64,000 nt of DNA. Origin: Gelria sp. Kuro-4. GTDB taxonomy: Bacteria > Bacillota > DTU030 > DUMP01. This document shows, piece by piece, positions 1 through 64,000 of this stretch; the stretch's first letter is position 1, and every line of letters starts with the position of its first letter. The stretch is from NCBI RefSeq assembly GCF_019668485.1, contig NZ_AP024619.1, positions 1,735,001 through 1,799,000 of the forward strand. Reading direction: 5' to 3'. The notes under the pieces were generated by a model, which saw only the letters and a list, made by a program, of their open reading frames with translations, was not told where the DNA came from and did no database searches. Made by a program: the position numbers and the translations under genes.

Positions 1-117
1 CGCGGGCGGGAGCCTGTGGCGATAGCGCAGGAGCTGGGGCTGGGCCGCGGCGAGGTGGAATTAATACTGAACCTCAAAACCCTGGGCAGCTCCGGTAGCA
101 GTAAAACCCCGGCCTAA
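1..117 (+). CDS. C-terminal end of a DUF6115-like protein (partial)
   Basis: Frame 1 is open from the first base to a TAA at 115-117 and encodes 38 residues. The segment reads as a short helix-turn-helix-like tail (PVAIAQELGLGRGEVELIL) followed by a Ser/Gly-rich end. This 'IA..LG.G.GEVELIL' pattern resembles the C-terminus of the small DUF6115 proteins that lie near motility genes upstream of rpsB in several Clostridia. The assignment rests on this one motif. The start and most of the protein lie outside the window. Confidence 0.5.
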   Translation, partial: RGREPVAIAQELGLGRGEVELILNLKTLGSSGSSKTPA

Positions 118-171
118 GGGCGGTAATAATATTGTCTCCGGCCGGCATAATATACCACGAGGTGGTAGAGA

Positions 172-699
172 GTGCTGCCGATAGAGGCCGACCGGAGGCG
201 CGGTTTCCGCCGGGGACTCATGCTGGGTTTCGGCCTGGGCCTTGGCTTTTCTTTTCTCTGCCTGGCCGCTGTCGTTGGGCGGGGTATAGTGCTCCACGTG
301 CCGGCGGGGCCCCTGGCGCGGGCCTTAAGCGTTGAGGCCCAGGCTCGGCTTGAGGAAAGCCTGCCTTCGCTCCTCGGCACCGCCCGGGGCCGGGTGCCGG
401 AATTAGTGCGCCCGGAGTTAAAGCGGCGCCTGACAACAGCTAAGATAGAGTTCTACGGTGTGAGCATTGCCGTGCCACCTGAGTCGCTCGGCGGCCTGGA
501 GACATACCTGGTGGGCGTTGTAGAGCAGACCGTCGGCCGGGTTTTGGATGGCATGGCACGGGAGCTTACCGGCGAGGAAACAGCGACTCCATTATGCGAA
601 TTTTTAGAGAAAACGTTGCGGCAGGATCTAAACGGTAAAATGTTGCGGGTGAGTCTGCCGGGCGGGTTGACGCTGCCGGTTACGGTGCAGGTGGAATAG
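172..699 (+). CDS. Conserved hypothetical membrane-anchored protein
   Basis: A 175-residue protein starting at GTG 172 with a gaggtgg ribosome site just upstream. Residues about 13-38 form one hydrophobic segment (LMLGFGLGLGFSFLCLAAVVG) after an Arg-rich start, so the protein is probably anchored with its N-terminus in the cytoplasm. The rest is soluble and mixed helical, without a motif I recognise. It lies between the DUF6115-like gene and the rpsB promoter, so it probably ends the upstream motility-linked operon. The function is unknown. Confidence 0.6.
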   Translation: MLPIEADRRRGFRRGLMLGFGLGLGFSFLCLAAVVGRGIVLHVPAGPLARALSVEAQARLEESLPSLLGTARGRVPELVRPELKRRLTTAKIEFYGVSIAVPPESLGGLETYLVGVVEQTVGRVLDGMARELTGEETATPLCEFLEKTLRQDLNGKMLRVSLPGGLTLPVTVQVE

Positions 700-729
700 C
701 AGCGTGCCGCCGCCGGCCGCCGTGCAATA

Positions 730-758
730 TTGCTATGCCCGGCAATGTATGGTATACT
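730..758 (+). promoter_or_regulatory. Sigma-A type promoter for rpsB
   Basis: TTGCTA at 730-735 and TATACT at 753-758 are separated by 17 bases. They sit about 100 bases before the rpsB start in the gap after the preceding gene. Seen by eye only. Confidence 0.6.
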
Positions 759-858
759 ACTTCCGGTTAACACACACGCTCCCCGACCTGACCAGGCGTG
801 CCGGCGACGGTCCCGGCCGGGAAAGACGGGGGCGGCGGAAGAACAAGGAGGTCAGTTT

Positions 859-1566
859 ATGGCAGTCATCACCATGAAACAGCTGTTGGAATCCGGTGTA
901 CACTTCGGACACCAGACGCGGCGCTGGAACCCTAAGATGGCGGAGTATATTTTCACCGAGCGCAACGGTATCTACATCATCGACCTGCAGAAAACAGTGC
1001 GCAAGGTGGAAGAGGCGTACAATTTTGTACGCGACCTGGCGGCGCAGGGCGGGTCGATTCTGTTTGTCGGGACGAAAAAGCAGGCCCAGGAGTCGATCAA
1101 AGAGGAAGCCGAGCGCTGCGGCATGTACTATGTGAACGTGCGCTGGCTGGGCGGCATGCTGACCAATTACCAAACCATCAAGCAGCGTATCACGCGCCTG
1201 GAAGAACTGGAGAAGATGGAAACCGACGGCCTGTTCAGCGTGTTGCCTAAGAAAGAGGTTATGCAGCTTGAGGCGGAGAAGGAGCGCCTCAACAAGTACC
1301 TGGGCGGCATCAAGAATATGCCGGGGTTACCGCAGGCCCTGTACGTGGTTGACCCGCGCAAGGAACGGATCGCGGTGGCCGAGGCCCGCAAACTCGGGAT
1401 TCCGATTGTCGCTATTGTCGATACCAACTGTGACCCGGATGAAATTGACTACATTATCCCCGGCAACGACGATGCCATTCGGGCGGTAAAGCTGCTTACG
1501 TCCAAGATTGCCGACGCCGTACTGGAAGGCAAGCAGGGCGAGCAACTGGCAGAAGAAGCAGAGTAG
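859..1566 (+). CDS. rpsB: 30S ribosomal protein S2
   Basis: A 235-residue protein, the usual length for S2. It starts [19 protein letters not shown], the canonical S2 N-terminus, and contains the family signatures [14 protein letters not shown] and the DTNCDPD...IPGNDDA segment near residues 180-200. S2 binds late on the back of the 30S head and body and is needed for S1 docking and initiation. I chose ATG 859 over upstream in-frame codons because AAGGAGG lies 8 bases before it and homologues begin here. The gene has its own promoter and is followed by tsf, as in most bacteria. Confidence 0.97.
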
Positions 1567-1574
1567 GGAAATGA

Positions 1575-1620
1575 GGTAGGGGTAGAGGCGGGGGTGAGAG
1601 GCCCTACCTACCCTTACTTT
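1575..1620 (+). terminator. Possible hairpin/attenuator between rpsB and tsf
   Basis: GGTAGGG at 1575-1581 can pair with CCCTACC at 1602-1608, followed after a few bases by a T-rich stretch (ttactttttat). The loop is long and the T-run is offset, so this may be a weak attenuator or a processing site that sets the S2:EF-Ts ratio rather than a full terminator. Confidence 0.35.
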
Positions 1621-1645
1621 TTATCATGTCAGGGAGGTAAGAAGA

Positions 1646-2248
1646 GTGGCAATAACAGCGGAGATGGTCAAGGCGCTCCGGGAAAAAACCGGCGCCGGTA
1701 TGATGGACTGCAAACGGGCCCTCCAGGAAACCGGCGGCGATATGGATAAAGCCACCGAGTACTTAAGGGAAAAAGGCCTGGCGGCCGCCGCCAAGCGGGC
1801 GGGCCGGACCGCCGCCGAAGGTCTCGTGGACGCCTATATCCACCTGGGCGGGAAGCTGGGTGTCCTGGTGGAGGTGAACTGCGAAACCGATTTTGTGGCC
1901 CGTACCCCGGAGTTCCGCGAGTTTGTGCGGGACATCGCCATGCAGGTAGCGGCTGCCAACCCGCAGTATTTGGCCAAGGAAGACGTACCGGCCGCGGTGC
2001 TGGATAAGGAGCGGGAAATCCTGCGCGTCCAGGCGCTCAACGAAGGGAAGCCGGAAAAGGTGGTCGACCGCATTGTTGAGGGCCGGCTGGAGAAGTTCTA
2101 CAGTGAGAATTGCCTCCTGGAACAGCCTTTCATCAAAGACCCCGACAAGAAGGTGCACGAGCTCTTAACCGAAAAAATTGCCCGCATCGGGGAGAACATT
2201 GTCATTCGCCGTTTCGTGCGTTTCCAACTGGGGGAGACCCAGGCGTAA
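1646..2248 (+). CDS. tsf: Elongation factor Ts
   Basis: EF-Ts recycles EF-Tu by exchanging GDP for GTP. The protein has 200 residues, the short form seen in Thermus and many Firmicutes rather than the ~280-residue E. coli form. The N-terminal UBA-like module (residues 1-45, [19 protein letters not shown]) and the EF-Tu-contacting core ([13 protein letters not shown], about residues 73-85) are both clear. It starts at GTG 1646 with a gggaggtaag ribosome site. It follows rpsB as the second gene of this unit, with pyrH next. Confidence 0.96.
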
Positions 2249-2274
2249 CCCTGCGCATCCTACGCTCAAACTGA

Positions 2275-3576
<1,302 letters not shown>

Positions 3577-3580
<4 letters not shown>

Positions 3581-3807
3581 ACCAGGTGCTTCCCGACATC
3601 CTGGCCCGGCCTCTGGGCGAGGCGCGCGGGCGCTTGGCCGCGGCGGGTTTTGCACGGGTTGAGATCAAGACGGCGCGCGCACCGGGACAGGGGGCCCCCC
3701 CGCCCGGCTGCGAGGTGCGCGTGGCCCGGGTGAAACTGATCGGAGAAACGGTGGAGCTCGTCGTGGTTGAAACCCGGTCCGAACCAGTACGGCAGGGAGC
3801 CCCCTAA
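3577..3807 (+). CDS. Small PASTA-like protein
   Basis: A 76-residue protein whose ATG overlaps the frr stop (ATGA), so it is probably translated by coupling. The pattern '[21 protein letters not shown]...[25 protein letters not shown]' matches the fold order of a single PASTA repeat, a module usually found on penicillin-binding proteins and Ser/Thr kinases. There is no membrane segment or signal. It is set between frr and the cell-wall lipid-carrier gene uppS, which fits an envelope role, but no function can be assigned. It might instead be a free-standing relic of a larger protein. Confidence 0.65.
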
Positions 3808-3841
3808 AAAGGGGGCGTTTGCCTTGCGGGGAGGTAGCGGT

Positions 3842-4588
3842 GTGGCGCAGTTGAACGACAACTTGGAAAACCGGGCGGAGTCCGGCCCCCGGCATGTGGC
3901 GATTATCATGGATGGGAATGGACGCTGGGCGCGGGCGCGCGGTCTGCCGCGGCTTATGGGACACCGTGCCGGCATGGAAGCGGTGCGCCGGGTGGTGCGG
4001 GCGGCCCCGACTTTGGGCATAGCGTACCTGACCGTTTTCGCTTTTTCTACTGAGAATTGGCGCCGGCCGCGCCTGGAGGTGGAGGGGCTCTTCGCCCTCT
4101 TAGCTGAATATGTTGAACGGGAAACCCGGGAACTAAAGGCGGAGGGCGTACGGGTACGTTTCCTGGGTGAGCGGGAGGGGCTGCCGGCCACGGCCAAGCA
4201 GGTGATCGAGCGCTGTGAGGCAGTGACGTCGCGGTGTACCCGGCTCAACCTCAGCATTGCCCTGAATTACGGCGGCCGCAGCGAGCTGGTCCGGGCGGTG
4301 CGCGCTCTGGCCCGGCGGGCAGCGGCGGGCGAAGTCAACCCTGAGGATATCGGCCCGGAAGACCTGGCGGCGCAGCTTTACACCGCCGACCTGCCCGACC
4401 CTGATCTTCTGATCCGTACCAGCGGAGAGAGGCGGCTGAGCAATTTTCTGCTCTGGCAGCTGGCTTACGCCGAGTTGTACTTCAGCCCGGTCCTCTGGCC
4501 GGATTTTACGCCCCAGGACCTGGCTGCGGCAGTGGCCGACTTCCGGCAACGGGATCGCCGCTTCGGCGGCATAAAAAACGAAGGGTGA
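3842..4588 (+). CDS. uppS: Isoprenyl (undecaprenyl) diphosphate synthase
   Basis: Cis-prenyltransferase that builds the C55 lipid carrier for peptidoglycan from farnesyl diphosphate and isopentenyl diphosphate. From GTG 3842 the protein has 248 residues. It contains HVAIIMDGNGRWAR (catalytic Asp24), the FAFSTENW substrate motif and the C-terminal DLLIRTSGERRLSNFLLWQ and Y.E.YF...LWPDF motifs. A longer frame exists upstream, but ggggaggtag directly before 3842 and the homologous N-terminus favour this start. It is followed by cdsA with a 4-base overlap. Confidence 0.95.
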   Translation: MAQLNDNLENRAESGPRHVAIIMDGNGRWARARGLPRLMGHRAGMEAVRRVVRAAPTLGIAYLTVFAFSTENWRRPRLEVEGLFALLAEYVERETRELKAEGVRVRFLGEREGLPATAKQVIERCEAVTSRCTRLNLSIALNYGGRSELVRAVRALARRAAAGEVNPEDIGPEDLAAQLYTADLPDPDLLIRTSGERRLSNFLLWQLAYAELYFSPVLWPDFTPQDLAAAVADFRQRDRRFGGIKNEG

Positions 4589-5364
4589 TAGGCTTGCTTG
4601 CGCGCATCCTCACGGCCGCAGCGGGAGTTCCCGCTATCGTGCTTGCGGTGCAGATCGGAGGCCTTCCTTTCTTACTGCTGGTGGAATTATTGTCCCTGGT
4701 CGGCCTCAGCGAGTATTACCGGTTGACCCGGGTCCCGGTGTGCCTTCAAGTCTGGGGCTTTGCGGCGGGAGCCTTCCTTCTCATCGGCGTCTTTCAGGGC
4801 GCGCCTGGCTGGGCCGTCGGCGGCGCATTTTTCCTGGGCGGTCTTCTTATTATACTGGTGGTCAGCTTTCCCCGCCTCAGCTTTGAACAGGCGGGTTCTG
4901 CTGTACTCGGAGTCCTTTATGTCTCCTTCCTCTTTAGCTATCTTCTCCGGCTGGAGGCGCTGCCTGCGGGGAGAAACTATACCCTGCTCGCCTTCGTGCT
5001 GACCTGGGTTTCTGACAGCCTGGCCTTTCTGGTTGGGTCCCGCTGGGGCCGGCGTAAGCTTGCACCGCGTCTCAGCCCGCGCAAGACCTGGGAAGGGGCG
5101 GCGGCCGGGGTGGCAGGGAGTACCCTGGTCCTCTTGGCTGTACATACGTGGTTCGGCCTCAGCGCGGGGATGGCCATAGCCCTCGGAATTGTGGCGGGCG
5201 TGGCCGCGGAGGCGGGGGACCTGGCCGAATCGGCTTTGAAACGCTTCGCCCAGGTCAAAGATTCCGGCACCATCCTTCCCGGTCATGGCGGTATCCTGGA
5301 TCGCTTTGACGCGCTGTTGCTGGTGGCGCCGGTGGTCTATGTGTGGTTTCGGCTGTGGCGTTAG
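4585..5364 (+). CDS. cdsA: Phosphatidate cytidylyltransferase
   Basis: Makes CDP-diacylglycerol from phosphatidate and CTP, feeding phospholipid synthesis (including the pgsA product at about 50 kb). This is a 259-residue polytopic membrane protein. The C-terminal CDS signature is visible: SRWGRRKLAPRLSPRKTWEG followed by AEAGDLAESALKRFAQVKDSG and LPGHGGILDRFD. It starts at GTG 4585 overlapping the uppS stop. The uppS-cdsA-dxr-rseP order is standard. Confidence 0.95.
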   Translation: MIGLLARILTAAAGVPAIVLAVQIGGLPFLLLVELLSLVGLSEYYRLTRVPVCLQVWGFAAGAFLLIGVFQGAPGWAVGGAFFLGGLLIILVVSFPRLSFEQAGSAVLGVLYVSFLFSYLLRLEALPAGRNYTLLAFVLTWVSDSLAFLVGSRWGRRKLAPRLSPRKTWEGAAAGVAGSTLVLLAVHTWFGLSAGMAIALGIVAGVAAEAGDLAESALKRFAQVKDSGTILPGHGGILDRFDALLLVAPVVYVWFRLWR

Positions 5365-5381
5365 GGAGAAGGGAGAAGCAC

Positions 5382-6419
5382 ATGAACCGCCAAAGCAGGT
5401 TGTTCCTTGCAGCGTTGGGTTTTCTGCTGCTCCTTTACCTGGGACTGCGCTACCTCTTGCCCTTTGTTTTACCCTTTGCCTTGGGGGCCTTTCTGGCGGC
5501 GATGCTGGAACCGGCGGTAAACTGGCTCGAGGTGCGCCTGCGGCTGCCGCGGGCGTGGGCGGCCGGGTGCGCCCTGGTGAGCGCGGTGACCGTGGTGGGA
5601 GGTGCAGCTTTTTACCTAACCCTTCACCTGGCGGCTGATATAGCCGAGATGAGACACCTGCTGCCGTCCTACAGCCAGGGCATGGTGCAAACCCTGCAAG
5701 AGCTGGCGGCTCGAACCCAAGCAGTATACCTGCACCTTCCCGAACCGCTCCTTAGAATGGCGGAAGAAAACATCCCGCGGCTCTACGGTATGGCGGGAGC
5801 AATTCTTAAGTACTTGCTGACCGCACTGGGCTCGGTCCCCGAGCTCCTGGTGATTTTCATTTTAAGCTGCGTCGCCGCCTATTTTCTCAGCCGCGACAAA
5901 AAAGCGGTACAGCAACTGGCCTTACGCTTTCTTCCGGCCGGCAGCGAGGCGCGCCTGGCGACCCTGGAACACGAGGTGGTCCGAAGCCTGGTGGGGCTGC
6001 TCTGGGCCCAGCTGGTCCTGGTGACCATCACCACGCTTACGGTGATAGTAGGCCTGCGGCTGCTGGGCATCCGCTATGCGGTCTTTCTGGGGCTGGTGAG
6101 CGGGCTGCTCGACATTCTCCCGGTGTTGGGGCCGACGCTCATCTTTTTCCCGTGGGTGGTGGGGGCCTTTCTGACCGGCCAGCGCGTGCTCGCCCTGGGA
6201 CTTGTTGCCGTCTATGTGGCCATGAACATCGTCCGCCAGGGGCTGCAGGCCAAGATCATCGGCAGCCGTACGGGCCTGCACCCCCTGCTGGTCTTGGCGT
6301 CTTTGTACCTCGGGGTCAAGCTTTTCGGCCCCAGCGGGCTTATTGTTGGACCCCTTACCGTGATTGTCCTGAGGGCGCTGCTTAAGGCGGGGGCTTTTGG
6401 GAACTTTATTAAGATGTAG
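5382..6419 (+). CDS. AI-2E family membrane permease (YtvI-like)
   Basis: A 345-residue polytopic protein with about eight hydrophobic segments. The YFLSRDKKAVQQL loop, the long mid-region hydrophobic pair and the C-terminal GLHPLLVLASLYLGVKLFGPSGLIVGP motif are typical of the AI-2E/UPF0118 superfamily. In Firmicutes, members of this family include the sporulation protein YtvI, but the substrate here cannot be told from sequence. ATG 5382 was chosen because it follows agggagaagggagaag and begins a clean first membrane helix. It is inserted between cdsA and dxr, where Bacillus has no such gene. Confidence 0.8.
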   Translation: MNRQSRLFLAALGFLLLLYLGLRYLLPFVLPFALGAFLAAMLEPAVNWLEVRLRLPRAWAAGCALVSAVTVVGGAAFYLTLHLAADIAEMRHLLPSYSQGMVQTLQELAARTQAVYLHLPEPLLRMAEENIPRLYGMAGAILKYLLTALGSVPELLVIFILSCVAAYFLSRDKKAVQQLALRFLPAGSEARLATLEHEVVRSLVGLLWAQLVLVTITTLTVIVGLRLLGIRYAVFLGLVSGLLDILPVLGPTLIFFPWVVGAFLTGQRVLALGLVAVYVAMNIVRQGLQAKIIGSRTGLHPLLVLASLYLGVKLFGPSGLIVGPLTVIVLRALLKAGAFGNFIKM

Positions 6420-6427
6420 GTGAGGTT

Positions 6428-7588
6428 ATGCGTAAGCTGGCTGTTTTCGGATCCACGGGCTCCATCGGTCGCCAGGCGCTCGAGGTGGCGGCTGCCTTTC
6501 CCGAGGAGCTGGAGATCACCTCGCTTGTTGCCGGTCATAACGTCGAAGTGTTGGCCGAGCAGGTTAAGCGCTGCCACGCGCGCCTGGCCGTGGTGGCCGA
6601 CGAAGGGCGCTGGCGCGAGCTCAAGGAACTCTTGGCGGGGGTGCCGGTCGAGGTGCTGGCGGGTGAAGAGGGGCTGGCCGCGGCGGTGGAGGACGAGAGC
6701 GATCTCGTTTTGGCCGCCATAGTGGGCGTCGCCGGCCTCAAACCCACGCTGGCCGCTCTGCGCGCAGGCAAGGATGTTGCCTTGGCCAACAAGGAGACCA
6801 TGGTGACGGCAGGGCCCCTGGTGAGGGCCGAAGCGCGGCAGCGGGGAGCCAAAATCCTCCCGGTGGACAGCGAGCACTCCGCCATCTTCCAGTGCCTTCA
6901 AGCGGGGGCACCGCGCGAGGTAAGACGGTTGCTTCTTACGGCTTCGGGCGGTCCTTTCCGCACCTGGCCCAAAGAGAAACTAGCGCGGGTAACGGCGGCC
7001 GAAGCGCTGCGGCACCCCAACTGGCGCATGGGCGCCAAAATAACGGTCGATTCGGCCACCCTGATGAACAAGGGGCTGGAGGTTATCGAGGCCCGGTGGC
7101 TCTTTGACGTGCCCCTGGAGCGGATAGAGGTGCTCGTTCACCCGGAGAGCATCGTTCATTCGCTGGTGGAATTCGTCGACGGGGCGGTGGTGGCGCAACT
7201 CGGCCCGCCCGATATGCGCCTGCCCATCCAGTACGCCCTGCTTTACCCACGCCGCCTGGCGTCTCCCTGGCCGCGCCTGGACCTGACAGGCCGCGCCTTA
7301 ACCTTTGCCGCCCCGGACGGCGACCGTTTTCCCTGCCTGGTGCTGGCCCGCACGGCGGCGGAAAAGGGGGGCACCTTCCCGGCCGTCCTGAGCGGGGCCA
7401 ATGAAGTGGCGGTAGCCGAGTTCCTGGCCGGCCGGCTGAGCTTCCCGGGGATAGCGCAGGTGGTGGAGCAGGTGCTCGCAAGCCACCTGCCGGTGGCGGA
7501 GCCCGACCTGACCCAGGTGCTGGCTGCTGATGCCTGGGCGCGCGAAAAAGCCCGGGCGGTAATACGGGAAGGAGTGGGACGCCTGTGA
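6428..7588 (+). CDS. dxr: 1-deoxy-D-xylulose-5-phosphate reductoisomerase
   Basis: Second step of the MEP isoprenoid pathway: NADPH-dependent conversion of DXP to MEP. The 386-residue protein shows the Rossmann GSTGSIGRQALEV motif at the N-terminus, ANKETMVTAG, the metal-binding PVDSEHSAIFQCL segment and LTASGGPFR. It starts at ATG 6428 with ggtgaggtt upstream and ends overlapping rseP by 4 bases. IspG, two genes downstream, belongs to the same pathway. Confidence 0.97.
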   Translation: MRKLAVFGSTGSIGRQALEVAAAFPEELEITSLVAGHNVEVLAEQVKRCHARLAVVADEGRWRELKELLAGVPVEVLAGEEGLAAAVEDESDLVLAAIVGVAGLKPTLAALRAGKDVALANKETMVTAGPLVRAEARQRGAKILPVDSEHSAIFQCLQAGAPREVRRLLLTASGGPFRTWPKEKLARVTAAEALRHPNWRMGAKITVDSATLMNKGLEVIEARWLFDVPLERIEVLVHPESIVHSLVEFVDGAVVAQLGPPDMRLPIQYALLYPRRLASPWPRLDLTGRALTFAAPDGDRFPCLVLARTAAEKGGTFPAVLSGANEVAVAEFLAGRLSFPGIAQVVEQVLASHLPVAEPDLTQVLAADAWAREKARAVIREGVGRL

Positions 7589-8601
7589 GGACAGCCCTGG
7601 CCTTCATCTTCGTTTTCGGGCTGCTCACCATCTTTCACGAACTGGGGCATTTTCTTGCGGCGAAACGCGTGGGCATCCTGGTGGAGGAGTTCGGCGTCGG
7701 GCTTGGCCCCCAGCTCTGGGCGCACCGCTGGGGAGAAACGCGCTATTCGGTGCGCCTCTTCCCCCTGGGAGGATTTGTTAGGATGCTTGGCGAAGAAGAA
7801 GGAACGGAAGAGTCCGAACGCTCGTTTCGCCGGCAGTCTGTTCTGAGCCGCCTGCTGGTGATCGGCGCCGGGCCGGTGATGAATTTTGTCCTGGCCGCCG
7901 TGCTGTTTGCGCTGATCTTTTTTGTGGCGGGTGTTCCCGCGGCCGGAACCAGGATCGCAGGCGTGGTGAGCGGGCAGCCGGCGGCGATTGCCGGGCTGAA
8001 GGCGGGCGATGTGATCGTGGGCATTGACGGGGAGCCGGTTCGTACCTGGGAGCAGGTGGTCAGCGGCATTTCCCGGCGGGCTGGGCAGGAAACCCGGATC
8101 ACGGTACGGCGCGCCGGCAGGGAGCTGACCTTTTCCCTGGTACCGCGCCCGGCGGAAGGGGAAGGCGGGCGCGGCGTCATCGGTATCCAGCGGGTCATGG
8201 AGCGCTACCGTCCCTTTCTCTCCTTATACTGGGGCGCACGGCAGACCGTAGGTACTACCCTTTTTATCCTCGTGCGCCTGGGGCAGATGATTATGCAGCG
8301 CGCACCGGCCGACGTGGCCGGCCCCGTGGGCATCGTCCAGGTGGTGGGCGAGGTGGCCCGCACCGGACTTATCAATCTCCTGTCGCTGGCCGGCCTGCTC
8401 AGCGTCAACCTGGGCCTTTTCAACCTGTTTCCGATTCCGCTCCTGGACGGCGGGCAGCTCGTTATAATCAGTTGGGAAGGCCTGCGGGGTGAACCGCTGG
8501 GCCCGGAGCGGGAAGGCCTGGTTAAGCTCATCGGCGTCATCCTGCTCCTCGCCATCCTCGTTTTGGCCACGTATCAGGACTTGCTCCGTTTGGGGGTGTA
8601 G
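7585..8601 (+). CDS. rseP: Site-2 intramembrane zinc metalloprotease
   Basis: RseP/RasP-type protease that cleaves anti-sigma factors and signal-peptide remnants within the membrane. The 338-residue protein has HELGH at residues 18-22 in the first membrane helix, a PDZ domain at about residues 115-190 (GVVSGQPAAIAGLKAGDVIVGIDG), and the second catalytic motif FNLFPIPLLDGG near residue 280. It starts at GTG 7585, overlapping dxr. It fits the dxr-rseP-ispG-proS order common in Clostridia. Confidence 0.96.
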   Translation: MRTALAFIFVFGLLTIFHELGHFLAAKRVGILVEEFGVGLGPQLWAHRWGETRYSVRLFPLGGFVRMLGEEEGTEESERSFRRQSVLSRLLVIGAGPVMNFVLAAVLFALIFFVAGVPAAGTRIAGVVSGQPAAIAGLKAGDVIVGIDGEPVRTWEQVVSGISRRAGQETRITVRRAGRELTFSLVPRPAEGEGGRGVIGIQRVMERYRPFLSLYWGARQTVGTTLFILVRLGQMIMQRAPADVAGPVGIVQVVGEVARTGLINLLSLAGLLSVNLGLFNLFPIPLLDGGQLVIISWEGLRGEPLGPEREGLVKLIGVILLLAILVLATYQDLLRLGV

Positions 8602-8604
8602 AAG

Positions 8605-9702
8605 GTGGAAAAACGGCGTTACAGCCGGCCGGTACAGGTGGGCCCGGTGACGGTGGGCGGCCTGGCCCCCGTTTCGGTCCAGTCGATGACCAACACCGAT
8701 ACCCGGGACGTCAAGGCGACGGAGCGGCAGATCGCGGCGCTGGCGGCCGCGGGCTGCGAGATTGTCCGGGTGGCCGTCCCCGACCAAGAAGCGGCGGCGG
8801 CGCTCGGGGAGCTCTGCCGGAAGGCACCGGTGCCGCTGGTCGCCGATATCCACTTTGACTACCGCCTGGCATTGGCGGCGCTTAAAGCCGGGGTTGCGGG
8901 ACTGCGCCTGAACCCGGGAAACATCGGCGGGCCGGAACGCGTGCGGGCCGTGGCCCAGGCAGCCAGAGAACGCGGGGTTCCGATCCGCATCGGGGTTAAC
9001 GCCGGATCTTTAGAAAAGAGCCTGCGGGAACGCTATGGCGGGGTCACGCCGGAGGGCATGGTGGAAAGCGCCCTGCGCCAGGCGGCGCTCCTGGAAGAGG
9101 AAGGGCAGCAGGCCATAATCCTTTCCCTCAAGGCCTCCGACGTTCCCTTGACCATGGCAGCCTACAAGTTGGCTGCTGAGCGCTGCACCTACCCGTTGCA
9201 CCTGGGCATCACCGAGGCCGGTACTCCCTGGCGGGGTACGATTCGCAGCGCCGTCGGCCTGGGAGCACTGCTGGCGGAAGGCATCGGTGATACCATCCGC
9301 GTTTCCCTGACCGGCGATCCGGTGGAAGAGGTACGGGTGGGGTACGAGATTCTAAAGGCCTTAAACCTCCGGGAACACGGCCCCGTCCTCATCTCCTGCC
9401 CTACCTGCGGGCGTTGTCGGATCGACCTTGTCCGGCTGGCCGAGGAGGTCGAAAGGGCCGTGGCCGGCCTGGCACTGCCGCTCAAGATTGCGGTGATGGG
9501 CTGCGCGGTCAACGGACCGGGTGAAGCGGCCGAGGCGGACTTCGGCATCGCAGGCGGGCGGGGAGCCGGTTTGATTTTCCGCCGGGGAGAGATCGTGCGC
9601 AAGGTTCCAGAGGCGGAGCTTGTCCCGGCGCTGCTGGCAGAAATTGAAGCTGCCTACCCGGGAGCGCTCCAAGAGCGAAGAAATTCCGGAGCGGCGGGGT
9701 AG
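8605..9702 (+). CDS. ispG: 4-hydroxy-3-methylbut-2-en-1-yl diphosphate synthase
   Basis: Iron-sulfur enzyme of the MEP pathway that reduces MEcPP to HMBPP. The 365-residue protein has a TIM-barrel N-terminal half ([19 protein letters not shown]) and a C-terminal 4Fe-4S domain with ISCPTCGRC and the third cysteine in [12 protein letters not shown]. It is the two-domain, ferredoxin/flavodoxin-dependent form. It starts at GTG 8605, three bases after the rseP stop, with gtagaaggtg as a ribosome site. Confidence 0.96.
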
Positions 9703-9758
9703 CCCAAGCGCCCCGGCGCCGGCAGAAAACGCGAGCGATAAGTGAGGAGGATGCCAGC

Positions 9759-11516
9759 GTGCGCATGTCCAAGTTGTTTGCCCCTACCCTGCGCGAAGTG
9801 CCGGCCGAGGCTGAGGTGATCAGCCACCAGTTGCTGCTGCGTGCAGGCTACATCCGCAAGACGGCGGCGGGGGTCTACTCGTACCTGCCCCTGGCCTGGC
9901 GCGTACTGCGCAAAATAGAGGAGATCGTCCGCCAGGAAATGGACCGGGCGGGCGGCCAGGAAGTCCTGCTGCCGACCCTGCACCCGGCGGAGATCTGGCA
10001 GGAGTCCGGCCGCTGGGATGTTTACGGCAAGGAGCTCTTCCGCTTGAAGGACCGGCACGACCGGGACTTTTGCTTAGGACCGACGCATGAAGAGATTGTC
10101 ACCGACCTGGTGCGCCGGGAGATAAGCTCCTATCGTGACCTACCCAAACTGCTGTATCAGATCCAGACCAAAGCGCGCGATGAGATCCGGCCTCGCTTAG
10201 GCCTTATCCGTTGCCGTGAGTTTATCATGAAGGACCTGTACAGCTTTGACCGCGACCAGGAGGGCTTGGAGCAAAGCTACCGCACCATGTACCGTGCCTA
10301 CCAACGCGTTTTTACCCGCTGCGGGCTCAGCTTTAAGGCCGTAGAGGCCGATAGCGGGGCCATCGGCGGCAAGGACTCACACGAGTTCATGGTACTGGCC
10401 GATACCGGGGAAGGGGTCATCGCGTACTGCGACGTCTGCGATTACGCCGCCAACCTGGAGCGGGCGGTGGCCGGCGGGAAGGCGGCACCGGCCGCCGAAG
10501 CAGCCGAAGAGCTCCGGCCGGTGGCGACGCCGGGCCGGCACAGCGTGGAGGAGGTCACGGCCTATCTAGGGGTGCCGGCGGAGCGCTTGGTAAAAACGCT
10601 GATTTACCGGGCTATCTACCGCGACCGGGAAGAACCCGTGGCTGTGCTGGTGCGCGGTGACCGGGAAGTAAACGAAACCAAGCTCAAGAACACGTTGGAT
10701 GCCCTCTTTGTTGAACTGGCGGACGCCGCCCTGGTGGAGCAGGTCACCGGCGCGCCGGTGGGCTTCGCCGGCCCGGTTGGCCTGAAGGTACGCCTTCTGG
10801 CCGACCCGGAGGCGGTGCAGGTGGTCAACGCGGTTGTGGGCGGCAACAAAGCCGACCTGCACCTGGTCAACGTCAATTACGGCCGGGATTATGAGGCTGC
10901 TGTGGTGGCCGACCTTCATAATGTCTCTTCCGGGGACCCGTGCCCCCGTTGTGGTGCGGCGCTTAAGACCACCCGGGGTATTGAGGTGGGTCACATCTTC
11001 AAACTGGGCACCAAGTACAGCGAGGCGCTGGGCGCCACTTACCTGGGAGAGGACGGGCAGGAACGTTTCATCGTCATGGGTTCGTACGGGATCGGCATAC
11101 CGCGGACCATGGCCGCCGCCGTGGAGCAGAACCACGATGCGGACGGCATCATCTGGCCGTTCCCCATTGCGCCCTACCACGTGGTCATTGTGCCGGTGAA
11201 CTATGCGGTCCCCGAGCAGCGGGCCCTGGCCGAGGCCCTCTACCGGGAGCTTACGGCAGCGGGGGTGGAGACGCTCATCGACGACCGCGACGAGAGGGCG
11301 GGGGTTAAGTTCAAAGATGCAGACCTGATGGGCTTTCCGCTCCGCATCACGGTGGGCCCGCGGGCGCTCAAAGAGGGAAAGGTGGAGCTGCGCCGGCGTG
11401 CCAGCGGCACCGTGAGCCTGCTTGCACAAGCGGATGTGGTGGCGGCGGTCCAGGCGGAGATTGCCGCCGGCTATCCGCAGGCGGGCGAGGAAGAAGACAG
11501 CGCCGGGGTAAGGTGA
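9759..11516 (+). CDS. proS: Prolyl-tRNA synthetase
   Basis: Class II synthetase of the bacterial type. The 585-residue length includes the editing (INS) domain between motifs 2 and 3 (about residues 230-400, with [16 protein letters not shown]). Motif 2 is in GPTHEEI...[10 protein letters not shown]-like sequence near residues 107-160, motif 3 is in [13 protein letters not shown], and the C-terminal anticodon-binding domain follows. GTG 9759 (with gtgaggagg upstream) is preferred; ATG 9765 is a close alternative. It closes the MEP/protease group before a glycosyltransferase. Confidence 0.96.
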
Positions 11517-11517
11517 A

Positions 11518-12174
11518 ATGAAGATCGCGGCCATTGTTCCAGCCTATAATGAAGCAGGGCGGATCGGCCATGTGGTGGCGACGGTCGAACGCGTGCAGGA
11601 AATAGCGGAAATCATCGTGGTGGACGACGGATCCACCGACGGGACGGCCAGGGAGGCAGCCCAAGCGGGAAGCCGGGTGACGGTGGTAAAACTGCCTGCG
11701 AACCAGGGGAAAGGCGCGGCGCTCTTGGCCGGCGTTCAGGCAACGGACGCCGATATTCTGCTGTTTCTGGACGCCGACCTCTTAGGGCTTACGCCGGCCC
11801 ACATCCGGGAGCTTGTCCTGCCGGTACTGCGCGGCGAGAGCGAGATGGCGATGGCCGTCTTCGCCGGGGGCCGCTTGGCGACGGACCTGGCGCAGAAGAT
11901 CGCCCCTTTCCTTTCCGGGCAGCGGGCCTTGCGGCGCAGCCTCTTGGCGCGCGTACCTTCCCTGGCACTGAGCCGTTTTGGCGTGGAGATGGCCCTGACG
12001 CAGTTTGTGCGCGATGAGGGTATCCCGGTCCGGCGCATCCCCTGGCGGGATGTCACCCACGTGATGAAGGAAGAGAAACTGGGGCTGGCCAAGGGCTTCG
12101 GCGCACGCCTCAAGATGTATTGGGAGATCCTGCACAGCCTTAGACTCGGAAGACTCAAACGGGGCAGGGGATAA
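11518..12174 (+). CDS. Family 2 glycosyltransferase
   Basis: A 218-residue GT-A fold enzyme with AIVPAYNEAGRIGHVV at the start, VVDDGSTDGTAREA, KGAALLAG and the metal-binding LFLDADL motif near residues 80-86. There is no C-terminal membrane anchor, so it is a soluble or peripheral transferase resembling those that act on polyprenyl phosphates or build glycolipids. ATG 11518 follows the proS stop by one base. The acceptor and sugar cannot be inferred. Confidence 0.8.
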   Translation: MKIAAIVPAYNEAGRIGHVVATVERVQEIAEIIVVDDGSTDGTAREAAQAGSRVTVVKLPANQGKGAALLAGVQATDADILLFLDADLLGLTPAHIRELVLPVLRGESEMAMAVFAGGRLATDLAQKIAPFLSGQRALRRSLLARVPSLALSRFGVEMALTQFVRDEGIPVRRIPWRDVTHVMKEEKLGLAKGFGARLKMYWEILHSLRLGRLKRGRG

Positions 12175-12176
12175 GT

Positions 12177-12827
12177 ATGGACCTCGGCGAAAGTGAACTC
12201 TTGCTCCGGTTAGGGGTGGCGTTTCTCTTGGGCGGAGCGATCGGCCTGGAACGCGAGAGCGCCCACCGGCCTGCCGGCTTCCGGACCCACACCCTGGTGG
12301 GGGTGGGAGCGGCGCTGGTGATGGTGCTGTCGCTTTCCATCACCGGGGCGGACCCGGCCCGGCTGGCGGCCCAGGTGGTGAGCGGCATCGGCTTTCTCGG
12401 AGCCGGCACCATCCTGCACGAGGGGCCGACCATCCGTGGCCTTACCACGGCTGCCAGCCTTTGGGTGGTGGGGGCCATCGGTCTGGCCTGCGGTGCCGGT
12501 TTTTACCTCGGCGCTGGGGTGGCCGCCGCTTTAGTGGTGATTGCCCTGGTGCCCTTAGTGCGGCTGGAACGCTGGGTTGGGGGCAAACGCGAGCGCAAAG
12601 TACTGCGCCTCGAGATGGAAGACCGGCCGGGGCAGTTGGGCCAAGTAGGCCAGGTGCTGGGGCGCCTGGGCATCAGCATTAAGGGTGTGGAAATGGAGGA
12701 GGCCGGAAGGCGCGGGCGGCTCAATGTCGACCTCACCGTTCGCATTCCGCCGGGGGTTCCTGTGGAGAGAGCCATCACCGAGCTTGGTCAAGTTGCTGGG
12801 GTGCATGCGGTGATAAGCGATGATTAA
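12177..12827 (+). CDS. MgtC/SapB family membrane protein
   Basis: A 216-residue protein with four or five N-terminal membrane helices and a cytoplasmic C-terminal ACT-like domain (VLRLEMEDRPGQLGQVGQVLGRLGISIKGVEM, about residues 142-170). The FLLGGAIGLERESAHRPAGFRTHTLVG region is the MgtC/SapB signature. Family members are linked to magnesium homeostasis and F-ATPase control. Its last bases overlap the polC start by 8, so the two are probably co-translated. Confidence 0.85.
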   Translation: MDLGESELLLRLGVAFLLGGAIGLERESAHRPAGFRTHTLVGVGAALVMVLSLSITGADPARLAAQVVSGIGFLGAGTILHEGPTIRGLTTAASLWVVGAIGLACGAGFYLGAGVAAALVVIALVPLVRLERWVGGKRERKVLRLEMEDRPGQLGQVGQVLGRLGISIKGVEMEEAGRRGRLNVDLTVRIPPGVPVERAITELGQVAGVHAVISDD

Positions 12828-15800
12828 TAAGGAAGGGTTGAGCTGGCAGCAGCTGGTGGAGCGGCTGGCGGTGGACCAGGAGCTCAAGAACAGGCTCCTC
12901 GTCACTTCCCTCGCAGGCGTTACGGTGAGCCCTGATGGCCGGCGCTGGGTTCTTACCTTGCAGGGCCCATGCGCGTTGCCGGCGGCGTCGCTCCACAAGG
13001 TGGAAGACGCGGTGACCTCCCTGGCGCCCAGCCGGCCTGCGGTGAAGATAGAATTCATCCGGCGCGAAACTGTTGTGGATGTCGGCGCGGTGTGGCCGGC
13101 GATTACGGCTGAGTTGATACGGGAGATGCCTTTTTTGCACGGCTGGCTGGAAAACGCGGACTGGGAGCTGGCCGACGGCGTCTTTTCGCTGCGGCTGGGC
13201 AACAGATTCGCAGCGCACCTGTTTAACGAGCGCGGGGGAGCTGCCGTGCTGCGCAACCTGCTCGCGGCCCACACCGGCAGCGTCTACCAGGTGGAGGTGG
13301 TCGGGGAAGAGGGTGGAGAACCGCCGCAATTCGAGACGCAGCCTGAGGATGAGCTGAAGCAGTACATCGAGGAAATCCAGGAAGCAGCGCGCAAAGAGAG
13401 CCCTGCGGGCGGCGGCGAGAACACCTCCGAAGTGGTAACCGGGGAGCCCATCAGTGCGGCCCCTGTGCCCCTGGCGGAGCTCAGGGAGCTCGGCAGCTCC
13501 GTTGTGGTGGAGGGCTGGGTCACCCAGGCCGAAGTGCAGAAGACCAAGAAGGGCAAAACCCTCCTGGCATTTGATCTTGCCGACGAAACCGATGCCGTTT
13601 CGGTCAAGGTGCTGCTGAAGAAAAAGGCCGAGGAAGAGGCGGCGGCCCAAGTGGGCCCCGGCCGCTGGCTCCGCGTCAAGGGGGAGCTCACCTTCGACCG
13701 CTTTGCGGGAGAAGAGATCATCTGGGCGCGTGCCATCCAGCTGGTGCCCCCGCGGGAGGACAGCGATCCAGCTCCGGTAAAGCGGGTTGAACTGCATCTC
13801 CACACCCAAATGAGCGCGCTCGACGCGACCACCAAACTCAAGGACCTTTTCGCCACCCTGGCCCGCTGGCAGCACACGGCCGTGGCCATCACCGACCACG
13901 GTTCTGTGCAGGCCTTTCCGGAAGCCTACGAGCTGGGCCGGCAGTACGGGATCAAGGTGATTTACGGGCTGGAAGGCTACCTGGTGGAAGACGGCGTAGA
14001 CCCCCTGGACGATAAGGCACGCGTTTACCACATTGTGGTGCTGGTGCGCAACCAGACGGGCCTCAAGAACTTGTACCAGCTGGTGACCCTGTCCCACCTG
14101 GACTACTTTCACCGCGTGCCGCGCCTGCCCCGGTCCGTCCTGGAGAAGTACCGGGAGGGGCTCATCTTTGGCTCGGCCTGCGAGGCCGGGGAGGTATTCC
14201 AGGCGCTGCTGGGAAAGGCGGACGAAGCCGAGCTGCGGCGCCGCGCCGCCTTTTACGACTACTTGGAGATCCAGCCCCGGGGCAATAATGCCTTTTTGCT
14301 GCGCGAAGGCAGACTGTCGGAAAGCGAACTTTTGGCTTTGAACCGCCGCCTGGTGGCGCTGGGGCAGGCAGTGGGGCGGCCGGTGGTGGCGACGGGCGAC
14401 GTCCACTTCCTGCGCCCGGCTGACGAGGTTTTGCGGCGCATTCTCCTGGCCGGTCAGAAGTACAGCGATGCCGATCTGCAGCCACCGCTTTACCTCAAGA
14501 AGACGGAGGAGATGCTGGCTGAATTCAGTTACCTGGGTGCCGACACCGCCCGGGAGGTAGTGGTGGAGGCGCCCCGGCGGCTGGCCGCGCAGGTGGAAGA
14601 AGTGCAACCGGTGCCCTCCGACCTATCGGCACCGCGCATCCCGGGCGCGGAGAACGAAATCGCGGCCATGGCGCGCCGGCGGGCCACGGAACTTTATGGG
14701 GATCCGTTGCCGGAGGTTGTCGCCCAGCGGCTGGAGAAGGAATTGCGCGCCATTATTTCCAATGGCTTTGCTGTCATTTACCTTATTGCCCAGCGCCTGG
14801 TGAAGAAGTCTTTGGAAGACGGCTACCTGGTCGGGTCGCGGGGGTCGGTGGGCTCATCTTTGGTGGCCACCCTGTGCGGCATCACCGAGGTGAACCCGCT
14901 GCCGCCGCACTACCGCTGCCCGGAGTGCCGGTACAGCAAGTTTGTGGCCGCCGGGACCGCCGGCTCCGGCTTTGACCTACCGACCGAGGACTGCCCGCGC
15001 TGCGGTCACCCTTTGATTAAAGACGGGCAAGACATCCCCTTTGAGACTTTCCTTGGGTTTAAAGGGGACAAGGTGCCTGACATCGACCTCAACTTTTCCG
15101 GGGAGTACCAGGGCCGGATTCATCGCTACACAGAGGAGCTGTTCGGTCACGACCATGTGTTCCGGGCCGGTACCATCTCCACCATCGCCGAGCGGACGGC
15201 TTATGGTTTTGTCAAGGCCTACGCGGACCAGCACGGCCTCAAGTGGCGCCGGGCGCAGATGGACCGGCTGGTGGCCGGTTTGACCGGGGTACGGCGCACC
15301 ACCGGGCAACACCCGGGCGGCCTCATGATTGTACCCGACTACCGGGACATCCTGGACTTTACGCCGGTACAGCACCCGGCGGACGCCAAAGAAAGTGATG
15401 TTGTGACCACGCACTTCGATTATCATTCCATCAGCAGCCGGCTGCTCAAGCTGGACCTGCTCGGGCACGACGACCCGACCGTGCTTAAGATGCTCGAGGA
15501 GCTCACGGGTGTGAACCCGCGCAGCGTGCCCTTGGATGACCCGGCCACGCTGGCCCTCTTTTCCGGCGTCGAACCCTTGGGCGTCAAGGCCGAGGACATC
15601 GGTTCGGAGGTGGGTACCATTGGGCTGCCTGAATTCGGCACGCGCTTTGTCCGGCAGATGCTGGTGGACACCCGCCCGACAAGCTTCAGCGAGCTGGTGC
15701 GCATCTCGGGCCTTTCCCATGGTACCGATGTTTGGCTGGGGAATGCGCAGGAGCTTATTAAATCGGGGCGCGCCACCTTGGCGGAAGTGATTTGTACGCG

Positions 15801-16509
15801 CGATGACATCATGCTTTACCTGATCAGCCGGGGCCTGGAACCGTCACTGGCGTTTAAGACCATGGAGAGTGTGCGCAAGGGCAAAGGCCTGAAGCCGGAG
15901 ATGGAAGAAGCAATGGTGCACCAGGGGGTGCCGGAATGGTACATCGCCTCCTGCCGCAAGATCAAGTACATGTTTCCCAAGGCCCACGCGGTGGCTTACG
16001 TGATGATGGCCTTCCGCATCGCCTATTTTAAGGTTCACTACCCGGCTGCCTTTTACGCCACCTACTTCTCCGTCCGCGCCGACGACTTTGATCTGGCGCT
16101 GGCCCTGAAAGGGCCGGAGGCGGTGGCGGCCAAAATCGCCGAGCTCGAGGCCAAGGGCAACGAAGCGGCGGCCAAGGAGAAGGGGCTCCTTACGGTGCTG
16201 GAGGTGGCGCGCGAAATGTTCGCCCGCGGCCTGCGTTTTCTTCCCTTGGACCTGAGCCGTTCGCATCCGACCCGCTTTCTCATTACCCCGGACGGGCTCC
16301 TGCCGCCTTTGGTGAGCCTGCCGGGACTCGGCCAGGCGGCGGCGCTCAATATTGTGGCGGCGCGGGAGGAAAGGCCGTTTTCCTCTCAGGAGGACCTGAA
16401 ACAACGGGCGCGGCTGCCGCGCAGCCTGATAACCCTTTTGGCCCAGGCAGGTTGCCTGGAGAAACTGCCCGCCAACGACCAGTTGGATCTCTTCCAGGCA
16501 CTGCCGTAG
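12820..16509 (+). CDS. polC: DNA polymerase III PolC, apparently without the exonuclease domain
   Basis: Replicative polymerase of low-GC Gram-positives. The 1229-residue protein has an N-terminal domain (1-200), an OB fold (about 220-300, VVVEGWVTQAEVQ), a PHP domain with HLHT at 326-329, AITDHGS, GSACEAGE and ATGDVHFL, a zinc knuckle (CPECRY...CPRCGH, about 700-730), the catalytic PDIDLNF motif (Asp754, Asp756), and fingers and C-terminal HhH regions. In B. subtilis PolC (about 1437 residues) a DEDD exonuclease with VVFDVETTGL is inserted inside PHP after the segment matching YLVEDGV. Here residues 387-410 pass directly into the second PHP half and no DxE motif is present. The roughly 200-residue shortfall matches that domain. 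All other PolC hallmarks are intact. Confidence 0.95.
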   Translation: MINKEGLSWQQLVERLAVDQELKNRLLVTSLAGVTVSPDGRRWVLTLQGPCALPAASLHKVEDAVTSLAPSRPAVKIEFIRRETVVDVGAVWPAITAELIREMPFLHGWLENADWELADGVFSLRLGNRFAAHLFNERGGAAVLRNLLAAHTGSVYQVEVVGEEGGEPPQFETQPEDELKQYIEEIQEAARKESPAGGGENTSEVVTGEPISAAPVPLAELRELGSSVVVEGWVTQAEVQKTKKGKTLLAFDLADETDAVSVKVLLKKKAEEEAAAQVGPGRWLRVKGELTFDRFAGEEIIWARAIQLVPPREDSDPAPVKRVELHLHTQMSALDATTKLKDLFATLARWQHTAVAITDHGSVQAFPEAYELGRQYGIKVIYGLEGYLVEDGVDPLDDKARVYHIVVLVRNQTGLKNLYQLVTLSHLDYFHRVPRLPRSVLEKYREGLIFGSACEAGEVFQALLGKADEAELRRRAAFYDYLEIQPRGNNAFLLREGRLSESELLALNRRLVALGQAVGRPVVATGDVHFLRPADEVLRRILLAGQKYSDADLQPPLYLKKTEEMLAEFSYLGADTAREVVVEAPRRLAAQVEEVQPVPSDLSAPRIPGAENEIAAMARRRATELYGDPLPEVVAQRLEKELRAIISNGFAVIYLIAQRLVKKSLEDGYLVGSRGSVGSSLVATLCGITEVNPLPPHYRCPECRYSKFVAAGTAGSGFDLPTEDCPRCGHPLIKDGQDIPFETFLGFKGDKVPDIDLNFSGEYQGRIHRYTEELFGHDHVFRAGTISTIAERTAYGFVKAYADQHGLKWRRAQMDRLVAGLTGVRRTTGQHPGGLMIVPDYRDILDFTPVQHPADAKESDVVTTHFDYHSISSRLLKLDLLGHDDPTVLKMLEELTGVNPRSVPLDDPATLALFSGVEPLGVKAEDIGSEVGTIGLPEFGTRFVRQMLVDTRPTSFSELVRISGLSHGTDVWLGNAQELIKSGRATLAEVICTRDDIMLYLISRGLEPSLAFKTMESVRKGKGLKPEMEEAMVHQGVPEWYIASCRKIKYMFPKAHAVAYVMMAFRIAYFKVHYPAAFYATYFSVRADDFDLALALKGPEAVAAKIAELEAKGNEAAAKEKGLLTVLEVAREMFARGLRFLPLDLSRSHPTRFLITPDGLLPPLVSLPGLGQAAALNIVAAREERPFSSQEDLKQRARLPRSLITLLAQAGCLEKLPANDQLDLFQALP

Positions 16510-16521
16510 GTCGGGCCAGGC

Positions 16522-16550
16522 TTGCCAACCCGTGCCCGCCATGCTATACT
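16522..16550 (+). promoter_or_regulatory. Promoter of the rimP-nusA-infB operon
   Basis: TTGCCA at 16522-16527 and TATACT at 16545-16550 have a 17-base spacer and an extended TG at -14. It lies 160 bases upstream of rimP. One of the best promoter matches in the window. Confidence 0.7.
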
Positions 16551-16593
16551 GTTAGCAGTTGGTAGTGCGCTTACGTGCCGTTGTGAGCCAGAG

Positions 16594-16655
16594 GAGTGGG
16601 TGGTTGCCCACTCTTTACTGTTACTGGGCCGGCAGGGGAGGCTAATTCCTGCCGG
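16594..16655 (+). promoter_or_regulatory. Two-hairpin leader upstream of rimP
   Basis: GAGTGGG (16594-16600) pairs with CCCACTC (16607-16613), and CCGGCAGG (16629-16636) pairs with CCTGCCGG (16648-16655). Both lie between the promoter and the rimP ribosome site. Neither is followed by a good T-run, so this looks like a structured leader rather than a terminator. Confidence 0.45.
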
Positions 16656-16705
16656 GGGAGGAAAGAATAGGTGGGGCTGTCCCTCGGAGTAAAGGAGGGG
16701 AAAGG

Positions 16706-17185
16706 ATGAGCGCGGCCATAGTGGAAACTGTAACGGCTTTGGTGGAGCCGCTGGCGGCCCGGGAGGGGCTGGAGGTTGTGGACGTAACCTTTACCCATGA
16801 AAGCGGTCGCTGGTACTTAAGGGTTTTTATCGACAAGCCCGGCGGTGTGGGTGTGGACGACTGCGAGCGATTGAGTGAGGTTTTGAGTCCCGCCCTGGAC
16901 GAAAAGGACCCCATCCCCCGGTCTTACTACCTGGAGGTGTCTTCGCCGGGACTGGACCGGCCGCTCAAGCGCGAGCGCGATTTCGAGCGTTTTCGCGGCC
17001 GACGCGCCACCGTGCGCACCCGGACCGCCGTTGCGGGGCGGCGCCGTTTTACCGGCGTGCTGGGCGGCCTGAGCGATGGCCGGGTGAAATTGGACCTGGG
17101 GGCCGAAGGTGAGGTTCTCATTCCGCGAGAAGAGATAACCCAAGCGAAACTCGTGCCGGAGATCGGCTGGGAGGGAAAAAAGTGA
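16706..17185 (+). CDS. rimP: Ribosome maturation factor RimP
   Basis: Needed for 30S subunit maturation. The 159-residue length is normal. The N-terminal domain contains LVEPLAAREGLEVVDVTF and WYLRVFIDKPGGVGVDDCERLS, followed by YYLEVSSPGLDRPLKRERDFERF, the family signature, and a C-terminal SH3-like barrel. ATG 16706 follows aaaggagggg. It opens the classic rimP-nusA-ylxR-ylxQ-infB-rbfA operon and overlaps nusA by 4 bases. Confidence 0.96.
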   Translation: MSAAIVETVTALVEPLAAREGLEVVDVTFTHESGRWYLRVFIDKPGGVGVDDCERLSEVLSPALDEKDPIPRSYYLEVSSPGLDRPLKRERDFERFRGRRATVRTRTAVAGRRRFTGVLGGLSDGRVKLDLGAEGEVLIPREEITQAKLVPEIGWEGKK

Positions 17186-18243
17186 ATCAGGAGTTCTTGG
17201 AGGCGCTCGCCCAACTGGAAAAGGAACGGGGTATTAAAAAAGAAGTCCTGCTGGAGGCCTTGGAGGCGGCGCTGGTTTCCGCTTACAAGAAGAACTTCTC
17301 CTCGGCCCAAAACGTGCGCGTGCAGATTGACCGCAGCACGGGCGAGGTCAAGGTGTTTGCCCGCAAGGTTGTGGTGGATAAAGTGGAAGACCCCCGCCTG
17401 GAGGTCTCGTTGGCGGAGGCCAAGGAGATCGATCCGCGCTATGAAATTGAAGACATAGTGGAGTTTGAGGTTACACCGCGGGAGTTCGGACGGATAGCGG
17501 CGCAGAACGCCAAACAGGTGGTGGTGCAGAGGATCCGGGAGGCGGAACGCGGGATTATCTTTGAGGAATTCGCCGATCGCGAGGGCGATATCGTCACCGG
17601 AATCATTCAGAAGTTTGAACAGAAAAACGTGCTTCTGGACCTGGGCCGGGCCGAGGCGATTCTGGCGGCGAGCGAACAGATGCCGAGCGATGTTTATCGC
17701 CCTGGGGAGAGGCTGAAGGCCTATGTCCTGGAGGTAAACCGCACCACCAAGGGTCCCCAGATCCTTGTTTCCCGCACTCATCCCGGCTTTTTGAAGCGCC
17801 TCTTTGAGCTGGAGGTTCCGGAAATACACGATGGCACAGTGGAGATCAAGGCCATCGCGCGCGAAGCAGGCATGCGTTCCAAAATGGCCGTGTGGGCGCG
17901 CGATCCCAACGTGGACCCGGTGGGGGCGTGCGTCGGCCCGCGGGGTATGCGCGTGCAGGCGGTGGTAAATGAGCTCCGGGGGGAGAAAATCGATATCATT
18001 AAATGGAGCGGCATACCGGAGGAGTTTATCGCCAGCGCCTTGAGCCCGGCCCGCGTCGTGGGCGTTGCTCTGGAAGAAGAAGGACGGGTGGCCCGGGTTC
18101 TCGTGCCGGAAAACCAGCTTTCCTTGGCCATCGGTAAAGAAGGGCAGAACGCCCGGCTCGCTGCCAAGCTCACCGGGTGGAAGATCGACATTAAGAGCGA
18201 ACCCCAGGAGACAGACGAGGTGAAGGGAAGTGATTCACCATGA
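17182..18243 (+). CDS. nusA: Transcription termination/antitermination factor NusA
   Basis: Binds RNA polymerase and nascent RNA to control pausing, termination and antitermination. The 353 residues cover an N-terminal polymerase-binding domain (1-125), an S1 domain (about 133-200, GDIVTGIIQKFEQKNVLLDLG), and two KH domains (DPVGACVGPRGMRVQAV and LAIGKEGQNARLAAKLTG). It lacks the C-terminal acidic repeats of E. coli, as usual for Firmicutes. The start is GTG 17182 inside the rimP tail. Confidence 0.96.
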   Translation: MNQEFLEALAQLEKERGIKKEVLLEALEAALVSAYKKNFSSAQNVRVQIDRSTGEVKVFARKVVVDKVEDPRLEVSLAEAKEIDPRYEIEDIVEFEVTPREFGRIAAQNAKQVVVQRIREAERGIIFEEFADREGDIVTGIIQKFEQKNVLLDLGRAEAILAASEQMPSDVYRPGERLKAYVLEVNRTTKGPQILVSRTHPGFLKRLFELEVPEIHDGTVEIKAIAREAGMRSKMAVWARDPNVDPVGACVGPRGMRVQAVVNELRGEKIDIIKWSGIPEEFIASALSPARVVGVALEEEGRVARVLVPENQLSLAIGKEGQNARLAAKLTGWKIDIKSEPQETDEVKGSDSP

Positions 18244-18506
18244 AGGAGCGCCGGGTACCGATGCGCCTTTGTGTCGGTTGTCAGCAGATGCGACCGAAAA
18301 AGGAGTTGCTCCGGGTAGTGCGCACCCCCGAGAACAAGGTGGAGGTAGATCGAACCGGCAAGAAACCCGGCCGGGGCGTTTACATCTGCCCCGTGCGGGA
18401 GTGCCTGGAGAAGGCGGTGCAGGGAAAAAGGCTGCAGAAGGCCTTGGAGGTGGATCTGCCGCCGGAAATCATCCGGGAACTCGAGGACCGGCTGATCGAG
18501 ATCTAG
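18240..18506 (+). CDS. rnpM: RNase P modulator RnpM (YlxR)
   Basis: An 88-residue protein of the YlxR family. The signature RLCVGCQQMRPKKELLRVVRTP, the basic GKKPGRGVYIC motif and the C(P)V..C pair are all present. In B. subtilis the homologue binds RNase P RNA and lowers its activity. ATG 18240 overlaps the nusA stop by 4 bases. Its position between nusA and an L7Ae-type gene is conserved. Confidence 0.93.
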   Translation: MKERRVPMRLCVGCQQMRPKKELLRVVRTPENKVEVDRTGKKPGRGVYICPVRECLEKAVQGKRLQKALEVDLPPEIIRELEDRLIEI

Positions 18507-18523
18507 AGCGGTTTCTCGGCTTA

Positions 18524-18826
18524 ATGGGCCTGGCGCGTAAGGCCGGCAGGCTTAAGGTGGGCGCCGCGGCCTGTCGCCAGGCGCTCGCCCGGGGCGAGGC
18601 AAGGCTGGTTGTCCTGGCCTGCGATGGCAGCGACCGCACGCAGCGAACCTTTCAAGAACTGGCAGCCAGGGCAGGGGTTCCGGTCTTGTGCCCGGCAGGG
18701 AAAAAGCAGCTTGGCCACCGGCTGGGATGTGACGAGGTGGCTGTCACCGTAATCACCGACCCTTCACTGGCCCGAGCGGTTCGCCAAACTGCTCCCGGTG
18801 CCGGAGCTAGCAAAACACGGGGGTGA
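18524..18826 (+). CDS. L7Ae-family ribosomal protein-like protein (YlxQ)
   Basis: About 100 residues with the L7Ae/L30e fold pattern: MGLARKAGRLKVGAAACRQALARGEARLVVLACDGSDRTQRTF...VPVLCPAGKKQLGHRLG. Family members bind kink-turn RNA. The start is uncertain. ATG 18524 is the only standard start near the expected N-terminus, yet it lacks a clear ribosome site, and the conserved family residues (LERFLG) lie just upstream in the same frame with no ATG, GTG or TTG. Coupling to the ylxR stop at 18504-18506 with a non-standard start is possible. Confidence 0.8.
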   Translation: MGLARKAGRLKVGAAACRQALARGEARLVVLACDGSDRTQRTFQELAARAGVPVLCPAGKKQLGHRLGCDEVAVTVITDPSLARAVRQTAPGAGASKTRG

Positions 18827-18832
18827 GAGCAC

Positions 18833-20908
18833 ATGGGTAAGGTACGCGTATACGAGCTGGCTAAAGAGCTGAAAGTGAGCAGCAAAGACCTGATGGAACT
18901 CCTGGCGGAGATGGGCATTCAGGTGAGAAACCATATGAGCGCTTTGGAGGACGAGGCGGTGGAACGGGTACGGGATGCCCTGGGGGGGGACGACGCTCCT
19001 GCAGCGCCGGACGTCCCTGCCGAGTTGGAAGTGGAAGTGGAGGAGGAAGAGATCCCCCGCAAGGCACTGGAGAAGAAGGGCCGTCCCAAAGGGAAGGATG
19101 GGCGGCCCAAGCGTGCCCGCCAAAGGAAGCGGGAGGAGCGCCGACCTGAAGAAGAAAAGGCGCCGAAGGAAGTGGAACTCCCGCCGCAGCTTACGGTGCA
19201 GGAACTGGCAACACGGCTGGGGAAGCCGGGTAGCCAGATAGTGAAGCTGCTTTTTGCCGACGGCATCATGGCCGGCCTTAACCAGAGCATCGAGTTCAGC
19301 ACTGCCGCCCAGGTGGCGCAGAAATTGGGCGTCACCGTTACCCGGGCGCAGCTGGAGCCGGAAGCGGCGCCGGCGCAAGAGGAGGACCGGCCGGAGGATC
19401 TCCGCGAGCGCCCCCCGGTGGTCACGGTTATGGGGCATGTGGACCACGGCAAGACCTCGCTCCTCGACGCCATCCGGCATACCCGCGTCACCGAGCAGGA
19501 GGCGGGCGGCATCACCCAGCACATCGGTGCTTCGGTGGTGGAGCACAAAGGGCGCCGGATTGTCTTCCTGGACACACCGGGGCACGAAGCCTTTACCGCC
19601 ATGCGGGCCCGGGGGGCGCAGGCGACGGACATCGCTGTGCTGGTGGTGGCGGCCGACGATGGGGTGATGCCGCAGACGGTGGAGGCGATCAACCACGCCA
19701 AGGCAGCCGGGGTGCCCATAATCGTGGCCATCAACAAGATGGATAAACCAGGGGCGCGGCCGGACCTGGTCAAGCAGCAGCTGACCGAATACGGGTTGGT
19801 CGCAGAGGAATGGGGGGGCGATACCATTTGCCTCCCGGTATCGGCGGTTAAAAAGCAGGGGATTGAGGATCTCCTGGAAATGATCCTCCTGGTGGCCGAC
19901 ATGCAGGAGCTCAAGGCCAACCCCAACCGCCCGGCGACGGGTATCATTATTGAAGCGGAGTTGGACCGGGGCCGCGGGCCGGTGGCGACGGTCCTGGTAC
20001 AAAGGGGCACGCTGCGCGTCGGCGATGCCGTGGTGGCCGGGACGGCCGCCGGGCGGGTGCGCGCCATGATGAACGATAAGGGCCAGCGGGTCAAGGCTGC
20101 GCGGCCGTCTGAGCCGGTGGCCGTGCTGGGGTTTGCCGAGGTGCCACAAGCTGGTGACCTTCTTAAGGTGGTAAGCGACGAAAAGACCGCCCGCGCCCTG
20201 GCCGACCGGGAGCGAGACCGCCTGCGGGAGAAGGAGCTCACGGCGCATCCCCACCTCACGCTGGACGAACTGTACCAGCGCATTCAAGAGGGCGAGGTTA
20301 AGGAGCTTAACCTGGTCATCAAGGCCGATGTCCAGGGTTCGGTGGAAGCGGTGCGCCAGGCCCTGGAAAAACTCTCCAACCCTGAGGTCAAGGTGAATGT
20401 TATCCACGGCGGCGTTGGCGCCATCACGGAAACGGATGTCATGCTGGCAGCTGCCTCCAGTGCCATTATCATCGGTTTTAATGTGCGCCCGGAGGGCAAG
20501 GCCGCCCAGTCGGCCGAGGAGCAGAAGGTCGATATTCGCCTCTACCGCATAATCTATGACGCTATCGATGATATTAAGGCGGCGATGCAGGGCCTGTTGG
20601 CGCCGAAACTCAGGGAGGTGGCTTTGGGCAGCGCCGAGGTGCGGGCGGTGTTCCACGTACCCAAGGTGGGCACGGTGGCCGGTTGCTACGTGCGCGACGG
20701 CAGATTCAGCAAAGATGCCCAGGTACGCCTGGTGCGGGACGGGGTTGTGGTCTACGAAGGCAAGGTGGCGTCGCTGCGGCGTTTCAAGGACGACGTGCGT
20801 GAAGTGGCTGCCGGTTACGAGTGCGGGATCACCCTGGTCAACTTTCAGGACTTCAAGGAGGGCGACACCCTGGAGGCGTTTGCAATTGAGGAAGTCCCGG
20901 TGGCGTGA
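18833..20908 (+). CDS. infB: Translation initiation factor IF-2
   Basis: GTPase that brings initiator tRNA to the 30S subunit. The 691-residue protein has the N-terminal IF2_N helix ([24 protein letters not shown]), a short charged linker, a second IF2_N copy ([23 protein letters not shown]), G1 [12 protein letters not shown] near residue 205, G3 DTPGHEAF, G4 NKMD, and domains II-IV. The linker is much shorter than in E. coli. ATG 18833 follows gggtgagag. It is the fifth gene of the nusA operon. Confidence 0.97.
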
Positions 20909-20937
20909 AGCTTCCATGAGGCGCGGAGGTGAGGGGT

Positions 20938-21348
20938 TTGGGAAAGCTGCGGGAGGCGAAGCTTGAGGAGGCATTCCGCCAAGAGATCAGCGCGCTCATT
21001 CAGCGCGAGGTGAAGGATCCGCGCATCGGCTTTGTGTCGGTCACGGATGTTGACGTTTCGGGCGATCTAAGACACGTGACCGTGTACGTGAGCGTTCTCG
21101 GCAGCGCCGAGGAGAAAAAGGCAACCCTGGCCGGCCTCGAGCGGGCAACCGGATTTATCCGCTCGGAGCTGGGGCGGCGGATCCGCCTGCGCTATACGCC
21201 GGAGATAGTTTTTTGCCTGGATGAATCCATCGCCCGCGGGGTAGAGCTTACAAACCTGATTACCCGTATCCAAAAGGAGGAAGGGGCCGGACAGGGTGCA
21301 GCAGCCGAAGACGGCGGCGGTCAAAAGGCTGATCGCCGAGAGCAGTGA
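20938..21348 (+). CDS. rbfA: 30S ribosome-binding factor RbfA
   Basis: Late 30S maturation factor with a type II KH fold. The protein runs to about 136 residues: LGKLREAKLEEAFRQEIS, LIQREVKDPRIGFVSVTDV, and RLRYTPEIVFCLDESI. TTG 20938 is preferred because GGAGGTGAGG ends just before it; GTG 20929 is in frame but overlaps that ribosome site. The C-terminal 20 or so residues are low-complexity Gly/Ala/Glu and overlap the start of nrnA by 53 bases. Confidence 0.93.
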   Translation: MGKLREAKLEEAFRQEISALIQREVKDPRIGFVSVTDVDVSGDLRHVTVYVSVLGSAEEKKATLAGLERATGFIRSELGRRIRLRYTPEIVFCLDESIARGVELTNLITRIQKEEGAGQGAAAEDGGGQKADRREQ

Positions 21349-22270
21349 GGTAGTGCTTCTTTGCCATATCGACCCTGACGGTGACGCCGTCGGGTCCTTG
21401 CTGGGGCTTGGATTGGCGCTTCTGGCCGGCGGGCACCGGGTGACGATGATAAGCCCGGACGGCGTACCGCACAACTACGCCTTCCTTCCGGGAGCGGACA
21501 GGGTGGAAAAGGCGGCAGCGGCGGGCGGCGACCCGGTCGTCCTGGTACTGGATTGCGGCGACCTGGAGCGCCTGGGGCCGCTCAAGGAGTGGGCGGCTCA
21601 CCAAGGGAAACTCGTCAACATCGACCACCATCCCACCAACCAGGGCTTTGGCCGCTATAACCTGGTCGATCCGGGCGCGGCGGCGACAGCGGAGTTGGTT
21701 CTCGCCTTGATCGAAGAAATGGCCCTGCCGCTTACACCCCAGGTGGCGAACTGCCTTTATACCGGCCTTCATACCGATACCGGCGGCTTTCGCTACGAGA
21801 ACACCAGCGCGCGCGCCCACCGGGCGGCGGAACGCCTGCTGGCGGCGGGGGCCAAGCCCTGGGAGATCGCAGAGAACGTCTATAACACCAAGCCGCTGGC
21901 GCAGGTCCTGCTTTTGCGCGAGGCTTTGGCCCGGCTTGAAATGGACGAGAGCGGTCGCATCGCCTGGATGAGTTTACCCCGGTCTGTTTTTGCCGCCTGC
22001 GGCACCAACGATACCGGTGGCCTGATCGATTATCCGCGGATGATCGCCGGGGTGGAGGTGGCGCTGCTTTTTAAAGAAGCAGAAGACGGTACCGTGCGCG
22101 TAGGCCTCCGCTCGCGGCGGGTTGACGTGAGCCGGCTGGCCCTGCGCTTCGGCGGCGGGGGACATGCCCGCGCGGCAGGCTGCAGCGTGGCCGGGCCGCT
22201 GGCGCACGCCGAGCGGGTAGTCCTGGCGGCCGCCCGGCAGGCCTTGGAGGAGGAGGCCGGGAATGCTTAG
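21296..22270 (+). CDS. nrnA: Oligoribonuclease/pAp phosphatase NrnA (DHH-DHHA1)
   Basis: Degrades short oligonucleotides from the 5' end and dephosphorylates pAp. The 324-residue protein has the DHH phosphoesterase motifs LLCHIDPDGDAVGS (about 22-35), VLDCGD (about 85) and NIDHHPTN, and the C-terminal DHHA1 glycine motif RFGGGGHARAAGC. The start is GTG 21296, with AAGGAGG about 15 bases upstream inside rbfA. The overlap with rbfA and the 8-base overlap with truB indicate tight coupling, as in many Firmicutes. Confidence 0.93.
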   Translation: MQQPKTAAVKRLIAESSEVVLLCHIDPDGDAVGSLLGLGLALLAGGHRVTMISPDGVPHNYAFLPGADRVEKAAAAGGDPVVLVLDCGDLERLGPLKEWAAHQGKLVNIDHHPTNQGFGRYNLVDPGAAATAELVLALIEEMALPLTPQVANCLYTGLHTDTGGFRYENTSARAHRAAERLLAAGAKPWEIAENVYNTKPLAQVLLLREALARLEMDESGRIAWMSLPRSVFAACGTNDTGGLIDYPRMIAGVEVALLFKEAEDGTVRVGLRSRRVDVSRLALRFGGGGHARAAGCSVAGPLAHAERVVLAAARQALEEEAGNA

Positions 22271-23174
22271 CGGGTTCATCAACATCCTCAAACCGCCCGG
22301 CCTGACGTCCCATGCGGTGGTGGCGAGGGTACGGCGGCTCCTCGGTGAGCGCCGGGTAGGACATGCAGGCACCCTGGATCCTGCGGCCAGCGGCGTCCTG
22401 GTGGTGGCTGTGGGCCGGGCCACCCGGCTCATCGCTCACCTGGAGGGCAGCAAGACTTATCGGGGCGAGATAACCTTTGGCATCGGCACCACGACCCTGG
22501 ATGCCGAGGGCGAAATAACGCGTGCGGTTCCCTGTTCGGTCGCTGCGGCCCAGCTCCGGGAGGTACTACCACGCTTTCGCGGTACCATCGACCAGGTGCC
22601 GCCCATGGTTTCGGCCGTGCACCACCAGGGGCGGCGGCTGTACGAGCTCGCCCGCTCCGGTGTGGAGGTGGAGCGTCAGCCCCGGCGGGTACATATTACG
22701 CGCCTTGAGCTCATTTCTTTCTACCCCGACCCGCTGCACCCGCGGGCGCTCATTGAATGCACCTGTTCGGCCGGCACGTATGTGCGGGCCTTGGCCGCGG
22801 ACATCGGCCGGGCGCTGGGAACGGAAGCCCATCTTTCCTTCCTGTTGCGTACCAGGAGCGGGTCTTTCGCTTTGGACTCCAGCCTTACCTTGGCCGAACT
22901 CGAAGCGGCCGTCGGCAGGGGAGTAGAGCGCACATGGCTCTGCCCCCCGGAAAGCGGGCTGGGGCACCTGGCAGCGGTGACGCTGCCGGAGGAAGAAAGC
23001 GAGCGCTTCCGGCACGGCAATGCCGTCTTCCACCCAAGCTCCGGTGGCCCGGCTCTGGGGCAGGCCTTGGTTGTGTACGGGCCGGGTCGAAGCTTTCTGG
23101 GCGTGGGGCGCCTGGAGCACAGGGAAGAGGCCCTTTGGCTCCAACCGGATGTGGTTTTCCCTAAGGAGTGTTGA
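22263..23174 (+). CDS. truB: tRNA pseudouridine(55) synthase
   Basis: Makes pseudouridine 55 in the T-loop of tRNAs. The 303-residue protein has the catalytic-Asp motif VGHAGTLDPAASGVL, the KTYRGEITFG segment, RFRGTIDQVPPMVSAVHHQGRRLYELAR and CSAGTYVRALAADIG. The C-terminal ~70 residues (about 230-300) form a PUA-like RNA-binding domain. ATG 22263 overlaps nrnA by 8 bases. It is followed by ribF, the normal truB-ribF pair. Confidence 0.96.
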   Translation: MLSGFINILKPPGLTSHAVVARVRRLLGERRVGHAGTLDPAASGVLVVAVGRATRLIAHLEGSKTYRGEITFGIGTTTLDAEGEITRAVPCSVAAAQLREVLPRFRGTIDQVPPMVSAVHHQGRRLYELARSGVEVERQPRRVHITRLELISFYPDPLHPRALIECTCSAGTYVRALAADIGRALGTEAHLSFLLRTRSGSFALDSSLTLAELEAAVGRGVERTWLCPPESGLGHLAAVTLPEEESERFRHGNAVFHPSSGGPALGQALVVYGPGRSFLGVGRLEHREEALWLQPDVVFPKEC

Positions 23175-23180
23175 GGAAAC

Positions 23181-24158
23181 TTGGACATCATACGGGGACT
23201 GGAAAACTGGGTGAGCAGGGAGCCGGCGGGGAGTGTGGCCCTGGGCTTTTTCGACGGCGTGCACCGGGGCCACCAGCAGATCATTGCAACTTCGGTGCAG
23301 GCCGCTAAGGAGCGGGGTTTAAAGAGCGTGGTCCTGACGTTTGAACCCCACCCGCTGGCGGTGCTTGAACCGGAGGCTGCACCGCCTCTTCTTACCCCCT
23401 TTGCGGAAAAGGCGCGCCTCATCCGGCAGCTGGGGGTGGATACGCTTTTGGTCCTGCCTTTTACGCCGGCGCTGGCGGCTCTTGAGGCGGCGCTGTTTGC
23501 GCGTGAGGTGCTGGCGGGGCGCCTGGCGGCGCGGCATGTTACCGTGGGCTACAACTACAGCTTCGGGCGGGGGGGAGAAGGTACGCCGGCGGCTTTGACG
23601 GCCTGGGGCCGCCAGCTCGGGTTTGCGGTGACTGTGGTGCCGCCGGTCCTCGTTGCCGGCGAGGCTGTTTCCAGCAGCGCCCTGCGGCTTCTCATCGCCC
23701 GGGGAGACATGGAGAAGGCGACTTCCTTCCTGGGACGGCCGCCCGCCATCAGCGGCCGTGTGGTGACTGGGGCCCGGCGGGGAAGAGGGCTGGGTTTTCC
23801 TACGGCCAACGTGGAGCTGAAAAAGGAACTGGTGCTGCCGCGCCGGGGCGTGTATGCCGTGCGCACCTGGTACCGCCGCCGCTCTTTCCCCGGCGTGGCC
23901 AACATCGGGCAGGTACCAACCTTCGGGGGCAGCCGGCTGCAGCTGGAGGTGCACTTTTTCGATTTCCACGGGAACCTCTATGGAAAACGCCTGCGCGTGG
24001 AGTTCATTTCGTTTCTCCGGCCGGAACGGACCTTTCCTTCGGCCGCAGAGTTAAAAGCGCAGATCGAGGCCGATGCCCGGTGCGCACGGGAGCTTCTCAG
24101 CCGCCTGGCGGCGGGGAAAAGTTCGCCCGCCTTTGTTTACAACGACGGGGGTTTATGA
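23181..24158 (+). CDS. ribF: Bifunctional riboflavin kinase/FAD synthetase
   Basis: Converts riboflavin to FMN and FAD. The N-terminal adenylyltransferase domain has FFDGVHRGHQQII (about 28-40), YNYSFGRGGEGT and SSSALRLLIARGDM. The C-terminal flavokinase domain has GRVVTGARRGRGLGFPTANV and FGGSRLQLEVHFFDF. It has 325 residues. The start is TTG 23181 with a modest gagga site. It closes the nusA operon before two small genes. Confidence 0.95.
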   Translation: MDIIRGLENWVSREPAGSVALGFFDGVHRGHQQIIATSVQAAKERGLKSVVLTFEPHPLAVLEPEAAPPLLTPFAEKARLIRQLGVDTLLVLPFTPALAALEAALFAREVLAGRLAARHVTVGYNYSFGRGGEGTPAALTAWGRQLGFAVTVVPPVLVAGEAVSSSALRLLIARGDMEKATSFLGRPPAISGRVVTGARRGRGLGFPTANVELKKELVLPRRGVYAVRTWYRRRSFPGVANIGQVPTFGGSRLQLEVHFFDFHGNLYGKRLRVEFISFLRPERTFPSAAELKAQIEADARCARELLSRLAAGKSSPAFVYNDGGL

Positions 24159-24196
24159 TAGAATCTAGCCGAGGCGACCGGAAGGAGCGATAGCCC

Positions 24197-24400
24197 ATGG
24201 AGGGCGGCTGGGATCAACTGCCCGAGGAAGAGCTGAAGGCGATGCTGGCTCGCATCGCCCGTATCTGCGCCAGCCAGGAATTCCAGGATCTCAGGCTGGA
24301 GCTGGAGGGTATTTACCGGCAAGCGAATGCGGAAAACCCCTACCTGGCTGCTTTTCAGGACGCTCTTTACGCCCTCTTGGTGCAGGGCGAAGGAGCGTAG
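24197..24400 (+). CDS. Small hypothetical acidic helical protein
   Basis: A 67-residue protein starting at ATG 24197 after a ggaaggagcg site. It is rich in Glu, Leu and Ala and predicted to be almost wholly helical (LPEEELKAMLARIARICASQEFQDLRLELEGIYRQAN). I do not recognise a family. It lies between ribF and rpsO. Coding is supported by the ribosome site and by a tight fit between neighbours. Confidence 0.55.
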   Translation: MEGGWDQLPEEELKAMLARIARICASQEFQDLRLELEGIYRQANAENPYLAAFQDALYALLVQGEGA

Positions 24401-24421
24401 GGCGTAAGCCCTGGCTATGGC

Positions 24422-24652
24422 ATGGCACAGCTCAAGGTTGTGATAACCGAGCATGCCCGGCAGCGGCTCCAGCAAGACCGGCAGGGCGGGATCACGCTGG
24501 AAGATATAGTGAGCGCGGCGTACAGCATTCCAGGGCGCATTCCCTCGGCGACGCGGTTTCGGAGCTTTGTGGCCGCATCGGGACGCTCTTTCGACCTCGT
24601 GGCTAAAGATACCCGGGTGGGTCGTCTGGTTATCACCGTGATCGGTAAGTAA
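24422..24652 (+). CDS. Small DUF4258-like protein
   Basis: A 76-residue protein: [27 protein letters not shown], then [21 protein letters not shown] and a C-terminal RLVITVIGK strand. 'H A xx R' followed by a beta-rich half is the pattern of the DUF4258 group, which is related to RelE/BrnT-like toxin folds. No antitoxin-like partner is obvious, although the 67-residue helical protein just upstream is next to it. No strong ribosome site was found. The function is unknown. Confidence 0.55.
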
Positions 24653-24731
24653 TGAACCTCAGGCGCGGATCACCGCAACTCCGGCGGTCATCTGGGACTG
24701 GGGGGATTGGCAAGAGCAGGAGGTGAAAGCT

Positions 24732-25001
24732 GTGGCATTATCCAGCGAGAAGAAACAGGACATTATCGAGAAGTTCAAGCTCCATGAGCAGGACACGGGC
24801 TCGCCGGAGGTTCAAATCGCCATCCTGACCGAGCGCATCAATTACCTGACGGAGCACCTGAAGGAACACAAGAAGGACCATCACTCCCGGCGGGGACTGC
24901 TCAAGATGGTGGGCCGGCGGCGTGGCTTGCTCAACTACCTCAAGGAAAGGGACATTGAAAGGTACCGTAACCTGGTGGATAAGCTGGGCTTAAGGCACTA
25001 A
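24732..25001 (+). CDS. rpsO: 30S ribosomal protein S15
   Basis: An 89-residue protein, the exact family length, binding 16S rRNA early in 30S assembly. It reads [36 protein letters not shown]-like sequence with the conserved [25 protein letters not shown] motif. The start is GTG 24732 with AGGAGGTGAAAG upstream; a longer in-frame start at 24723 would break the family N-terminus. It is followed by a strong terminator and then pnp. Confidence 0.97.
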
Positions 25002-25024
25002 GAGCGGGGCGACCCGCTCTTTTC
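25001..25024 (+). terminator. Intrinsic terminator after rpsO
   Basis: AGAGCGGG (25001-25008) pairs with CCCGCTCT (25013-25020) around a GCGA tetraloop and is followed by a short T-run. The stem begins at the last base of the rpsO stop codon. Confidence 0.8.
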
Positions 25025-25114
25025 AATAGCGCGGGTCTCGGACTTGGTAAAAAAGGAAATACTAACCCCAGTGGCGAAAAGAGAGAAGGACATAAGAGAA
25101 GGAGGTTAACTAAT

Positions 25115-27223
25115 TTGCCGGAGGTTTTCCAAACCACGCTGGCCGGCCGGCCGCTCAGCGTGGAGATTGGTCACGTGGCCAAGCAGGCCGATGGCGCAGC
25201 GCTGGTGCGTTACGGCGACACCGTGGTGCTCGTTACGGCCTGCTGCTCGGATGCGCCCCGGGAAGGCATCGACTTTTTCCCCTTGACGGTGGATTATGAG
25301 GAACGGCTTTACGCTGTGGGCAAGATTCCGGGTGGTTTCATCAAGAGGGAGGGGCGGCCCAGCGAAAAAGCGATCCTTTCCGCCCGCCTCATCGACCGGC
25401 CGATTCGTCCCTTGTTCCCCAAGGGATTCCGCAATGATGTCCAGGTCATCGCGCTGGTTCTTTCGGTAGACCAGAATAACTCGCCGCAAATTGCTGCCAT
25501 GCTGGGCACCTCGGTGGCGCTTTCCATCTCCGACATCCCCTTCGACGGTCCCATCGCCGGGGTGGTGGTGGGCCTGGTGGGGGACGAGCTGGTGCTGAAT
25601 CCCACCATTGCTGAGCAGGAAACCAGCCGCCTGCATCTGACGGTGGCCGGTAAGAAGGACGCGGTCATGATGGTGGAGGCCGGCGCAGACGAGGTTGAGG
25701 AGGAGACTATGCTCCGGGCCATCGCCTTCGGGCACGAGGCCATCAAGGAACTGGTCGCCTTCCAGGAAGAGATTGTTGCCAAGGTGGGAAAGGAGAAACG
25801 CCAGGCGCTTCTTTACCGGGTGGATCCGGAGGTCGAAGCCAAGGTCCGGGAGTATGCGGAACCGAAGCTCCTGGAAGCGCTGGCCACCCCGGAAAAGCTG
25901 CAGCGGGAAGAAGCGCTGGATAAGGTGGAAGAGGATGCGGTGCTGAGCTTCCTGGAGGAGTTCCCCGAGAAGGAAAAGGACATCCGCGAGGTGGTGCACC
26001 AGCTGACGAAGGAACTGGTGCGCAGGATGATCCTTGAGCGGCACGTGCGTCCCGATGGTCGCTCCCTGGAGGAAATCCGTCCCATCAGCGTGGAGGTGGG
26101 CCTGCTGCCGCGCGTCCACGGTTCGGGGCTCTTTACCCGCGGCCAGACCCAAGTGCTGACCAGCTTGACGCTGGGGGCCGTCAGCGATGAGCAGATTCTC
26201 GACGGCCTGGGGGTGGAAGAATCCAAACGCTTTATGCATCATTATAACTTCCCGCCCTTTAGCACGGGTGAAACACGGCCCATGCGCGCTCCGGGGCGCC
26301 GTGAAGTAGGGCATGGCGCCTTGGCCGAGCGTGCTCTGGAGCCCATGATACCCGCCGAGAGCGAGTTCCCCTACACCATCCGCCTGGTTTCGGAGGTGCT
26401 GGAGTCCAACGGTTCTACCTCGATGGCCAGCGTGTGCGGCAGCACTCTGGCTTTGATGGACGGCGGGGTGCCGATTAAGGCACCGGTGGCCGGGGTGGCC
26501 ATGGGCCTCATCAAAGAGGGCGACAATTTCGCCGTGCTCACCGACATCCAGGGCCTGGAAGACGCCATGGGCGATATGGACTTCAAGGTGGCGGGAACGG
26601 CTGCCGGGATCAACGCGCTGCAGATGGACATCAAGGTCCACGGCATCACCATCGACATCCTGCGGCAGGCGCTGGAGCAGGCACGGCGCGGACGCCTGTT
26701 CATCCTGGACAAGATGCTCAGCGTGATTGACCGGCCGCGTCCCGAGCTTTCGCCCTACGCGCCCCGCATGCTCACCATGGAGATCGACCCCGACAAGATC
26801 CGGGACGTTATCGGCCCGGGCGGCAAGACCATCCGCAAGATCATCGAGGAGACGGGCGTACAGATCGATATCGAGGACGACGGACGTGTCTTTATTACCG
26901 CGGTGGATGAGAACGCCGCTCACCGGGCGCAGGAGAAGATCAAGGCCCTCACGCGCGATGTGGTAGTGGGTGAGATCTACGTCGGTCGCGTTACCCGCCT
27001 GATGAACTTCGGGGCCTTTGTCGAGATCCTTCCAGGCAAGGAAGGGCTGGTGCACATTTCCCAGCTGGCGCGGGAGCGGGTGGCGCGGGTGGAGGATGTC
27101 GTCCACGTTGGCGACGAAGTGGTGGTCAAGGTGACCGAGATTGACCGCCAGGGCAGGATAAACCTCTCGCGCAAGGAAGCCCTCAAGGCGGAAGGGAAAA
27201 AGGACAAGGCAGGTTCCCGCTGA
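25115..27223 (+). CDS. pnp: Polyribonucleotide nucleotidyltransferase (PNPase)
   Basis: Phosphorolytic 3'-5' exoribonuclease. The 702-residue protein contains two RNase PH domains (about 1-230 and 310-550) joined by a helical domain, with [18 protein letters not shown] and [19 protein letters not shown] in the second, then a KH domain ([19 protein letters not shown]) and an S1 domain ([35 protein letters not shown]). TTG 25115 follows the strong site aaggaggtt. It has its own terminator downstream. Confidence 0.97.
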
Positions 27224-27231
27224 CCGCAACC

Positions 27232-27263
27232 AAGCATAAACTCACCTGGGTTTATGCTTTTTT
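27232..27263 (+). terminator. Intrinsic terminator after pnp
   Basis: AAGCATAAA (27232-27240) pairs with TTTATGCTT (27251-27259) and runs into six T residues. It sits just after the pnp stop. Confidence 0.9.
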
Positions 27264-27290
27264 CATTTGCCCCGCCCTAAGGCACCTGGT

Positions 27291-27319
27291 TTACAGCCAG
27301 TTGCCTTTTTCGGTATAAT
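27291..27319 (+). promoter_or_regulatory. Promoter of the M16 peptidase-dut unit
   Basis: TTACAG at 27291-27296 and a perfect TATAAT at 27314-27319 with a 17-base spacer, directly after the pnp terminator. The predicted transcript would have a leader of about 120 bases before TTG 27449. Confidence 0.65.
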
Positions 27320-27448
27320 AACTGCGTGTGTCATCCCAGGCCGGCAGTGAGTTGATGGCTTGCGTTTCTGGCGAGGTTGCCTTGAGCCGGCGCTCCTGGG
27401 AGGCGGCGGTGGGCAGGTGAACGGCCCGCCACAAGAGGGGGAATAGTT

Positions 27449-28687
27449 TTGTATAATAAGAGCACTTTGCCCGGGGGCATCCGCGTTATCACCGAAGAGA
27501 TCCCCGGCCTTTCTTCGGTGAGCGTAGGGCTCTGGGTTAATGTGGGTTCCAAGTACGAAAGCGAGGCCGAGGCCGGGGTTTCCCATCTTATTGAACACCT
27601 GCTCTTCAAGGGAACCGGCAGGCGCACGGCGCGCGAAATTGCAGAAGCCATCGATTCCGTCGGCGGTCAGCTGAATGCCTTCACCTCGAAGGAGTACACC
27701 TGCTACTATGCCAAGGTGCTGGGTGAACACCTGCCCCTGGCGCTGGATGTTCTGGCCGACATGTTCCTGGAGCCGCTGTTTGCGCCCGCGGACATCGTCC
27801 GGGAAAAGCAGGTTGTCCTAGAGGAGATCCGCATGTATGAGGACTCCCCCGACGAACTGGTGCACGACCTCTTGACGGAGGTGACCTGGCCGGGCCACCC
27901 GCTGGGACGCCCTACCCTGGGAACGAAGAAGAGCTTGAGCGGTCTTACACCGGAGGTGATCAGGTCCTTTTATGAAGAGCACTACACGCCAGCCGACCTG
28001 GTGATTACGGCGGCCGGGCGCCTGAAGCACGCCGAGGTGGCGGAGCTCTGCCGCCGGCACTTTGCCGGCTTCAGCCGCCCGAACGTGCCTTCTACCCAAC
28101 GGACACCCCTTTTTCAGCCGGGACGGCGGGTGTTCACCCGCAACACGGAACAGGTCCATGTCTGCCTGGGTGCTCCGGGCGTGGCGGCGGAAGACGAAAG
28201 CAACTACGTGGTGGAGGTTACCAACAGCATCCTCGGCGGCGGGTTATCCTCCCGCTTGTTCCAGCACATCCGCGAGGAGAAGGGCCTGGCTTACTCGGTG
28301 TATTCTTACCACACCGCCTACCAGGGGGTAGGCCTGTTTACGGTCTACATGGGGCTGAGCGCCGCGAACCTGCGCGCGGGTCTGGCGATGGCCGGCGAGG
28401 AGCTGCAAAAGCTGCTGCAGGAGGGGGTACCGGAGGAAGACGTCCAGCGCGCCCGGCAGCAGGTCCTGGGAAGCTTTCTTCTCAGCCTGGAGAACAGCAC
28501 CAACCGTATGATCCGCCTGGGCAAGCAGGAGCTGAGCTTGGGCCGGTACATCCCGGTGGACGAAGTAGAAACGAAGCTGAGGAGCGTCACCGCGCAGGAC
28601 GTCAAGTGCCTGGCGGCCCGGGCCTTTAACGCCGAGCAACTGACGACGGTTATCTTGGGGCCGGTGGACGGCGGTGAGTTGGACTGA
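27449..28687 (+). CDS. M16 family zinc peptidase (YmxG/MlpA-like)
   Basis: A 412-residue peptidase of the processing-protease type. The inverted zinc motif HLIEH lies at residues 46-50, with the distal Glu expected in the [29 protein letters not shown] region. The C-terminal M16 domain contains [24 protein letters not shown]. The homologue sits next to pnp and ymxH in Bacillus. The start is TTG 27449 after agaggggg. It overlaps dut by 1 base (TGATG). Confidence 0.93.
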
Positions 28688-29130
28688 TGGAGAGGGTCCC
28701 GGTGGTGCGCCTGCCCCACGGTGCCGGCCTGCCGCTGCCGCAGTACATGAGCCCGGGGGCGGCGGGAGCGGACCTTTATGCCGCCCTGGCTGCGCCGCTG
28801 ACCATCCCGCCGGGCGGTCGCGCCTTGGTCCCCACCGGCCTGGCCTTGGCGCTGCCGCCGGGCTGGGAGGCCCAGGTGCGCCCGCGCAGCGGTCTGGCCT
28901 GGCGGCATGGCGTTACCGTGCTCAACAGCCCCGGCACCATCGACAGCGACTACCGCGGCGAGGTGCAGGTGATTCTGGTCAATCTGGGGACGGAGCCGTT
29001 CGTCGTCCGGCGCGGTGAGCGCATCGCCCAGCTGGTGGTGAGCCCGGCCGTGCAGGTTTGCTTCGCTGAGGTGGAGGAACTGCCGCCCACCGAGCGCGGA
29101 GCGGGCGGCTTCGGCCATACCGGGCGTTAG
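28687..29130 (+). CDS. dut: dUTP diphosphatase
   Basis: Hydrolyses dUTP to dUMP, keeping uracil out of DNA. The 147-residue trimeric-type enzyme shows all five motifs: [42 protein letters not shown] and the C-terminal P-loop-like [15 protein letters not shown] 28687 overlaps the preceding gene's stop, so translation is likely coupled. Confidence 0.96.
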
Positions 29131-29183
29131 CATTTACCCCCTTTGCGCTGCATAGGATTTAGCAGCGAGGAGGGGGTGCTTTT

Positions 29184-29513
29184 ATGCTTGGGGTTGTCCT
29201 GGGCGTCGGGCTGGTGGCCTTGACTTATCTTTCCGTAACCGAACGGGCCAAGGGACACCGGCGCGCGTTCAGCCGGGGTGAGGAACTGCCGGTGGAACCG
29301 CGTGCTTCGGCCATGTCCCAGGCGCTGGTGGAATTGGTGGCCACGGCGGGCGGCATCTACCTGGCGCTCGTTCTGGTGCGCAATTTTTTGCGGGTTGATC
29401 TTCCGGAACGGGTGGCTTTTTTCGGCTTTCAGGTGGAACCGCTGGCTACCCTGTCGCTTTTCCTGGCACTGCTGCAGCCCTATCTAACCCGCCTCTTGCA
29501 GCGCAGCCTGTAG
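29184..29513 (+). CDS. Hypothetical small membrane protein
   Basis: A 109-residue protein with an N-terminal membrane segment (about 1-15, MLGVVLGVGLVALTYLSV), a polar stretch, and two further hydrophobic segments around residues 48-66 and 78-98. A strong gcgaggagggggtg site precedes ATG 29184. It lies between dut and the YmxH-type gene, and I know no family for it. Confidence 0.6.
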   Translation: MLGVVLGVGLVALTYLSVTERAKGHRRAFSRGEELPVEPRASAMSQALVELVATAGGIYLALVLVRNFLRVDLPERVAFFGFQVEPLATLSLFLALLQPYLTRLLQRSL

Positions 29514-29532
29514 ACCGATGGGGGGTGTTACA

Positions 29533-29802
29533 ATGCGGCTTCGCGATCTGGAGGACAAAGAGCTGATTAACCTGCAGGACGGGCGGCGCATCGGTTATTT
29601 TGGTGACGCCGACCTGGTCTTTAACGGTGAAACAGGGGAGATCGTCGGCCTCGAGGTAAACGGCAAGGGGAAGTTCTTCCAGCTGTTCAGCGAAAAGCGG
29701 GTTTCCCTGGTTCCCTGGCGGGCAATAAAGAAGATCGGAAAAGAGGTGGTTATCCTCGATGCGGGGGCAGAAACGGATATTGACACCTTCCGGGATTTAT
29801 AG
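29533..29802 (+). CDS. YlmC/YmxH family PRC-barrel sporulation protein
   Basis: An 89-residue single PRC-barrel protein: MRLRDLEDKELINLQDGRRIG, DADLVFNGETGEIVGLEV, FFQLF and VPWRAIKKIGKEVVILD. This matches the YlmC/YmxH family, expressed in sporulation of Bacillus and Clostridia. ATG 29533 is chosen over an upstream GTG-type start because ggggggtgtta lies right before it. In Bacillus ymxH also follows the M16 peptidase gene. Confidence 0.9.
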   Translation: MRLRDLEDKELINLQDGRRIGYFGDADLVFNGETGEIVGLEVNGKGKFFQLFSEKRVSLVPWRAIKKIGKEVVILDAGAETDIDTFRDL

Positions 29803-29854
29803 GAGAATATACATAATACCCGGGAGGGTTAATGCGATATGGAGGTGAAACGGC

Positions 29855-30655
29855 GTGGGGATCCGTGTGCTCGTTTCTGGGGCCAACGGCCGCATGGGCC
29901 GCGAAGTGGTCAAGGGAATCCTGGCTGACCCGGAGCTGGAGCTCGTGGGGGCAGTAGGCCGTCAGAGCGGGATCGGCCAAGACATCGGTGTGCTTGCCGG
30001 CCGCGAGCCCTTGGGTCTGGCGCTGGAGCCCGACTTAGGGGAGGCCATTGCGCGGTCCGGTGCCGAGGTGGTTGTTGATTTTACCCGTCCTGCCGTCGTG
30101 AAGGAGAACTTGGAGACGATCGCTAAACAGAGGGCCCACGCCGTTATTGGGACCACAGGGATAACCGAAGCGGACATCCCGGCCATTGCCGCCCTTTACC
30201 GGGAGCACGGGGTCAGCGCGGTTATCGCCCCCAATTTCGCCGTGGGCGCTGTTTTGCTGCTCAAATTCGCCGCGCAGGCGGCGCGCTTCTTCCCCCAGGT
30301 GGAGATCATTGAGACGCATCACGACCAAAAGCTCGATGCGCCTTCGGGCACCGCCATCAAGTACGCGGAAGCCATTGCCCGTGCAGCGGGCGGCTGCACA
30401 CCCGCGCCGACCAAGGTGGAGAAGGTGGCGGGCGTGCGCGGGGGCGAGCTTAAGGGCATTAAAATCCATAGCCTGCGCCTGCCGGGCTTTGTCGCCCATC
30501 ACACCATCATCTTCGGCGGCCTGGGCCAGAGTCTGACCTTAAAGCACGACTCCATCAGCCGGGAGTCCTTCATCCCTGGGGTAATCCTGGCCGTCAAGAG
30601 AGTTCCCCGACTGAACGGAGTTGTCTACGGCCTGGAAAACCTGCTGGAGCTTTAG
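29855..30655 (+). CDS. dapB: 4-hydroxy-tetrahydrodipicolinate reductase
   Basis: Reduces HTPA to tetrahydrodipicolinate with NAD(P)H in the DAP/lysine pathway. The 266 residues include the Rossmann motif VSGANGRMGREVVKG, DFTRPAVVKEN, and the substrate motif ETHHDQKLDAPSGTAIK. The start is GTG 29855 after atggaggtg. At this site Bacillus carries the dipicolinate synthase genes spoVFA-spoVFB instead, between ymxH and asd. Confidence 0.96.
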   Translation: MGIRVLVSGANGRMGREVVKGILADPELELVGAVGRQSGIGQDIGVLAGREPLGLALEPDLGEAIARSGAEVVVDFTRPAVVKENLETIAKQRAHAVIGTTGITEADIPAIAALYREHGVSAVIAPNFAVGAVLLLKFAAQAARFFPQVEIIETHHDQKLDAPSGTAIKYAEAIARAAGGCTPAPTKVEKVAGVRGGELKGIKIHSLRLPGFVAHHTIIFGGLGQSLTLKHDSISRESFIPGVILAVKRVPRLNGVVYGLENLLEL

Positions 30656-30701
30656 CTTGGCGTAACGATCGGGCATTAATTAAAGCTGGAGGTAGCTGCA
30701 G

Positions 30702-31715
30702 ATGAAAGAGTATACTGTTGCTGTGGTTGGGGCCACCGGAGCCGTGGGGCAGACCATGCTGAAGGTGCTGGAGGAACGCAACTTCCCGGTGAAGAAGATC
30801 GTCCCGTTGGCCTCGGCCCGTTCCCAGGGGCAAGAGGTGCTATTTCGGGGCCGGGCGGTCAGGGTGGAGGAGGCGCGCCCGGAGGTTTTTCAGGGAATCG
30901 ATCTGGCGCTTTTCTCCGCCGGCAAGGGTGTCAGCCTGGAACTGGCACCAGAAGCGGTAAAACGGGGCGCGGTGGTGGTGGACAACAGCAATGCCTTCCG
31001 CATGGACCAGGCGGTACCCCTGGTGGTGCCGGAGGTTAATCCGGAGGCGCTGCGGGGCCACCAAGGCCTGATCGCCAACCCGAACTGCTCCACCATCCAG
31101 ATGGTGGTGGTGCTGAAGCCGTTACACGACCGGGCCCGTGTGCGGCGGGTCGTGGTTTCCACCTACCAGGCGGTCTCGGGCACGGGCCTGGAGGCCATTG
31201 CCGAGCTTGAGGCGCAAAGTGCCGCGGTGCTGGAAGGGAAGGACGTAGAACCCAGCGTCTACCCCTACCAAATTGCCTTTAATGTTCTGCCGCATATTGA
31301 TGTTTTTGACGAAACCGGTTATACCCTGGAAGAGTGGAAGATGACCCGCGAAACCAAGAAGATCATGGGCGACGACAGCATCGCCGTTACGGCTACCACC
31401 GTACGGGTGCCGGTTTTCTACGGGCATTCGGAAGCCGTCAACGTGGAAACAGAAACGAAGCTCACACCTGACGAAGCCAGGCAGATCCTGGCGCAGGCAC
31501 CGGGGGTGGTGGTGGTGGATGATCCGGCCCACCTGAAGTACCCCCTGGCCGTGCAGGCCGCGGGCCGTAACGAGGTGTACGTGGGCCGCATCCGCGAGGA
31601 CTTCAGCATCGCCCGCGGCCTCAACCTGTGGATCGTGGCCGACAATGTCCGTAAAGGCGCTGCCTTCAACGCCGTCCAGATTGCGGAGCGGCTGGTCCAG
31701 GACGGCTTGGTGTGA
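30702..31715 (+). CDS. asd: Aspartate-semialdehyde dehydrogenase
   Basis: Makes aspartate semialdehyde from aspartyl phosphate, the branch point to lysine/DAP, threonine and methionine. The 337-residue protein shows VVGATGAVGQTMLKVLEER, the active-site Cys in LIANPNCSTIQMV (about residue 129) and the His-containing VPVFYGHSEAV segment. ATG 30702 follows gctggaggtagc. It is followed 14 bases later by the aspartokinase gene. Confidence 0.97.
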   Translation: MKEYTVAVVGATGAVGQTMLKVLEERNFPVKKIVPLASARSQGQEVLFRGRAVRVEEARPEVFQGIDLALFSAGKGVSLELAPEAVKRGAVVVDNSNAFRMDQAVPLVVPEVNPEALRGHQGLIANPNCSTIQMVVVLKPLHDRARVRRVVVSTYQAVSGTGLEAIAELEAQSAAVLEGKDVEPSVYPYQIAFNVLPHIDVFDETGYTLEEWKMTRETKKIMGDDSIAVTATTVRVPVFYGHSEAVNVETETKLTPDEARQILAQAPGVVVVDDPAHLKYPLAVQAAGRNEVYVGRIREDFSIARGLNLWIVADNVRKGAAFNAVQIAERLVQDGLV

Positions 31716-31729
31716 AAAGAGGGTAGGCC

Positions 31730-32947
31730 ATGAGGATTGTGGTGCAGAAGTTCGGTGGGACCTCGGTGGCGTCGCCGGCGGCGCGCGAGCAGGTGGTGAA
31801 CCGTGTTCTCCAGGCCAAAAAGGAAGGGCTGGCCCCGGTGGTGGTGGTGTCGGCCATCGGCCGCAAGGGCGACCCTTATGCCACCGACACCCTCCTGGGG
31901 CTCCTCAAAGAAGCCGGGCCCGATGCTCCCAAGCGCGAGCGGGACCTGCTCCTTTCCTGCGGCGAGATTATTACCTGCACCGTGATGGCTGCGCTTTTTA
32001 ACCGGTGCGGTCAGCCGGCCATGGCCCTTACCGGGGGACAGGCAGGCATCATCACCGACGACCAGTTTGGGGATGCGCGTATTGTTGAAGTGCACCCCGA
32101 GCCGATTCTGCGGGTTCTCGAGCAGGGTTACATCCCGGTGGTGGCAGGTTTCCAGGGAGAGACGGCAGACGGCGAGGTCACCACCCTGGGACGCGGGGGC
32201 AGCGATACCACGGCCGCTGCCCTGGGGGCCGCCTTAGGGGCCGAAGCGGTGGAAATCTTTACGGACGTCGATGGCGTCATGACGGCGGATCCACGCATTG
32301 TCGATGAGGCCCACACCCTGGACGTGGTTACGTACCAGGAGGTGACGCAGATGGCCTACCAAGGGGCGAAGGTGATTCACCCGCGGGCGGTGGAGATCGC
32401 CATGCAGTACAACATCCCGCTGCGGGTGCGCTCCACCTTTACGGATTCCCCCGGGACGCTGGTCACGCGCGGCGTGCCTTACCCGGGACGCCTGGCGCTG
32501 GGGCCGGAAAGGCTCATCACCGGCATTGCCCACCTGCCGCACGTGGCGCAGCTGAAGGTTATCCTGGATCCGGGCGACAAGGCCCAAGAGGTGGAACTTT
32601 TCAGTGCGCTGGCGGCGGCCGGGATAAGCATCGACCTCATTAATGTTTTTCCGGAGCAGAAGGTGTTCACGGTAGCGGAGGCCGATGCGGCCAAGGCCGG
32701 CGAGGTGCTGAAGGCCAAGGGGTTCGCCCCTGAGCTGACGTGCGGCCTGGCGAAGGTGTCGGTGGTGGGGGCGGGGATGCGCGGCGTTCCTGGAGTGATG
32801 GCCCGCGTAGTCGCCGCCCTCTACCGGGCAGGGGTGGAGATCCTGCAAACGGCCGATTCGCACGCTACCATCTCCTGCCTGGTGCGCGGCGAGGATACCG
32901 AGAAAGCCATTTGCGCCCTGCACGAGGAGTTTGAGCTGGGCAAATAA
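31730..32947 (+). CDS. lysC: Aspartate kinase
   Basis: Phosphorylates aspartate, the first step of the aspartate family pathway. The 405 residues show the kinase motif VQKFGGTSVAS at the N-terminus, GRGGSDTTAAALGAALGAE, FTDVDGVMTADPR, and two C-terminal ACT domains (about 265-400) that normally bind lysine and/or threonine for feedback control. ATG 31730 follows agagggtag. Its place between asd and dapA matches dapG of Bacillus, the isozyme linked to DAP. The effector cannot be told by eye. Confidence 0.95.
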   Translation: MRIVVQKFGGTSVASPAAREQVVNRVLQAKKEGLAPVVVVSAIGRKGDPYATDTLLGLLKEAGPDAPKRERDLLLSCGEIITCTVMAALFNRCGQPAMALTGGQAGIITDDQFGDARIVEVHPEPILRVLEQGYIPVVAGFQGETADGEVTTLGRGGSDTTAAALGAALGAEAVEIFTDVDGVMTADPRIVDEAHTLDVVTYQEVTQMAYQGAKVIHPRAVEIAMQYNIPLRVRSTFTDSPGTLVTRGVPYPGRLALGPERLITGIAHLPHVAQLKVILDPGDKAQEVELFSALAAAGISIDLINVFPEQKVFTVAEADAAKAGEVLKAKGFAPELTCGLAKVSVVGAGMRGVPGVMARVVAALYRAGVEILQTADSHATISCLVRGEDTEKAICALHEEFELGK

Positions 32948-32966
32948 ATCTGCTGGAGGTGTTTTT

Positions 32967-33851
32967 ATGCCGGGACTGGGAACAGTTATCACAGCCATGG
33001 TGACGCCGTTCACGGAGGATCTTAAGGTTGACCTGAAACGGACGGCGGAACTGACAGAACACCTGATTGAACTGGGTTCCGACGGGCTCTTGGTCACCGG
33101 GACCACGGGCGAATCGCCGACCCTTACGGCGGAAGAGAAGGTGGCGCTGTGGGAGACGGTGATTAAGGCGGCGCGCGGCCGGGTGCCGGTGATGGCGGGG
33201 ACAGGGTCCAACAACACGGAGCAAAGCATTGCCCTGACGAAGCAGGCCCAGGCGGTGGGGGCGGATGCGATCCTGCTGGTGACACCCTACTACAACAAGC
33301 CGCCGCAGAACGCCCTTTACGCGCATTTCAAAGCGGTGGCCGAGGCCACGAAGCTGCCGGTGATGATCTACAACGTCCCCGGCCGGACCAGCCGGAACAT
33401 CGATGCGCCGACGGTTCTGCGCCTGGCCAGGGAGGTGCCTAACATCGTCGCCCTGAAAGAGGCCGGCGGCAGCCTCGATCAGGTTTCCGAAATCTGCCGG
33501 CAGGCGCCGGAAGGCTTTACGGTCTACAGCGGTGACGACAGCTTGACCCTGCCCATGCTGGCGGTGGGGGCCAAGGGTATCGTTTCGGTCGCTTCGCACC
33601 TCATCGCCGGTCAGCTGCGGGAGATGATCGCCGGCTTCGAAAGCGGGGCCTGGCAAAAGGCGCGGGACATTCATCTCAAGTTTTTCCCGCTCTTCAAGGG
33701 TCTCTTTTTCACCACCAGCCCGAGCCCGGTCAAGGCGGCGCTAAAGCTGACCGGCTTTCCGGTGGGCGGACTCAGGCTACCGCTGCTGCCGCTTACAGAA
33801 AAGGAAGAGGAGTACCTGCGCGGCATCCTGGTCGATGTAGGGCTGCTGTAA
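32967..33851 (+). CDS. dapA: 4-hydroxy-tetrahydrodipicolinate synthase
   Basis: Condenses pyruvate with aspartate semialdehyde. The 294-residue TIM barrel shows GTVITAMVTPF, LVTGTTGESPTL, YYNKPPQ, the catalytic Tyr in IYNVPGRTSRN and the Schiff-base Lys in NIVALKEAGG. ATG 32967 is chosen over an upstream in-frame codon because GCTGGAGGTG precedes it. It is the last gene before the accessory island and carries a strong terminator. Confidence 0.97.
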   Translation: MPGLGTVITAMVTPFTEDLKVDLKRTAELTEHLIELGSDGLLVTGTTGESPTLTAEEKVALWETVIKAARGRVPVMAGTGSNNTEQSIALTKQAQAVGADAILLVTPYYNKPPQNALYAHFKAVAEATKLPVMIYNVPGRTSRNIDAPTVLRLAREVPNIVALKEAGGSLDQVSEICRQAPEGFTVYSGDDSLTLPMLAVGAKGIVSVASHLIAGQLREMIAGFESGAWQKARDIHLKFFPLFKGLFFTTSPSPVKAALKLTGFPVGGLRLPLLPLTEKEEEYLRGILVDVGLL

Positions 33852-33870
33852 CGCAGTGTGCCGAATGCGG

Positions 33871-33914
33871 AGTCTACCCCAGGAGCATCAAAGCTGCTGG
33901 GGTAGACTTTTTTA
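33871..33914 (+). terminator. Intrinsic terminator after dapA
   Basis: AGTCTACCCCAG (33871-33882) pairs perfectly with CTGGGGTAGACT (33897-33908), followed by six T. This is a very stable 12-bp stem marking the end of the lysine operon. Confidence 0.92.
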
Positions 33915-34125
33915 TCCCCGGGCAGGGGGTAGAGTAAACTTTCAGCAGGTGAACAGGAGATCGAGTGTGGGATGTAGAAAGAGAGATCTCACGCAGGGTT
34001 GGACCGCAACGATCTTGGAAATATGTCGAAGTATTCCTATAGGTAGAAGGAATCTATAACCATTGTGTCGAATGACAAAGGACAGAGAAAGAGATAAGGG
34101 TTCGAAAGTAGGAGGAGAACGAATA

Positions 34126-34188
34126 GTGCCAACTAGGACACTGGTAGTATCTGGTAACGGGGGGGGGGGGGGGGGGCAGCCCTCATAA
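34126..34188 (+). other. Possible short open frame running into an 18-G run
   Basis: ggaggagaac at 34111-34120 is a good ribosome site for GTG 34126, which reads MPTRTLVVSGN and then six Gly codons from the G-run before a TAA at 34186-34188. One G fewer would extend the frame by about 20 codons. One G more gives a third ending. It may be a slippage-sensitive start, a gene remnant or chance. Confidence 0.25.
34159..34176. repeat. Homopolymeric G tract, 18 bases
   Basis: Eighteen consecutive G residues, by far the longest homopolymer in the window. Such tracts are prone to slipped-strand mispairing. A sequencing or assembly error in its length is also possible. Confidence 0.95.
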
Positions 34189-34335
34189 GTTTGATAATTT
34201 AAAATCTGACCTCAACTTGCTATTCCCCGGCGAAGGCGGCTGAACTTGACCCTGGGCTTTTCTCCAAAAGAAACAGAACTCGGGATCGGTCTTGCCTTTG
34301 TCAGGTTTTCGGCTTCTCGGGGCGTAGTATACTGC

Positions 34336-34370
34336 AAACGGGAGCTAGTGCCTGCTCCCGTTTATTTTTT
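34336..34370 (+). terminator. Orphan intrinsic terminator in the island
   Basis: AAACGGGAGC (34336-34345) pairs with GCTCCCGTTT (34354-34363), followed by ATTTTTT. No protein gene lies directly upstream, so it may end a small RNA or a lost gene. Confidence 0.75.
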
Positions 34371-34881
34371 AGTTTGGCTCCTTTGAAAACAGCGTTTTCG
34401 GTTCTTATCTTTCGTAGCAGCGTTGCTAGCGGTATGGAAGATTTCTTGATTCACCACAGTTGCTGGCACAAGAACCAGCGGCGTGCGTTTGGGCGGGCTG
34501 GAGACGGAATGAGCCAGTTGTGAGCTATTGAGCTATATTGAGGTGCCCAGCGTAAGCGTCGGGGCTAGTGTTCAAGAAGCGGCGGAGGCTATAAATGGGC
34601 CGGCAGCCTGCAGGTAACAGACGATAAAGGGAAAACCGATAGGCTGGTTGGACAGCCTGGATGTTCTACGGGCTTTTATGGGAAACCCCGGTACGGCAGA
34701 TGTCCGAGAAACAGGCATAAGGGGACTTGTGCGTACATCAAAGAAGAGGACTATAGCAGATTACCTGAAATGAATTCCTGGGCCAGACAAAGGCGGACCG
34801 TATTCCCCATCTTACCACTGCTCGGGAGAGACGCGGGTCTCATCGCGGCACATTGACTACTACGGGAGGTCCTGGAAAGTT

Positions 34882-35613
34882 ATGACCGGGAAGCGGGAGC
34901 TAAGCAAAGAAGCCGAGACACGGCTTGAGCGGTTGGGCCACACCCAAGAGTTTGAAAAGGCCCTGCCCAACCTTTTTACCGATCCCAGAGCAGTAGTGTC
35001 GCAGCTCAAATCCATAGTGGAATATCAAGACGAGTACGACCCGGCTACCGGAAAGATAAAGATTACTGGAGTGGTAAGGGAAGGAGTTTACCACCACGTA
35101 GTATGTATACTGCGGCTGCTGGCCCAACTACGGGAGCAAGGTCCGATGAAACTTCCCGGTATGCATCAGGAGACACTGGTCAAAACCGCTATCTTTCATG
35201 ACCTGGGCAAAGTCCAACCCCACCTGGAGGTAGGGGAAATCGTAAATCCTAAAGATGTTTTCGAGCCGGGGAAACTTCACGCTCTTAGGAGCGCTTCGCT
35301 GGCCCACAGGGTTTACCGCCTGGAGGAAAACATAGTCCAACTAATCAGGTATCACCATCATGAAGAAGTGGAAGTGCCGCCCGACTTTCCCCGTAGCCTT
35401 CTGCCCATGCACAGGCTTTTCCGGCTGCTGGACGGGCTCTCAGCGGGGATCACCCGGCGGGGTTCCAGCGTCAACTTGACGGTAAGGGAAACCGTGGTGC
35501 GGGTTAATGAAGAGAGCATCCACCCGTCCTACAACCGGTACCTGGAACTGAACATCTGCACGGGGAGGATGGAAATGAAGCCGCTAGGGCAACGCTTTGG
35601 CAGGATACGCTGA
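34882..35613 (+). CDS. Stand-alone HD-domain phosphohydrolase
   Basis: A 243-residue soluble protein with an HD fold: early His71/His72 (VYHHVVCILRLL), the core His106-Asp107 in TAIFHDLGK, a His cluster at 158-160 (LIRYHHHEEVE) and a later Asp in LFRLLDGLSAG. These are the metal ligands of HD phosphohydrolases. It lacks the GYP motif and has no sensor or output domain, so it is not a standard c-di-GMP phosphodiesterase. Substrates in the superfamily include nucleotides and cyclic nucleotides, and none can be chosen here. ATG 34882 follows gggaggtcc at a rather long spacing. The next gene is a chemoreceptor. Confidence 0.75.
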   Translation: MTGKRELSKEAETRLERLGHTQEFEKALPNLFTDPRAVVSQLKSIVEYQDEYDPATGKIKITGVVREGVYHHVVCILRLLAQLREQGPMKLPGMHQETLVKTAIFHDLGKVQPHLEVGEIVNPKDVFEPGKLHALRSASLAHRVYRLEENIVQLIRYHHHEEVEVPPDFPRSLLPMHRLFRLLDGLSAGITRRGSSVNLTVRETVVRVNEESIHPSYNRYLELNICTGRMEMKPLGQRFGRIR

Positions 35614-35751
35614 GAACGTGGTAAGGTGGCGAGTCCCAGATTCAGCGGGCCTTGTAAACACAAGGTGTCGCTACCCAAGAAAACGAAGGTACACGAAAGG
35701 AGAGTAAAAGTCGCCCCTCAGCTGGATTTCAGCGGGGTGGCCGGAAGCAAA

Positions 35752-37788
35752 ATGATAAGAAGACTTAGTGGAAGCTTGCGTACGAAAATGACTGCGCTAT
35801 TCGGACTGATTATTTTAATCGGGTGCCTTGCGCTGTTTTGGACAAGTGAAAACGAAGCCGGAAGCGCCCTGGAAGGCGAGGCCAGTCAGGCTATGTTGAA
35901 AGTGGCTGAGCAGGCAGCTGAAACCATGGACAGCCGCATCCAGGCCCGGATGTATGTAGTTGAAGGCATAGCCGAGAGAAACGTCATCCGCGGCAAGTCG
36001 GGTGACCGCGAGGCCACCCTAGAGGAGAAGCTGCAGGCTCTGCGCGATGAACAAAAAAGGGCGGAGAGCTTAGGGTTCAAGCGGTTTGCCGTCGTAGATA
36101 AAAATGGCAAGGCTATATACCAGGACGGCAGTACAGACAACTTGGCCGATAGGGAGTATTTCAACCAGGCCCTTCAGGGGATAACGTGTGTTTCCAGCAG
36201 TTTGGTAAGTAAAGTGGACCAAACCGTAATCTTTGCTTATGCTACACCAATACGGCATTATGCCACGGGCGAGATTGACGGCGTTTTGGTGGGCATAGTA
36301 GACGGGGCGAAGTTTAGCGAGCTCGTTGGAAATATTACTTACGCCCGCACCGGTTATGCATTCGCAGTAGACAGCACAGGCAAGACCATAGCGCACAAGG
36401 ACACCGAAAGAGTAACAGGACAGGAAAACATCGTAGAGCTGGCTAAGTCCAATCAGTCCCTGGCTTCTTTTGCGGCCGTAATCTCCAGAATGGCCAAGGG
36501 AGAGGAAGGAGTGGCTAACTACGCTTTCCAGGGCCAAAAGATGATTATCGCTTACGCTCCCATTAAGACCACCGGCTGGGCGACAGCTGTCACTGCCCCG
36601 AGTGCCGAGGTACTGGCAAGGGTCGCCCGTCTGAAACAGTCCATGCTGCTCGTCTCCCTTCTAATAATTCTTGCGGCTCTGCTTTTAACTTTCGTCGTAG
36701 CCAGAAGCGTCACCACGCCTCTAATCCTGGCGGTGGATTACCTGGGCCTAATTGCCGGCGGTGATTTCACGCGGCCGGTTCCCGAGCAGTTCCTGCGGCG
36801 AAAAGACGAGATAGGGAAACTGGCTCAGGCCGTGGATCGCCTGCAGGCGAGTATTAAGCCTTTGCTTACAAAACTGAAAGAAGACGCCAAGGTACTGGCC
36901 GGCACTTCCGAGAACCTGAGTGCTGCTTCGGAAGAGATCGCCTCTTCTTCCGGCGAAGTGGCCAAAGCCATCCAGCAGGTGGCCGCTGGAGCTTCTGATC
37001 AGGCCAACAACCTGCAGGAAATACTCACCCTCATGCACAACATAACCGCCAGCCTAGAGAAAGTGTACACGGAACTCGCTAACGTCACGAATAACAGCGA
37101 AAAAACATCAGGGCTGGCCGACGTAGGCAAGAAAGAGCTAGACGCGTTGATAGCGTCTATCAAGGGAGTACGGAATTCCTTTGAGGTCGTAGTCGAGAAA
37201 ATGACAAGCCTCAGCAGCTCAGTAAAACAGGTGGATCAAATCCTGGAGGTAATCAACGGAATAGCAGAGCAGACGAACCTCCTGGCCTTAAACGCAGCCA
37301 TTGAAGCGGCGCGCGCAGGTGAAGCCGGCCGCGGGTTTGCCGTGGTAGCGGATGAGGTTCGTAAGCTCGCCGAGCAGTCCCGTACTTCCTCGGACAAGAT
37401 AAGGTCGCTTCTGGCCACTATAGGTGCAGAAACAAACGACGTAGTGTCCACATCCGGTGAAGTCAGCAGGCAGGTAAGCGAGCAGCTGGGCAAGGTCGAA
37501 AACACGATTAAGGCCTTCGACAATATACTTGAAGCAGTATCTGCGATGGGTCCCATGATTACCAGAACCCGTAGTGAGGTAGACAACACGGTAAGGTCCA
37601 AAGATGTGGTGCTGGAACGAGTTGAAAGCATAAGCGCCGTAGCGCAGGAGACCTCAGCTTCGTCGCAGGAGATTGCCGCCTCGGCCGAGGAACTTTCCGC
37701 TTCTACCGAGGAGATAGCCTCGACCGCTCAAGAGGTTCTCAGCGTGGCCAAACGTTTGGAGGAACAGGTGGGACATTTCAAGGTGTGA
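35752..37788 (+). CDS. Methyl-accepting chemotaxis protein with a Cache sensor domain
   Basis: Chemoreceptor of 678 residues from ATG 35752. Membrane helix 1 (about 13-31), a large extracytoplasmic dCache-like sensor (about 33-295, including [13 protein letters not shown] and [19 protein letters not shown]), membrane helix 2 (about 298-320), HAMP, and the cytoplasmic signalling domain with the hairpin tip [21 protein letters not shown] at about 505. It should relay a small-molecule signal to CheW/CheA. The frame is open to GTG 35626, but that would add about 40 basic residues before helix 1, and ribosome sites are weak for every option. A terminator follows. Confidence 0.92.
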
Positions 37789-37810
37789 AGACTTCTCTTC
37801 TGAGAGAAGT

Positions 37811-38076
37811 TAGCTGGCGGCGTGAGATGGAATTTCTCCTTTTCGAGGGCTTCAACCAAAAGGGGAAAAGGCGATCCTGGCAGGATCGCTTTTTCTCTAC
37901 TGCCGGAGGAATTTGTTTACGCTTCTTGGCCTGGCGCTACCCTCTTCAACTCTAAGAAATCAGGCTATCGAACAATTCCCTAGGTTTCGCCTATCAACAC
38001 TCGGGCTCGTAAGCCGTTTAAGCTATTAGCGTAATCCGTTGGAGCCAGGGGCGCATTCTAAGATAGAGTAAACTCT
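37811..38076. other. Intergenic DNA downstream of the chemoreceptor
   Basis: Contains the terminator at 37871-37895 and otherwise no recognisable gene or repeat up to the first 94-bp repeat copy. The stretch agagtaaact at 38066-38075 also occurs at 33931-33940 near the island's left edge, hinting at shared mobile-element debris. Confidence 0.5.
37871..37895 (+). terminator. Intrinsic terminator after the chemoreceptor gene
   Basis: GCGATCCT (37871-37878) pairs with AGGATCGC (37882-37889) followed by five T. A second hairpin, ACTTCTCT/AGAGAAGT, lies at 37791-37810 directly after the stop codon. Confidence 0.85.
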
Positions 38077-38170
38077 TAGTAGTCATCCATGCCGCTAAAC
38101 AGCGGCACCACAAAGGATGAAATGGATAGAGGGCGAAATTGTATCGCGCTACCCGGATGAAGAAGGTCGT
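38077..38170. repeat. 94-bp direct repeat, copy 1
   Basis: Matches 41113-41206 at 90 of 94 positions without gaps. It starts TAGTAGTCATCC, contains the hairpin TGCCGCT-AAAC-AGCGGCA and ends AAGGTCGT. In copy 2 a truncated IS110-type transposase lies 150 bp further on in the same direction, so this may be a solo end of the same element. Confidence 0.9.
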
Positions 38171-38272
38171 GTTTTCCCTGGAAACAGCTTCCACGGCAGG
38201 AACTGAGCGGAAAGACGAAGAAAGAGACCCCACCGTCCTTAGGCAGGACGAGTATCGGAGATACTCAGGAGG

Positions 38273-38792
38273 GTGAGGCATCCCGAACTCTTTAGCGAGC
38301 TCTGGCAGGCCCTTCAGGACTGCGACCGGAAGGAGGTAAAGAAAATCCTTGAAGCAGCCGAGAAGGGGAGAGTCGGAAAACCGCCGACGGGCGGTACAAA
38401 AATGCCGAACCTACGTCCAACACAACTGGGACGGCATTGCCTCTTACAAGAACTACCGGGAAGAAATCGTGGGCTGCAGTGCAGAACCGCACGTGAGCCA
38501 CGTTCTGTCTGCCCGTATGAGCTCGCGTCCCATGGCCTGGAGTATAGGTGGGGCAGGTCGCATGGCACAGCTACGTGTCATGGAGGCTAACGGCTTTTCT
38601 GTGCGGGAACATTACGCTACGCTTCTCAGCTCCAGAGAACGGGGTAAACTGTCTTGTGCACCTGAGACCATACGAGCCCAGAGAACTCTCGCTGCCAAGT
38701 ATTTTGATCGTCTTCAGGCGCATTTGCCTGCTCTAGATGGTTCTCGCAACTCCCTGACCATGGTCTTAAAAAGCCTCGCGTTCCCCGCTTAA
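38273..38792 (+). pseudogene. ISLre2/UPF0236-type transposase remnant, truncated and frameshifted
   Basis: Two overlapping frames encode consecutive parts of one transposase C-terminus. The first frame gives HPELFSELWQALQDCDRKEVKKILEAA (38276 to about 38365). The second, in another frame from about 38380, gives VQHNWDGIASYKNYREEI, GCSAEPHVSHVLSARMSSRP, MAWSIGGAGRMAQLR and runs to a stop at 38790-38792. 'GCSAE.HVSHVLS.R.SSRP..W' is a hallmark of the ISLre2 family. The N-terminal two thirds are missing and a frameshift lies near 38370, so it cannot be active. Confidence 0.85.
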
Positions 38793-38906
38793 GATCCTCG
38801 CGAACCAAAACCACGACAGAAATGCCGTCGATACCATCGCTGACTAAGAGCAGGGGCCTTTCTTCTCCGCACTGACCTACGGTGCCTTGACACTATCATA
38901 CGTTGC

Positions 38907-38935
38907 TTGAGACTAACCCTTTGTTGTAGTAAAAT
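38907..38935 (+). promoter_or_regulatory. Promoter for the small-peptide gene
   Basis: TTGAGA at 38907-38912 and TAAAAT at 38930-38935 with a 17-base spacer, in AT-rich DNA just after the ISLre2 remnant. It lies 24 bases upstream of the ribosome site of the next small frame. Confidence 0.65.
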
Positions 38936-38958
38936 ATATCCTGCTGGAGGTGACATAG

Positions 38959-39036
38959 TTGAGACGCGTAAGTCTCTTACTTATTATAGGATTTGTAGTT
39001 ATCAATATTGCTGGCTTTGTCGAAGACGTATACTGA
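38959..39036 (+). CDS. Small hydrophobic peptide gene, 3' end replaced by IS1182
   Basis: TTG 38959 follows ctggaggtgaca at ideal spacing and encodes 25 residues: MRRVSLLLIIGFVVINIAGF followed by VEDVY. This is a basic start, one membrane helix and an acidic end. The TGA stop at 39034-39036 is the first three bases of the IS1182 inverted repeat, so the original reading continued elsewhere. Joining the left flank to the DNA right of the element (one TAC copy removed) would add about five codons and a stop. It could be a membrane-active peptide, a leader, or the start of a longer lost protein. Confidence 0.5.
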   Translation: MRRVSLLLIIGFVVINIAGFVEDVY

Positions 39037-40723
39037 GGTCTCTGAAAAAGCAGTAGATACTAATACTATTTCTTAGAGGATATAGCAGGAAAATGCAGAG
39101 CTGGCGTTGAAATAAGCATTATAAGAGAGCTATTTTGAGGTGATCGCCCGTGCTCAAATCAAAAGACGGCCAGCAGGACTTTTTCGACCTCCACATCTTC
39201 TCCCGGATGATCCCCGAGGACCATCCTTTGGTACAAATAAAGAAGAATGTCGATTTTTCCTTTGTAACGGGAGTGGTCGCGGACTTATATGACCCGGTGA
39301 ACGGGCGACCCAGCTATCCCCCGGAGTCCCTGTTCAGGGTACTCTTCTTGGAAGTTTGGGCGGGCCTTTCCGATGTACAGGTGTGCCGGGAGCTCAAGTA
39401 CAACGTGCTCTACCGCTGGTTCTGCGACTTTGGCTGGGACGACATAGTTCCAGATGATACTACCTTGGTGGTCTTCCGCAAACGCTTGGGAGAAGAGAAG
39501 TTCCGTGAGCTTTTCGAGCGGGTCGTTGAAGAAGCGAAAGCTAAGAAGTGCCTTCGCGGCCACTGGACGATTATTGATGGGACCAAGGTGATAGCTCACG
39601 TTGCCGTCAAGAATACCCTGAGTTTGGTGCGGGAAGGCCGTAAGCGCGTACTTAGGAATCTGGCGCGCGTCGACGCTGCCAAGGCGGAAGAACTGCAAAA
39701 TCTAGCTGCTCCGCTGCCTGATGCCGACTATTCCTCCCACACGGAGCTTCTCGCTGCCGAGATCGAGCAGGGCAAGAAATTCCTGGCAGCCGTAGGAGAC
39801 TGTACTACTGATGAGTCTGTGGGGAGAGAGTGCGCTCTTTATGCCGCCGTTCTGAACGGTGAGGGTGTAGCCAGCTTCAGTGATCCGGAGGCTCGCTGGG
39901 GCTTTAAGAAGAAAGACGAACCGTTCTTGGGATACAAAGTTCATGCGGCTTGCGATGAGACGGGCATTGTCACCGCTGTGGAGGTTACTCCAGGCAACGA
40001 AGCGGAACTTGAACCCGCCAAGGAAATGATAGCGGCCTTGGAAGAAAGGGAGTTGAAGGCATCCCGACTGGCTGCTGACAAGGGTTACGATGATTCCACT
40101 TTTCGAACGGAGTTGGTTGAAAGCAATATCAAACCCTACATTCCTAATCGCACAAAGAAAGACAGGCTTGAGGAACAAGGCTTTAAGTACAACCCAAAAT
40201 CAAAGGTTCTCCGTTGCAAAGCGGGCAAGAAGGCCATTGGCAGTACCCCTCACAAGAACGGTGGGCTGACCTATTACTTCTCGGAAAAGGACTGTGCCGC
40301 CTGTCCGTATCGTAACTCCTGCCTGAGTAAAACCGAAACCCGGAAAAGAGCCTACGTAAAACCGGAAGTCCTCGCTAACCGACCGCGAGGCATCAAAATT
40401 GCAATGCGCATCAGAAGAACAATCGAGAGAATATTCGGCGAGGCCAAAACCTGGCACGGCATGGCACGAGCCCGCTATCGGGGTCGTTTCCGCGTAGCTA
40501 TCCAGGTCTTTCTGACTTTTATCTGCCTGAACGTCAAAAAGATGGCGCAAAGAATCGCGGCTCAGCTGGCTACGGCCTGAATGTAGTGACAAAACATTCA
40601 AAGCCAGGAATATCAAGGGAAATCGGGAGTGACTTAAGCACCTAGATACACGCCAACTACCATTATGTGGCAAACCTCAGGCTTGAGAAGTGTCAAGGAG
40701 TACCGGGTTTTTCAGGGATCTCA
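39034..40723 (+). mobile_element. IS1182-type insertion sequence, complete
   Basis: A 1690-bp element bounded by near-perfect inverted repeats: TGAGGTCTCTGAAAAA at 39034-39049 and TTTTTCAGGGATCTCA at 40708-40723 (14 of 16 match). TAC flanks both sides and may be a short target duplication. It holds one intact transposase gene and separates a small peptide gene from a 104-residue membrane protein gene. Confidence 0.8.
39150..40580 (+). CDS. IS1182 family transposase
   Basis: A 476-residue DDE transposase, intact. The N-terminal DUF772-type domain has YDPVNGRPSYPPESLFRVLFLEVW and LKYNVLYRWFCDF. Catalytic acids are expected in WTIIDGTKVIAHV, in the DETGIVTAVEVTPGNEAE region and in AADKGYDDSTF. 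A zinc-binding insert follows (CRAGKKAIG-like through CAACPYRNSC), and the C-terminal IKIAMRIRRTIERIFGEAKTWHGMARARYRG segment is typical of IS1182. GTG 39150 has a ttgaggtgat site. No frameshift is seen, so it may still be mobile. Confidence 0.92.
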   Translation: MLKSKDGQQDFFDLHIFSRMIPEDHPLVQIKKNVDFSFVTGVVADLYDPVNGRPSYPPESLFRVLFLEVWAGLSDVQVCRELKYNVLYRWFCDFGWDDIVPDDTTLVVFRKRLGEEKFRELFERVVEEAKAKKCLRGHWTIIDGTKVIAHVAVKNTLSLVREGRKRVLRNLARVDAAKAEELQNLAAPLPDADYSSHTELLAAEIEQGKKFLAAVGDCTTDESVGRECALYAAVLNGEGVASFSDPEARWGFKKKDEPFLGYKVHAACDETGIVTAVEVTPGNEAELEPAKEMIAALEERELKASRLAADKGYDDSTFRTELVESNIKPYIPNRTKKDRLEEQGFKYNPKSKVLRCKAGKKAIGSTPHKNGGLTYYFSEKDCAACPYRNSCLSKTETRKRAYVKPEVLANRPRGIKIAMRIRRTIERIFGEAKTWHGMARARYRGRFRVAIQVFLTFICLNVKKMAQRIAAQLATA

Positions 40724-40756
40724 TACTGTACAAATTTATCATGAAAGGAGTATGTT

Positions 40757-41071
40757 ATGATTGGTTTGCTTAATCTTGGCAGCCTCGTGCTTGGTCTGAT
40801 TGCTTGGATACTTCCTGTTGTTAATCTCATGCGATATAAAAAGCATGACTATAGGAATTGGGTCACTCTTGCCATTATGAGCATCAGTGCTTGTGCTATT
40901 TCGCTATGTTTCCAGATTTTCTATAACTATCATCTGGTTAAGATTGCAGATTGGTCTGCTCTTATGGACATAACGGATAATGTGGCGTTCGTCGCAGCAG
41001 TTCTTCTCGTCGTTACCATCATTTTAAATGCAATTACTCTGCTTGTATATCATGGCAGAACAGCAAAGTAA
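40757..41071 (+). CDS. Hypothetical four-helix membrane protein
   Basis: A 104-residue protein with hydrophobic segments near residues 3-24, 36-55 and 75-96 and perhaps one more, plus conserved-looking polar loops (MRYKKHDYRNW, HLVKIADWSALMDITD). aaaggag at 40744-40750 precedes ATG 40757. The gene is AT-rich compared with the core genes, suggesting transfer. Before the IS1182 insertion it lay about 30 bases after the small-peptide gene and may have shared its promoter. I recognise similar small membrane proteins in Firmicutes but no function. Confidence 0.65.
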   Translation: MIGLLNLGSLVLGLIAWILPVVNLMRYKKHDYRNWVTLAIMSISACAISLCFQIFYNYHLVKIADWSALMDITDNVAFVAAVLLVVTIILNAITLLVYHGRTAK

Positions 41072-41112
41072 GATGTCACAAAAGTAGAAACTCGGGAAAG
41101 AGTATTACCAGA

Positions 41113-41206
41113 TAGTAGTCATCCATGCCGCTGAATAGCGGCACCACAAAGGATGAAATGAATAGAGGGCGAACTTGTATCGCGCTACCCGGATGAAGAA
41201 GGTCGT
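41113..41206. repeat. 94-bp direct repeat, copy 2
   Basis: Same sequence as 38077-38170 with four substitutions, including two within the hairpin loop (AAAC versus GAAT) that leave the TGCCGCT/AGCGGCA stem intact. It lies upstream of a truncated IS110-type transposase and may be the non-coding end of that element. Between repeat and transposase are two GCGATCGC palindromes (41249-41256 and 41316-41323). Confidence 0.9.
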
Positions 41207-41352
41207 TTTCCCTTGGTGCCGATAAGCCCGATTAGGAGTCTGACCTCGGCGATCGCAGGGGCGCCGCAAAATGTAGCCTCCGAGGGGAGAGCACGCGAAG
41301 GAGAGCCGCATAAGGGCGATCGCCGCGCCGGGAAAAACGGAGGGTTAAGGCG

Positions 41353-41580
41353 ATGCAAGTGACCTATGAACGTTGTGGCGGGTTGGATGTTCACAAAAAA
41401 AGTATGACTGCGTGTGTCATCACCTCAGAAGGAAAAGAAACGCGGACGTATGGGACAATGACCCACCCCATCTCCGGGCAGTCTTGGTTCGAGCAGCTCG
41501 TGCTGCAGCGCGGACAAAAGGGACTTATCTATCTGCCCTCTATCACCGGCTTGCGGCTCGTCGGGGGCGTGCCCTTGTGA
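41353..41580 (+). pseudogene. IS110 family transposase, N-terminal fragment
   Basis: The first ~38 residues (MQVTYERCGGLDVHKKSMTA, then CVITSEGKETRTYGTMT) are the RuvC-like start of IS110/IS1111 transposases, with the first catalytic Asp in GLDVHKK. After about position 41465 the reading no longer resembles the family, and a stop comes at 41578-41580. Over 300 residues are missing, so this is a dead remnant whose 3' part was lost at the island's right border. Confidence 0.85.
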
Positions 41581-41603
41581 AGCGGCAGGAATTAGGGTAT
41601 AAT
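41575..41603 (+). promoter_or_regulatory. Promoter of the RNase J gene
   Basis: TTGTGA at 41575-41580 and a perfect TATAAT at 41598-41603, 17 bases apart. The -35 box lies exactly at the end of the IS110 fragment, so the island border forms part of the promoter. Confidence 0.65.
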
Positions 41604-41653
41604 AACGCCAGAGGTTTATGAGCGGACGGGCGTTGGCTGGGGTTCGGGCTGTT

Positions 41654-41679
41654 CCCCTGGTCGCGGCAGGGGTCTTTTT
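41654..41679 (+). terminator. Terminator-like hairpin inside the RNase J leader
   Basis: CCCCTG (41654-41659) pairs with CAGGGG (41667-41672), followed by TCTTTTT. It lies between the promoter at 41575-41603 and the start at 41709. A GGGG run just upstream (near 41640) could pair with the CCCC of the stem and act as an antiterminator. It looks like an attenuator. Confidence 0.6.
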
Positions 41680-41708
41680 GTGTTGTCTAAGACAGAGGAG
41701 GTGCACTT

Positions 41709-43367
41709 TTGAGCGCAGGTGCGAAGGATAAGCTTACCCTGATTCCCTTGGGCGGATTGGGGGAACGGGGTAAAAACATGCTGCTCTTGGAAACAGAGCG
41801 GGACATCATGGTGATCGACTGCGGCCTGATGATCCCGGAGGAAGAGTTGCTGGGTATCGATTTTGTGATCCCCGACATGAGTTACCTTTTGGAAAACCGG
41901 GAGAAGGTGCGCGGCGTGGTGCTCACCCACGGTCATGAGGGGCACATCGGCGCGCTGCCTTACCTGCTCCGCGAGCTGAACGTGCCGGTGTACGGCACTC
42001 CCATGACGCAAGGGATAGCAAGCACGAGGCTCCGCCACGCGGGGGTAGGAGGCGCTCATCTCCGGAGCGTGAACCCCGGTGAGGTATTTGGCCTCGGGTC
42101 TTTTAAAGTGGAGCTGGTGACGGTGAGCCACACCCTGCCGGGGGCGGTGGCGGTGGTGGTTTCCACCCCGTGCGGCCGCGTGGTGCACACGGGGGATTTC
42201 CATTTTGACCAGACGCCGCCCAATGGAAACTTCACCGATATCCACCGCCTGGCCGAGCTGGGGCGGGAAGGCGTGCTGCTGCTGCTCTCCGACAGCACCA
42301 ACGCTGAGGTGGCCGGTTTTTCACCTTCGGAGAGGGAGCCCCTAGGGGCCATCCGCAACATCTTGCGCGGGGCACAAGGTCGGGTCATTATGGTCGGCTA
42401 CGGGGCCAGCCTCTACCGCCTGGAGCAAGTGGTGGCTGCCGCCTCCGAGTTCGGGCGCCGTACCTGCGTTGCCTGGCCGGAAGGCCTGGAGCTCCTGGAG
42501 CTGGCGCGCCGGGTGGGGCACCTGCACTTTCCGCCGGAAGCCATGTTCGATCCGGCGCGGGAAAAGCTGCCGCACCAGGAACAGGTGATTATCGTTCCCA
42601 ATTTCGAGAGCCTGGAGCCGATTGCCGGCGTGCGGGGGAACGGGCGGGACACGGTGGCGGTTCAGGCAGGGGATGCGGTGGTGCTGGTGGCGCCGCCGGG
42701 GCCGGGCAGCGAGAAGCTGGTGGCCCGCAACATCGATACCCTGTTTAAGGTCGGCGCCGAGGTTTTCCCGGAACTTACCTCCTGGCGCTATTCCTTCGGC
42801 CACGCCAGCCGGGAGGAACTGAAGCTTATGCTCAACCTCGTACGGCCCCGGTTTTTTGTGCCCGTTCACGGGGAATTCCGGCAGCTGGTCTGGCACGCGC
42901 GCACGGCCCGGCAGGTGGGTATAGCGGCGGAAAACACCTTCGTCATCGAAAACGGCACCAGCGTGGAGTTTACGGCCGAAAAAGCCCGGGTGGCCAACCG
43001 GATCACCGCCGGGAAGGTTTTGGTGGATGGGCTCGGTGTGGGTGACGTGGGCAACATTGTCCTGCGGGACCGGAAACAGCTTTCCCAAGACGGCATCCTG
43101 ATCGTTGTGGTTACCATGGATAAGCAAAAGGGCCAGGTGGTGGCCGGTCCGGATATCGTTTCCCGTGGGTTTGTCTACGTGCGGGAAGCCGAAGAGCTCC
43201 TGGAGGAGGCCAAGGACCGGGTGCGGCAGGCGTTGGAAAAGTGCGAGACCGCCCACGCTACCGAATGGTCGACGATCAAAAGCCAGGTCCGGGATACCCT
43301 GGGCAAGTTTCTCTTCGAGCGCACGCGGCGTCGTCCCATGATCCTGCCCATCATCATGGAGGTGTGA
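41709..43367 (+). CDS. RNase J family ribonuclease with a substituted metal ligand
   Basis: A 552-residue metallo-beta-lactamase/beta-CASP ribonuclease acting in mRNA decay and rRNA processing. The MBL motif II reads H74-G-H76-E-G78-H79, whereas active RNase J has Asp at 78; codon 41940-41942 is GGG. Other ligands are in place (His141 in VSHTLPG, Asp163 in HTGDFHFD, and the beta-CASP GHASREE and VPVHGEFR histidines). TTG 41709 follows gaggaggtgc. Its place between dapA and tepA equals that of B. subtilis rnjB, whose product (RNase J2) is catalytically weak, so this may be a J2-like partner of another RNase J. Confidence 0.93.
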   Translation: MSAGAKDKLTLIPLGGLGERGKNMLLLETERDIMVIDCGLMIPEEELLGIDFVIPDMSYLLENREKVRGVVLTHGHEGHIGALPYLLRELNVPVYGTPMTQGIASTRLRHAGVGGAHLRSVNPGEVFGLGSFKVELVTVSHTLPGAVAVVVSTPCGRVVHTGDFHFDQTPPNGNFTDIHRLAELGREGVLLLLSDSTNAEVAGFSPSEREPLGAIRNILRGAQGRVIMVGYGASLYRLEQVVAAASEFGRRTCVAWPEGLELLELARRVGHLHFPPEAMFDPAREKLPHQEQVIIVPNFESLEPIAGVRGNGRDTVAVQAGDAVVLVAPPGPGSEKLVARNIDTLFKVGAEVFPELTSWRYSFGHASREELKLMLNLVRPRFFVPVHGEFRQLVWHARTARQVGIAAENTFVIENGTSVEFTAEKARVANRITAGKVLVDGLGVGDVGNIVLRDRKQLSQDGILIVVVTMDKQKGQVVAGPDIVSRGFVYVREAEELLEEAKDRVRQALEKCETAHATEWSTIKSQVRDTLGKFLFERTRRRPMILPIIMEV

Positions 43368-43482
43368 TTAGCAGGGCCGGCTGCTTTAAAGGAGAAGTAA
43401 TTTCTCTGACACGGCCCTGTAACAAAGCGGCGGTATGATAGACATGTGACCAAAGGTTACCCCCTCCTGATTATATAGACCT

Positions 43483-43508
43483 CCCCGGCAGCGCCGGGGC
43501 ATTTTTTT
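43483..43508 (+). terminator. Intrinsic terminator after the RNase J gene
   Basis: CCCCGGC (43483-43489) pairs with GCCGGGG (43493-43499) with a three-base loop, followed by CA and seven T. Confidence 0.88.
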
Positions 43509-43584
43509 CTTGCCGGCGGCAGGGTATACTGTCCGCCGCCTTACGTCATACTAGCCACGGGACATGAGTAAGGGAGGACGGCTG

Positions 43585-44391
43585 ATGGTGTTGACGAATC
43601 TTTTCCCTAAACTGGGTTCTCCCCAGCCGGTACCGACGGTGGTTCCACCGCCCGGCCCCCGGGTACAGCCGCCGCCCGGCCCGGGGAACCCGGGTGCCCA
43701 ACCCCGGCCGGCTCCGGAAACGGCGGCGGGTAACCTCCAGGAGCTGGGGCAAATGAACCTGCCGGCACAGCCGGAGAGCAGCATCCACTGCCTCACCATT
43801 GTCGGTCAGATCGAGGGGCACCTGGTGCTGCCGCCCCAGAACAAAACCACCAAGTATGAACACATCATTCCCCAACTCGTGGCCGTGGAGCAAAACCCCA
43901 AGATTGCCGGACTGCTGCTCATCTTAAACACGGTCGGGGGTGACGTGGAGGCCGGGTTGGCCATCGCCGAGATGATCTCCACCCTGGGCAAGCCCACCGT
44001 CTCCCTTGTGCTCGGGGGCGGGCACAGCATCGGGGTGCCGATCGCGGTGAGCGCCGATTACTCCTTTATCGCGGAAACGGCCACCATGACGGTGCATCCC
44101 ATCCGGCTCAACGGTCTGGTGATTGGCGTACCGCAAACCTATGAATACCTGGACAAGATGCAGGACCGGGTGGTCCGGTTTGTCACGGAGCACGCGCGCA
44201 TTTCTGAGGCCAAATTCCGGGAGCTGATGTTTCGTACCGGCGAGCTCGCCCGCGACATCGGGACGGTGCTGGTGGGCAAAGAGGCGGTGGACGTCGGGTT
44301 GGTGGATGCCGTCGGGGGTATTGAGTCGGCACTGGCCAAGCTTAACGAGATGACGGCAAAAGCAACAGGAGAAAAGGAGCCGGTGCAATGA
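43585..44391 (+). CDS. tepA: ClpP-class serine protease TepA
   Basis: A 268-residue ClpP/crotonase-fold protein. A Pro/Gly-rich N-terminal tail (about 1-60) precedes the protease domain with [20 protein letters not shown], the nucleophile Ser in [18 protein letters not shown], and the His in [12 protein letters not shown]. It corresponds to Bacillus TepA (YmfB), reported to assist preprotein translocation. ATG 43585 is preferred over ATG 43564 because agggagg lies between them. It overlaps ylzJ by 4 bases. Confidence 0.9.
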
Positions 44392-44612
44392 TCCTTTACA
44401 CCCCCATGCCGCTGGAGCTGGTGCTCGACGGCCTGGATGCCTACCGGCCGCAGTACGAGGAGGTTACGGTTCGGGGCCATAAGGTCGTGGTGGAGCGGAC
44501 AGGGGTCAACCAGGCCAAGCTGGTACGCCTCCTCAGCACCAACCCGAACGATTTTCTCGACCCCTCCTTCTTTCCCGGAGCGATTATCACCTTTACGGGG
44601 AAGACAAAGTAG
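44388..44612 (+). CDS. ylzJ: YlzJ-like small protein
   Basis: A 74-residue protein starting [13 protein letters not shown], the YlzJ family signature, with a central [14 protein letters not shown] strand pair and [12 protein letters not shown] at the C-terminal side. The tepA-ylzJ-spoIIIE order is conserved from Bacillus to Clostridia, but the role of YlzJ is unknown. ATG 44388 lies in the tepA stop region (ATGA), so it is translationally coupled. Confidence 0.88.
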
Positions 44613-44622
44613 AGATCCGCAA

Positions 44623-44651
44623 GCGACGGTATTCTACCGTCGCGTTTTTTT
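44623..44651 (+). terminator. Intrinsic terminator after ylzJ
   Basis: GCGACGGTA (44623-44631) pairs with TACCGTCGC (44635-44643) around a TTC loop, followed by G and seven T. Confidence 0.92.
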
Positions 44652-44732
44652 ACCTATACATTAAGGGAGAGAAGGGCAGAGGGGGGGAGGGAGCTGCGGT
44701 ACCTACTGGGCGCTCTTTCCGGTGCCGGCCTT

Positions 44733-45620
44733 TTGCTTTACGGGATTCGCCTCTTAAGCCGGGGTATGCAACGGATGGCCGGAAAAAGGCTGCGGCGCCT
44801 GCTGGAGCGGCTCACCTGTTCCCCCGCGCGAGGTGTTCTCGTTGGTCTGGCGGTGACGGCGGTGCTGCAGAGCAGCAGTGCCACCACGGTGATGGTGGTC
44901 GGCCTGGTGGATGCCGGTCTCCTCAGGCTGCGGGAAGCCATTGGCGTTATTCTCGGCGCCAACATCGGCACCACCGTTACGGCCCAGCTGGTAGCCTTGG
45001 ATTTGGATTACGTGGTGATTCCCGCCGGTGCGGTCGGCTTGGTGCTTTTGGAGGCGGGCCGGCAGGAAGGTGCGCGTAACCTGGGCCGCCTCCTGGTCGG
45101 CCTGGGGCTCATCTTCGGCGGGCTCGGCATTATGTCCCGGAACCTGGTGGGTTTGAGCCAGAATGCCTTTTTCCTTTCCCTCCTTACCAACCTGGGGCGG
45201 CGGCCGCCGGCAGCGATAGCGGCGGCCGCCCTGGTCACCGGGGTGATGCAGTCGAGCAGCGCGGTGACCGGAATGATCATTGCCCTGGCCGACGCCGGGT
45301 TGCTTCAGTTACCTGAGGCGGTCGCCTTGGTACTGGGGAGCAACATCGGAACCACGGCGACGGCCCTCCTGGCCGGTTTGGCTGCGGGCGTAAACGGCCG
45401 GCGGGCAGCTTTGGTGCATCTTCTCTTTAACGTTTTGGGTGTGACAGTCCTTATGCCTTTCTTACCCCAGTTTGTACGCCTGGTAGCCTTTACCTCACCG
45501 GACCTGGCCCGGCAGATAGCCAATGCGCACACCCTCTTTAACCTAATGAGCGTCGCTTTGTTTCTTCCCTGGGTCGGCGTTTTGGAGCACTTGGCCATCG
45601 CTCTCTTACCCGGCTTTTGA
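44733..45620 (+). CDS. Na+/phosphate cotransporter-like membrane protein
   Basis: A polytopic protein of the NptA/PhoU-type Na/Pi-cotransporter family. Two inverted repeats each carry the QSSSA signature (VLQSSSATTVMVVGLVDAG near residue 48 and VMQSSSAVTGMIIALADAG near 175), each followed by LGxNIGTT. The C-terminal PhoU-like domain of some members is absent. From TTG 44733 the protein has 295 residues but its first membrane helix is cut short. The frame is open upstream to CTG 44694, which has ggggggaggga before it and would add LRYLLGALSGAGL, so the true start is probably there. Confidence 0.85.
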   Translation: MLYGIRLLSRGMQRMAGKRLRRLLERLTCSPARGVLVGLAVTAVLQSSSATTVMVVGLVDAGLLRLREAIGVILGANIGTTVTAQLVALDLDYVVIPAGAVGLVLLEAGRQEGARNLGRLLVGLGLIFGGLGIMSRNLVGLSQNAFFLSLLTNLGRRPPAAIAAAALVTGVMQSSSAVTGMIIALADAGLLQLPEAVALVLGSNIGTTATALLAGLAAGVNGRRAALVHLLFNVLGVTVLMPFLPQFVRLVAFTSPDLARQIANAHTLFNLMSVALFLPWVGVLEHLAIALLPGF

Positions 45621-45712
45621 GAAGGAACGCCTTCTGGGCGTTTCTGGGAGGATTCCAAGCCGCCGGTGTAGAATAGAGGCTGGAGAAGGGGTGCGGGCAG
45701 GGAGGTGAACAA

Positions 45713-47866
45713 ATGGCGCGGAAAGAAAAAAAGGAGACTGGACAAACGCCGCCGCTGGTGGGTGCCATCGCCGCAGCAGGCTTCTCGCTCTTGGTGATCG
45801 CCAGCCTCCTTTCGGAACGAACGGGCGTTGTGGGGGGCTTTTTGCGCCGTGTGCTCATCACCCTCTTCGGCTGGGGCGCTTATCCTTTGCCGGTTCTCGC
45901 GCTCAGCGGGGCCCTCTTCGGCCTGGGCAGGCGCGCCTGGGGCGAAGCCCAGGCAGCGGGCCTGGGGCTCCTCTTTTTGGCCTTCATCACCGGGTTGCAC
46001 CTTTCGCTGCCGCCCGACGTCCTTTTCGCCGCCGGCCGGGCGGGCCAAGGCGGCGGCCTGGTGGGCGCCGCCTTGGCGACCGGACTGCTGCGCCTGTTCG
46101 GCCGCGTGGGGGCCTGGATAGTGCTGGCGGCCATCGCCATGAGCAGCGTGACGTTTGTCAGCGAGGGAGTCCTGCTCCGGGTGGTGCAGGGACTGCGGAC
46201 CCGGCTGAACCGGCCGCTGGCTCTGGGCGCTGCCGGGACGGGTGCGCGCGAGCTTGACCGGCCCGAGCCCGGCGGTGGCGGCGGAGCTCCGGACAAGCCG
46301 TCTCCCCCTGCAGTGCCGGCGGCGCCGGAGGAGGCCCTGCCGGCGGTAAGTCCGGTGGTGAAGACGGCCGGCGTGGAGACCAACGCTGCGCCCCTGCAGC
46401 TGGAGATACCGCAGGTGGTGGGTCCTTACCAGCTTCCGCCGGTGACGATTTTGCGCAAGCCGGTGCGCCTGAAAAATTACCGGTTGGAGAAGGACATCGC
46501 TGAGAACGTCCGCCTTCTTGAGGAAACCCTGCACAACTTCGGCATCAGCGCCAAGGTTACCGAGGTCAGCCGCGGCCCGGCTATAACGCGCTATGAGATC
46601 CATCCGGCTCCCGGCACCAAGGTGAGCCGCATTGTCGGCCTGGCCGATGACATCGCCTTGAGCCTCGCTGCCACCGACGTGCGTATCGAGGCGCCGATCC
46701 CCGGCAAAGCGGCCATCGGGATCGAGGTGCCGAACAAGGAGATTTCTCCCGTTTACCTGCGCGAGGTAATTGATACGCCGGTTTTCTCCCACGCTGCCTC
46801 ACCGCTCACCATCGCCCTGGGCAAGGATATAAGCGGCGCCCCGGTGGTGGCGGATTTGGCGAAAATGCCGCACCTGCTCATTGCCGGGGCAACGGGCTCC
46901 GGCAAGAGCGTGTGCATCAACGCCCTCATCAGCAGCATCCTCTTCAAGGCGACACCGGCTCAGGTGAAGCTGCTCCTCATCGACCCGAAAATGGTAGAAC
47001 TGACCAGCTACAACGGCATACCGCACCTTATGGCGCCGGTGGTCACCGATGTGAAAAAGACGGCCGGGGTGCTCAGCTGGGCCGTCACCGAAATGGAAAA
47101 CCGGTACAGCTTGTTTGCCGCCGCCGGGGTGCGCGATATCAAGCGCTACAACGAAACACGCCCGGAAGGTAATGCGCTGCCTTACATCCTGATCGTTATC
47201 GACGAACTGGCGGACCTTATGATTGTGTCTCCCGCCGAAGTGGAAGAAGCGATCTGCCGGCTGGCGCAGATGGCCCGGGCGGCCGGACTGCACCTGGTGG
47301 TGGCCACCCAGCGGCCCTCTGTGGACGTGATCACCGGCCTCATTAAGGCCAACATCCCCTCCCGCTTGTCCTTTGCCGTCTCGTCGCAAACTGATTCCCG
47401 CACCATTTTAGACATGAACGGGGCTGAGAAACTCCTGGGGCGCGGCGACATGCTGTTTTTCCCCGTAGGCGCCAGCAAGCCTCAGCGCGTACAAGGGGCT
47501 TTTGTCTCGGACAACGAGGTGGAGGAGCTGGTGAGCTTCTGGCGTGAGCAGGGGGAGCCCGAGTTCCAGGAAGCCATCCTGGCCATTCAACCGAAGGCCA
47601 AGGAAGCCGTCGCCGAGGACGAAGAAGACGAGCTGTTCGGCAAGGCGCTCGAGATCGTGGTGGAGAGCGGCCATGCTTCGGCTTCATACCTGCAGAGGCG
47701 CCTTAGGATTGGTTATACTAGGGCCGCGCGGATCATTGATCAGTTGGCGGAAAAGGGCTACGTGGGCCCTGCGGAGGGCAGTAAACCGCGGCCAGTGCTG
47801 ATCAGCAAGGAAAGATACCAGCACCTGGTGGGTTCTGAGACACGGGCCGGCGCTACTAAGGGGTGA
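45713..47866 (+). CDS. ftsK: DNA translocase FtsK/SpoIIIE
   Basis: Pumps DNA through the closing division or sporulation septum. The 717-residue protein has four N-terminal membrane helices (about 15-165), a short Pro/Gly/Ala linker, then the alpha/beta motor with Walker [19 protein letters not shown] (near 392) and Walker [14 protein letters not shown], and a C-terminal winged-helix gamma domain (about 640-710, [20 protein letters not shown]) that reads orienting sequences. ATG 45713 follows gggaggtgaac. The synteny matches spoIIIE of Bacillus. Confidence 0.95.
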
Positions 47867-47873
47867 AGAGCTG

Positions 47874-48713
47874 ATGCCGGAAAACACGAGCGGGCGGGTC
47901 GGGCAAGAACTGGTGGCGATTGGAGAGCTGTTGCGCGCAGAGCGACAGCGGCGGGGGATTTCTTTAGAGCAGGCGCAAGAAGAAACGAAGATCCGCCGCC
48001 GCTACCTGGAAGCGCTCGAGGGGGGCGACCCTAAGGTTTTCCCAGGGGAGGTGTATCTCAAGGGTTTCATGAAGAATTATGCCCAATTCTTGGGCCTTCC
48101 CGGGGAAGAGATCGTGGCCCGGTACGTGCGGGCCTGCGCGGAGGTACCCGAGGAAGAGAAGGCGCCGAGGAAAAAGCCGCCCGGCGGTGCGCCGGTAGCG
48201 CAACCGAGGCATCCGGGCGGCCTGCTGACGCTGGCGGTTTTAGCTGTTCTTTTGGCGGCGGCGGCCATCTTCTTCGTTGCGCGGGGGCCGGCAGTGCGGA
48301 CTTCGCCGCCCCAGCCGGGAGCAGGGACAGAAGCTTCTCCCCCTCCCGCAGCGCCTGGGGGCACAGGGGCTCCGGCGCCCGAAGCCCCGGCCGTCGAGGG
48401 CACGCCGGAGAATCAGGTGCATCTGGTCCAAGACCTGCCCAAAGAGGCGCTTTACCAGGTGCGCGGGAACGAACTTACGGTGGAGCTTAAGGTGGTGGGT
48501 GAGCGGTGCTGGGTGGCTGTGCGCACGGACGGCGGTGCAGAGCAGGCACGAACCCTGGTGCGGGGAGCAAAAGAGAGCCTTACAGCCAGGGATAAAATAT
48601 GGCTGCGGGCCGGCGATCCCGGCGCCCTGGAGCTCACCATCAACGGAGTGAACCTGGGGCCGGCGGGGGTGCCCGGCCGGCCGCGCAACATTTCCATCGA
48701 ACGCCTGCCTTAA
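47874..48713 (+). CDS. RodZ-like helix-turn-helix membrane protein
   Basis: A 279-residue protein with a cytoplasmic HTH_25 domain (about 13-80, IGELLRAERQRRGISLEQAQEETKI and FPGEVYLKGFMKNYAQFLGL), a Pro-rich linker, one membrane helix (about 118-138), and an extracytoplasmic C-terminal DUF4115 domain (about 190-279). RodZ links MreB to cell shape; Firmicutes homologues next to ftsK/rimO/pgsA are called YmfM. ATG 47874 lies 8 bases after the ftsK stop. Confidence 0.88.
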   Translation: MPENTSGRVGQELVAIGELLRAERQRRGISLEQAQEETKIRRRYLEALEGGDPKVFPGEVYLKGFMKNYAQFLGLPGEEIVARYVRACAEVPEEEKAPRKKPPGGAPVAQPRHPGGLLTLAVLAVLLAAAAIFFVARGPAVRTSPPQPGAGTEASPPPAAPGGTGAPAPEAPAVEGTPENQVHLVQDLPKEALYQVRGNELTVELKVVGERCWVAVRTDGGAEQARTLVRGAKESLTARDKIWLRAGDPGALELTINGVNLGPAGVPGRPRNISIERLP

Positions 48714-48787
48714 GTAAGAGGGTGCCGCGTGGCCGGAAACAGCGTCTTGCAGTGCGGGCGGTACGTAAGAGGTGAAGGAGCATTACT

Positions 48788-50119
48788 TTGCAGAAGAAAA
48801 AGGTCGGACTGGTGTCGCTGGGCTGCGCGAAAAACCTGGTGGATTCGGAGGGGCTGCTGGCCGCCCTGGTGAGGAGCGGTTACGAACTGACAACGAGCCC
48901 CGCAGAGGCCGAGATTATCATTGTTAATACCTGCGGGTTCATCGAGGCGGCGAAAGAGGAGTCGATCGACACCATCCTGGAGATGGCGACGTACAAGGAA
49001 AAAGGACGCTGCCGGAAGCTGGTGGTGACCGGTTGTTTGGGGCAGCGGTATCCGCAGGCGATCGCCCGGGAGATTCCCGAGGTGGATGCCGTTCTGGGGA
49101 CAGGGGCGCTGGAGCGGCTGCCGCAAGTTTTGGCCCAGCTGGAAACAGGGCGGCGCGTGGTGGCCGTGGAGGCACCCGGAGGGCTGACCGGCGGACCCCG
49201 GATTTTGGCTACCCGCCCGGGCACGGCCTACTTAAAAATCGCCGAGGGCTGCAATCACCGCTGCAGCTACTGCGTGATCCCGCAGCTACGGGGGCCGCTG
49301 CGGAGCCGGCCCGAAGAAGAAGTGGTGGCGGAGGCGCGCTCCCTGGCCCGGCGGGGGGCAAAGGAGATCATCCTGGTTGCCCAGGACACCACCAGCTACG
49401 GGCTGGACCTGTACGGTGAGGCCAGGCTGCCTGCACTCCTGAAAAAGCTGGCCGCCTGTGCGGAGATTGAGTGGCTTCGCCTTCTTTACCTGTACCCGGA
49501 ACGCATCACAAGTGAACTGCTTACCACCATGGCCGAAGAACCCAAGATTTGCCGGTATTTCGATATTCCCCTGCAGCACGTCAACGATCGCCTCTTAAAA
49601 GCGATGGGCCGTGCCAGCCGCCAGGAACAGGTGGTCAGGCTCCTGGCTGGGATCCGTGACCTCCTGCCGGAGGCGGCGCTTAGAACCACCTTCATCGTTG
49701 GTTTTCCCGGCGAGACGGAGGCCGAATTTGCCGAGCTGGTGAGTTTTGTGCGCCGGGAGAAGTTTGATTGGGTGGGGGCGTTCGCCTACTCAGCGGAGGA
49801 GGGGACGCCGGCCGCTGCCTTACCGGGGCAGATCCTGGAAGAAGAAAAAACAAGGCGGCGCGACGAACTCCTCAGGGTGCAGCGGCATATTTCGCTGGAG
49901 CGCAACCGCGCTTGGCTGGGGAAGAAACTCGCGGTTCTTATTGAGGAGGCAGGTGAGGGGCGGGGCCGGGGTCGGTGCTTCCGGCAGGCCCCGGAAGTCG
50001 ACGGGGTAACCTTCGTCCGGGGCCGGGGCCTTAGGCCCGGCCAGTTTGTCCAGGTGACGATCGACCGGGCGGGCCTTTATGACCTTGGGGGGAGGGTAGA
50101 GAATGAACCTACCCAATAA
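48788..50119 (+). CDS. rimO: Ribosomal protein uS12 methylthiotransferase RimO
   Basis: Radical-SAM methylthiotransferase that modifies Asp88 of S12. The 443-residue protein has the UPF0004 domain with three Cys (SLGCAKNLVDSEGL, VNTCGFI, VTGCLGQRY), the radical-SAM CNHRCSYCVIP cluster motif (about 158-168), and a C-terminal TRAM domain. The start KVGLVSLGCAKNLVDSE separates RimO from MiaB. TTG 48788 follows gaggtgaaggagc. It overlaps pgsA by 17 bases. Confidence 0.94.
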   Translation: MQKKKVGLVSLGCAKNLVDSEGLLAALVRSGYELTTSPAEAEIIIVNTCGFIEAAKEESIDTILEMATYKEKGRCRKLVVTGCLGQRYPQAIAREIPEVDAVLGTGALERLPQVLAQLETGRRVVAVEAPGGLTGGPRILATRPGTAYLKIAEGCNHRCSYCVIPQLRGPLRSRPEEEVVAEARSLARRGAKEIILVAQDTTSYGLDLYGEARLPALLKKLAACAEIEWLRLLYLYPERITSELLTTMAEEPKICRYFDIPLQHVNDRLLKAMGRASRQEQVVRLLAGIRDLLPEAALRTTFIVGFPGETEAEFAELVSFVRREKFDWVGAFAYSAEEGTPAAALPGQILEEEKTRRRDELLRVQRHISLERNRAWLGKKLAVLIEEAGEGRGRGRCFRQAPEVDGVTFVRGRGLRPGQFVQVTIDRAGLYDLGGRVENEPTQ

Positions 50120-50648
50120 GCTGACCCTGGCCAGAATTATCCTGGTGCCGGTGTTCATGGTTACGGCCTGGTTGCGGCTGCCGTATGCCGACTACCTGGC
50201 GACCGCCGTATTTGTTGTTGCCGCTCTGACCGACACGCTGGACGGTTACCTGGCGCGGCGGCGGCAGGAGATAACCCGCTTCGGTAAGCTCCTGGATCCC
50301 TTGGCCGATAAACTTTTGGTGAGCGCAGCCCTCCTGGTGCTGGTGGAAGGTGGACGCTTGGGAGCTTGGGTCGCGATGATTATCATCGGGCGCGAGTTCG
50401 CCGTGACCGGGCTCCGGGCGGTGGCGGCCGCCGAGGGTATCATCATTGCCGCCAGCCGTTTCGGCAAACTAAAGACGGTGTTTCAGATCATCGCCATCGC
50501 TGCTCTTCTGCTCCGGGATTATCCGTTTCGGACGTGGCATATTCCCTTTGCCGGCATTACCATGTCCCTGGCGGTGGTGTTTACGGTAGCCTCTGGTCTG
50601 GATTACTTTTTCAAGGGGCGCGAGCTCTGGTTGCCTTCGGCCGAGTAA
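50103..50648 (+). CDS. pgsA: CDP-diacylglycerol-glycerol-3-phosphate 3-phosphatidyltransferase
   Basis: Makes phosphatidylglycerol phosphate from the CdsA product. The 181-residue membrane protein has the CDP-alcohol phosphotransferase motif: DTLDGYLARRRQEITRFGKLLDPLADK near residues 39-65. It starts MNLPNKLTLARIILVPVFM, typical of PgsA. ATG 50103 lies inside the rimO tail after ggggggagg. It ends at a strong terminator. Confidence 0.95.
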   Translation: MNLPNKLTLARIILVPVFMVTAWLRLPYADYLATAVFVVAALTDTLDGYLARRRQEITRFGKLLDPLADKLLVSAALLVLVEGGRLGAWVAMIIIGREFAVTGLRAVAAAEGIIIAASRFGKLKTVFQIIAIAALLLRDYPFRTWHIPFAGITMSLAVVFTVASGLDYFFKGRELWLPSAE

Positions 50649-50663
50649 AGCACAGGTTTTACC

Positions 50664-50703
50664 CCTACCACCAGGCTTTGCCTGACGAGTGGTAGGTTTT
50701 TTT
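50664..50703 (+). terminator. Intrinsic terminator after pgsA
   Basis: CCTACCAC (50664-50671) pairs with GTGGTAGG (50689-50696), with an inner CAGGC/GCCTG stem, followed by seven T. Confidence 0.9.
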
Positions 50704-50704
50704 A

Positions 50705-50713
50705 TGTTATAAT
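50705..50713 (+). promoter_or_regulatory. Extended -10 promoter upstream of the FtsH-like unit
   Basis: TGTTATAAT at 50705-50713 is a perfect extended -10 element right after the pgsA terminator T-run. No good -35 is seen at normal spacing. It would drive the 179-residue protein and the FtsH-like protease. Confidence 0.5.
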
Positions 50714-50747
50714 AGGGACTAGGTTAAGAGGGAGGAGAAACTGGCGG

Positions 50748-51287
50748 ATGAAGTATAGGGGTTACAGGGTGGATGTTGTCGCCGCGGTGGCGCTGCTCAC
50801 GGTGGCGTTGCTCCTGGGGGTCCGCTTGGCCTATGTGCGCTACTTTGTGGAACGACCACTGGTTAACGAACTTCAGGCGCTGCCGGGGGTAAAGGATGTC
50901 AAGCTGAGCCAGGCCCGGGGCCGGTATAACGTAAAGCTGGCGCTGGGCCGGGTGGACAACCTGGCAGAGGTTTACCGGCAGGCGGAGGAGCTCGCTGCGG
51001 CAAGCCTGGGCCCCGGCGGTTTTAACCTTATGCTGGCCGATGAGCGGACCCCTGCTTTAGAGCAGGTGTACTATGAGATCCATTACTACGTGGAAGAGGC
51101 CTTGGTGCGCGGCAATTTTAGCGAAGCCGCGGAACGGATACAAAGTGCCGCGCGTGCGGCCGGCGTGGAGGAGAAGTTTTACGTCGACCAGGGGCATGTC
51201 TACGTGGAACTCACCCAGGGGCCCGGCTACCTCTACGAAGTGCACCAGCGGCCGGACCGCTCCCAGGAGGGGGGAGAACCGGCGTGA
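50748..51287 (+). CDS. Hypothetical membrane-anchored partner of the FtsH-like protease
   Basis: A 179-residue protein with one N-terminal membrane helix (about 9-30, VVAAVALLTVALLLGVRLAYV) and an extracytoplasmic mixed alpha/beta domain (NELQALPGVKDVKLSQARGRYNVKLALG..., HYYVEEALVRGNFSEAAERIQSAA). I know no family for it. ATG 50748 follows gaggagaaac. Its last 4 bases overlap the FtsH-like gene, so the two are probably made together. The protease lacks its own extracytoplasmic domain, so this protein could supply one. Confidence 0.6.
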   Translation: MKYRGYRVDVVAAVALLTVALLLGVRLAYVRYFVERPLVNELQALPGVKDVKLSQARGRYNVKLALGRVDNLAEVYRQAEELAAASLGPGGFNLMLADERTPALEQVYYEIHYYVEEALVRGNFSEAAERIQSAARAAGVEEKFYVDQGHVYVELTQGPGYLYEVHQRPDRSQEGGEPA

Positions 51288-52807
51288 AGCGGGAGATCCT
51301 CCTCGGGGTGGCTGCGGGGGTGTTTTTCTTCGCCTCCATTTCCGGCTTAAACCCCTTACCTGCTTTGCTTTTCGGCTTCCTGCTTTACCTGCTCTATGAA
51401 ACCGGGGGCCTGAGAATCATCCGCCGGCAGCTGGGCGGCAGCGGGCAGGAAGTTAAGAACCAGGTGACGTTTCAGCAGATCGGCGGACAAGCCGCCGCCA
51501 AGAAGGAACTCCTGGAAGCGCTCGAATTTATGAAAGACGGCAACAAGGCGGCCGCCCTGGGTATCAGACCGCTCAAAGGGATACTTTTGGCCGGCCCGCC
51601 GGGAACGGGCAAAACTCTGCTGGCCAAGGCCGCCGCCACCTATACCGATGCGGTGTTCCTTGCTGCCGCGGGCAGCGAATTCATCGAGATGTACGCGGGG
51701 GTAGGGGCCCAGCGCGTGCGCAGCCTGTTTCAACGGGCACGCGAAGCGGGCCGCCGCGAAGGGCGCAGCAATGCCGTTATCTTCATCGACGAGATTGACG
51801 TCTTGGGCAGCAAACGGGGACAGTACCAGGGGCACATGGAGTACGACCAGACCTTGAACCAGCTCCTCACGGAGATGGACGGCATGAAGAGCACGGATGG
51901 GGTACGGGTCCTGGTGGTAGGGGCTACCAACCGCGAGGATATGTTGGACCCGGCCCTGCTGCGCCCTGGGCGGTTCGACCGCTTGGTGCGGGTGGAACTG
52001 CCCGACCAGGAAGGGCGCCTCCAAATCCTCAAGCTCCATACCGCCAATAAGCCCCTCGCTCCGGATGTGGACCTTAAGCAGATTGCCCGGGAAACCTTCG
52101 GCTTTTCAGGGGCACACCTGGAAAGCCTGGCCAACGAGGCCGCCATTTTGGCTTTGCGGGAGAACGCCGCCCAGATTGGGCAGCGTCACTTCCTGGAAGC
52201 CATCGATAAGGTGAGCCTGGGCGAGAAGCTGGATCGCCGGCCGCAGAAAGAGGAACTATGGCGCGTGGCGGTGCATGAAGTCGGTCATGCGGTGGTCAGC
52301 GAGGCCTTCCGCCCCGGGTCCGTGGCGTCCCTGACCATTACTTCGCGCGGGCAGGCCCTAGGCTACATGCGCCAAGTTCCGGAGGACGATTATTACCTGT
52401 ATACGGAAAGCTACCTGCGCGGGCAGCTGCGCATTCTTCTCGCCGGGATGGCGGCCGAAGAGGTTCTCCTCGGCAATCGCAGCACGGGAGCGCAGGGAGA
52501 CCTGGAGCAGGCGATCAGTACCGTGAAAAAGATGGTGGCGGCCGGCATGTCATCGCTGGGGATTGTCTCGGTGGCCGATTTGCCCGCCGGAGAACTGCAG
52601 GGGGCCATCCGCGACATCCTCAACGAGGAAAAGGCGGAGGCCCGGCGGATCATGACCGAGAAGAAGGAACTGGTGCTCTCCCTGGCCCGGGAGCTCCTGG
52701 AGAAAGAGCGCCTGGCGGGCGAAGAGCTGCGCGCCCGGCTCCAGGATGGCCACGAACCGGCCTATCCAGCCGAAGCGGCCGACCAAACCGGGGTACTGGC
52801 AAGTTAG
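51284..52807 (+). CDS. FtsH-like AAA+ zinc protease, short form
   Basis: A 507-residue protein with two closely spaced N-terminal membrane segments (about 5-20 and 24-40), a AAA+ module with Walker A GPPGTGKT at 104-111, Walker B VIFIDEID, the Arg-finger region LDPALLRPGRFDR, and an M41 protease domain with HEVGH at 331-335. Normal FtsH is about 600-650 residues with a ~70-residue extracytoplasmic domain between the helices; that domain is missing here. The start is GTG 51284. A canonical FtsH is expected elsewhere in the genome, so this is likely a paralogue with a narrower role. Confidence 0.9.
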   Translation: MKREILLGVAAGVFFFASISGLNPLPALLFGFLLYLLYETGGLRIIRRQLGGSGQEVKNQVTFQQIGGQAAAKKELLEALEFMKDGNKAAALGIRPLKGILLAGPPGTGKTLLAKAAATYTDAVFLAAAGSEFIEMYAGVGAQRVRSLFQRAREAGRREGRSNAVIFIDEIDVLGSKRGQYQGHMEYDQTLNQLLTEMDGMKSTDGVRVLVVGATNREDMLDPALLRPGRFDRLVRVELPDQEGRLQILKLHTANKPLAPDVDLKQIARETFGFSGAHLESLANEAAILALRENAAQIGQRHFLEAIDKVSLGEKLDRRPQKEELWRVAVHEVGHAVVSEAFRPGSVASLTITSRGQALGYMRQVPEDDYYLYTESYLRGQLRILLAGMAAEEVLLGNRSTGAQGDLEQAISTVKKMVAAGMSSLGIVSVADLPAGELQGAIRDILNEEKAEARRIMTEKKELVLSLARELLEKERLAGEELRARLQDGHEPAYPAEAADQTGVLAS

Positions 52808-52823
52808 CCGGTACTCCTTTTTG
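52793..52823 (+). terminator. Intrinsic terminator overlapping the FtsH-like stop
   Basis: GTACTGGC (52793-52800) pairs with GCCGGTAC (52807-52814, one G-U pair), followed by TCCTTTTTG. The stem spans the stop codon. Confidence 0.65.
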
Positions 52824-52926
52824 TTTTTAGCAGGAGATGGCCGAAGTATAGCGAAAAAAGAGAGGAAACACCCTAACAGAGCCCCGAACGGCTGGAAACT
52901 TAGAAACCTGGAAAGACGGTGAGAGA

Positions 52927-54180
52927 TTGGAAGCTGAAATCATCTCTGTGGGGACCGAACTTCTCCTCGGCCAGATCGTCAACACCGACGCCCAGTACCT
53001 GGGCGAGCGCCTGGCTGCACTCGGCATTGACCTGCACCGAATAACCACCGTGGGGGATAACGCCCCGCGCCTGCAAGCGGCTCTCGCAGCCGCCTGGGGA
53101 CGGGCGGACCTTATCCTTTTGACCGGGGGACTGGGGCCGACGCAGGATGACCTTACCAAGGAGACGGCGGCCGCATTCCTCGGCCTGGAGCTTATTTTGG
53201 ACGAGGGCGCGCTGGAGCACATTCGTTGCTTTTTTGCCCGCACCGGCCGGACAATGCCGCCGGCCAATGTCAAACAGGCCCTGATACCTGCCGGCGGGCA
53301 GGTGCTGCCGAACCCCAACGGTACGGCACCCGGGGTTTGGGTGGAGAAAAACGGGCACATTGTGGTCATCATGCCCGGACCTCCTTTTGAACTTAAACCC
53401 ATGTTCGAAAGCGCCGTTGTCCCTAAGCTGCGCGCCCGGCTGAGCGGCGGCGAGCGCCGGGTAATAAAGTCGCGGGTTCTCAAGCTGTACGGGATCGGCG
53501 AATCCCACGCCGAAGAGCTGGTCCGCGATCTCATAGCAAAGCAGGAAAATCCCACCCTGGCGCCCTATGCCAAGGAGACGGAGATCCAGTTTCGCCTTAC
53601 CGCCAAGGCGGGCAGTGAGGAGGAGGCCGATGCGCTCCTGGCCGGCCTGGAAAAAGAGGTCGAGGAGCGGCTGGGGCCGTACATCTTCGCCCGGGACAAT
53701 GAAACGATGCAGGAGGTGGTGGGCCGGCTGCTGAAAGCCCGGGAGGCAACGCTGGCCGTGGCCGAATCCTGCACGGGCGGGCTGGTGGCGGATTGGCTCA
53801 CCAATGTGCCGGGCAGCTCTGAGTACTTTTTGGGCGGCGTTGTTTCCTACAGCAACGCGGCCAAGGAAAAGGTGCTGGGGGTACCGCCCGCCCTGCTGGC
53901 GCAACAGGGCGCGGTGAGCGCCGAAGTGGCCGAAGCGATGGCCAAGGGGGTGCGCGCCCTGTTGGGCGCGGATTACGGTGCAGCGGTCACCGGGCTGGCC
54001 GGGCCGGGCGGCGGAACCCCGGAAAAGCCGGTCGGACTGGTGTTCGTGGCGGCTGCCGATGCCGGCCGGGTGGTGAGCGAACGCTACGAGTGGCGCGGCG
54101 GGCGACTGGTGATTAAGCGACGCGCAGCACAGGCTGCCCTCAACCTGCTGCGCCGGTTGGTGGCCGGCCTCGAGCAGTAA
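52927..54180 (+). CDS. cinA: CinA-family protein (competence/damage-inducible)
   Basis: A 417-residue two-domain protein. The N-terminal MoaB/MoeA-like (COG1058) half shows EIISVGTELLLGQIVNTDAQYL, LTGGLGPTQDDLTKE and IVVIMPGPPFELKPMF-like sequence. The C-terminal half is the nicotinamide-nucleotide amidase domain with TLAVAESCTGGLVADWLTNVPGSSEYFLGGVVSYSN and AVTGLAGPGGGTPEKPVG. It starts at TTG 52927 after a cggtgagaga site. cinA upstream of recA is the usual Firmicutes order; here an IS110 element and two genes intervene. Confidence 0.95.
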   Translation: MEAEIISVGTELLLGQIVNTDAQYLGERLAALGIDLHRITTVGDNAPRLQAALAAAWGRADLILLTGGLGPTQDDLTKETAAAFLGLELILDEGALEHIRCFFARTGRTMPPANVKQALIPAGGQVLPNPNGTAPGVWVEKNGHIVVIMPGPPFELKPMFESAVVPKLRARLSGGERRVIKSRVLKLYGIGESHAEELVRDLIAKQENPTLAPYAKETEIQFRLTAKAGSEEEADALLAGLEKEVEERLGPYIFARDNETMQEVVGRLLKAREATLAVAESCTGGLVADWLTNVPGSSEYFLGGVVSYSNAAKEKVLGVPPALLAQQGAVSAEVAEAMAKGVRALLGADYGAAVTGLAGPGGGTPEKPVGLVFVAAADAGRVVSERYEWRGGRLVIKRRAAQAALNLLRRLVAGLEQ

Positions 54181-54235
54181 AGAAAGACGTGCTAGCAAAA
54201 GTCAAGGGTTCCCGGCAAGTGACCTTGCCAAGTGA

Positions 54236-54385
54236 GAGCGGGCCGGGCCTAAAGGATTCTGGCCACCTTTAGCCGGACCGTCAAGGCCCTCCGCTACGCT
54301 CCGGCCCTGGCGGGCGGCGGCTTAAGCCGCCGGCCTTGACTGCCGGCTGCAGGTGGCGGGCATGGCAAACAAGCCCGGCCCGCTC
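54236..54385. repeat. 150-bp nested-palindrome element
   Basis: Perfect 13-bp inverted repeats GAGCGGGCCGGGC (54236-54248) and GCCCGGCCCGCTC (54373-54385) enclose three further stems: CTAAAGG/CCTTTAG (54249-54255/54266-54272), GTCAAGGCC/GGCCTTGAC (54280-54288/54332-54340) and an 18-bp perfect palindrome CGGCGGCTTAAGCCGCCG (54315-54332). This much pairing is far beyond a terminator. It lies between cinA and the 3' end of the IS110 transposase. It could be an IS-encoded guide RNA, a separate MITE-like repeat or a structured RNA. Confidence 0.8.
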
Positions 54386-54423
54386 CAAGGGACGAGCTTC
54401 GACGACGAGGAGGTGGATCTTTC

Positions 54424-55686
54424 TTAGTTGCTCAGGGATGGCGTAGGTTTCCAGACGTACTCAGGATCGTAGGGCTTTCCGCTTCGCCAGATGTAGTAGA
54501 TGACTACGGCGAGCTTGCGCATGAGAGCTACCGTTGCGACTTTAGGGTGCTTGCCTTCCTGAAGCTTGCGCTGGTAGTAAGCGTTAAAGCGTTCATCGCA
54601 GCGTTTAGCGGCTTGTGCGCAGAACCAAAGAGCTCGCCTGAGGTAGGGAGAACCGCGCTTGGATATGTGCATACGGGTACCCTGGAACTCTCCCGATTCC
54701 TTGACGCTGGCGTCAATACCGGCAAAAGCCACAAAGCGCCTGGGATTGGTAAAGGTCGAGATGTCCGGAACTTCTCCCAGGAAAGTAGCGAGCACCACAG
54801 GGCCTACACCAGGCACAGTCTCTAGAACATGCCGAGGCAACTTCTCAGCCGTCGTTTCGGTCTTCTTTTCTTCAACCTTATCCTGGGCGCACACTTCGGT
54901 AAGCGCCTGGTCGATGGCGGCTTCGACGGTTTCTACTTGTCCTTCGAGGAATTCGATCTGAGCGAGAAGTAGCTTAAGCTCCAGGGCGAAACTGTCAAGG
55001 CCCAGAGTAATGCCGAAGCTATTTCTGGCGAGGTTTTGTACTTCGAGCGCCTTTTCTTCGCCCAAACGTCCCCGGGAGGCCTTGGAAAGGAGGGCCGCCA
55101 GCTCAGAAAGGTCGGCGGCAGCCAGTTCTTCTGGCGTGGGGTAGTTCATGAGAAGTTTCCGGGAACTACGGACAAAGGGCTCAGAGAAGAGGATTTCGTA
55201 TTCCGGAAAGATGCGGTCCAGGATGCCGAGCACACGCTGTTTAAGACTACCAATTCGGCTAACCAGTTCATAACGAAAGCGCTCTAGGGCTTGGAGTCTT
55301 AGTAAGCCGTCGTTTGGCTGTCGCGAGTCAGATACCCGGTCCATCCGGAGGAGATCGGCCAGGATGAAAGCATCTCTGGCATCGGTTTTGGTCTTACGCA
55401 GGTACAGGTTCCGGGCGGCATCCGACTGGATGGGATTAAGGACCCGGACCTGGAACCCGCGCTGGGTAAGGAACCCATAGAGGTTTAGCCAGTAATGGCC
55501 GGTGGCTTCCATTACTACCGTGACTTCTTCGGGTTTAGCCCCTAGCTTTTCTTGTAGCTGCCGGACGAATCGGTTCGCATCAAGGCGCCGATTCTTAAAC
55601 CGTTGGTGAAAGACCTCCTGACCACGGTCATTCAAAACACACGCTTTATGTTCCCGTTTGGCGATGTCGATGCCACAGTAGTACAC
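54424..55686 (-). CDS. IS110 family transposase
   Basis: A 420-residue, apparently intact DEDD recombinase on the minus strand, opposite to all neighbours. The RuvC-like domain has Asp7 (CGIDIAK), Glu60 (VVMEATGHY), Asp102 and Asp105 (KTKTDARDAF). The C-terminal Transposase_20 domain has VPGVGPVVLATFLGEV and the serine-containing HISKRGSPYLRRAL. Recent work shows that IS110 enzymes are guided by a structured RNA from the element's own non-coding end. It is unrelated in sequence to the fragment at 41353, apart from the family motifs. Confidence 0.95.
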   Translation of the reverse strand: MYYCGIDIAKREHKACVLNDRGQEVFHQRFKNRRLDANRFVRQLQEKLGAKPEEVTVVMEATGHYWLNLYGFLTQRGFQVRVLNPIQSDAARNLYLRKTKTDARDAFILADLLRMDRVSDSRQPNDGLLRLQALERFRYELVSRIGSLKQRVLGILDRIFPEYEILFSEPFVRSSRKLLMNYPTPEELAAADLSELAALLSKASRGRLGEEKALEVQNLARNSFGITLGLDSFALELKLLLAQIEFLEGQVETVEAAIDQALTEVCAQDKVEEKKTETTAEKLPRHVLETVPGVGPVVLATFLGEVPDISTFTNPRRFVAFAGIDASVKESGEFQGTRMHISKRGSPYLRRALWFCAQAAKRCDERFNAYYQRKLQEGKHPKVATVALMRKLAVVIYYIWRSGKPYDPEYVWKPTPSLSN

Positions 55687-55689
55687 AGG

Positions 55690-55880
55690 TAAGGCTCCTT
55701 CTCAAAGAGTAAAGGGCGGGTTCCCGGTGCCCTACGGAGCCACAACCTTGCTCGTTACTCGAGCTAGACAGGAAAACCTGTTGCTCAACGTGCTCAATCG
55801 TAGTTCCCCGTAGGGGCGGGGCAGCATTCTTTCTTTCAAGCTAAGTCAAGTGGGCACTTGAATGCTTTTGGAGGATATTC
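55690..55880 (-). ncRNA. Candidate IS110 bridge-RNA region upstream of the transposase
   Basis: In IS110-group elements the guide RNA is encoded between the left end and the transposase start. Read on the minus strand, this segment holds several short stems: GCATTC/GAATGC with CAAGTG/CACTTG inside (near 55830-55870), ACAGG/CCTGT (near 55770-55785) and CTCGAG/CGAG (near 55755-55770). The position and the stem-loop content fit, but no consensus match was made. Confidence 0.35.
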
Positions 55881-55969
55881 GCTGTCCCCACCCTTCCTAC
55901 GTGGAATTGTGCCCCATCAGGTTCCTTTTAGCAAGGACCTGACTGACTATATTGTACAAGGAGGAAGGT

Positions 55970-57346
55970 ATGAAGCGGAAGGCGCTCCTCTTCTGGACCT
56001 GCTCCCTCTTGGGAGCAGCGCTGGTTCTCTTTTTTCTGAGCCCGGCGCTCTACAGGCTGGGTGCCTTCCGTTTTGCCGTCCGGGTACTGCCGGGCCTGGG
56101 CCGCACCAGGATAGAACTGCCGCCCGTCGGCGCGGTGGAAGCGCGCACGCACTTGACGCCCCTGGATGTGGTGTTAACCTTAAGGAGCGTGGATCCAGAC
56201 CAACTGCAGCGCCTGCTGGGGTCCCCGGGAGCGAGGCAGGCCGCGCTGGCCACCTTGAGGGAAGGGGGACGGCGCATTGCGGCGCACTTCTTGCTCCGCA
56301 CGCTCCTGCTGGCTGCCGCCGGCGGGGCCTGGGGAGCCTCCTGGGTGCGCCGCAGCTGGCCGGACCGGGGCAAAGGGGCCGTGCTGAGTGCGGCGGTGTG
56401 GGTGCTGGTGGCCACGGGTGCCGCGGCCACGTTTAACGTCCAGGCCTTTCAGAATCCTTCTTACAGCGGCATCTTAAAGGGCGCCCCCTGGATGCTGGGT
56501 TTAGCCCAGACGGCTTGGGAGCGGCTGGACAAGCTGGGGGCGGACGTGCGCTTTCTCACGCAAAACCTGCGCCAGGCGCTGGACCGGGCCAACGCGGCGG
56601 CACCTCTGGAGCGGCTCCAGGATGACATTAAGGTGCTCCACGTTTCCGACCTCCATAACAATCCCTTGGGGCTGAGCTTTATCGCCCAGATAAAAGCGGA
56701 CTTCGGGCCGGATTTTATCGTCGATACCGGGGACTTGACCGATTTCGGTACACCGTTGGAAGAAGGACTCTTGGCGCGGCTGCCTGCTCTGAAGGTACCG
56801 TATTACGTGGCGCTTGGTAACCACGATTCGCCGGTGATCGCCCAGGAAGTAAGGACACTTTCCGGGGTGCACCTGCTTGAGGGATGGCAGGCGGTGAGGG
56901 GGCTGACCTTAGCCGGCCGGGCAGATCCAACCTCCTTAAGCGCCGACATTAAACCGGCCGGTGAGGAAGCCGTCTTGGCCCAGGTGACAGATCTGAGCGC
57001 CCTCATCCAGGAAAAGGGCCAGGCCCCCTTTATTCTGGCGGTCCATGACCCCCGGGTGGGCGAAAACTTTGCCGGGGTTGTTCCGGTGATCCTCATGGGG
57101 CATACCCACCAGGCACGGGTGGAGGTAAAAGGCGGCTCGGTGTTGGTGAATGCCGGTACCACGGGCGGGGCGGGGGTGCGGGGCGTGCAGAGTGAAAAGG
57201 AGGTGCCGCTTACGGCAGCGCTTCTTTATGTCCATGCCCAGGGAGCGGCGCCGCAGCTGGATGCGGTGGATATCATCCGCCTCTATCCCCGTGCGGGCAG
57301 GTTTGAGCTGGCCCGGACCACTGTGGGTGCCACGCTGCGCCAATAA
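55970..57346 (+). CDS. Membrane-anchored metallophosphoesterase
   Basis: A 458-residue protein. It has a N-terminal membrane helix (about 6-24), two more hydrophobic segments around residues 105-155, then a calcineurin-like phosphoesterase domain (about 225-420) with all metal motifs: VLHVSDLHNNP, DTGDLTDFG, ALGNHDS, AVHDPRVG and LMGHTHQARV. The active site is probably extracytoplasmic. Substrates in the family range from UDP-sugars to phosphodiesters and cannot be picked. ATG 55970 follows AAGGAGGAAGGT. Confidence 0.85.
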   Translation: MKRKALLFWTCSLLGAALVLFFLSPALYRLGAFRFAVRVLPGLGRTRIELPPVGAVEARTHLTPLDVVLTLRSVDPDQLQRLLGSPGARQAALATLREGGRRIAAHFLLRTLLLAAAGGAWGASWVRRSWPDRGKGAVLSAAVWVLVATGAAATFNVQAFQNPSYSGILKGAPWMLGLAQTAWERLDKLGADVRFLTQNLRQALDRANAAAPLERLQDDIKVLHVSDLHNNPLGLSFIAQIKADFGPDFIVDTGDLTDFGTPLEEGLLARLPALKVPYYVALGNHDSPVIAQEVRTLSGVHLLEGWQAVRGLTLAGRADPTSLSADIKPAGEEAVLAQVTDLSALIQEKGQAPFILAVHDPRVGENFAGVVPVILMGHTHQARVEVKGGSVLVNAGTTGGAGVRGVQSEKEVPLTAALLYVHAQGAAPQLDAVDIIRLYPRAGRFELARTTVGATLRQ

Positions 57347-57366
57347 CTGTCTGAGGTGGTGAAGGC

Positions 57367-57912
57367 ATGCGCGTGTTTCTTGCCCTACCCCTGGAGTCCG
57401 GCGTGCGGAAACAGTTGGTAGGCTGCCAGAAGGCTTGGGCTAAAATGATCGGCAACGTCAAATGGGTGGAGCAGGAAAACCTGCACCTGACGCTGAAGTT
57501 TCTAGGTGAGGTTTCCGAGCAGGATTTGGTGGCGGTAAAAAGGGCGGCCGGCCGGGTGGCCGAGGAGTTTCCTCCTTTCTCGGTTAACTTAAGCGGTCCG
57601 GGCGTCTTTCCCAGCGCACGGAAGGGTCGCGTTCTCTGGGTGGGGCTTAAGGATGAAGGAGAGCGGCTTAAGCTCATGGCCCAGCGGCTGGACGCAGAGC
57701 TGGCTCCGCTGAATTTTTCACCGGGAAAAGCCGGCTTTACGCCGCATCTGACCCTGGGCCGGCTGCGGCAGCCTGCAGCGGTGACGATCCCCGCCCTGCC
57801 GGTGGAGGGGGTACCGGTAAGGTTGACCGAGGTTGTCCTTTACCGCAGTGTACTGACACCGCACGGACCTCTTTACCAGGCGCTGGCCGAGTTCGGGCTG
57901 GGAAAGAAGTGA
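57367..57912 (+). CDS. thpR: RNA 2',3'-cyclic phosphodiesterase
   Basis: A 181-residue 2H phosphoesterase (ThpR/LigT family). Both catalytic His motifs are present: HLTLKFLGEV (about 42) and HLTLGRLRQ (about 122). It opens RNA 2',3'-cyclic phosphates to 2'-phosphates. ATG 57367 follows gaggtggtgaagg. It is directly upstream of recA, a conserved neighbourhood (cinA-thpR-recA) in Clostridia. Confidence 0.92.
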   Translation: MRVFLALPLESGVRKQLVGCQKAWAKMIGNVKWVEQENLHLTLKFLGEVSEQDLVAVKRAAGRVAEEFPPFSVNLSGPGVFPSARKGRVLWVGLKDEGERLKLMAQRLDAELAPLNFSPGKAGFTPHLTLGRLRQPAAVTIPALPVEGVPVRLTEVVLYRSVLTPHGPLYQALAEFGLGKK

Positions 57913-57936
57913 GGAGTGGCAAAAGGGGGCAGGAGA

Positions 57937-58971
57937 ATGATCGAGAAGCAAAAGGCTTTGGAAATGGCCCTGCTGCAGATTGAAAAACAGTTCGGTAAGG
58001 GCTCTATCATGCGGCTCGGTGAGGCGGCCGGGCGCCTGAACATCGACGTTATTCCCACGGGGGCGCTGAGCCTCGATATTGCACTCGGGGTGGGCGGAAT
58101 CCCGCGCGGGCGCATCGTCGAAATTTTTGGCCCCGAGTCGTCGGGCAAGACCACTGTGGCCCTCCACATGGTGGCAGAAGCGCAAAAGCTGGGGGGTACG
58201 GCGGCGTTCATCGATGCCGAGCACGCGCTTGATCCGGTGTATGCGCACAACCTGGGCGTTAACACCGATGACCTCCTCATCTCGCAGCCGGATACCGGCG
58301 AGCAGGCGCTGGACATCGCCGAAGCCTTGGTGCGCAGCGGGGCGGTGGACATAATCGTTGTCGATTCTGTGGCGGCGCTGGTGCCCCGGGCCGAGATCGA
58401 AGGCGAAATGGGCGATGCCCATGTCGGCCTGCAGGCCCGCCTCATGTCCCAGGCCTTGCGGAAGCTGGCCGGGGCTATCAGCAAATCGCACACCGTGGCC
58501 ATTTTCATCAATCAAATCCGCGAAAAGGTTGGGGTGATGTTTGGCAATCCGGAAGTGACCCCCGGCGGTCGCGCGCTCAAATTTTACGCCTCCATCCGGC
58601 TCGACGTGCGCAAGCAGGAGTCCCTGAAGCAGGGGAACGATGTCATCGGCACCCGGACGAAAATCAAGGTGGTCAAAAACAAGGTGGCGCCCCCCTTTAA
58701 ACAAGCGGAGTTCGACATCATCTACGGCAAGGGAATTTCCCGGGAAGGAAACATTTTGGAGCTGGCTGCCGAACAGGACATTGTCACCAAGAGCGGGGCC
58801 TGGTTCTCCTATGGCGGCGAACGGCTGGGCCAGGGTAAGGAAAACGCGCGCGATTACCTTATCTCCCACCCCGATGTCTGCTGCGAGATTGAAGCCAAGG
58901 TGCGCGAAGCCTTTAACCTGGGTACCGTTAAGGCGCCGGCTGCCGCCGAGAGTGAGACGCCGGAGGAATAG
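57937..58971 (+). CDS. recA: Recombinase RecA
   Basis: Strand-exchange ATPase for recombination and SOS induction. The 344-residue protein has Walker [10 protein letters not shown], Walker [15 protein letters not shown], the DNA-binding loop L1/L2 region ending in [27 protein letters not shown]-like sequence, and a C-terminal lid. ATG 57937 gives [24 protein letters not shown], the family N-terminus; GTG 57916 is in frame but adds residues that homologues lack. No clear LexA/DinR box was picked out upstream. Confidence 0.97.
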
Positions 58972-58974
58972 GCT

Positions 58975-59478
58975 GTGGCAGGAGACGATGCGCCCGGGGC
59001 TTTAGAGCGGGCGGCCCGGCAGCATGCCCTCCGGCTCTTGGGCCGGTGCGCCTATACCCGGGCAGAACTTAAGGCGAAGCTGGCCGAGAAGGGGCTCCCG
59101 GCGTCGGCGATTGAGGCGGCCCTCCTGTTTGTTGCCCGCTGCGGCTACCTCAATGATGTTGAGGTGGCCCGGCGGGAAGCGGAGCGCTGCTTTACGGAAA
59201 AGGGCTGGGGACCCTACCGGGTGAGAGAACGCCTTCGGCGGCGGGGGCTTACCTCCGAGCTCATCGCCGATGTGCTGGCCGCCTACGATGAAGACAAGGT
59301 GCGCGCGTTGTGCCTGGCCGCAGCCGAGAAAAAGGCGCGCCAGTTAAGGCCGGTGGGGGCGGGCCGGGTGAAGGCACGGGTGTGGCATTACCTCGCGCGC
59401 CGGGGTTTCCCGCTCGACGTTATCGAGTGGTGCCTTAACCGGTTGCCGATGGAGGAATCGGAAACTGGTACTCCTTGA
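58975..59478 (+). CDS. recX: RecA regulator RecX
   Basis: Binds along RecA filaments and modulates them. The 167-residue protein is built from three-helix repeats: ALRLLGRCAYTRAELKAKLAEKGL, then VARREAERCFTEKGWGPYRVRERLRRRGL, then the third near WHYLARRGFPLDVIEWCL. GTG 58975 lies 3 bases after the recA stop. Its TGA stop falls inside the -35 box of the rny promoter. Confidence 0.93.
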   Translation: MAGDDAPGALERAARQHALRLLGRCAYTRAELKAKLAEKGLPASAIEAALLFVARCGYLNDVEVARREAERCFTEKGWGPYRVRERLRRRGLTSELIADVLAAYDEDKVRALCLAAAEKKARQLRPVGAGRVKARVWHYLARRGFPLDVIEWCLNRLPMEESETGTP

Positions 59479-59503
59479 CAAGTGCAGAACGTTAGCTTAC
59501 AAT
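59475..59503 (+). promoter_or_regulatory. Strong promoter for rny, overlapping the recX stop
   Basis: A perfect TTGACA at 59475-59480 and TACAAT at 59498-59503 with a 17-base spacer. This is the closest match to the sigma-A consensus in the window. Confidence 0.75.
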
Positions 59504-59542
59504 TAACCATGGGTTATACCCGGTGAACGAGGTGAGCTGTGA

Positions 59543-59597
59543 GGTACGCCCTAAGTACCAGCGCATGTCTGCGGCCGAGTTCTTGCTCGGCTTCTTT
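59543..59597 (+). promoter_or_regulatory. Two-hairpin leader before rny, the second terminator-like
   Basis: GGTAC/GTACC (59543-59547/59555-59559) and GCCGAG/CTCGGC (59574-59579/59586-59591), the latter followed by TTCTTTGC. They lie between the rny promoter and its start, so they may attenuate transcription or serve in RNA-level feedback by RNase Y. Confidence 0.5.
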
Positions 59598-59613
59598 GCA
59601 TAAAAGGAGGTGA

Positions 59614-61164
59614 ATGGGCATTATTGAGATCAACCTGGCAATAATGATCAGCGTCGGCGCAGCCGTGGCAGCGCTCATTGTCGGCTATGCCGCGCGCAAG
59701 TATATCGCAGAGGCCAAGATCGCCTCAGCCGAAGAGGAAGCTCGGCGGATTCTGGAAGAGGCAAAGAAGGACGCCGAAGCCAAAAAACGCGAAGCGCTGC
59801 TCGAGGCCAAGGAAGAGGCTCACCGCGTACGCAGCGAACTCGAGCGGGAAAACCGTGAACGCCGGGCCGAGCTGCAGCGGCTCGAGCGACGTTTGGTACA
59901 GCGCGAAGAAAGCCTGGACCGGAAGCTGGAAGGGTTAGAAAAGAAGGAAGAGCTCCTGGAGAAGCGGGAGAAGGTCATTCAGGCTACGCAGGACAAACTG
60001 GAAGAAACCTACCGTGCCCAGGTCCGGGAACTGGAGCGCATTTCGGGGCTGACGTCGGATGAAGCGCGTAACCTGCTGCTTTCCAATGTGGAGAACGAGA
60101 TTCGGCACGAAACAGCTCAGCTCATCAAGAATATCGAGACGGAGGCCAAGGAAGAGGCAGACAAGCGGGCGCGCGACATTATCGCCCAGGCCATTCAGCG
60201 CTGCGCCGCCGATCACGTGGCCGAGACAACGGTCTCGGTGGTGGCGTTGCCCAATGACGAGATGAAGGGCCGGATCATCGGCCGGGAAGGGCGTAACATT
60301 CGCGCGCTGGAGACCATGACCGGGATCGACCTTATCATCGATGACACGCCAGAGGCCGTAATCATCTCCGGTTTCGACCCGGTACGCCGGGAAGTGGCGC
60401 GGGTAGCGCTGGAGAAGCTGATCGCCGACGGGCGCATCCACCCGGCGCGCATTGAAGAGATGGTGGACAAGGCCAAGAAAGAGGTTGAAACGCGCATTCG
60501 CGAAGAGGGCGAGCAGGCCACCTTTGAAACCGGGGTCAACGGTCTCAACCCGGACCTGGTTAAGCTGCTGGGCAGGCTGAAGTTTCGCACCAGCTATGGC
60601 CAGAACGTGCTCAATCACTCCATCGAGGTTAGCCGCCTGGCGGGGATCATGGCGGCGGAACTGGGCGCCGACGTGGCACTGTGCAAGCGAGCCGGTCTTT
60701 TGCACGACATCGGCAAAGCCGTCGACCACCAGGTGGAGGGACCGCACGTGTCCATTGGTGCAGACCTGGCGAAGAAGTTCGGCGAATCGGCAGAAATCAT
60801 CCATGCTATCGCTGCGCACCATAACGATATTGAACCACGGACGGTCGAGGCCATCCTGGTACAGGCGGCGGATGCCCTGTCGGCGGCGCGGCCGGGGGCC
60901 CGCCGTGAAACCCTGGAGGCCTACATCAAGCGCCTGGAAAAGCTGGAGGAAATTGCGGACTCCTTCGATGGCGTGGAGAAGTCTTACGCCATTCAAGCCG
61001 GGCGCGAGGTGCGCATTATGGTTAAACCGGAAAAGATCGACGATCTGGCCGCGGTGCGCTTGGCCCGCGACATTGTCCGGCGTATCGAAAGTGAATTGGA
61101 ATACCCTGGTCAGATAAAGGTAAACGTTATCCGGGAAACGCGTGCGGTGGAGTACGCAAAGTAG
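59614..61164 (+). CDS. rny: Ribonuclease Y
   Basis: Membrane-anchored endoribonuclease that starts mRNA decay in Firmicutes. The 516-residue protein has an N-terminal membrane helix (about 5-25), a long coiled coil (30-200, Glu/Lys/Arg-rich), a KH domain ([24 protein letters not shown], about 210-270) and an HD domain with [14 protein letters not shown] and [12 protein letters not shown] (about 330-420). ATG 59614 follows AAAGGAGGTGA. A strong terminator overlaps its stop. Confidence 0.97.
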
Positions 61165-61189
61165 AGGCGGGTTGGACCCGCCTCTTTTT
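61164..61189 (+). terminator. Intrinsic terminator after rny
   Basis: GAGGCGGG (61164-61171) pairs with CCCGCCTC (61177-61184) around TTGGA, followed by five T. Confidence 0.93.
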
Positions 61190-61288
61190 GGTAATAAGGG
61201 CCGGCCCGGCTGGGCAGGGATGTGCTTTCGCGGCGGCGAATAGAAGAGAATAGAAGAGGGGACAGGATTTCGGGGCGAGAAGGTGAGC

Positions 61289-61420
61289 ATGGGGGCCACA
61301 AAGGGGTTCGCGGCGGGTGACATGTCCGCGGGGACGCTCCGGGTTTACCGTTATGGTAAGTCGAATCGGAAGGAGACGGCCAAAATCATAAGCGAGGAGG
61401 ACAAAGCTTGCTGGTCCTAG
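61289..61420 (+). CDS. Possible 43-residue protein overlapping ymdB
   Basis: ATG 61289 with gaaggtgag just before it opens a 43-codon frame: MGATKGFAAGDMSAGTLRVY, a basic RYGKSNRKETAK stretch, and an acidic end. It overlaps the start of the YmdB-type gene by 13 bases in another frame, as coupled genes do. I recognise no family, and the ribosome spacing is short. A tandem 10-bp duplication (GAATAGAAGA twice, 61238-61257) lies upstream. It may be a real coupled microprotein or chance. Confidence 0.35.
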   Translation: MGATKGFAAGDMSAGTLRVYRYGKSNRKETAKIISEEDKACWS

Positions 61421-62193
61421 CTATAGGGGATATCGTGGGCAAGCCGGGGCGCCTGGCGGCAAAAACGCTCGTGCCAAAGCTTAGAAAGGAACTTAATGTG
61501 GATCTGGTTGTGGCCAATGGCGAGAACGCGGCGGGTGGCTTTGGGCTTACCCCGGAGGTGGCTGCGGAGCTGTGGCAGGCCGGTATAGACATTATCACCA
61601 GCGGCAATCATATTTGGAACAAACGGGAGATCTATCCATTGCTCGACCAGGAAAGCCGGCTTTTGCGGCCGGCTAATTACCCGCCTGGGGCTCCCGGTCA
61701 AGGGTGGACCATCTGGCGGCGGGGTGCGCAGGCGGCGGCCGTCGTCAATCTGGCCGGGAGAGTGTTTCTTGAACCCCTGGATTGCCCGTTTCGCTTGATC
61801 CGTGATCTCCTACCCCAGCTGAAAAAAGAGACGCCGGTGGTGATCGTTGATTTTCACGGAGAAGCCACTTCAGAAAAAGTGGCCTTCGGTTGGTACGTGG
61901 ATGGAGCGGCCAGCCTCGTGTTTGGTACGCACACCCACGTCCAAACGGCGGACGAACGCATCCTACCCGGCGGGACTGGTTACATAACAGATCTGGGTAT
62001 GACCGGCCCCCGGGATGGAGTGCTCGGTGTGGACCGCGAGATCATCATAAAGCGTTTCTTCAATCAATTGCCGGCCCGCTTTACGGTGGCCAAGGGAGAT
62101 ACGGAGCTCAGCGGCATCCTGGCGGACATTGACCCTGCTTCCGGCCGCACGATGCGGATCGAGCGCGTCCGTGAAAGCGTAGTTGCGGAATAG
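61408..62193 (+). CDS. ymdB: YmdB-family metallophosphoesterase (TIGR00282)
   Basis: A 261-residue phosphodiesterase of the YmdB family, reported in Bacillus to hydrolyse 2',3'-cAMP and to affect biofilm and motility gene expression. Metal motifs are VLAIGDIVGKPGR (Asp8), VVANGENAAGGFG, ITSGNHIWNK, VVIVDFHGEATSEK and FGTHTHVQTADE. TTG 61408 follows gcgaggaggac. The rny-ymdB order is conserved; a following spoVS gene, often present, is not seen here. Confidence 0.93.
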   Translation: MLVLAIGDIVGKPGRLAAKTLVPKLRKELNVDLVVANGENAAGGFGLTPEVAAELWQAGIDIITSGNHIWNKREIYPLLDQESRLLRPANYPPGAPGQGWTIWRRGAQAAAVVNLAGRVFLEPLDCPFRLIRDLLPQLKKETPVVIVDFHGEATSEKVAFGWYVDGAASLVFGTHTHVQTADERILPGGTGYITDLGMTGPRDGVLGVDREIIIKRFFNQLPARFTVAKGDTELSGILADIDPASGRTMRIERVRESVVAE

Positions 62194-62204
62194 GGAGGGA
62201 TAAG

Positions 62205-63020
62205 GTGGACTTCCGGGCGGACCTCCATACCCACAGCACCGCCTCCGACGGCACGCTCTCCCCCGGAGAGCTGGTGGCTGCCGCCCGGGAGAAAGGCCTG
62301 GGGGCAGTGGCGCTCACCGACCACGATACGCTGGCTGGTATCGGCGAGGCCGTTGAGGCAGGGCGTGAACTGAGCGTTACGGTGATACCGGGACTGGAGC
62401 TCAGTACCGAGGCGGCCGCTGAAGAGGTGCATGTGCTCGGTTACTTCCTTACCCCCCAGGCGGAGGAGCTGCAGCGCCGTTTAGCCGAGCTACGACGGCA
62501 GCGGCTCACCCGCGCCCGCCGGATGCTGGAACGATTGCGCGCGCTGGGCCTGCCGCTCAGCTGGGAAGCAGTGGCGGCGGAGGCCGGCACGGGTGCCGTG
62601 GGGCGCCCGCACATTGCGCGCGCCTTGGTGGCGGCGGGATATGTGGAGTCGGTGGAGGAGGCCTTTGCCCGCTATCTGGACCGCGGGCGGCCGGCCTACG
62701 TGCCGCGGGCCAAGCTCACTCCGGCCGGTGCCATCGCTTTGGTGCAGCGCAGCGGCGGTGTCGCCGTGCTGGCGCACCCCGGGCTCTTGTCCGGAGCAGG
62801 TCTTTTGGAAGAACTGCTGGAGCTCAATTGGCAGGGGATAGAGGTGTTCTACCCGGAACACAGCAAAGAAGTCGAGGAGAGGCTTTACGCGCTCGCCAGG
62901 ATGCATAGCTTAGTGCCTACCGGTGGGAGCGACTTTCACGGCGCGGGCAAGGCTCAGCTGGGGGCGTGCAGCGTGGGCGGCGAGGTGCTTGCGGAGCTCA
63001 GGAGAAGGCGCAGGTTCTAA
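62205..63020 (+). CDS. PHP-domain phosphoesterase (RNase AM/YciV-like)
   Basis: A 271-residue PHP protein with motifs ADLHTHSTASDG, GAVALTDHDTLAG, IPGLELSTE, VAVLAHPGL and PTGGSDFHGAG, i.e. the trinuclear metal site. It resembles the TrpH/YciV group, which removes phosphate from 3',5'-nucleoside bisphosphates and trims RNA 5' ends. GTG 62205 follows gagggataagg. Together with RNase Y and YmdB it forms a run of RNA- or nucleotide-degrading enzymes. Confidence 0.88.
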   Translation: MDFRADLHTHSTASDGTLSPGELVAAAREKGLGAVALTDHDTLAGIGEAVEAGRELSVTVIPGLELSTEAAAEEVHVLGYFLTPQAEELQRRLAELRRQRLTRARRMLERLRALGLPLSWEAVAAEAGTGAVGRPHIARALVAAGYVESVEEAFARYLDRGRPAYVPRAKLTPAGAIALVQRSGGVAVLAHPGLLSGAGLLEELLELNWQGIEVFYPEHSKEVEERLYALARMHSLVPTGGSDFHGAGKAQLGACSVGGEVLAELRRRRRF

Positions 63021-63071
63021 ACCCTTGGCCTGGAGCCATACACTGGTTCCAGGAAGAAAGGGGGGGGGAAC

Positions 63072-63779
63072 ATGCGCCTCTTTTTGACTGTGCGGCCGCG
63101 CCCGGTGCTGTTGGTGCCGGCCGCAGTGCTGCTTGTCCTGGCGCTCCTTTTTGTGCGCGGCCTGGGTCGACCCGGCCCGGCGGTGGAGGAGCTCGGCCGG
63201 CGGGCCCAGGAAGAGCTCCGGCGCACGGCCAGCTACCGCTTTCGGTTGGCCATCCGCAGCGTCATTGAAGGCCGGGAAGCGGTGGTGAGTGAGGTGGAGG
63301 GGGAGTATGTACATCCCGATTCTTACCACCTGCGCGGGCGAAGTTATGATTACCCTTTGGAACTGTACCAGCTGGGGCGCCGCATCTTTTTTAAGGATCC
63401 CGCCGATGGGACCTGGAAGGAGGCACAGGGTGGTCCCAACCTGGTGACCGAGGCCGTGAGCCTGGGAACCAGCCCGCTGGTGGATTTTCTTCAGGCACCC
63501 TCGTTCGAGCTGGTAGGGCGGGAAAAAGTGGGAGGGGCTGGCTGCTATCGCCTGCGTTCGGAGCTGGGGGAAGTAGCCAATCCGTACTGGCGCGTTTTCT
63601 TTTCGGACTTCACCCTGGAGAGCTGGATCAGCCGGGCCACGTTTAAGGTTCACAGGCTGCGGCTGGAAGGTAGTAACCGGAGCGTACCAGGTGATAAACT
63701 AGAAATCGATCTAGTGGTTTACGACCATGATGCACCGCTTACCATCGCCCTGCCGCCTCAGCTACAAAAGAGCCAGTAA
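63072..63779 (+). CDS. Exported or membrane-anchored hypothetical protein
   Basis: A 235-residue protein with an N-terminal hydrophobic segment (about 10-32, PVLLVPAAVLLVLALLFV) and a long extracytoplasmic, beta-rich domain (SYRFRLAIRSVIEGREAVVSEVEGEYVHPDSYHLRG..., SWISRATFKVHRLRLEG). There is no lipobox Cys. The pattern of repeated long strands is reminiscent of LolA/LppX-type folds, but I would not assign it. ATG 63072 follows agaaaggggggg. Confidence 0.65.
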   Translation: MRLFLTVRPRPVLLVPAAVLLVLALLFVRGLGRPGPAVEELGRRAQEELRRTASYRFRLAIRSVIEGREAVVSEVEGEYVHPDSYHLRGRSYDYPLELYQLGRRIFFKDPADGTWKEAQGGPNLVTEAVSLGTSPLVDFLQAPSFELVGREKVGGAGCYRLRSELGEVANPYWRVFFSDFTLESWISRATFKVHRLRLEGSNRSVPGDKLEIDLVVYDHDAPLTIALPPQLQKSQ

Positions 63780-63941
63780 AAGAAAAGTTTTCTAACCCAG
63801 GAGGAGTTTTGGCGTGCGGGGAGAATATACGTTATAGGAAAAGAACCATTGATCCATCCTTTAAGCCAATAAAGGGGGTGAAGCAGGTCCGGTTCGGCTG
63901 AGTAAGTTCTCTGTGCAGCTTAAGAATGGGGGGGCTTAGTC

Positions 63942-64000
63942 GTGGAAGAAAAACTGAATGTCCTTGACATCGTGCGGGATCAAATCAAGACGGTGTGTGG
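63942..64000 (+). CDS. N-terminus of an unidentified gene (partial)
   Basis: GTG 63942 opens a frame that runs to the window end: MEEKLNVLDIVRDQIKTVCG. The only upstream signal is the G-rich stretch aatgggggggc. Too little is visible to name a family. The roughly 160-bp gap before it contains gaggaggag at 63801-63809 with only a 7-codon frame after it, and nothing else I recognise. Confidence 0.4.
   Translation, partial: MEEKLNVLDIVRDQIKTVC

Follow-up and report, generated by a model that had tools for sequence, protein, structure and literature searches.

The rnj gene at the rnjB locus of Gelria sp. Kuro-4 most probably (we would put it at roughly 0.7) codes for an RNase J2-like partner of RNase J1, a pseudoenzyme or near-pseudoenzyme that evolved apart from the J2 proteins of Bacilli. 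We base this reading on the loss of Asp78 and of most of the RNA channel of the beta-CASP domain and of the pocket for the 5′ end, together with the conservation of the C-terminal domain and the presence of an intact J1 in the same genome. Such a protein would have little or no 5′-3′ exonuclease activity left, would bind intact J1 via the dimer interface and the C-terminal domain and, as proposed for Bacilli J2, would stabilise, localise or tune it, its dose perhaps being set by an attenuator in the leader. The features of the gene and of its surroundings in the window (the whole stretch analysed, 64,000 nucleotides) are collected in Table 1. The same window also contains genes for PNPase (25115-27223) and RNase Y (59644-61161).

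Table 1. Features of the rnj locus in window positions, followed by the J1 gene found elsewhere in the host genome
Feature	Position	Strand	Basis or remarks
dapA, ancestral upstream neighbour	32931..33851	+	Pfam DHDPS; adjoins rnj in six relatives (L004-L009)
DNA between dapA and the rnj promoter, missing from relatives	33852..41574	.	HD-domain gene, chemotaxis receptor, DDE transposase (39150-40580), IS110 fragment (41353-41580)
Sigma-70-type promoter of rnj, TTGTGA-17-TATAAT	41575..41603	+	10/12 consensus matches
Terminator-like hairpin of the 5′ leader, with T-run, ahead of the RBS	41654..41680	+	Candidate attenuator
RBS of rnj	41696..41703	+	AGGAGGTG, aligned in seven genomes
rnj at the rnjB locus, putatively RNase J2-like, 552 aa	41709..43367	+	ORF with RBS; profile matches
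Degenerate HxHxDH motif, H74-G-H76-E-G78-H79	41928..41945	+	Sequence; Gly78 in 7/7 family orthologues
Codon 78, GGG (Gly), Asp replaced	41940..41942	+	Sequence
Beta-CASP domain, eroded, residues 205-360	42321..42788	+	YGA for FAS, WPE for GRS, NFESLEP for TGSQGEP, PGPGS for PIPGN
C-terminal domain, fully conserved, residues 430-551	42996..43361	+	Column and identity comparison
tepA (Clp-like protease), conserved downstream neighbour	43564..44391	+	Pfam CLP_protease
RNase J1 (L001), intact HGHEDH and every beta-CASP motif	361053-362702	-	Beside thiI

A degenerate metal motif in the presence of an intact RNase J1

The product of rnj, whose start codon is a TTG downstream of AGGAGGTG, belongs to the RNase J family, as it matches TIGR00649 over its full length with 488 bits (cut-off 400). 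Pfam recognises Lactamase_B, RNase_J_b_CASP (a weak match of 42 bits), RMMBL and RNase_J_C (132 bits) domains in it. With the NCBIfam model RNase_J1_RnjA it scores 555 bits, below a cut-off of 820 that is tuned to Bacilli and that the intact copy from the same genome (702) likewise fails to reach. The complete HxHxDH motif required of the RNase J family is absent from the protein, which has HGHEGH instead. In agreement with the first-pass annotation, the motif is encoded by CACGGTCATGAGGGGCAC (codons CAC GGT CAT GAG GGG CAC), and the alignment bears out its statement that His141, Asp163 and the C-terminal His (His387) were retained; in fact, ligands H74, H76, H79, H141, D163 and H387 are all present.

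Asp78 occupies a metal-2 ligand position and corresponds to Asp88 of Streptomyces coelicolor RNase J, the proposed general base (PMC4652760). It has been shown that the activity of Mtb RNase J is nearly gone when Ala replaces the equivalent of Asp78 or other Zn-2 ligands (PMC10119312), and the same kind of mutation nearly abolishes the exonuclease activity of the D. radiodurans enzyme, according to work cited in PMC4652760. By contrast, mutants of the corresponding residue of E. faecalis J2, D73, are mildly more active, J2 mutants of this species still binding J1 (PMC5383250), and the loss of Asp78 alone is, consequently, insufficient to settle inactivity. As judged from its residues, the metal-1 site (H74, H76, H141 and D163), complete together with H79 and H387, could still bind one metal, perhaps two, and the full retention of H79, D163 and H387 favours some metal binding.

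The host genome contains exactly two RNase J genes, rnj and J1. The first-pass annotation had proposed looking for a second RNase J with an intact HGHEDH, and the search recovered this J1; in the host's class, a second copy was found in 12 genomes and is intact in every one. The class is a poorly sampled one within Bacillota, the named relatives of the host being unclassified Bacillota MAGs, and 13 genomes from two families (that of the host and a sister family) were compared. All seven rnjB-locus copies of the host's family have Gly78, encoded by GGG, GGC, GGC, GGT, GGA, GGT and GGA, so that the alignment of relatives suggested earlier gives a conserved residue. As the four Gly codons are all used, Gly has persisted while its codon changed synonymously. 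Two of the five sister-family copies also have Gly78, and Asp78 is found in every one of the intact RNase J proteins aligned (42 rows) as well as in the 12 second copies from the class. A single transition of the GAC-to-GGC type would be enough to produce Gly by a sequencing or assembly error. However, Gly78 recurs in eight other genomes of the class with differing Gly codons, which rules out this explanation and leaves it a negligible probability.

When 84,980 named genomes were scanned for HGH[ED]GH, a pattern that registers a change of Asp78 only in this exact local motif, 60 matches were obtained. Seven of them are inside RNase J genes, of which six belong to this class and the other to Clostridium acetireducens; the remaining matches were rejected as chance reading frames. 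Among 398 genomes of the phylum, the motif was present in eight, every one from the host's class; on inspection of the places, seven of them have it in RNase J copies alone, and one genome (G001) carries an extra chance match. A wider survey of codon 78 gave, among the matches listed, a single HGHETS (L147), which is not an RNase J. Within the class, the tree can be explained by two losses of Asp78 or, equally, by a single loss that was later reversed in one lineage. As the C. acetireducens copy, which is accompanied by an intact RNase J in the same genome, is placed elsewhere on the tree, the change from Asp78 to Gly arose more than once. In C. acetireducens DSM 10703, this Gly78 gene (L133, 4265-5932) adjoins sbcD/sbcC-like genes, the intact copy being L134.

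Erosion of the beta-CASP domain and conservation of the C-terminal domain

Asp78 as the sole lesion can be ruled out, as it is one of about 34 near-invariant positions that have been lost. Across 38 other RNase J proteins, conservation reaches 95% or more at 131 columns; 34 of these are changed in the host's family and 21 in its sister family, and the changes cluster in the beta-CASP domain. The fraction of conserved columns kept by the host's family is 0.80 in the metallo-beta-lactamase part, 0.41 in beta-CASP, 0.91 in the second lactamase part and 1.00 in the C-terminal domain, where 29 of the 30 conserved columns are kept by all seven members. Similarly, identity to intact homologues is 0.29 for beta-CASP and 0.71 for the C-terminal domain. 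When 72 proteins were ordered by this beta-CASP/C-terminal ratio, the seven family members were the lowest, and directly above them came the five proteins of the sister family together with S. epidermidis J2; the ratio thus groups a known J2 type with the proteins of the class without prior labelling.

The residues lost in the family include those known from solved structures to contact RNA, namely F42, S233, R257, S258, the SQGEP loop and S363. In the complex of Mtb RNase J with RNA, the latter is held by Ser240, Ser265, Thr305, Glu310 and Ser373 (PMC10119312), which correspond to positions 233 and 258, the T and E of TGSQGEP and position 363; in the S. coelicolor enzyme, bases are sandwiched between F52 and R267 (PMC4652760), which correspond to positions 42 and 257 (all these correspondences were assigned by motif and offset, with no superposition). 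Position 233 is now Ala, 258 is Glu, Asn or Asp, 363 is Phe, 42 is Ile, Thr or Asn, and 257 is Pro, Ser or Gln, while the TGSQGEP loop has become, for instance, NFESLEP in the host's family, so that the counterpart of its E is uncertain. Phe42 is missing from precisely the 12 proteins of the class, and all 60 remaining rows have it. Additionally, Ile20 (Mtb Ile27, located at the 5′-phosphate) is Arg in all seven members. By these sequence comparisons, the RNA channel of the beta-CASP domain is much more damaged than the metal site, and its erosion is the main loss.

It could be argued that the protein is still a nuclease with a changed chemistry, either a one-metal endonuclease or an enzyme with a new, narrow substrate, acting through H74, H76, H141 and D163 together with H79 and H387. 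Histidines would be expected to drift in a dead site, and five of the six His/Asp ligand positions other than Asp78 are invariant in the 12 class members, whereas Staphylococcus J2 has additionally lost H79, D163 and H387; moreover, S. epidermidis J2 has been reported to be an active endonuclease with one Mn (PMC7864078), and new residues (R20, A233, W256, F299, G331 and F363) are fixed in the family. However, ordinary binding of single-stranded RNA in the channel is unlikely with F42, R257, S233, S258, the SQGEP loop and S363 lost, and beta-CASP is the least conserved domain inside the host's family (identity 0.69). Consequently, we consider an altered nuclease unlikely, and a J2-like partner the better description of the protein.

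Supporting the partnership with J1, the positions that form the dimer salt bridges E424-K357 and R401-D353 in Mtb RNase J (E414, K347, R391 and D343 here) are each conserved in the seven members, as is the C-terminal domain; this conservation fits a homo-oligomer no less than a hetero-oligomer of J1 and J2. A more specific and only tentative proposal is that the J2-like partner would be a scaffold dead for RNA binding, in which channel and metal chemistry were shed while the C-terminal assembly domain was frozen, the same division of labour having occurred several times in Bacillota and the dose being adjusted through the leader attenuator. As the retained and the lost parts (C-terminal domain and beta-CASP channel, respectively) separate cleanly, this proposal is directly testable: if J2 acts through assembly alone, the rnj product would be expected to associate with J1 and make it more stable while having no contact with RNA.

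Locus, leader and origin of the gene

The first-pass annotation placed the gene between dapA and tepA. The tepA gene is indeed directly downstream and dapA is adjacent in the six relatives found, but in the host dapA is 7.86 kb away. The GC content dips to 0.53 in the middle of the inserted DNA, compared with about 0.62 around it. The inserted DNA ends just before the rnj promoter, of which TATAAT and TTGT are conserved in the seven genomes of the family; a GAGCGG element is also conserved in them, with the promoter and the hairpin, between 41575 and 41710. The leader hairpin is present in 7/7 family members and 0/5 sister-family genes, and of the intact dapA-type genes scanned 1/18 has one there; it is likely to be a transcription attenuator. 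No Rfam match was obtained near rnj, and the leader as a whole folded no better than its shuffles (z = +1.1), for which reason we restrict the claim to the local hairpin.

For rnj, dN/dS is 0.044-0.070 in those family pairs where dS is measurable, although these values are rough, as dS is near saturation in many pairs. By domain, the C-terminal one is the tightest (0.024-0.043) and beta-CASP the loosest in most pairs (0.05-0.15), whereas the beta-CASP domain of J1 is tight (0.010-0.067). The relaxation of beta-CASP, together with the fact that no rnj copy was detected in one genome (G003), might indicate the neutral decay of a redundant paralogue, that is, a pseudogene in progress. However, the neighbouring tepA is absent from that genome too, so this part of the locus is just missing from its assembly. 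Furthermore, the frame is intact in 12/12 genomes with zero internal stops, dN/dS stays at 0.04-0.10, Gly78 has been fixed through synonymous turnover, promoter, leader and RBS are conserved, and divergence is deep (75% identity across genera). Low dN/dS implies that rnj is constrained, and decay, largely refuted by these observations, is highly improbable.

In a tree of 72 proteins (IQ-TREE), the host's family and the sister family are each supported with 100/100 and joined with 99/92, while Bacilli J2 form a separate clade (100/100); the host protein thus groups with its class and is not monophyletic with Bacilli J2. The stem of the rnj family is long (0.79, compared with 0.17 for J1) and its inner branches are short, a pattern of an early burst of change followed by constraint. 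By locus (dapA-rnj-tepA), the class copies and Bacilli J2 are all rnjB. In Bacilli-type genomes, the degenerate copies have either HGHEHA or HGHEDA, the latter combined with D163E and H387Q; in the host's family, HGHEGH goes with an erased RNA channel. Given the shared locus and the separate clades, degenerate partners must have arisen there at least twice, via different residues. The first-pass annotation had suggested that a weak or regulatory partner of RNase J may have arisen here by a route of its own, a suggestion now supported by the intact J1, the family-wide Gly78 and the separate tree position; it missed the changes in beta-CASP, and the partnership with J1 is something that we infer.

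Proteins of a sister-family genus (g5), as well as L150 and L156, have altered contacts in beta-CASP but an intact HGHEDH, suggesting that loss of the RNA channel can precede that of the metal ligand. The RNase J genes L150 and L156 are linked to dapA/tepA, have the altered contacts STEAE, FASD, GKxL and SSHG, and are a possible intermediate stage of J2 evolution. One genome (G394) has four RNase J copies (L148-L151). Two other proteins, L155 and L051, have the opposite pattern, with an ordinary beta-CASP domain and a divergent C-terminal domain (identity of 0.34 and 0.43, respectively).

Comparison with other RNase J proteins

The reason why Gram-positive bacteria have two RNase J proteins, one of them nearly inactive, has been listed as an open question (PMC5289998). 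The J2 of B. subtilis assembles with J1 into a heterotetramer and is 25-100 times less active (PMC5289998), while in S. aureus an active-site mutant of J2 grows like the wild type and a J2 deletion does not (PMC3937233). Nevertheless, S. epidermidis J2 has been described as active and, together with the E. faecalis mutants, this precedent would leave room for residual activity of the rnj product.

Compared with canonical RNase J (B. subtilis J1, 3zq4; Mtb, 7wnu; S. coelicolor, 5a0t), the rnj product shares the fold over its whole length (Foldseek E down to 1e-60), five of the six motif residues and the C-terminal domain, but it lacks Asp78, the residues of the RNA sandwich (F52 and R267 in S. 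coelicolor) and the 5′-phosphate pocket. The second RNase J of C. acetireducens (L133/L135) is similar in its independent Asp78-to-Gly change and in accompanying an intact enzyme, and differs in lying away from the dapA/tepA locus and in having a mildly eroded beta-CASP domain (ratio 0.76).

The closest parallel is with the RNase J2 of Bacilli (B. subtilis, S. aureus and S. epidermidis), which is likewise encoded at a dapA-rnj-tepA locus with an intact J1 elsewhere in the genome, and which also combines a degenerate metal site and beta-CASP contacts with a conserved C-terminal domain; its separate position on the tree implies an independent loss. The first-pass annotation considered that Bacillus J2 had lost different residues, which is only partly right, as Asp78 is also lost in Staphylococcus J2 (HGHEHA in S. 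aureus and S. epidermidis). In the latter, however, H79, D163 and H387, kept in the rnj product, are all lost, whereas most of F42, the SQGEP loop, GRS and S363, gone from the rnj product, are kept. By its sequence, the rnj product is therefore an independent J2-like variant whose disarming appears more extreme than that of Bacilli J2, and the lineage of this class would represent an independent evolutionary repeat of the same outcome, more completely disarmed.
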